Position numbers and translations under genes: made by a program
Shown: positions 1 through 20,230 of the stretch, piece after piece
Layout of the letters: every line of letters starts with the position of its first letter
Numbering within the stretch: position 1 is the first letter of the stretch
Origin: a virus
IMG/VR virus record: IMGVR_UViG_3300008218_002405
Location: 1 to 20,230 of that record
Strand: one strand, 5' to 3'
DNA length: 20,230 nucleotides
Notes under the pieces: model-generated
The model's input: only the letters and a program-made list of their open reading frames with translations
The model's database searches: none
What the model was told of the DNA's origin: nothing

Positions 1-204
1 GTTAGTTCTTCCTCTAGTTTTTTCTTGAGTGATTTAACCCCAAGGTAAGCTATTCCATTTGTTAAGTAATGATCCGCTTCCGCTATAACTCCTTCTAGCT
101 CATCAATAGCATCTGACAATAAGTCCATCTCATGCTTATTGCGGTCAAGATAACTGTTTATGTGTTTTAGTTCGTCTTTGGGTATCGCTGCATAATATGT
201 CATT
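1..204 (-). CDS. Hypothetical protein, truncated by the window edge
   Basis: The frame is open from an ATG at 204 to the window edge, giving 68 residues with no stop seen. The start is supported by an AAGGAG ribosome binding site about 6 bases upstream and by position: it begins 15 bases after the ferritin gene, as the last visible member of the leftward operon. The peptide starts MTYYAAIPKDELKHI and is mostly charged, with runs of D/E and K in heptad-like spacing (for example SDAIDELEGVIAEAD), so it is probably helical or coiled-coil. No family was recognised. It could be a complete small protein or the N-terminus of a larger one ending to the left. That it is a real gene is fairly sure; its function is unknown. 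Confidence 0.6.
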
Positions 205-218
205 TTTGTCTCCTTTAA

Positions 219-707
219 TTATTCTCGTTGGCCTAGTTCTTGATCTATCAAATAAAGTGAACTCTTTGTTTCACCAAATATTCTCAACTTTTCTACTACA
301 TCTCCAACTGTTTTCTCTTCCTCTAACTGCTCTGCAATAAACCAATCCAGAAAATTTTGAGTGGTGTAATCCTCTTCTTCTCCTGCTTGACCATACAGTA
401 GATAGATTGCATCACTGATTTCCTGTTCGTGTTGGAGAGCTTGTTCCATCATAGCAGTCAAGCTCCCGAAAGTTTTCTCAGGCTCATAAATCTGTTGTAG
501 CACCACCCTACTAAATTGATCGTTCATGTAGCCTATCAATTTCATAGCATGCTCAACTTCTTCAGCACTCTGCTTTCTTAGCCATTTAGCAAACCCCTGG
601 AACCCAATAGACTCACAATAAGCTGACATGGACAAGTAAAGATAACCTGCATTAAACTCGTCTGCAATTTGGTTATTGATAGCTTTAGCCATTGAGGTGT
701 TTAACAT
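219..707 (-). CDS. ftnA: Ferritin, bacterial FtnA type, non-heme
   Basis: 162 residues, the usual length for bacterial ferritin. Ferritins assemble into 24-subunit cages that oxidise Fe(II) at a diiron centre and store Fe(III) mineral. Seen in the sequence: Glu17, Glu50 and His53 (EEVEH at 49-53), Glu94, Gln127 and Glu130 (EQLEEE at 126-131), which fall at the same residue numbers as ferroxidase sites A and B of E. coli FtnA. Glu49, Glu126 and Glu129 match its third iron site. Tyr24 of the YLYLSMSAY helix is also present. No Met for heme binding was identified, so FtnA fits better than bacterioferritin. The start at 707 has an AAGGAG site about 7 bases upstream. It sits in the leftward operon, between a gene with an RHH-like tail and a small ORF, with no obvious change in base use. 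Ferritins are rare in phages. The call is secure; the role in infection (iron sequestration, oxidative protection) is inference. Confidence 0.93.
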   Translation of the reverse strand: MLNTSMAKAINNQIADEFNAGYLYLSMSAYCESIGFQGFAKWLRKQSAEEVEHAMKLIGYMNDQFSRVVLQQIYEPEKTFGSLTAMMEQALQHEQEISDAIYLLYGQAGEEEDYTTQNFLDWFIAEQLEEEKTVGDVVEKLRIFGETKSSLYLIDQELGQRE

Positions 708-718
708 AGATAGTCTCC

Positions 719-1225
719 TTAAATTAAATATTCATCTTCCAGATAACGATTAACAGCAGATCTTACAAACGTACTCATGGGTGTATTCCTTCTTACTCTA
801 TCCCAAGTTTCTTTTTCTTTTGCAGACAACAGGACACAGATTTTTCGTTTATCATCCTTACTGATAATCAGTTCCTTACGTCTGGTCATTTTAACTACAA
901 TAAATTTATTTGGTTTTTCTACCCATTCGACTGTATAAACCCCCTTCATCTCTTCATAAGACAAGTCATTTGCTTTTAAAAAGCCTACAAGACAGATGTA
1001 TTTGGACTTGTGTCTGCTGTCTTTAGCTCCTGTAAAACATTTCAACTTACCTTCTTCGTGGATAGAGACATGGATATCAAATGTTTCTTCATCCAAGATT
1101 AAGTCTGCTCTAAGAAGTGGACAAGCCATAGGGACTCTTAAAAGAATACTGGCATTTGCCGAATGAATAGTCGCAGTTGCTTTAGGCCCAACAGAGCGAT
1201 CAGGTATTCTCTCATGCAGTCTCAT
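719..1225 (-). CDS. Unknown protein with ribbon-helix-helix-like C-terminus
   Basis: 168 residues. The ATG overlaps the stop of the upstream UDG-exonuclease gene by four bases (ATGA), so translation is probably coupled; ferritin follows after 11 bases. Residues about 1-115 are not recognised; they contain alternating beta-like stretches and two separated Cys (in CPLL and KCFTG contexts). Residues about 128-165 read as a beta strand (KICVLLS), a helix (AKEKETWDRVRR) and then PMSTFVRSAVNRYLEDE. This resembles the strand-helix-helix pattern of the MetJ/Arc (RHH) fold, in which the strand binds DNA as a dimer. It could therefore be a DNA-binding regulator or accessory protein of the repair module. 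The RHH call is a pattern judgement by eye and the N-terminal function is unknown. Confidence 0.6.
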   Translation of the reverse strand: MRLHERIPDRSVGPKATATIHSANASILLRVPMACPLLRADLILDEETFDIHVSIHEEGKLKCFTGAKDSRHKSKYICLVGFLKANDLSYEEMKGVYTVEWVEKPNKFIVVKMTRRKELIISKDDKRKICVLLSAKEKETWDRVRRNTPMSTFVRSAVNRYLEDEYLI

Positions 1226-2346
1226 GTTGTTTGAATCAACTCCTTGATTGCATTAATGTTTCTTAAAGTTGCGTCTGCATCACGACAACTATAGAACTCT
1301 GGCTTGCTGTCACTTAAAGATTTCCATTCTCTGAATGGAGTAAAAAATGTAGATACAAACCCTAAACCTTTTGGCACATCGCTCTGTAACCAGTGCCATG
1401 CCAGCATACCATCAATATGTTTAGGCTTAAATGTCATACCTTTACTCGTTAACCTAGGCACATCAAAGTCCAAGTTCCACCAACCCAGGTAGGTAAATGG
1501 AAGATCAAATAATTTCTGAATGGAATCGTGTGTACCAGTGTGATAGGGAATCGTGATTGCGTGTCCTTCTTTGAACGCAAAGCTGATACAGGTGATTTCG
1601 CTATCTCTAATATTAGCATACTCACTTTCATCTTGGTTAGGAGAATCTGAAGTTTCTATGTCTGCTACAATCAATGAGTTTTCTTTATCCGCATATTGCT
1701 TTGCTTCTTTAATATAATCCTGCACAGCAGAATAGGTTGGGTGTTCAATGTAATGGTACTCATCCAGTTCTTCTCCCTTGTTTGCTACATTCACAGCCTT
1801 GGACAGATCCCACATATGTACTCCAGCCATATGCTGATTCCCTTGTATGATCCAGCTAGGATGTACAGTAGGTACAGCCAGACACTTATGATCAGCAATC
1901 TCTATGTCAAAAGTATAGCCACGCTTGGGAGCATTATTGCGTTTGGATGGCAATAAGCCTTCTAGTCCAACAAGCTCTTTCATAGGTAAGGCTCCCTGTA
2001 AGGAAATAACTTTAGGCTTAAACTTCTTTACAATATCGTGCAGATGAACCCGACAATGATCTATAGCTCCTCTTTGCCAGGGTGCATTATCCAGCCAGTT
2101 ATTTGGTGGCTGACATTGAATCAGATTATAAAATGCAAAGTCATCACGCTCATATTTTTGACGACTGATACTTCTGTTAAGCTGTACTCCTGCTTGACCC
2201 ACAAAGGGAACACCCTCTCTAGCCTCAGTGCGTCCTGCACTTTCTCCTATAACAAGAACTTTGTTCTCGCCTGTGCCATCAGGCAGTGTAAAGGATATTC
2301 CCTTTTTTTCTAGTACACAATTTTGGCAGGTAGCTGGCTTTTTCAT
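1222..2346 (-). CDS. Family-4 uracil-DNA glycosylase fused to a DnaQ-like 3'-5' exonuclease
   Basis: 374 residues, two domains. Residues 1-185 match the family-4 iron-sulfur uracil-DNA glycosylase that removes uracil from DNA: Cys7-x2-Cys10 plus Cys78 and Cys98 as likely [4Fe-4S] ligands, the active-site region GESAGRTEAREGVPFVGQAG at 34-53 (family form GEAPGxxE...GxPFVGxAG), and HPS at 162-164. Residues 223-370 carry a 3'-5' exonuclease with Exo I Asp229-x-Glu231 (ADIET), Exo II Asn291-x3-Asp295 and Exo III Tyr352-x3-Asp356, as in polymerase-A proofreading domains. The protein ends about 14 residues after Exo III, so no polymerase palm or fingers are present. UDG domains are known at the N-terminus of some phage polymerases; here the polymerase part is missing or elsewhere. 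The gene overlaps both neighbours by four bases. Domain calls are strong; the biological role (removing uracil from phage or host DNA, or proofreading for a separate polymerase) is inference. Confidence 0.88.
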   Translation of the reverse strand: MKKPATCQNCVLEKKGISFTLPDGTGENKVLVIGESAGRTEAREGVPFVGQAGVQLNRSISRQKYERDDFAFYNLIQCQPPNNWLDNAPWQRGAIDHCRVHLHDIVKKFKPKVISLQGALPMKELVGLEGLLPSKRNNAPKRGYTFDIEIADHKCLAVPTVHPSWIIQGNQHMAGVHMWDLSKAVNVANKGEELDEYHYIEHPTYSAVQDYIKEAKQYADKENSLIVADIETSDSPNQDESEYANIRDSEITCISFAFKEGHAITIPYHTGTHDSIQKLFDLPFTYLGWWNLDFDVPRLTSKGMTFKPKHIDGMLAWHWLQSDVPKGLGFVSTFFTPFREWKSLSDSKPEFYSCRDADATLRNINAIKELIQTT

Positions 2347-2645
2347 AATGCTTTGTCAATTAGATCTCGAAGGTCTTTAAGGCGAATTACACACAAAGCA
2401 TTTTTAACTGGTTGTTGGTATTCTGCCATAACTAATGCTGGTAGTTTGTCTTTTGCGGTAGCCTTACAAGTTTGACTCCACCACTTCATTAAAGTTTTAG
2501 CATGTTCTTTTCTTTTCTTGCACTCGAAGGTGAACACAGGATGTCCTTCGGTGTCGTAGGCTTTGAAGTGGGCACGTTGGCAGCCCATAAATTTTGCGAC
2601 TGCCAACTCGAAATTACGCCCTCTGGTCTTGGAGATCTTAGCCAC
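2343..2645 (-). CDS. Small PD-(D/E)XK nuclease, Holliday-junction-resolvase-like
   Basis: 100 residues, GTG start at 2645 overlapping the preceding TAG by one base; its end overlaps the UDG-exonuclease start by four bases. The N-terminus RGRNFELAVAKFMG has the helix with a conserved Glu13 seen in small archaeal-type resolvases and related phage nucleases. Then come Asp31 in a YDTEGH segment and FECKKRKEH, whose Glu-x-Lys is the second half of the PD-(D/E)XK signature. A basic, Trp-containing helix (LMKWWSQTCKATAK) and a final beta strand follow. Such enzymes cut branched DNA during recombination and before packaging, which suits its place in an operon with Sak4. The family is diverse, so a general endonuclease is equally possible. 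Nuclease fold: likely. Holliday-junction specificity: inferred. Confidence 0.7.
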   Translation of the reverse strand: MAKISKTRGRNFELAVAKFMGCQRAHFKAYDTEGHPVFTFECKKRKEHAKTLMKWWSQTCKATAKDKLPALVMAEYQQPVKNALCVIRLKDLRDLIDKAL

Positions 2646-2914
2646 TAGTCCTGTCCATATCTTGGTGTACTTCTAAAGGGATCACTCCCTATCGTCATCC
2701 TGTACCTCTCATCTGGATCTGAACCCCATCTGTTTCTGGATTGGCTTAACCCACACTTCTTACACCTAAAAATAATCTGATTGCGAGTGGTGTAGGCTGG
2801 AGCATAGACATGTGAAGACTCTGGCCTACAGTAAGTTTGAAGTTTCACTTCTTCCTCAACTTTAGGATGAGGCGGTCTGCCTAATTTGCCATAGCGATAT
2901 TTTTCATTTTCCAT
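2645..2914 (-). CDS. Small putative zinc-binding protein
   Basis: 89 residues, ATG at 2914 with a clear AAGGAG site 8 bases upstream. Cys29, His35, Cys51 and Cys54 (FRCKKCGLS) could form one CHCC zinc site. The first 18 residues hold KLGRPPHP, reminiscent of an AT-hook (GRP core), and the tail is basic and polar (RSTPRYGQD). It is the fourth gene before the ferritin in the leftward operon and overlaps the next start by one base. It was not matched to a named family. A nucleic-acid-binding role fits the composition and the company of recombination genes, but that is inference. Confidence 0.6.
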   Translation of the reverse strand: MENEKYRYGKLGRPPHPKVEEEVKLQTYCRPESSHVYAPAYTTRNQIIFRCKKCGLSQSRNRWGSDPDERYRMTIGSDPFRSTPRYGQD

Positions 2915-2932
2915 TTCTCTCTCCTTTCTAGG

Positions 2933-3160
2933 TTAAGATTGGTCACGAGCAAAGGTTTCGTCAGGACTCATCTTCATTGCAAGGTTAGTCATATCTTCAG
3001 CTAACTGCTTGGAAGGACGGGTATGCCCATTCAAAACCATATTCAGATAGGCTAAAGACACACCAAGTTTATCAGCGGCCTGTGCCTGTCTAATGTTATG
3101 CTGTTTCAGCAGTGGCTTTAACCTATGGGTTTTAAGTGGTTTAAATAGATCGTTCTTCAT
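2933..3160 (-). CDS. XRE/Cro-type helix-turn-helix regulator
   Basis: 75 residues. Residues about 13-60 form a Cro/CI-type helix-turn-helix: LKPLLKQHNIRQAQAADKLG, then VSLAYLNMVLNG as the turn and recognition helix, then the helix around SKQLAEDMTNLA. The protein is only the DNA-binding domain, with no C-terminal oligomerisation or peptidase part. The start at 3160 lies three bases after the stop of the upstream gene, with GGGGGGAT serving as ribosome binding site. As the only classical regulator in the leftward operon, it is a candidate to bind the 14-bp palindrome at 4899-4912 next to the divergent promoters, which would allow feedback on its own operon and on packaging. The HTH call is good; the target is inference. 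Confidence 0.82.
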   Translation of the reverse strand: MKNDLFKPLKTHRLKPLLKQHNIRQAQAADKLGVSLAYLNMVLNGHTRPSKQLAEDMTNLAMKMSPDETFARDQS

Positions 3161-3162
3161 TC

Positions 3163-3810
3163 TTATCCCCCCAACTGATCGTCAACGTCAGAAGCTACTA
3201 GAATGTTTCTGATCTCATATCTGGCTCGTACATCCTGACCAGTTTGTTCACAGGTTATTGTAGACTTGTATTTACCATCTACTTTAAACTGCGGAGCTTT
3301 AAACTCAGCGGCTCTACGAGCTTCCTTGGTCTGGTCAGGAGATGCCATAGACTTTGCGTCATCAATCGAATTAGTCTCAGTTAACGTCATTAGAGTGGTT
3401 TCAAACAATGCAGTACAATAACCTCTCCAAGTGATATCAAATCCCACAGGAGTCTGATCTCTGTGAATCTCAGCAATCATCTCAGCAATAGCCTGATTAG
3501 TTAGGTTGCTTTCAAAATCCATACCACTGGCTTGTACTAAGTCTTCCAACGCAGAGGATTTATTTCCCCAAGTGCGTGGTTGATTGTTTAGGTAGCCATT
3601 AGCAGTTACACCTGCTGGCTGAGTTGAACGCAGGGTTACAGCAACACCCATGTAGGTTTTGCCATCTCTTGTCCATTCTTTACCATGATCCAGCTTCTCA
3701 ATTACACCGACACATTTCGTGCCAGGAATTAACATCTTATAGGAATTGTCTTCCCAATTATCTGAAAAGGTTGAAACGGACTCAGTTGAAAATATACTAG
3801 GATCGAACAT
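3163..3810 (-). CDS. Possible single-strand DNA-binding partner of Sak4
   Basis: 215 residues, ATG at 3810 with an AAAGGGGGT ribosome binding site. The N-terminal half is rich in beta-like segments (TKCVGVIEKLDHG, TYMGVAVTLRS, VGFDITWRGYCT) and the C-terminal half ends in charged, basic and acidic stretches (EARRAAEFKAPQFKVDGKYK, then VASDVDDQLGG). An acidic tail is common in SSB proteins. In many phages a protein of this size lies beside a Sak4-type ATPase and acts as its single-strand DNA-binding partner; here it follows Sak4 after 30 bases. No family signature was recognised with certainty, so the function is inferred from position and general composition. One oddity: the coding strand holds GTCCGTTTCA near the N-terminus, a partial match to the dispersed 13-bp motif, probably by chance. 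Confidence 0.55.
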   Translation of the reverse strand: MFDPSIFSTESVSTFSDNWEDNSYKMLIPGTKCVGVIEKLDHGKEWTRDGKTYMGVAVTLRSTQPAGVTANGYLNNQPRTWGNKSSALEDLVQASGMDFESNLTNQAIAEMIAEIHRDQTPVGFDITWRGYCTALFETTLMTLTETNSIDDAKSMASPDQTKEARRAAEFKAPQFKVDGKYKSTITCEQTGQDVRARYEIRNILVASDVDDQLGG

Positions 3811-3840
3811 AATTTTTACCCCCTTTAGGTAAGTTGTTAA

Positions 3841-4578
3841 TTAAACGCCTTTCGGAAAGGCTTTCGCAAAAATCTGGTTGAAACTAGGATTGATTAAAAC
3901 TTGGTCAACCATCTTCGGTTCAGGCTTGAACTTCAGAACCTTGCCTTGAAAGTCACCTTTCTTAGCTCGACTCAGTTCAATAGAGTACTGTACTTTGTAA
4001 TCCAGTTGACTCCATCCCTGCCTCACCCAGAAACCAGTAGCTTGGTCATTAATATATTGAGGTGCAAGTGTGCTACTCAAAATCAAATTGCAGTCAGATT
4101 GTTTAGCCATGTCAATAATCTGTGCCATCTCTGCATTCAACGGCCCGTAATGGTGCGGCATGACCTGTGTAAGCTTGCCAAATCGGGCCATACGAAGGAG
4201 TTCCCACAGCAAGCCTACCGTATCTATGGCTACAGTTTTAACTTCTTTTAGAGCCTGTTTATACTCTGTCATAAATCTGTTCCACAATAAGTCTGCTTCC
4301 TTAATAAGTTTCGCTTCATTGGAACCTTTGGATGGCTTCTCAAAGAAATATTCACTAATCATAATTTCTTTGTTAGAGAAGTTCGGTTTGTTTACTACTG
4401 ATTCACTGTTGTGATCCAAGTCAAATAAGGCAATGGGTGCTGGACAAGTTAACAGGAGATGTGTCTTTCCTGAATCTTCCTTCCCCTGAACATTGATGAT
4501 CAGCCTTTGTTTGGACTTAACCTGATTTGCTGGACGAAAACCTGTGCCTTGTAGTAAACTACTTGCAGATGTACTCAT
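3841..4578 (-). CDS. Sak4-like RecA-type recombination ATPase
   Basis: 245 residues from the ATG at 4578; a start five codons earlier (4593) is equally open. Seen: Walker A GKEDSGKT (residues 32-39 from this start), a LFDLDHNSES segment typical of the phage Sak4/AAA_24 family in which an Asp follows the P-loop strand, and a Walker B strand ending in Asp119 (VKTVAIDTVG). Sak4 proteins are short RecA-like ATPases that promote single-strand annealing or strand exchange with an SSB partner. Start choice: the ATG at 4578 lies two bases after the stop of the zinc-ribbon gene with GGAGA at ideal spacing; the ATG at 4593 has an equal GGAGA but overlaps that gene by 13 bases. Family call good; exact recombination activity inferred. 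Confidence 0.83.
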   Translation of the reverse strand: MSTSASSLLQGTGFRPANQVKSKQRLIINVQGKEDSGKTHLLLTCPAPIALFDLDHNSESVVNKPNFSNKEIMISEYFFEKPSKGSNEAKLIKEADLLWNRFMTEYKQALKEVKTVAIDTVGLLWELLRMARFGKLTQVMPHHYGPLNAEMAQIIDMAKQSDCNLILSSTLAPQYINDQATGFWVRQGWSQLDYKVQYSIELSRAKKGDFQGKVLKFKPEPKMVDQVLINPSFNQIFAKAFPKGV

Positions 4579-4580
4579 GT

Positions 4581-4796
4581 TTAATGTCTCCATTTCATTG
4601 TCTCCATAATCGTATTTCTATAGTCGGTCAATACTTCGTACGCTTGATCCAGTTCATCATAATATTCTTGGGGTACAGCAAATGCTGTGCCACAGTCATT
4701 GCAGTAAAATGCCTTCAATCGCTTAGAGAAATCAGCATTAGACGAGCAATATGGACAAACAAGTTGTGGCAGCAGGTGGATCTGTTTTACTTTCAT
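4581..4796 (-). CDS. Small zinc-ribbon protein, first gene of the leftward operon
   Basis: 71 residues with two CxxC knuckles, CPYC at 14-17 and CNDC at 32-35, spaced as in a zinc ribbon. The rest is helical and acidic (VPQEYYDELDQAYEVLTDY). It is the first gene after the leftward promoter. No ribosome binding site precedes the ATG at 4796, and the last base of the -10 box is only 10 bases upstream, so the transcript should start at or within about three bases of the AUG. It is therefore a predicted leaderless or near-leaderless gene. No alternative Met exists before the first knuckle. Possible roles are nucleic-acid binding or modulation of a host enzyme; nothing in the sequence decides this. 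Confidence 0.7.
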   Translation of the reverse strand: MKVKQIHLLPQLVCPYCSSNADFSKRLKAFYCNDCGTAFAVPQEYYDELDQAYEVLTDYRNTIMETMKWRH

Positions 4797-4805
4797 AACA
4801 TCACA

Positions 4806-4834
4806 ATTTTAATAATTATTTTTAACTTTGTCAA
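4806..4834 (-). promoter_or_regulatory. Strong sigma70-type promoter for the leftward operon
   Basis: On the minus strand, TTGACA (4834-4829) is followed by a 17-base spacer and TAAAAT (4811-4806): a consensus -35, a five-of-six -10 and ideal spacing. The predicted transcription start is near 4799, next to the ATG at 4796. It is divergent from the promoter at 4849-4877, with the two -35 boxes 14 bp apart. Confidence 0.85.
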
Positions 4835-4848
4835 GTCTCTATTTTTTG

Positions 4849-4877
4849 TTGACTTTTCAAAACGTCTGTTGTATAAT
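4849..4877 (+). promoter_or_regulatory. Strong sigma70-type promoter for the packaging operon
   Basis: TTGACT (4849-4854), a 17-base spacer, and a perfect TATAAT (4872-4877). The start point should lie near 4884, giving a leader of about 63 bases before the small terminase. That leader holds the palindrome at 4899-4912 and the hairpin at 4915-4938. Confidence 0.88.
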
Positions 4878-4898
4878 GTAGACCTCTCTCCTCTCGTA

Positions 4899-4912
4899 TG
4901 TTCTATAGAACA
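4899..4912. promoter_or_regulatory. 14-bp perfect palindrome, candidate operator
   Basis: TGTTCTATAGAACA is identical to its own reverse complement. It lies about 15-28 bases downstream of the predicted start of the packaging transcript, where a bound dimer could block elongation or initiation. The HTH protein at 2933-3160 is the nearest candidate binder; this link is inference. Confidence 0.55.
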
Positions 4913-4914
4913 CA

Positions 4915-4938
4915 GGGGGCGGTAGAAATACTGCCCCC
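4915..4938 (+). promoter_or_regulatory. GAAA-capped hairpin in the terminase leader
   Basis: GGGGGCGGTA pairs with TACTGCCCCC over 10 bp (one G-U pair) around a GAAA loop, a stable GNRA tetraloop. It ends 8 bases before the ATG at 4947. No T-tract follows, so it is not a normal terminator. The only G-rich tract able to act as a ribosome binding site lies inside the stem, which suggests translational control or an RNA-binding site. Confidence 0.6.
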
Positions 4939-4946
4939 ACCCCATT

Positions 4947-5438
4947 ATGCCAAAGACTAATTCACCTTACAATATAACTAAAAAGCAGAAGGACTACGCT
5001 GATAATTTAATTGAAACGGGTAGTCCTGTTGAAGCCGCTATGCGTTCTTATGACTGTGGTAGTCGCAACATGGCTTCTGTAATTGCAGGTAGAAATTCCA
5101 AGAACGAAAAGATTCAAGCCTATATTGATGCAATGCTCCAGCTTAACGACACTGTTGGTAAAAGTGTGCGAGCGTTGGATGAAGCTCTAGATGCGAATGT
5201 GATTCATCAAGGTAGAGAAACCTGTGTGCCTGATCATCAAACACGATTGAAAGCATCCAAGCAGACCTTTAACTTGGTAACGCCTAAAGAATCTTCTCCC
5301 AGGGAAGTGCATTTGGAGAAGCATGAACATACTCACTTCGCTTTTGGTGATGATATTCCCAAACCTGTGCTGGAATTTATTGTCGAAAATCAGGGACGCT
5401 GGCCTTCTGAAGCTGAATTCAAACGCCTGGTAAAATGA
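4947..5438 (+). CDS. terS: Terminase small subunit
   Basis: 163 residues. The N-terminal region (KQKDYADNLIETGSPVEAAM, then ASVIAGRNSKNEKIQAYID) follows the small-terminase pattern of a DNA-binding helical domain with a conserved Gly turn and Ala-rich helix. A helical oligomerisation middle and a charged C-terminus come after. Small terminases form a ring that recognises the packaging site and hands DNA to the large subunit. It is first in the rightward operon, three genes before terL, and its stop overlaps the next ATG by four bases. The ATG at 4947 has no free ribosome binding site because the G-tract upstream is locked in the 4915-4938 hairpin. Sequence similarity of small terminases is weak, so much of the call rests on position. 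Confidence 0.75.
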   Translation: MPKTNSPYNITKKQKDYADNLIETGSPVEAAMRSYDCGSRNMASVIAGRNSKNEKIQAYIDAMLQLNDTVGKSVRALDEALDANVIHQGRETCVPDHQTRLKASKQTFNLVTPKESSPREVHLEKHEHTHFAFGDDIPKPVLEFIVENQGRWPSEAEFKRLVK

Positions 5439-5785
5439 ATAACCATTACGGCTCTTGGAAACAGTTTGACCTTTGGGGAAAAGTGGCAGATAATGATGCT
5501 GTGGTTACCAACATCCATGAATCAGAAGTAACAAATAAACTAATTGAACTATTAAGACACAGAGATCAACTTGGATGGGAAAAGTTTGGAAAAGCTTTAG
5601 AGGATAACCAGAACAACAGACTTGTTGATCTACAAGAAGAACTTGTGGACGCTCTGCAATACATTACACACATCATCATGGTTATAGAAGACTTCAAGGA
5701 TGGCCCTAAAACTCATAAACGCCGTGATGTCTATGCCAGGTACTTAGCCAATAAACTTCTCGAATCGAAAATCACCAGTGACTAA
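5435..5785 (+). CDS. Hypothetical protein, possibly MazG-like
   Basis: 116 residues, ATG overlapping the terS stop (ATGA). The central helices RHRDQLGWEKFGKAL and LVDLQEELVDALQYITHIIM resemble the alpha-helical NTP-pyrophosphohydrolase (MazG-like) proteins common in phages, where an EExxD helix binds magnesium: EELVD is present. The second acidic motif expected of an active enzyme is not obvious, so this may be an inactive relative or only a similar helical bundle. It lies between the terminase subunits in a tightly overlapping operon. Existence of the gene is solid; enzymatic activity is uncertain. Confidence 0.55.
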   Translation: MNNHYGSWKQFDLWGKVADNDAVVTNIHESEVTNKLIELLRHRDQLGWEKFGKALEDNQNNRLVDLQEELVDALQYITHIIMVIEDFKDGPKTHKRRDVYARYLANKLLESKITSD

Positions 5786-6008
5786 AACCCACCTACTGAA
5801 CATTCCAGCCAAAGCTTCTAAAGATTGGATCATTACTCGCTTCGATCCTGAAGAGCGTAAAATTCTTCAGAACAACATAGAAGAACTGCTTGAAGAAGCA
5901 AACAACTTAGCAGAAGATTCTCTCTACAGCGAAGATGGTAACATACTTTCGCAGTCTGTCATGAGATTAGTTGAAGCAATTCGAGCTTTGCTTCAAGTCT
6001 TAACATGA
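5778..6008 (+). CDS. Hypothetical small helical protein
   Basis: 76 residues with a GTG start that overlaps the end of the preceding gene by 8 bases; no in-frame ATG lies near the beginning. The stop overlaps the terL ATG by four bases. The sequence is acidic and helical (LQNNIEELLEEANNLAEDSL, then MRLVEAIRALLQVL), suggesting a two-helix or coiled-coil protein. No family was recognised. The back-to-back overlaps imply translation coupled to terS and terL, so a role in packaging or in balancing terminase expression is possible but not shown. Confidence 0.6.
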   Translation: MTKTHLLNIPAKASKDWIITRFDPEERKILQNNIEELLEEANNLAEDSLYSEDGNILSQSVMRLVEAIRALLQVLT

Positions 6009-7798
6009 GTGGTAACACCTACCATGAGCTAAGTCAGAAGTATGCTTCTGCCAGTAACATACAGTCTGCTGAAGAAGGTTTGTGTCGTCTGGACTGGCAC
6101 AAATGGCTTACGGAAAACTTTGTAATCAAGGACAAGAGAGGCAATGTTCGGCTCATGTCCCCGTTAAAAGGTTCCCAGATCAAGCTCCTTAAGCTGTATC
6201 AGTGGTGTAAAACCAACGATCAACCTATCCGTATCATTGTTTTAAAGGCTAGAAAGACAGGCATCAGTACCTTAATAGAAGGCTTGATGTTTTTGGAAAC
6301 CATGAATCGTGGTGTAGATTCCATCGTTATTGCCCATGATAAGCCTACTGCTGAGTACATCTTCTCCATTACAAATCGATTCTACACGAATTATGGGTTA
6401 AGTAAACCAGAGAAAGCTCAATCTAGTGTGCGTAAGATGACCTTCAAAGAACAAGAAGGCATGATTATGGTGGAGACTGCCAATAATATACAGGCTGGAA
6501 CTGGTCTCACCCCTCATTTTATACACGGATCTGAGGTCAGTAAATGGCACAAGGGTTCTGATACAGCAGTCAGCTTATTCCAGTCGATCGGTGACGGCCC
6601 TGAAACTGCTGTGATATTAGAGAGTACAGCCAGTGGTTTTGACTCCCTGTTCCATCCATATTGGGAGAATGCAGACAAGTACTGTGACATTAAGTGGATC
6701 ACTGGAGATGATGGAGAAATCTACCCTGAAGTCAACATCAATAACTATGACCAATGGAATGGGTATCTGCCATTCTTTATCAGTTGGTTTACAGATGATG
6801 AGTACCAGCGTGAGTTCAGAAGTGAGCAAGATAAATCCAGATTTGTACAAACCCTGGATTCACAGGAGAAACACTTAAAGGATCACTTTGAAGTAAAGCC
6901 CGAACAATTGAACTGGTTCCGCTGGATCTTACGGGATAAGTGCCAAGGGGATATTAAGATCAGAAGGCAGGAGTATCCATCTACTCCCCAAGAAGCCTTT
7001 GTCTCATCAGGTAGACCTTATCTTGACCATGATTCTTTAGCCTTAATGCCTTTAGAAGACGGACGAAAAGGTTATCTGGTTCAAGATGATCGTTGGGCTA
7101 AGACTATCCGTTTCATTTCAGACAAGAATGAAGCACTGACCATTTACAAAGACCCACGCATGAACCACCGCTATGTGTTAGGGGTAGATACCGCAGAAGG
7201 TATCATGCCAGAAGGGTCAAAAGATCCTGATCAGTCTGTTGTTACTGTACTGGATATGGACGATGGAGCCAGACAAGTCGCCGTCCTTTCTGGTTACATA
7301 GGGGAAGAAGAACTGGCAAACAAGATTATCCTGCTGGGTAATCATTACAATTCAGCCTTCATTGTTCCAGAAGTCTCAGGCTACGGAATGCACGTTTGCA
7401 TTACCCTGTCTCAGCAATACCCCTCGCACTTGCTCTATCATCGCACAGATTTTCTGAAGGACAGGCCCAAGCGTAGTCGCCAGGTAGGCTGGCGTACTAC
7501 AATGGCATCAAGACCTATCCTTCTTGGAGATCTGAAACAGGCTGTATCTGATCAGTCCATCATTATCCATTGTAAAGAAACCTTAGAAGAACTGAAACGT
7601 CTGGAATATAACAATCGTGGAAAAGTTGAAGCAGGTGCAGGGGCACACGATGATCACTGCTTTGCCCTTGCGTTAGCTGTACAAGGTATCAAGTCCTATC
7701 CTGAACACGCATCTATTATGCAAGCAAGAGCAAATCGTTTGAGTCCTCTACAGGAAAGAGATGACAGTGATACAATTGATCCAGTGACAGGTTATTGA
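6005..7798 (+). CDS. terL: Terminase large subunit (packaging ATPase-nuclease)
   Basis: 597 residues, the usual size. The N-terminal ATPase has the terminase-type Walker A KARKTGIST (81-89), a Walker B region ending in Ser-Glu at 176-177 (IHGSEVSKW) and the coupling motif ESTASG (205-210). The C-terminal RNase-H-like nuclease has Asp394 in VLGVDTAEG, Glu455 in FIVPEVSGYG and Asp548/Asp549 in GAHDDHCFALAL, so all metal ligands are present. The enzyme pumps DNA into the prohead at the portal and cuts the concatemer. Its ATG overlaps the previous stop by four bases, and its end overlaps the convergent nuclease gene by 7 bases with no terminator between them. This is the firmest phage marker in the window. 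Confidence 0.97.
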   Translation: MSGNTYHELSQKYASASNIQSAEEGLCRLDWHKWLTENFVIKDKRGNVRLMSPLKGSQIKLLKLYQWCKTNDQPIRIIVLKARKTGISTLIEGLMFLETMNRGVDSIVIAHDKPTAEYIFSITNRFYTNYGLSKPEKAQSSVRKMTFKEQEGMIMVETANNIQAGTGLTPHFIHGSEVSKWHKGSDTAVSLFQSIGDGPETAVILESTASGFDSLFHPYWENADKYCDIKWITGDDGEIYPEVNINNYDQWNGYLPFFISWFTDDEYQREFRSEQDKSRFVQTLDSQEKHLKDHFEVKPEQLNWFRWILRDKCQGDIKIRRQEYPSTPQEAFVSSGRPYLDHDSLALMPLEDGRKGYLVQDDRWAKTIRFISDKNEALTIYKDPRMNHRYVLGVDTAEGIMPEGSKDPDQSVVTVLDMDDGARQVAVLSGYIGEEELANKIILLGNHYNSAFIVPEVSGYGMHVCITLSQQYPSHLLYHRTDFLKDRPKRSRQVGWRTTMASRPILLGDLKQAVSDQSIIIHCKETLEELKRLEYNNRGKVEAGAGAHDDHCFALALAVQGIKSYPEHASIMQARANRLSPLQERDDSDTIDPVTGY

Positions 7799-9030
7799 GT
7801 CTTATTAGCTAATAGCTTGCGTTCCAAAGCATGGTGCGGTTCACGAATCAGATAGTCTCCTGATTCTAATGCTTGTTCTGGATTGAACCCAATCAGGTGC
7901 TTGTCATAGGAATGATAAGCTAAAGGAAAGTATCTATTAAGGATTACCCTTCGCTCAAGAGGGTCTGTTGTTCCTACCCACTGACTCAAGCCTTCAGCAA
8001 TGCGTTTATGTGCTTCAAACATCTGGAATTGGAAGTCAGGTAGTTCGGTATTGGAGCGAACAATAGCCATATTTAATAGTTGTCCATCAAGTTTTGCTCC
8101 ACCAATTAGTTTGTACCATTCGTCTTGAGTAAATTCTTCCCAGACATTGAACACATTCCAATCTTTTCTTCTGGCAAACTTACCTTCTACCTCATATTCT
8201 GTTTTATCGAATGGTGGTACTCCATGCTTCACAAATGCTCTCACAAAAGGACTGTACCAGGTAGCTCCACTATCCAAACCATACCCTTTATACAAGAACT
8301 CCATCAGGATAGAATGGCATGAGTCTGGCCCGTAGGTATTTTCAATCGTCCACAAATGCTGAAGGGTCTGAATATCATAGTTATATTTATCAAAGTAGTA
8401 AGAGCGTTTAGTGCGTGTCGTTTTCATTTCCAGTGCATGATAAGTACCAGAAAATTTATTGCGGAGTTCTCCATCTAGTCTAGTTGGGATCAAAAGTTGT
8501 AGATCATCATCATGAATAGAAAGTTCTCTTTCCTGTTCAACTGCTAGTATCTCGTAGTCCTTCTCAATCTGTGGGAGTCTGTTTCTGATCCAAGCCTTGC
8601 TTAATCCTTGAGCCAATGCAAGAAGCATGTCGGGATTAAATGGGCTGTCGAACCCCCTGGTACGGGCTAAGTCGTTCCAGTTCTCAGTTTGTGCAAGAAG
8701 CACCAGTTCTTCGGAGCCACCGCCCATGACTGCACCACAAACTTCATGACAGAAAGTTCCCAATGCAAGATCAGGAGAAACAAGTTTAGGTACAATTCCC
8801 TGACCTATGGAAGCATCGTCTGGACTATATTGATAGGTAATAAAATACAATCGTGGACTGATCATGTAGGATTGGTAGGCACTGCGACTAGTTGTTAAAG
8901 TATTCATAATATTGGGTGAAGTCGAGGTTCCAGAACAGGAGTAACCATCAAAAGTTGGTAAAAAACAATTCCAGAACCCCAACTTATGCACACCATAACA
9001 GGGTATGTTATGTGATAAGTCTCTCACCAC
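7792..9030 (-). CDS. RecB/Cas4-like PD-(D/E)XK nuclease
   Basis: 412 residues from GTG at 9030. The family pattern starts around an ATG at 8907 (MNTLTTSRSAYQSYMISPRLYF), so the true start may be there; however a promoter at 9050-9078 places the transcript start near 9043 and favours the longer form. Counting from 8907: GTFCHEV with His54, the PTRLDG strand with Asp145, LEMKTT with Glu160-x-Lys162, and a following helix with Gln180. Together these are the order and residues of RecB-family phage exonucleases. Only scattered Cys are present, so an iron-sulfur cluster like that of Cas4 cannot be claimed. It would act in recombination or DNA end processing with Sak4, SSB-like and RepA-like proteins. 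It runs against terL and overlaps its last 7 bases. Confidence 0.8.
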   Translation of the reverse strand: MVRDLSHNIPCYGVHKLGFWNCFLPTFDGYSCSGTSTSPNIMNTLTTSRSAYQSYMISPRLYFITYQYSPDDASIGQGIVPKLVSPDLALGTFCHEVCGAVMGGGSEELVLLAQTENWNDLARTRGFDSPFNPDMLLALAQGLSKAWIRNRLPQIEKDYEILAVEQERELSIHDDDLQLLIPTRLDGELRNKFSGTYHALEMKTTRTKRSYYFDKYNYDIQTLQHLWTIENTYGPDSCHSILMEFLYKGYGLDSGATWYSPFVRAFVKHGVPPFDKTEYEVEGKFARRKDWNVFNVWEEFTQDEWYKLIGGAKLDGQLLNMAIVRSNTELPDFQFQMFEAHKRIAEGLSQWVGTTDPLERRVILNRYFPLAYHSYDKHLIGFNPEQALESGDYLIREPHHALERKLLANKTQ

Positions 9031-9049
9031 AAGAAACTCAATATTTTTA

Positions 9050-9078
9050 ATATTACATTGTTGCTAATCGTTTGTCCA
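9050..9078 (-). promoter_or_regulatory. Putative promoter for the RecB-like nuclease
   Basis: On the minus strand TGGACA (9078-9073), a 17-base spacer and TAATAT (9055-9050). The start would be near 9043, only about 13 bases before the GTG at 9030. It is divergent from the helicase promoter at 9094-9121. Confidence 0.45.
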
Positions 9079-9093
9079 GAGAAAAATCAACTC

Positions 9094-9121
9094 TCGACAA
9101 AATTAAATTCTAAGGTATAAT
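9094..9121 (+). promoter_or_regulatory. Promoter of the RepA-like helicase
   Basis: TCGACA (9094-9099), a 16-base spacer and a perfect TATAAT (9116-9121). The predicted start is 9128-9130, which coincides with the ATG at 9129. The more upstream ATG at 9120 overlaps the -10 box itself and would not be in the transcript. Confidence 0.75.
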
Positions 9122-9128
9122 GTCTGTT

Positions 9129-10115
9129 ATGGCTGAGACCAAGTATCAAGATATTAATGACTTCTTGAAACACTCAGCACAAACTTCAACACAACTTGTA
9201 AACTCTGAACCAGTTCCGATTCCCTACCTTCTAGATCCTTTAATCATTAAGGGGAACTACCATCTTTTAACAGGGCCGATTGGGAATATGAAAAGCTACT
9301 TCTCACTATGGCTAGGCTCTCAGTTGGCTGAAAGTGGGCAGAATGTTCTCTTTGTGGATAAAGAGAACTCATTACTTATGACTGAGTCTCGTGCCAGAAA
9401 GATGAATCTTACAGACTCAGAGAACTTCATCTACTGGTGTGAGAGAGCAGGGATGAGCAGAGACCAAGCTCCACCAGATTTCAAACAGGGACTACACTTC
9501 TATAAAAAGGTAATAGAACTGTGGGACAATCCTGTGCTGATCTTTGATACGCTGAATCGATTCGCTCCAGGAGTAGATGAAAACAGTGTAAAGGATACTA
9601 CCTTTATTACAGATTCCTTAATGTCACTGCGTAACCATGATGATGGTGCTACGATCATTGCTCTGCACCAAGTAGGCAAACCTAGTGAAAGAGGTTACCA
9701 GAATTATAGAGGATCTTCTGAAATAGGGGGTGGGTCTGACGTAGGCTTGAGCATCAAAGACTTTGCACAGAACGCACAGGGAGCTTCGTTTAGAATCAAT
9801 TGTTGGAAAACAAGGTGGCTACCCTTTTCTGATCTAACAATTGTCTTTGACAGTTATAGCGGAAAGTTTCATCCCCTGCCTGATTTCCTAACCACCGTCC
9901 GTTACTATGACCTACGGTCTTCCCTCACCAAATACCTTAAAGAATGTCCTGAAGTTCGTGGCGAAGAACTCAAAGAAGCTATGACCACTAAGGCATGGGG
10001 TAAGTATAAGGTAAAAGAAACAGAGTGGATGCTTGAAAACAGAGAAGAATACTGGCTTAGAGCAAAAGACGGTAACTCCTTTGTTTACAAGAACCTACCT
10101 CGGATGAAAGGCTAG
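9129..10115 (+). CDS. RepA-like replicative helicase / AAA_25 ATPase
   Basis: 328 residues from ATG 9129 (331 if started at 9120). Walker A GPIGNMKS at 49-56, Walker B VLIFDTLNRF with Asp140, the sensor-like ALHQVGK around 178-184, and YRGSSEIGGGSDVGLSI near 193-209 are the ordered motifs of RepA-type hexameric helicases of plasmids and phages. The last 80 residues (SLTKYLKECPEVRGEELKEAM onward) look like a winged-helix domain. It would unwind DNA at the phage origin or act as a primosome component. Start choice: the -10 box ends at 9121, so the message should begin at about 9129 with AUG; there is no ribosome binding site. Family call strong; leaderless translation inferred. Confidence 0.85.
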   Translation: MAETKYQDINDFLKHSAQTSTQLVNSEPVPIPYLLDPLIIKGNYHLLTGPIGNMKSYFSLWLGSQLAESGQNVLFVDKENSLLMTESRARKMNLTDSENFIYWCERAGMSRDQAPPDFKQGLHFYKKVIELWDNPVLIFDTLNRFAPGVDENSVKDTTFITDSLMSLRNHDDGATIIALHQVGKPSERGYQNYRGSSEIGGGSDVGLSIKDFAQNAQGASFRINCWKTRWLPFSDLTIVFDSYSGKFHPLPDFLTTVRYYDLRSSLTKYLKECPEVRGEELKEAMTTKAWGKYKVKETEWMLENREEYWLRAKDGNSFVYKNLPRMKG

Positions 10116-10121
10116 TTGGTA

Positions 10122-10152
10122 ACTTCTGGTGTTTATCAAAAACACCAGAAGT
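10122..10152. repeat. 13-bp perfect inverted repeat after the helicase gene
   Basis: ACTTCTGGTGTTT and its exact complement flank a 5-base loop, 6 bases after the helicase stop. No T-tract follows on either strand, so it is not a standard intrinsic terminator. It lies between convergent transcripts and could stabilise 3' ends, act with Rho, or bind a protein. Confidence 0.6.
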
Positions 10153-10187
10153 AGATTATACCCCACTACTATGACAATATTTTTAAC

Positions 10188-10200
10188 TGCCGTCCGTATC
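10188..10200 (+). repeat. Dispersed 13-bp motif, copy 1
   Basis: TGCCGTCCGTATC, one base from the consensus TGCYGTCCGTTTC. It lies between the helicase inverted repeat and the convergent small-gene operon. Confidence 0.65.
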
Positions 10201-10209
10201 CTGACTTAA

Positions 10210-10389
10210 CTAATTTTCCTGTAAATATTTTCTGTAGGCTATCTTCTTGGCAGTATCTTTCTCACCCTGCCTATAGGCTTTCTGCAAGGCTTCGAGGATC
10301 AGCTTTTTCTTGTAGTGGAACTCTAGGGTAGACAGGGGCAGTCTGGCTGTGACCTGCTCTGCCAGGGATTCAAGAAACGTAGCCTTCAT
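10210..10389 (-). CDS. Small basic helical protein
   Basis: 59 residues, beginning MKATFLESLAEQVTARLPL. It is strongly helical and basic (FHYKKKLILEALQKAYRQGE, then KDTAKKIAYRKYLQ). The ATG at 10389 follows the preceding TAA by one base, so translation is likely coupled; an independent ribosome binding site is weak. It is the last gene of the leftward small-gene operon, which then meets the copy-1 motif and the inverted repeat at 10122-10152. No family recognised. The composition would allow nucleic-acid binding, but this is only a guess. Confidence 0.6.
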   Translation of the reverse strand: MKATFLESLAEQVTARLPLSTLEFHYKKKLILEALQKAYRQGEKDTAKKIAYRKYLQEN

Positions 10390-10390
10390 T

Positions 10391-10486
10391 TTAGTAGAAA
10401 GCTCTCATTAGATGCCAAAGCAGGTAGAAGGATGCGAGGATTAGGAAGGGTGTTTCCCAACCGTATAGGCCGTTATCATTTTTCAT
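10391..10486 (-). CDS. 31-residue putative single-span membrane peptide
   Basis: ATG at 10486, TAA at 10391-10393, 31 residues. A polar start (MKNDNGLYGWE) is followed by a hydrophobic, aromatic span TPFLILASFYLLWHLMRAFY long enough to cross a membrane. GAGGTG lies about 7 bases before the ATG, a proper ribosome binding site. The ORF overlaps the previous gene's end by 11 bases and is followed one base later by the next ATG, which is the packing expected of a real operon member. Small phage membrane peptides of this kind can be lysis or superinfection factors; no specific function can be read here. Confidence 0.5.
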   Translation of the reverse strand: MKNDNGLYGWETPFLILASFYLLWHLMRAFY

Positions 10487-10697
10487 TATCTAACACCTCA
10501 ATAAGTTTTAGCCACTCATCCTTATCCGTTGGTATTCGGTACTCTGTGAGAGTCGGCTTGTTAGGGATATCGGTAGGCAAAAAGTGGTCGCCTTCAAGAG
10601 TGTGAAGCAGTGCTACTGCACTATCTCTTTCAGTAAACCACTCTGAGCATGAGCCATTAATGCTGTCTGTCCATGCTACTTTAAAGACTGTCTTCAT
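10476..10697 (-). CDS. Hypothetical small protein
   Basis: 73 residues, beginning MKTVFKVAWTDSINGSCSEWF. The N-terminal half suggests a beta strand, turn and strand, followed by a helix (RDSAVALLHTLEG); the C-terminus is acidic and helical (DEWLKLIEVLDNEK). This compact alpha/beta pattern is common among phage accessory proteins. Its ATG lies inside the end of the previous gene (17-base overlap) without a clear ribosome binding site, so translation is probably coupled. No family recognised. Part of the six-gene leftward operon whose members are all small and unknown. Confidence 0.6.
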   Translation of the reverse strand: MKTVFKVAWTDSINGSCSEWFTERDSAVALLHTLEGDHFLPTDIPNKPTLTEYRIPTDKDEWLKLIEVLDNEK

Positions 10698-10887
10698 CAG
10701 TGGTCTTGTTTAGGTGTGCTTCAATGGCTTCTAAATCCAAACTGTCGTCTGGCCCCTTCCAGAAGTATGGATCAATAATATTAATGTGTTCTCGAACTTG
10801 ATCTATGTCTACTTTGGCTGAAACTTCTCGTAACTCTCGTAGTAGAGCTTCCTTTGCCTGTTCTTTGTTTTGTTCAATTTTAGACAT
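10681..10887 (-). CDS. Hypothetical small helical protein
   Basis: 68 residues from the ATG at 10887, which is preceded by ACAGGGGGTAAC, the G-rich ribosome binding site used by several genes here. A longer open frame upstream overlaps the neighbouring gene and has no such site, so this start is preferred. The protein is charged and helical (NKEQAKEALLRELREVSAKV) and ends acidic (TTDEDSL). No family recognised. It sits 14 bases after the 88-residue gene. Confidence 0.55.
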   Translation of the reverse strand: MSKIEQNKEQAKEALLRELREVSAKVDIDQVREHINIIDPYFWKGPDDSLDLEAIEAHLNKTTDEDSL

Positions 10888-10901
10888 GTTACCCCCTGTT
10901 T

Positions 10902-11168
10902 TTATTTTGTGTTGTCGTCTAGTGGTAATCTGCGGTATTTCGGTGAAGCTGAAACATCTCTGCGGTGAAACTCCTCTACAGGCAGTTCGTGAGTTCCCCT
11001 GGTTAGATAATAGGTCAGCCATTCAGCTTCAAACTCAGTCAGTTCAAAATCAATATGGTTTCCAATAGATATGGTTAGCTTCTTGTTCTTGCTCCAACGC
11101 TTCACTCCAATCGGAACGTTGCCTGTAGTCAGTTCTTTGTCAGTTTTTGTATTGATTAGTTTAGCCAT
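10902..11168 (-). CDS. Hypothetical small protein
   Basis: 88 residues. The ATG at 11168 overlaps the preceding TAA by one base (TAATG). The first 45 residues alternate basic and beta-like segments (KRWSKNKKLTISIGNHIDFE); the middle has a helix FEAEWLTYYLTRG with aromatic residues; the tail is basic. Translation is probably coupled to the gene upstream. No family recognised. It belongs to the leftward small-gene operon driven from 11471-11500, a typical place for early host-takeover or anti-defence proteins, but the sequence does not show which. Confidence 0.6.
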   Translation of the reverse strand: MAKLINTKTDKELTTGNVPIGVKRWSKNKKLTISIGNHIDFELTEFEAEWLTYYLTRGTHELPVEEFHRRDVSASPKYRRLPLDDNTK

Positions 11169-11431
11169 TAGTTATCTCCTTCCATAAGTTTGTCCCTAAT
11201 TGATTCACCACGAAGACTGTCAATCACCTCACTAACTAACTCATGACCAATCTCATTGGTGAAGTGCTTACAGCTTGCACACAGAGCTTCAAAGATAACC
11301 TCGTCTGAGAAGCTGTCTTTACCTTCTCGTGCAAGCTCTTCTTTAATTTCCTCAGTAGTCACAGTATCGAGGCAAATAGCTAGATTATCCTTTTCCCACT
11401 CAGCTAATGCAAACCAGTTTACTTTGGTCAT
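11168..11431 (-). CDS. Hypothetical acidic protein, first gene of a leftward operon
   Basis: 87 residues, ATG at 11431 with AAGGAG about 5 bases upstream. It is very acidic (TVTTEEIKEELAREGKDSF, SDEVIFEAL) and predicted all-helical, with two Cys in ALCASCKHF. Strongly acidic small proteins in phage early regions sometimes mimic DNA or bind host enzymes, but no family was recognised and this is only a possibility. It is the promoter-proximal gene of the six-gene leftward operon, with a leader of about 35 bases. Confidence 0.65.
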   Translation of the reverse strand: MTKVNWFALAEWEKDNLAICLDTVTTEEIKEELAREGKDSFSDEVIFEALCASCKHFTNEIGHELVSEVIDSLRGESIRDKLMEGDN

Positions 11432-11470
11432 TTTGTCTCCTTTCTAGTTAAAAAATATAACACTGCATCT

Positions 11471-11500
11471 ATCGTAAACTGTGGGGTTGGTTTGTGTCAA
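11471..11500 (-). promoter_or_regulatory. Promoter of the leftward small-gene operon
   Basis: On the minus strand a consensus TTGACA (11500-11495), an 18-base spacer and TACGAT (11476-11471, four of six). The next gene with a good ribosome binding site starts at 11431. Confidence 0.6.
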
Positions 11501-11520
11501 GGGGTAAAAATAAATCACAG

Positions 11521-11533
11521 TGCCGTCCGTTTC
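11521..11533 (+). repeat. Dispersed 13-bp motif, copy 2
   Basis: TGCCGTCCGTTTC, an exact match to consensus, in the intergenic region between the divergent promoters at 11471-11500 and 11594-11622. Confidence 0.7.
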
Positions 11534-11593
11534 CATTACTTACCCTACCATCTGATAGATTAATTTCATTATTGTTAAAAACAAAAAAAGGGG

Positions 11594-11622
11594 TTGCACT
11601 ACAATCTATTATCTAGTAGATT
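11594..11622 (+). promoter_or_regulatory. Putative promoter of the zinc-finger/DUF932 operon
   Basis: TTGCAC (11594-11599), a 17-base spacer and TAGATT (11617-11622), each four of six to consensus. The TAG-type -10 resembles those of the two cassette promoters at 13252 and 14200. The leader would be about 36 bases and contains AAGGGGGT. Confidence 0.45.
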
Positions 11623-11664
11623 TATATCGTGTCGTATTTTTTAACAACCAAGGGGGTAAACAAA

Positions 11665-12183
11665 ATGAGTAAAACTAAACCACTTCAACAGATACTGTAT
11701 GAGGATTGTGCTGAGGCTGTAGGAGAGCAAGTAGAGGAGCTAAAATACCGTGATCATGATGTGCGAAAAATGAGCGATTGTAAAGAGGCCAACGATCCTG
11801 ACCTGCCACTTGCAAAGGCTGATTATCTCTGTTGCCATTGTGGCTTCGAGATAGGTGGGAATGAGTATATTATCTCTACCGATAGCCCCTTCTTTTCTAA
11901 GCACCCAGTAAAGAACTCATTTGTTCATGCATCCTGCGAGAATCCAAGCTTGCGAGAGTCAGGATGGAAGTTCGAGATAATGGTTCACAAGCTAATTACA
12001 GATAACTTAGATATCGGAGCATGGTTCTGTCAGGGTTTGGTTGTAGACAGCGAACTTGTGACTTATCGTGACGGGTGGAAACCACCAATTAACAATAACC
12101 AACAACAGAAAGGAACAACTAATGTATTACAACAATCAATTTTCCAACGAGATTCAATTCCCAGAGTTAACTTCAAAAACTGA
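11665..12183 (+). CDS. Putative zinc-finger protein upstream of DUF932
   Basis: 172 residues from ATG 11665, chosen because AAGGGGGT lies 7 bases upstream; a GTG at 11629 in the same frame has no such site. Cys56-x2-Cys59 (CCHCGFEIGG) and His88-x2-Cys91 (FVHASCEN) form a likely single zinc site of the C-x2-C/H-x2-C type, spaced about 30 residues apart. The N-terminus is acidic and helical. The last 20 residues, rich in Asn and Gln, overlap the start of the DUF932 gene by 62 bases in another frame, which is long for a phage operon; the tail may be unconstrained. No family recognised. Confidence 0.6.
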   Translation: MSKTKPLQQILYEDCAEAVGEQVEELKYRDHDVRKMSDCKEANDPDLPLAKADYLCCHCGFEIGGNEYIISTDSPFFSKHPVKNSFVHASCENPSLRESGWKFEIMVHKLITDNLDIGAWFCQGLVVDSELVTYRDGWKPPINNNQQQKGTTNVLQQSIFQRDSIPRVNFKN

Positions 12184-13069
12184 CTTTAAAGCGGAGCTTG
12201 AACCTGTCTATATGCAAGACCATGATACGCACGTAGACACTGACCCAGGTGACTGGTTACCAGTTCAACGAGTCAAGCAAGGTCAGGTAGTCAGGCGTGA
12301 AGATACAGGGGCAAGTTTAGGGCTTGTCGGTAACGGCTATAAACCTGTCATGAACAGAGACTTGTATTCCATGCTTAAAAAGTCAGCGAGTGACGTTATG
12401 CCCCATCAACACTTGAAGGATATTGAGTTGACAGAGATTTCAAGTTATGGGGGTACATACACTCGATTTGAACTTGCGTTTCCAAGAATTAAAGCACAAA
12501 TCAAACAGGAAAATTCAGAAACAGAATTGCAGTTTAGAATGGCTGTTTCTAACTCGTTTGATGGAAGTTCGAGCATTCGTGTATTTTGTGGTGCTTTTGA
12601 TATCGTCTGTACCAATGGATTAATTACAGGCGATTACACACAAAGTCAAGCTAGGCATACTCTTGGCTACACTTCGGATAGACTCGATAGCTTTATTCGT
12701 GAACAAATGCATGTATACCAAGAAAAAACTGCTCAATTCCAAATGTGGGCTGACACGCCTATCTTACTTCCAAAGACTATTGAAGATACACTTCAAACTG
12801 GGTCTTCAATGAGTAAGCGTAACATTGAGCGGATTATGTCACGATTTGAGCAGGAAGCTACACGGCGTGGTAGATCAGTGTGGGCGTTGTACTCTGCCCT
12901 GACTTACTACGCTAGCCATAACTCTGATCAGTTCAAAGTCAATGCTACTAAAGACAGTGACGGGGTGTTGTCTGACAACATAGGGGCTTCACTAGAAGTG
13001 CGTGAACGTGAAGTTGCCAAGATCGTCAGTTCTCAAGCATGGGCTTCACTGGCTCAAATTCACGCTTGA
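12122..13069 (+). CDS. DUF932 phage/plasmid-like protein
   Basis: 315 residues from ATG 12122, which has AAAGGA 7 bases upstream; an open frame extends to 12068 but lacks a site. The protein matches the DUF932 (phage/plasmid-like) family: an N-terminal region with WLPVQRVKQGQVVRRED, then the hallmark VSNSFDGSSSIRVFCG followed by FDIVCTNGL, and a long helical C-terminus with RRGRSVWALYSALTYYASHN. Members are widespread on phages and plasmids, often beside recombination genes or anti-restriction genes; the biochemical role is not settled. A strong terminator follows at 13093-13121. Family call good, function unknown. Confidence 0.82.
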   Translation: MYYNNQFSNEIQFPELTSKTDFKAELEPVYMQDHDTHVDTDPGDWLPVQRVKQGQVVRREDTGASLGLVGNGYKPVMNRDLYSMLKKSASDVMPHQHLKDIELTEISSYGGTYTRFELAFPRIKAQIKQENSETELQFRMAVSNSFDGSSSIRVFCGAFDIVCTNGLITGDYTQSQARHTLGYTSDRLDSFIREQMHVYQEKTAQFQMWADTPILLPKTIEDTLQTGSSMSKRNIERIMSRFEQEATRRGRSVWALYSALTYYASHNSDQFKVNATKDSDGVLSDNIGASLEVREREVAKIVSSQAWASLAQIHA

Positions 13070-13092
13070 AGCTATCTTTAGCTAGGAAAAGG

Positions 13093-13121
13093 GGTCAGCC
13101 TAACCGCTGACCTTTTTTTTT
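13093..13121 (+). terminator. Intrinsic terminator after DUF932
   Basis: GGTCAGC and GCTGACC form a perfect 7-bp stem with a 6-base loop, directly followed by nine T. Confidence 0.9.
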
Positions 13122-13124
13122 GCC

Positions 13125-13177
13125 TGCTGTCCGTTTCAGTGTGCTACTGTCCGTTTCTTTTAGTCACTGTCCGTTTT
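13125..13177 (+). repeat. Three iteron-like copies of the 13-bp motif at 20-bp spacing
   Basis: Copies at 13125-13137 (TGCTGTCCGTTTC), 13145-13157 (TACTGTCCGTTTC) and 13165-13177 (CACTGTCCGTTTT). Their starts are exactly 20 bp apart, about two helical turns, and all point the same way. They lie between the DUF932 terminator and an AT-rich stretch before the 13228 promoter. The arrangement is that of iterons bound by a replication initiator or of a multi-site operator. Confidence 0.8.
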
Positions 13178-13227
13178 ATTTATTTAGCCCCTCAACATAC
13201 TCCAAAAATTACAACAAAAATATAAAC

Positions 13228-13257
13228 TTGACGCTATTTTATTAAAAATGGTAGGAT
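13228..13257 (+). promoter_or_regulatory. Promoter of accessory cassette A
   Basis: TTGACG (13228-13233), an 18-base spacer and TAGGAT (13252-13257). Same layout as the cassette B promoter at 14176-14205. Confidence 0.65.
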
Positions 13258-13265
13258 GATTTTGA

Positions 13266-13297
13266 TAGTTAAAAAATATTAACTTTTAAGGGGGTCA
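13266..13297 (+). promoter_or_regulatory. Conserved 32-base leader, copy A
   Basis: This stretch is identical at 31 of 32 positions to 14211-14242. It begins about at the predicted transcription start with TAGTTAAAAAATATTAACTT and ends in AAGGGGGTCA, the ribosome binding site. It includes the inverted repeat AGTTAA/TTAACT with a 6-base gap. Confidence 0.75.
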
Positions 13298-13298
13298 A

Positions 13299-14042
13299 AT
13301 GAAACTTAAAAAAGAAACTTATCAGAAAAGAACATCCAAAAATTTTGGGGGCTTATCTAACCCTTCAAAAATGCCACAAAAAGCCTATTCTATACCGGCT
13401 AAATTCTGCAAGGTAGGGGCCAAACTTGTAAAGATTATCGGTTCTGTTTGTGCTGGTTTTTTACTTGGGTTTGGATGTTATGCTCTAAGGGGTCGTTATC
13501 GTTTTAAGAATGTCGAGGAAGCATTACAAAGACGTTATGATCTTTTAATTTTAGCCCTAGAAAATCCGTCAATAGGTGATAAATGGGTCGAGGAAATGAG
13601 CGACCATATAAACAGATATTCTAAAAACTATTTTCGTTGGTTTGAAAGTGGCGATTTAGTCAATTTAGAAAACCTAAAATTGATTATTAGAGTTTGTGAG
13701 AATACGCCAGATACAAAACACTGGCTAGCCACTCGAGAATATCGCACTATTTGGGATTTTCAACGTGAGATAATTGAAGGTGACGGGAGCTTGCAGTTAC
13801 CAGATAACTTAGTTCTTAGAGTATCCGCTCCGATGATTGACGCCAAACCATTTCAAAAGGGGCATACTTTCAACACTTCAACAGTACATGCTAATAAGCC
13901 CCATTGTGGGCATAGATGCCCTATAACGAACGGTACGCAGTCATGCGTATCAATTGGATGTGTGGCAAGTGTAGGGGGTAAAGAATACAAGCTAGCATGC
14001 TTCAATAGAGAAGTGGCAAACGTTTCCTACCAACTACATTGA
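13299..14042 (+). CDS. Unknown single-span membrane-anchored protein with a Cys/His cluster
   Basis: 247 residues. A basic N-terminus of about 45 residues precedes a hydrophobic stretch, KIIGSVCAGFLLGFGCYAL, flanked by Lys and Arg, likely one membrane span. Next comes a soluble helical region (EEALQRRYDLLILALEN to about 165) with several Trp. The C-terminus (about 200-240) holds PHCGHRCPITNGTQSCVSIG and further Cys, a cluster that could bind metal or form disulfides. No family recognised. It has its own promoter, leader and terminator, so it is an independent accessory (moron-like) unit. AAGGGGGTCA before the ATG supports the start. Function unknown. Confidence 0.65.
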   Translation: MKLKKETYQKRTSKNFGGLSNPSKMPQKAYSIPAKFCKVGAKLVKIIGSVCAGFLLGFGCYALRGRYRFKNVEEALQRRYDLLILALENPSIGDKWVEEMSDHINRYSKNYFRWFESGDLVNLENLKLIIRVCENTPDTKHWLATREYRTIWDFQREIIEGDGSLQLPDNLVLRVSAPMIDAKPFQKGHTFNTSTVHANKPHCGHRCPITNGTQSCVSIGCVASVGGKEYKLACFNREVANVSYQLH

Positions 14043-14066
14043 CCCCCAATCAATAGGTAGGATTAA

Positions 14067-14092
14067 GGGGGGCTATATGCCCCCTTTTTTTT
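14067..14092 (+). terminator. Intrinsic terminator of cassette A
   Basis: GGGGGC (14068-14073) pairs with GCCCCC (14079-14084) around TATAT, followed by eight T. It starts 25 bases after the stop codon. Confidence 0.9.
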
Positions 14093-14123
14093 GTCCACTA
14101 CACCTATCCTGGAGCTTCCAGGT

Positions 14124-14136
14124 TGCTGTCCGTTTC
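14124..14136 (+). repeat. Dispersed 13-bp motif, copy 6
   Basis: TGCTGTCCGTTTC, exact to consensus, between the cassette A terminator and the cassette B promoter. Confidence 0.7.
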
Positions 14137-14175
14137 ATTGTTTTAGCCAAGCAATGCCCCTTTTTTTTTATGCCC

Positions 14176-14205
14176 TTGACAATATCAGGGGGCATGAATT
14201 AGAAT
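14176..14205 (+). promoter_or_regulatory. Promoter of accessory cassette B
   Basis: TTGACA (14176-14181), an 18-base spacer and TAGAAT (14200-14205, five of six). Confidence 0.75.
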
Positions 14206-14210
14206 CAAAA

Positions 14211-14242
14211 TAGTTCAAAAATATTAACTTTTAAGGGGGTCA
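14211..14242 (+). promoter_or_regulatory. Conserved 32-base leader, copy B
   Basis: Differs from the copy at 13266-13297 at one base (C for A at its sixth position). It ends in the AAGGGGGTCA ribosome binding site two bases before the ATG triplet. Confidence 0.75.
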
Positions 14243-14244
14243 AT

Positions 14245-14715
14245 ATGTTAAACTGGAAACCTAGAAATTTAAACTACAAATTAAGTAAGGGGCAAGTCCT
14301 ACTCTCAAAAGCTTGTAAGTTTGTTTTAGATGATTATCATTATGAGGATATTGAAGAGGAAACTTTTCTAGCCTGTCAACAGATAATCCATAACCCGATG
14401 CTACTGGACACAATCCCACTGGTAATCTCTGGACAGTTTTCGGATTTTTTAGATGAGCTAAAAGAATCAGTGGAAAATTTAAAAGATGATCTAGGGGCTT
14501 TTGGTATAGAGGAAGTTACTTTTCAGCCCTATAAAAACTTTACAGTTACCAAAGACATGTATCGTTTTGTTACCAAGAATCGGCTTGCCACATTGACTTG
14601 GGTCGATTATCGGATTGATCATGATTACATGACTGATTTTATGCACAAGCTAGAAAAGGAAATTGAAAAGCTACCAAGTGAGTATCGAGACAATGTTGTT
14701 GATACTTACTTTTAA
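14245..14715 (+). CDS. Unknown accessory cytoplasmic protein
   Basis: 156 residues, ATG at 14245 after the conserved leader. The sequence is acidic and mostly helical (DDYHYEDIEEETFLACQQII, DFLDELKESVENLKDDLG), with a more beta-like centre (EEVTFQPYKNFTVTKDMYRF) and a final acidic helix. There is no signal peptide, membrane span or metal motif. No family recognised. It has its own promoter and terminator and shares its 5' leader with the preceding cassette gene, although the two proteins show no visible similarity. Likely an accessory protein; function unknown. Confidence 0.65.
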   Translation: MLNWKPRNLNYKLSKGQVLLSKACKFVLDDYHYEDIEEETFLACQQIIHNPMLLDTIPLVISGQFSDFLDELKESVENLKDDLGAFGIEEVTFQPYKNFTVTKDMYRFVTKNRLATLTWVDYRIDHDYMTDFMHKLEKEIEKLPSEYRDNVVDTYF

Positions 14716-14738
14716 CATCAGCTTAAATCTAGGAACTA

Positions 14739-14766
14739 AGGGGGGCATTCTTTGCCCCCTTTTTTT
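14739..14766 (+). terminator. Intrinsic terminator of cassette B
   Basis: GGGGGCA (14741-14747) pairs with TGCCCCC (14753-14759) around TTCTT, with AA upstream and seven T downstream. It is close in sequence to the cassette A terminator. Confidence 0.9.
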
Positions 14767-15053
14767 ATGCCTTCATTAGACGGGGCACAACCCGATCCCG
14801 TTCCCCTACCACTAACCTTGGAAACTTCATTCTAGATAATGAACTTCTATTTATAGGCATAAATTAGCCCCTAAATGATCATATATTATCAAGTGATGCT
14901 ATTTAAGCGTGCAAGGATCGATCCTAAGCAACGATCTCTATGGTATCAATAGTAGGGTAAGGGTCAAAATATAACGCCCCTTAGATGAGGGCAATGTCTG
15001 TTTTTGGTGATTTAGATCTAAATCAGGAAATGGAGCAAGTAAACTGAACAAAG
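14767..15053. other. Non-coding stretch with palindromes
   Basis: No convincing coding frame or ribosome binding site was found on either strand over these 287 bases. Two perfect palindromes stand out: AGGATCGATCCT (14914-14925) and TGATTTAGATCTAAATCA (15008-15025, 18 bp). The stretch separates convergent cassettes B and C. It could hold protein-binding sites or be a recombination junction; the sequence alone does not decide. Confidence 0.5.
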
Positions 15054-15078
15054 AAAAAGGGGGCTATTTCTAGCCCCC
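15054..15078 (-). terminator. Intrinsic terminator of the leftward cassette C
   Basis: On the minus strand GGGGGCTA, a GAAA loop and TAGCCCCC, followed by five T. It lies about 44 bases past the stop of the gene at 15122-15535. Confidence 0.85.
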
Positions 15079-15082
15079 CTGT

Positions 15083-15122
15083 CGGAAGTTATCAGAAGTC
15101 TACGGAAGTGTCTGGAAGATCT
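15083..15122. repeat. Four tandem 10-bp repeats
   Basis: Four consecutive 10-bp units, each starting with YRGAAG followed by four variable bases (CGGAAGTTAT, CAGAAGTCTA, CGGAAGTGTC, TGGAAGATCT). They lie between the stop codon at 15122-15124 and the leftward terminator, so they are in the 3' end of that transcript. The one-helical-turn period would place every unit on the same DNA face. Confidence 0.6.
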
Positions 15123-15535
15123 TATATACGACGCCCCCCTATGCTACCAATTTTGGCCATAAAAGAATCAGCCCTGCCCTCTTTCCATTCTTTATAAGAA
15201 CCAGTGACATGCTTTTTTTTAGTTTGTTGTATAAGAATTAATTTGTTGAATGCGGCCGAGTACATGCCCTTGCCCCTTGCATCCAATTCTTTAAATTCAG
15301 GAACTGCAAAGTAACGCTTTTTTAATTCGGTCAATTCATCAGTAGAGCATGCCCCCAAGTCAACGGAAGGTAGCCTATCGGTCAAGTAAAGATCACGTGC
15401 TATCTTACGTATAGCTTGTGTGTAATTTTTGATGCTCTTTGGTGATAATTTAGTTTCACGTTGCATCCAATGAGTAACCTGCAATTCCAGTGTAGCAATT
15501 GCGTCAGTTTGTGATGTGTTGATGTAGTCTTTCAT
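15122..15535 (-). CDS. Stand-alone helical domain like the N-terminus of restriction endonucleases
   Basis: 137 residues, ATG at 15535 preceded by CTAAGGGGGTCATT, the G-rich site shared with the other cassettes. The pattern LSPKSIKNYTQAIRKIARDL, then ELTELKKRYFAVPEFKEL and DARGKGMYSAAFNKLILIQ, resembles the helical N-terminal domain found before nuclease domains in some restriction endonucleases (form ...kGnxMYSaALxxyxxF), and more distantly the core-binding domain of tyrosine recombinases. No HNH, PD-(D/E)XK or R-H-R-Y catalytic residues follow. It is therefore a DNA-binding-type domain on its own, perhaps a decoy or inhibitor, or a decayed enzyme. The match is from memory of the pattern and is moderate at best. 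Confidence 0.5.
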   Translation of the reverse strand: MKDYINTSQTDAIATLELQVTHWMQRETKLSPKSIKNYTQAIRKIARDLYLTDRLPSVDLGACSTDELTELKKRYFAVPEFKELDARGKGMYSAAFNKLILIQQTKKKHVTGSYKEWKEGRADSFMAKIGSIGGRRI

Positions 15536-15540
15536 AATGA

Positions 15541-16019
15541 CCCCCTTAGTTAATGTATAAAAATATTAAGATAATGAGAGCTTCCCATATCTATATATTG
15601 TTGTCAAGTAGAAAAGTAAAAGGATATTAAAAAGATATTTTCTAGGGAGGGCAATTGATAGGACAAAATGAGGGCAAGGTAGGGGGCCAAATAGGGGGGG
15701 CAATAGTTGTGACAAATAAACACACACAACAAACCCATGACCCCTAAAAATTTTGGGAGTTTGATAGTGGGGGGGCTAGTTGTTTGGAAGCAAGGCAAGC
15801 CCCCCATATACCCCCCCTATCTATTAAGGATTTAAACAACAATTAATAAAAAGGAACAAGGGCTAAGTCTTTTGTTTTCAATTATTTAACGCAGAAAAAG
15901 AAAATCAACATCAATAATAATTCTTTTTTTAATGTCTCCTATTTATTAGGTTACTTAAAGATAACAGCGGTAATTTCCCAAAAAATTCTAGAAAATATTG
16001 ACAAATAGTGCTAGTACTG
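15541..16019. other. Gene-poor, G-tract-rich intergenic segment
   Basis: No supported gene. The AAGGGGGT leader of cassette C and a TTGACA box (15602-15607, minus strand, no good -10) occupy the first 67 bases. From 15645 to 15700 the plus strand has G-tracts (3, 3, 3, 5 and 7 G), with potential to form a G-quadruplex at 15672-15700. A hairpin follows at 15770-15805, and 15806-15979 is plain AT-rich sequence with a CCCCCCC run at 15811. Confidence 0.5.
15770..15805. repeat. Hairpin with GGGGGGCT/AGCCCCCC arms
   Basis: Arms 15770-15777 and 15798-15805 pair perfectly over 8 bp. The 20-base loop itself can pair (TTG with CAA, twice) around a GAAG tip. No T-tract lies beside it on either strand, so it is not a typical terminator. 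Confidence 0.45.
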
Positions 16020-16089
16020 TTGACAAATTGTTGTAACTGTGGCAAAATTAGGGTCCCATACCGGATTCTGAAAAAAAATTATAGAAAAT
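15980..16089 (+). repeat. Pair of 17-bp direct repeats flanking a promoter
   Basis: AAAAAATTCTAGAAAAT (15980-15996) recurs as AAAAAATTATAGAAAAT (16073-16089) with one mismatch, 93 bp apart, on either side of the promoter at 16020-16048. Inside lies a second direct repeat, TTGACAAAT, at 15998 and 16020. The two layers suggest operator sites around this promoter. Confidence 0.5.
16020..16048 (+). promoter_or_regulatory. Putative promoter of the small membrane protein gene
   Basis: TTGACA (16020-16025), a 17-base spacer and CAAAAT (16043-16048) with an upstream TGG, giving an extended -10 form. An identical TTGACAAAT 22 bp upstream has no usable -10. Confidence 0.5.
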
Positions 16090-16108
16090 TCCAGTGAGGT
16101 GACACCCC

Positions 16109-16426
16109 ATGACGTTTCTAGTCTTTCTATCCTTGGCCGTAATGCAGATTGCACTGCAAATATTCGACATAATGACCACATTAGATGCTCTAAAAATGGG
16201 TGCAAGGGAAGTATTCTGGCTTGCCAGGTTCTTTTTGAAGTTTGGATCAGCAGGATTAATTATAATGAAGTCTGTTATTACAGCAATAGTTATTTTTGGT
16301 TGCTATTCCATCTTTCAGGACTCTCCAGCTTGGAGTATTGGGTGCCTGGTCACTGCAAATCTGTTCTATATGGGCATTCTCATCAACAACAGGCGAGTTA
16401 TCCAGCAATTAAAATTAAAACGCTAA
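16109..16426 (+). CDS. Small three-span membrane protein, DUF5658-like
   Basis: 105 residues, ATG at 16109 with GAGGTGA 6 bases upstream, which settles this frame over an overlapping one at 16099. Three hydrophobic segments are visible: about 2-20 (TFLVFLSLAVMQIALQIF), 48-68 (AGLIIMKSVITAIVIFGCYS) and 74-92 (WSIGCLVTANLFYMGILI), with a basic tail (NNRRVIQQLKLKR). The segment FDIMTTLDALKMGAREVFWL fits the DxxTTxxxLxxGxxE pattern of small DUF5658-type membrane proteins, whose function is unknown. It lies just before the portal gene, a position where holin-like genes are sometimes found, but nothing shows lysis function. Confidence 0.68.
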   Translation: MTFLVFLSLAVMQIALQIFDIMTTLDALKMGAREVFWLARFFLKFGSAGLIIMKSVITAIVIFGCYSIFQDSPAWSIGCLVTANLFYMGILINNRRVIQQLKLKR

Positions 16427-16435
16427 AGATTTATG

Positions 16436-16465
16436 TTGACTGCCGTCCGTTTCCTGTGCTATAAT
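16436..16465 (+). promoter_or_regulatory. Portal operon promoter with motif copy 7 in its spacer
   Basis: TTGACT (16436-16441), an 18-base spacer and a perfect TATAAT (16460-16465). The dispersed motif TGCCGTCCGTTTC (16441-16453) begins at the last base of the -35 box and fills most of the spacer, so a protein bound there would contest RNA polymerase. Leader of about 87 bases before the portal ATG. Confidence 0.82.
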
Positions 16466-16558
16466 GTGAGTTTCGTAAAATAGCCTGATAATTTTAGCCA
16501 AAAACCTTAATTTGATCGCTTTACTTCCCCCTACTTCTATCAAAGAGAACAAATATAT

Positions 16559-18529
16559 ATGCCTGTAAAAAATCAGATACCCAAAATTAGTCTGTCTAGC
16601 TCTCGCCAGGAAGAACTTATACAGAAATTGAATCGAATGATTGAGGAAGCTGAAGAATTTAAGGGTGAGTGGGACTCTGAACATAGTACCTTTATGAGTA
16701 TGTACCTTGCCAAGCCTGACCAAGAGGTCAAAAACTGGCCTTGGCGTGGGGCATCCAATTTATTCCTTCCTTTAACCCGTGTCACTATCGACAGTCTGTT
16801 AGCTCAGTTTTATGATGCTATGTTATCACAAACACCTACTGTAGTAGGGACTGAAGGCACAGACTTGGAGTCAGCCAAGATGCTGGAGATGTTCTACTTT
16901 GAGCATGTCTGGACTAAACTGCTTAATCTAAAGGAAATCGGCAACGATTGGTTGTTTGATACCTTGCTGGATGGAACTTCTGCTGTGAAAGTACGCTGGA
17001 ACAGGGATGAAACTCTGATTCGTGATCAGAATGTAGTAATGGATGTGCGTACTGAGAAGCAGGTAACTACAATGTTTGATGGTCAAGACGTAGAATATCA
17101 AAAAGTTGTAGGCTTTGATGAACGCATTGTAGAAGACATCACTGCTCAAAGAGTAGACAGACCTGCGGTTGATATTACAGACATGAGCAGGATCTTTGTG
17201 GCTCCATCTTCCGGTTTAGGGATGCAATGGCCTGAATGCCCTTGGTATTACGAGGTCAGTTATCTTACTTGGGATGAACTCAGATCACGTAAACAGCATG
17301 GTTATGACAATATTGACGAAGAGCTTCGATCCAAGCTGGCAGAGCATGATTTAACTGGTAAAGAACGTACCATGCGTGATGAAGATGAGGTAGGACAGTC
17401 TGACCCTACTCAGACCGCTAAAGTCATTATCTTCTATATGCGTGTAGCCTTACCTGGTGAAGTCACTCGTGTAGATGGTAAAACCAAAAAGCAGAATATC
17501 CAGTTCGATGACGCAGGAAATCAGATCGGTGATGCACTGGAAGAAGAAGTTGAGATTGTTTATCTTGCCGATACCAAGAAGATTGCCCGTATTATCCCCT
17601 TAACCAGACTTTATCCTGACGGCAAACGCCCTCATGTAGACAATCGCTTTACCAGACTACCTCGCCACTTCTTTGGTCAGGGTATCCCTGCCAAGATGAA
17701 GCACCTTAACAGGCTCCTCAACTCCACATTCAACCAAATGATGGACTACGGTACACTCCAGAACATGCCGTTCTTCTTCTATGAACCAGCATCTACTGGC
17801 TTATTAGGAGATATGAACCAACTGAAACCAGGAGAAGGCGTACCAGTCCTAAACTCTGGTGGTGTAAACTTTCCAAGATTCCAAGGCAACAAGGACTTTC
17901 AGCTCTCAGTACTGCAACAAGTCCAAGCATGGGCAGAAAGAGATACCGCTGTAACTGACTTTACTCAGGGAAGAGCCGCATCAGTCCCTAATGCACCTCG
18001 AACAGCCAGAGGCACTGCAATGCTTATGCAGCAGTCCAACATCGCTTTCTCTCGTATGGTCGCTTTAATGGCAGAACAGTTCACTGAACTGCTTCGCAGA
18101 GTCCATGTTCTATACCAAAGATATGCTCCACAGGAGTTGGAATTTAAATTTTTTAACCAACAGACTGGATTATTCCGAAAAACCAACATTACCAGAAACC
18201 TGTTCTATGAGGATGTAGACTTCCAGTTTCAACTCAATCCCAATAGATTGCAGGAACAGCAGAATAACATGCAAATGGCTCAGTTTATGATGTCCATACC
18301 CTATATTGGTCAAGCACCACAGTCTGTCAGAGCATTGGCAAAACAACTCTATGAGTCATTAGGCAAGAAGAACTTTGATGCCATATGGCCGGAACAGATG
18401 ATGCAAGCACAATTAGGACCGCAAGGAGCAGGACAACAATTGCCGTTAGGGCCAGAAGAAGAAGGTGTTCCTGTAGAAGAACCCCCAGAACCCACTGTAG
18501 AAGAACAAAAAGTAGATATCGGAGGCTAA
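16559..18529 (+). CDS. Portal protein
   Basis: 656 residues. The N-terminal part (EEAEEFKGEWDSEHSTFMSM, then NWPWRGASNLFLPLTRVTID) follows the pattern of large phage portal proteins of podovirus-type and related marine phages, in which a W/P-W-x-G-x-SN motif precedes a helix. The middle holds alternating beta segments (wing) and PRHFFGQGIPAKMKHLNRLL, the type of stem-helix segment near the DNA channel; the C-terminus is Gln-rich and ends acidic and proline-rich (EEEGVPVEEPPEPTVEEQK). The portal is a ring at one capsid vertex, docking TerL and the tail. The weak AAAGAG site lies about 11 bases upstream. Position before a scaffold gene supports the call. Confidence 0.82.
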   Translation: MPVKNQIPKISLSSSRQEELIQKLNRMIEEAEEFKGEWDSEHSTFMSMYLAKPDQEVKNWPWRGASNLFLPLTRVTIDSLLAQFYDAMLSQTPTVVGTEGTDLESAKMLEMFYFEHVWTKLLNLKEIGNDWLFDTLLDGTSAVKVRWNRDETLIRDQNVVMDVRTEKQVTTMFDGQDVEYQKVVGFDERIVEDITAQRVDRPAVDITDMSRIFVAPSSGLGMQWPECPWYYEVSYLTWDELRSRKQHGYDNIDEELRSKLAEHDLTGKERTMRDEDEVGQSDPTQTAKVIIFYMRVALPGEVTRVDGKTKKQNIQFDDAGNQIGDALEEEVEIVYLADTKKIARIIPLTRLYPDGKRPHVDNRFTRLPRHFFGQGIPAKMKHLNRLLNSTFNQMMDYGTLQNMPFFFYEPASTGLLGDMNQLKPGEGVPVLNSGGVNFPRFQGNKDFQLSVLQQVQAWAERDTAVTDFTQGRAASVPNAPRTARGTAMLMQQSNIAFSRMVALMAEQFTELLRRVHVLYQRYAPQELEFKFFNQQTGLFRKTNITRNLFYEDVDFQFQLNPNRLQEQQNNMQMAQFMMSIPYIGQAPQSVRALAKQLYESLGKKNFDAIWPEQMMQAQLGPQGAGQQLPLGPEEEGVPVEEPPEPTVEEQKVDIGG

Positions 18530-18877
18530 ATGAGTTTAATAGAAGAACTCGCAAATATGGATCTCGCTGATCCTTCTGAGTACATTCCTACCAAAGAACT
18601 AACCAAGGAAGAAGAGTTAGCATTATCAGAGATGTTTCGTTCTGATAGTTGGGACATACTAACAACCAAGGTCTGGCCCCAAGTATTAAAATTGATTACT
18701 GTAAGGGCTTTGACATCTCCCAAGGATCAACGATTCTTTCAAGGCATGTTCTTAGGATACAAGCAACTTGTCGATAGTGCTATCCAATTCAAGGATGTTG
18801 GATTTGATAAGAAAGTTGCTGAACAGATGCTAGAGAACTTTGAAGATGTGACCGGATATGATCGCATCTTAATGTAG
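18530..18877 (+). CDS. Head-region hypothetical protein
   Basis: 115 residues. The ATG directly abuts the portal stop, with GGAGG just upstream inside the portal gene. It is acidic and helical at the start (MSLIEELANMDLADPSEYI, TKEEELALSEMF), with a hydrophobic helix around LTTKVWPQVLKLITVRALTS and FFQGMFLGYKQLVDSAI. The placement between portal and scaffold is usual for small head-assembly or connector proteins, but no family was recognised, so the role is inferred from position only. Confidence 0.65.
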   Translation: MSLIEELANMDLADPSEYIPTKELTKEEELALSEMFRSDSWDILTTKVWPQVLKLITVRALTSPKDQRFFQGMFLGYKQLVDSAIQFKDVGFDKKVAEQMLENFEDVTGYDRILM

Positions 18878-18881
18878 ATTT

Positions 18882-18909
18882 TCTGCATTAATCATCTGAT
18901 TGGTGCAGA
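18882..18909 (+). promoter_or_regulatory. 12-bp stem-loop between head genes
   Basis: TCTGCATTAATC pairs with GATTGGTGCAGA (two T-G pairs) around ATCT, beginning 4 bases after a stop codon. No T-tract follows, so it may be an RNA processing or mRNA-stability element separating the portal message from the scaffold message. The rest of the 111-base gap has a TTGACA box at 18921-18926 without a good -10. Confidence 0.5.
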
Positions 18910-18988
18910 TACAGGGGGCATTGACAAACTGGTGATTTGTTTTGTGGTTGCCTCCCCACATAAAATCACTTAACAGGAGGTAACTTTA

Positions 18989-19921
18989 ATGCCCGACAAT
19001 GAAACTCTAACCCCAACCGAGGACTCCGCAGCAACGGAAACTCCAGCTACGGAAGGGACTGAGCTAGGCGGTCAAGACGCTACTAGCCCTGAAGTAGTCA
19101 ATGCTCCCGAAACTGACTATAAAGAGAGGTATGCTGCTTCAACACAGGAAGGTCAAAGGCTTTATCAGGAGAACCAAACTTTGCGTAATCAGGTAATACA
19201 ACTGGCACAGCAACAGAATCAGATACAAATGCAACAACAACAGCAAGCTGCTCCGGTTGAAGTCGATGATGCTCCTCCTAATGATGTATTAAGTTCAGAG
19301 GAAGTCGATGATTTTAATCAATCATGGCTGGAAGGCAAAACGGAGAAGATTCGTTACTATGAGAATCTCAAAGCCAATCGTATAGAGAAACGACTGGAAA
19401 GCCGAAGACAGGCACGGGATGTAGAAACCAATCGTCTACAGGCTACTGTCTCTTCTCTAGGCAAGATTGCTCCTGAGTTGCAGGATCAAAACAGTCCAAT
19501 ATTTAAGAAGACCAATGAGATTTATCAACGTCTTATGGTAGACCCTAGCTCACAGTTGATTCATCAAGGATCACCGAATTATGGTAACTACAACTTAGGT
19601 ATGTTGCGTGATGCAGCATTGGAAGCAAAAGCAGAACTAGGTGTTGCTGCTAATACTGCTAAAGAAACAGTTCGAGACACCAGTACCCACTTTACTGAAC
19701 CTTCTCAGCGTGGGGATGCTGGAACAGTGCCAAGCAACTTCAATCCTCAAAAGCACCTCAGTCCAGCAGAGCGAGACTATGCTATGAAGCTGGGACAAAG
19801 AGATAACAACTACAGAGAAGCACCTTATAAAAGATATTGGGACCAGTTAGAGAAAACTTATCCTGGTATGCAAAGTGCAAGAATTAAGGAAGGTAAGCCA
19901 TTAAAACATACACAGATCTAG
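18989..19921 (+). CDS. Capsid scaffolding protein
   Basis: 310 residues with a perfect AGGAGGT site 8 bases before the ATG, fitting high expression. The first 45 residues are acidic, Thr/Pro/Ala-rich and disordered (NETLTPTEDSAATETPATEG). Residues about 45-90 form a Gln-rich coiled coil (LRNQVIQLAQQQNQIQMQ). A further charged helical region (EKIRYYENLKANRIEKRLES) and a basic C-terminal end (RIKEGKPLKHTQI) follow; basic C-termini of scaffolds bind the capsid protein. It follows the portal and should precede the major capsid gene, as in many phages. The call rests on composition and order, not on a conserved motif. Its last 22 bases overlap the zinc-ribbon frame at 19900-20025. Confidence 0.75.
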   Translation: MPDNETLTPTEDSAATETPATEGTELGGQDATSPEVVNAPETDYKERYAASTQEGQRLYQENQTLRNQVIQLAQQQNQIQMQQQQQAAPVEVDDAPPNDVLSSEEVDDFNQSWLEGKTEKIRYYENLKANRIEKRLESRRQARDVETNRLQATVSSLGKIAPELQDQNSPIFKKTNEIYQRLMVDPSSQLIHQGSPNYGNYNLGMLRDAALEAKAELGVAANTAKETVRDTSTHFTEPSQRGDAGTVPSNFNPQKHLSPAERDYAMKLGQRDNNYREAPYKRYWDQLEKTYPGMQSARIKEGKPLKHTQI

Positions 19922-20025
19922 TTTGTAAGTTAATCTGTCCCTCTTGTGGGCATGAAATGATATCTCGAAAGCAGAAGGCTATTTGCCCAAACTGTAAGTA
20001 CTTTGAAAGTTGTTGCGGCGGCTAA
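19900..20025 (+). CDS. Zinc-ribbon ORF without a canonical start codon
   Basis: An open frame runs from a TAA at 19894-19896 to the TAA at 20023-20025 and encodes two zinc knuckles, CPSCGHEM and CPNCKYFESCCGG, about 16 residues apart. There is no ATG, GTG or TTG before the first knuckle. An ATT at 19900 lies 6 bases after AAGGAAGGT, which would give 41 residues; ATT starts are rare but known. The other option is a -1 frameshift from the end of the scaffold gene near TTAAAAC, which would add a zinc-ribbon tail to some scaffold molecules. The following gene starts on TAATG at its stop, which argues that this frame is translated. The protein is likely real; the start is unsolved. Confidence 0.5.
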   Translation: MKTYTDLVCKLICPSCGHEMISRKQKAICPNCKYFESCCGG

Positions 20026-20213
20026 TGAGCTTACAACAAAGAAATAACTGGATTCTTGTATCTGGATTGTTCATGGTCTTCGCTGGATGGTTTTCTCACT
20101 TTGGTGACAAGTCTTGGTGGGAACTCATTGAGCGTCCAGATCGAATTGCTCCATTACTATCCAGTATGGGAGCTTTATTAATGCGTCACTTTGGTGACAA
20201 GTTTGTAGATTAG
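20025..20213 (+). CDS. Small membrane protein
   Basis: 62 residues. The ATG at 20025 overlaps the preceding stop by one base (TAATG), indicating coupled translation; longer upstream starts are not needed. One clear membrane span covers about residues 9-22 (WILVSGLFMVFAGWF), with a second weakly hydrophobic stretch near 42-53 (APLLSSMGALLM). The short motif HFGDK appears twice, once after each hydrophobic stretch, which suggests a duplicated hairpin. A holin-like or head-associated membrane role is possible, but no family was recognised. Confidence 0.6.
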   Translation: MSLQQRNNWILVSGLFMVFAGWFSHFGDKSWWELIERPDRIAPLLSSMGALLMRHFGDKFVD

Positions 20214-20222
20214 GAGAATACT

Positions 20223-20230
20223 ATGCCAAC
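20223..20230 (+). CDS. Start of the next gene, cut by the window edge
   Basis: TAGGAGA lies 5 bases before an ATG at 20223 and only Met-Pro is visible. By position after the scaffold region it may be the major capsid protein, but two codons cannot show this. Confidence 0.4.

Follow-up and report, generated by a model that had tools for sequence, protein, structure and literature searches.

Genes and control elements of the accessory region

The stretch of DNA analysed here (the window), 20,230 bases long, is an IMG/VR-type virus record in full. The tailed phage from which it comes has genes for a terminase, a portal protein, a Sak4-like protein and a DNA polymerase, and belongs to a marine, uncultured lineage known solely from metagenomes. 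Its terminase and portal match those of non-T4 phages, placing it outside the T4 type. A portal scan of GTDB genome contigs found neither a prophage nor a host, and Rfam scans (window and sister phage L097) and tRNA scans gave no match. The gene at 219–707 encodes a protein of 162 aa that, judged by eye, resembles ferritins; it belongs to PHROG 16594 (unknown function) and is 83% identical in L097.

The accessory region contains ORF 1 (13299–14042, + strand), encoding a GP88-family protein (PF17338, 1.7e-20), ORF 2 (14245–14715, + strand), encoding a protein of 156 aa (ORF156), and, in the opposite orientation, ORF 3 (15122–15535, − strand), encoding 137 aa. The products of ORF 1 and ORF 2 are unrelated to each other by BLASTP, as the original prediction held. 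Protein scans in which ORF156 and the DUF932 protein encoded upstream were each scanned alone revealed no relatives of either; a PADLOC match of ORF156 to a Type I specificity protein (E = 0.009, to a long profile) is marginal and is not believed. The GP88 protein carries two in-frame insertions (13432–13500 and 13935–14025) that are present in 0 of 80 homologues. The first consists of six residues, GFLLGF, within the CxxCYA motif. The second, of about 10–12 aa, precedes ACF in the C-terminal Cys cluster and is flanked by two GCA codons; omitting it from the reading gives the family spacing. The inserted DNA has no second copy in the window.

Promoter-like sequences of the predicted form, TTGACR-N18-TAGRAT, precede both + strand ORFs: TTGACG-N18-TAGGAT at 13228–13257 (+ strand; probably of the host sigma70 type; a weak 9/12 match) and TTGACA-N18-TAGAAT at 14176–14205 (+ strand). 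The look-alike terminators (GGGGGGC/GCCCCC-T) were likewise found, as AAGGGGGGC-TATAT-GCCCCC-T8 at 14065–14092 (+ strand) and AAGGGGGGC-ATTCTTT-GCCCCC-T7 at 14738–14766 (+ strand). The two terminator segments agree at 37/44 positions (z = 9.6), and the folding of both + strand terminators beats nearly all shuffles (5/200 as good). The terminator of the upstream DUF932 gene (13093–13121, + strand), a GGTCAGC/GCTGACC hairpin followed by T9, is not of the GGGGGC type.

ORF 3 forms a third, looser unit on the − strand, which had been missed together with its terminator. This terminator (15057–15080, − strand) is of the GGGGGC type and resembles the other two (z = 8.7 and 6.4), and a diverged copy of the leader described below, ...CATTAACTAAGGGGGTCATT, lies at 15536–15568 (− strand; 27/35, reached by 0/500 shuffles). 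A weaker relative of the leader, TTTTTTAACAACCAAGGGGGTAAACAAA, belongs to gene 11665–12183 (z = 3.3).

Candidate regulator sites upstream of the promoters

The motif CTGTCCGTTTC is present upstream of both + strand units, as the original prediction stated, at a place other than the one it named: the copies stand before the promoters, not before each terminator. Between the upstream terminator and the promoter of ORF 1 are three tandem copies with a 20-bp period (starting at 13127, 13147 and 13167; 13127–13177, + strand), and a single copy (14126–14136, + strand) has the same position before ORF 2. CCGTCCGTTTC is found 5′ of gene 11665–12183 (11523–11533, + strand) and, at 16443–16453, in the spacer of the portal-gene promoter TTGACT-N18-TATAAT (16436–16465, + strand), a spacer that differs in the sister phages L097 and L176. 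With up to one mismatch allowed, the window has 7 copies of CTGTCCGTTTC where 0.27 would be expected; 7/7 are on the + strand and 6/7 are intergenic.

The sites are asymmetric, intergenic and in a single orientation, with one overlapping a promoter, and by analogy both they and their placement resemble stoperators or operators. The stoperators of Cluster A mycobacteriophages are also short, asymmetric, intergenic and in one orientation, and their sequence varies between related phages; unlike them, the sites here number only six or seven. A putative phage regulator may bind the CTGTCCGTTTC sites and switch the accessory promoters and the portal promoter. The Cro-like HTH protein encoded at 2933–3160 is only a candidate for this role. 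Tandem CTGTCCGTTTC matches in the loci L003–L007 were dropped because these loci encode no relative of the window proteins; in one of them, an unrelated viral contig of 57% GC, head-to-tail TGTCCGTTTC repeats with a 10-bp period (L003:5835–5926) resemble CTGTCCGTTTC.

A nearly identical leader precedes two unrelated ORFs

ORF 1 and ORF 2 share a 34-nt leader that begins near the predicted +1 position and reaches the start codon; in copy 1 it reads ATAGTTAAAAAATATTAACTTTTAAGGGGGTCAA and contains TTAACTTTTAA and the Shine–Dalgarno (SD) sequence AAGGGGGT. Copy 1 (13265–13298, + strand) and copy 2 (14210–14243, + strand) are identical at 33/34 positions (z = 14), a score reached by 0/500 shuffles, which bears out the near-identity first noticed. 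The −10 hexamer is 7 bases away from the leader in copy 1 vs. 4 bases in copy 2, so that the leader would begin at the predicted transcription start or a few bases 5′ of it.

A survey covering about 175 viral loci compared the 34-mers directly 5′ of start codons, and the window pair ranked first among 586,522 same-contig pairs. Chance or convergence of an AT-rich leader and an SD has in its favour that AT-rich DNA and a common SD lift background similarity; however, when the SD was kept and the 5′ part shuffled, the maximum was 26/34 in five replicates of about 586,000 pairs each, vs. 33/34 observed, and we regard this explanation as refuted. The survey pairs in L059 (low complexity), L115 and L168 have the look of repeats or duplicated stretches, not of clean leaders, and were excluded as support.

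The original prediction proposed that a search of phage genomes might find the leader ahead of many unrelated ORFs. No exact or near-exact copy was found in IMG/VR, GTDB genome contigs or GenBank phages, and the exact leader was absent from all other fetched loci. Confinement of the exact leader to this pair defeats the strict cassette version of the idea. The single local duplication that such confinement was taken to mean fails as well, because the leader is 97% identical next to unalike promoter spacers, there is a third, diverged copy, and the design is also seen elsewhere in different sequences.

Segment-by-segment comparison of the two units shows how narrow the similarity is. The promoters are alike in their hexamers only, the whole promoter segment aligning no better than shuffles (z = −0.2). 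The region from the terminator to the −35 hexamer gave z = 2.5, and the first 120 coding bases of the two ORFs gave z = 2.1, a similarity that is not clear. Had one block been duplicated and then drifted, the spacers should be as similar to each other as the leaders are; with a leader alike at 33/34 positions next to an unalike promoter segment, this scenario is rejected. Copying limited to the leader is compatible with the same comparison.

Such copying may have been recent, with a tract duplicated or converted between the two modules that has not yet drifted and has no leader-specific function. Near-identity within one genome and the lack of a match elsewhere are consistent with this, and in L097 the promoter segment is alike too (z = 5.7), which suggests that whole promoter–leader pieces were copied there. 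On the other hand, the tract boundaries in the window are those of the 5′ UTR, the adjoining promoter spacer is unalike and the same boundary is seen in phage RB49; moreover, leaders with TTAAC and an SD occur on many genes of this phage and some are kept in orthologues. We consider a functionless recent copy unlikely.

The leader as a probable translation-boosting region

In the leader, UUAACUUUUAA is directly followed by the SD AAGGGGGU, the two overlapping at AA. This arrangement is like that of the T7 gene 10 leader, in which the epsilon element UUAACUUUAA lies 5′ of a strong SD; the UUAACUUUA(A) expected 5′ of the SD in a 5′ UTR of that type is found here with one extra U. The T7 gene 10 leader strongly boosts translation in E. 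coli. The mode of action of its element is disputed, pairing with 16S rRNA having been doubted and S1 binding proposed, and the element is dispensable in Agrobacterium. T7 carries this enhancer on its capsid gene, whereas in the window phage the enhancer-like element is on accessory genes.

TTAAC (UUAAC) occurs 5′ of the SD in 9/16 SD-bearing genes of the window, in 7 of them at −18 to −24. With the survey-wide permutation mean as the rate, the binomial P is about 5e-10, a post-hoc value since the motif was taken from the finding itself. At the 846 intergenic SD-bearing starts of the surveyed loci, TTAAC ranked first of 30 permutations (59 occurrences vs. a mean of 28.3). Orthologous leaders retain it for gene 3163–3810 (L096 and L097) and, in L176, for gene 18989; the gene 18989 leader of L177 does not. 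By RNA folding, the leaders are structured no more than shuffles. Because UUAACUUUUAA is joined to an SD, TTAAC recurs and is retained in orthologues, and structure is not in excess, we infer that the leader is a translation-boosting 5′ UTR. UAAGGGGGU is predicted to pair over about nine bases, with one G–U, with the 3′ end of 16S rRNA; the anti-SD used is the generally known sequence at that end.

The leader of gene 3163–3810, TTTAATTAACAACTTACCTAAAGGGGGTAAA (window 3811–3845), has a CCGAAAGG stretch before it and is strongly conserved in L096 and L097, even though the protein is just 53–79% identical there.

The same plan with other genes in a sister phage

Finding relatives took alignments of GP88 and terminase; relatives of the window phage (L096–L099 and L176–L181) were obtained from terminase and portal scans. 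Of these, L097 and the window are collinear. Its slot between the homologue of gene 10902–11168 and the portal gene is without GP88, ORF156, g25 and DUF932, and holds other, mutually unrelated ORFs at 13056, 13516 and 13964. Two L097 leaders are alike at 32/36 positions (z = 11) and a third aligns too (z = 8.4); two terminators align at z = 10. The promoters at two of the ORFs are TTGACA-N18-TACAAT and TTGACA-N18-TATAAT, with leaders starting about seven bases past the −10 hexamer. A fourth gene, at 12008, shows weak resemblance (z = 1.6). Between the leaders of L097 and the window there is no similarity (z = 0.3), and TTAAC is present in only some of the L097 copies. Directly behind a terminator 5′ of its own units, L097 carries a different repeat, GTATTGTTTCC, in three copies.

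Comparison of the two genomes indicates that the plan is kept between the window phage and L097 while leader sequence and genes change. L177, L178 and L181 have the L097-type arrangement and are of the same population as L097, and so represent one further lineage with it, not several. The modular slot of the original prediction is upheld as far as unrelated ORFs under standard parts go, and L097 has the same slot; a transferable signature of its own was not borne out. L097 also has, 5′ of the portal operon (14538–14790), three ATCCAATAAATTGGAT-like sequences and two GTGTCTCATTTATGCAACAGTGT sequences with inverted partners, none of them seen in the window. Between L097 gene units, at 12800–12920, is a non-coding stretch that is GC-richer than its surroundings and is possibly a structured RNA or an attachment site; it has no Rfam match.

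Taken with the window evidence, we judge it rather probable that the region is a variable accessory slot of monocistronic modules, in which a shared translation-boosting 5′ UTR is kept by selection and local copying. Each module would consist, in order, of a phage-regulator site, a host-type sigma70 promoter, the standard 5′ UTR, an ORF and an intrinsic terminator, and host RNA polymerase would transcribe each ORF separately. The 34-nt leader would act as an unstructured, strong translation-start region, with a T7-like UUAACUUUUAA element ahead of AAGGGGGU. Selection on translation would preserve the likeness of this short region; when a new ORF is captured, copying of short tracts from module to module, by recombination or gene conversion, may spread it. 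Several observations weigh against this reading: the genome has only two near-identical leader copies, the third being loose; functionless gene conversion limited to the leader would likewise leave 33/34; the action of the T7 element is contested, and the element is dispensable in Agrobacterium; and the L097 leaders, only partly with TTAAC, are unlike that of the window. A further, speculative extension, to which we give little weight, is that each such lineage keeps a private accessory-gene 5′ UTR that is read by a co-evolving phage factor, either an RNA-binding protein or a modified ribosome component, so that captured ORFs are preferentially translated during infection.

Relation to repeat systems of other phages

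PeSLs, reportedly treated by Arbiol (2010) and Comeau (2014), are promoter-early stem-loop regulatory cassettes of T4-type phages (PMC4503421). They are promoter–terminator pieces that are repeated, as in the window, between unrelated small ORFs of a variable region. The window shows both a host-type promoter with a stem-loop terminator repeated between unrelated ORFs and, from the syntenic place in L097, a variable region whose ORFs differ between relatives. Unlike PeSLs, the units here are in a phage that is not T4-like, the terminator lies about 85–110 bases 5′ of the promoter, there are extra CTGTCCGTTTC sites, and only 2–3 copies are present. As a control, a similar script was applied to RB49, which belongs to the T4-type group from which PeSLs are known. 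Two of its genes have an identical 26-nt leader and TTGACA promoters whose spacers are unlike; in one of the two cases a hairpin terminator lies just 5′.

The SAS/ESAS repeats of Cluster K mycobacteriophages and Cluster EF Microbacterium phages (PMC3203893, PMC7302621) are unusually well conserved and lie at the ribosome-binding site of unrelated genes, with one sequence per phage group that differs between groups. The window likewise has a conserved repeat immediately 5′ of the start codons of unrelated genes. Its leader sequence differs from the SAS consensus, GGGATAGGAGCCC or GGGAAAGGACCCC, the former of which TM4 carries as published (PMC3203893). SAS also differs from the window leader in being 13 bp long and having many more copies, and no terminator–promoter unit per gene is described for it.

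A bound RNA or protein has been considered for SAS/ESAS, which show a similar within-group uniformity (PMC3203893). The leader might be the target of a phage-encoded trans-acting regulator, an RNA-binding protein or a small RNA, that co-controls its carriers and whose target varies by phage. Within one phage the leader is indeed uniform, sister phages have different leaders, and copy 1 contains the inverted repeat AGTTAA/TTAACT. This repeat is disrupted by the one base at which the two copies differ, however, and neither an excess of structure nor an Rfam match (window and L097) was found, and we hold such a regulator to be quite unlikely.

Intergenic repeats of halovirus HF2 are also located between virus genes and carry promoters by reporter assays (PMC8707807). 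They differ from the window in that the promoters are archaeal and the HF2 repeat carries the promoter, whereas the window repeat is the 5′ UTR.

The likeness to integrons was not borne out. The window, a partial genome, revealed no integrase among its scanned proteins and no attC-like repeat among the repeats found, and its cassettes contain neither a recombinase nor a site-specific recombination site. Unrelated ORFs, alike parts and a variable slot would suit a mobile cassette of the integron or moron type that has an insertion signature of its own. That reading is very improbable, given that neither a recombinase nor an attachment-like site was found in the units, none of the other records searched contains the leader and the repeats coincide with regulatory parts, not with cassette ends. 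The region is not integron-like, and a universal signature is absent. The plug-in design is real, because the sister phage repeats the plan with other genes and another leader, and its kind has already been described in other phages (PeSL, SAS/ESAS and HF2 repeats). The design of shared control parts known from T4-type phages and actinophages thus extends to an uncultured lineage known from metagenomes only, and the shared piece here is the 5′ UTR, not the promoter. In viral metagenomes, repeated leaders may provide a cheap marker of variable accessory slots and of translation signals that are private to one genome.

Two unrelated phages have a comparable architecture. L060 has two genes with leaders alike at 30/34 positions behind TTGACA promoters. 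L084, a GP88-bearing phage contig, has an array of five or six consecutive small genes (400–1980, − strand), each preceded by TGCGACA (−35-like), a stem-loop, a −10-like hexamer, a TTAAC leader and an SD. The intergenic element is roughly 75 bases, with the stem-loop between TGCGACA and the −10-like hexamer, and by analogy the array appears strikingly PeSL-like.
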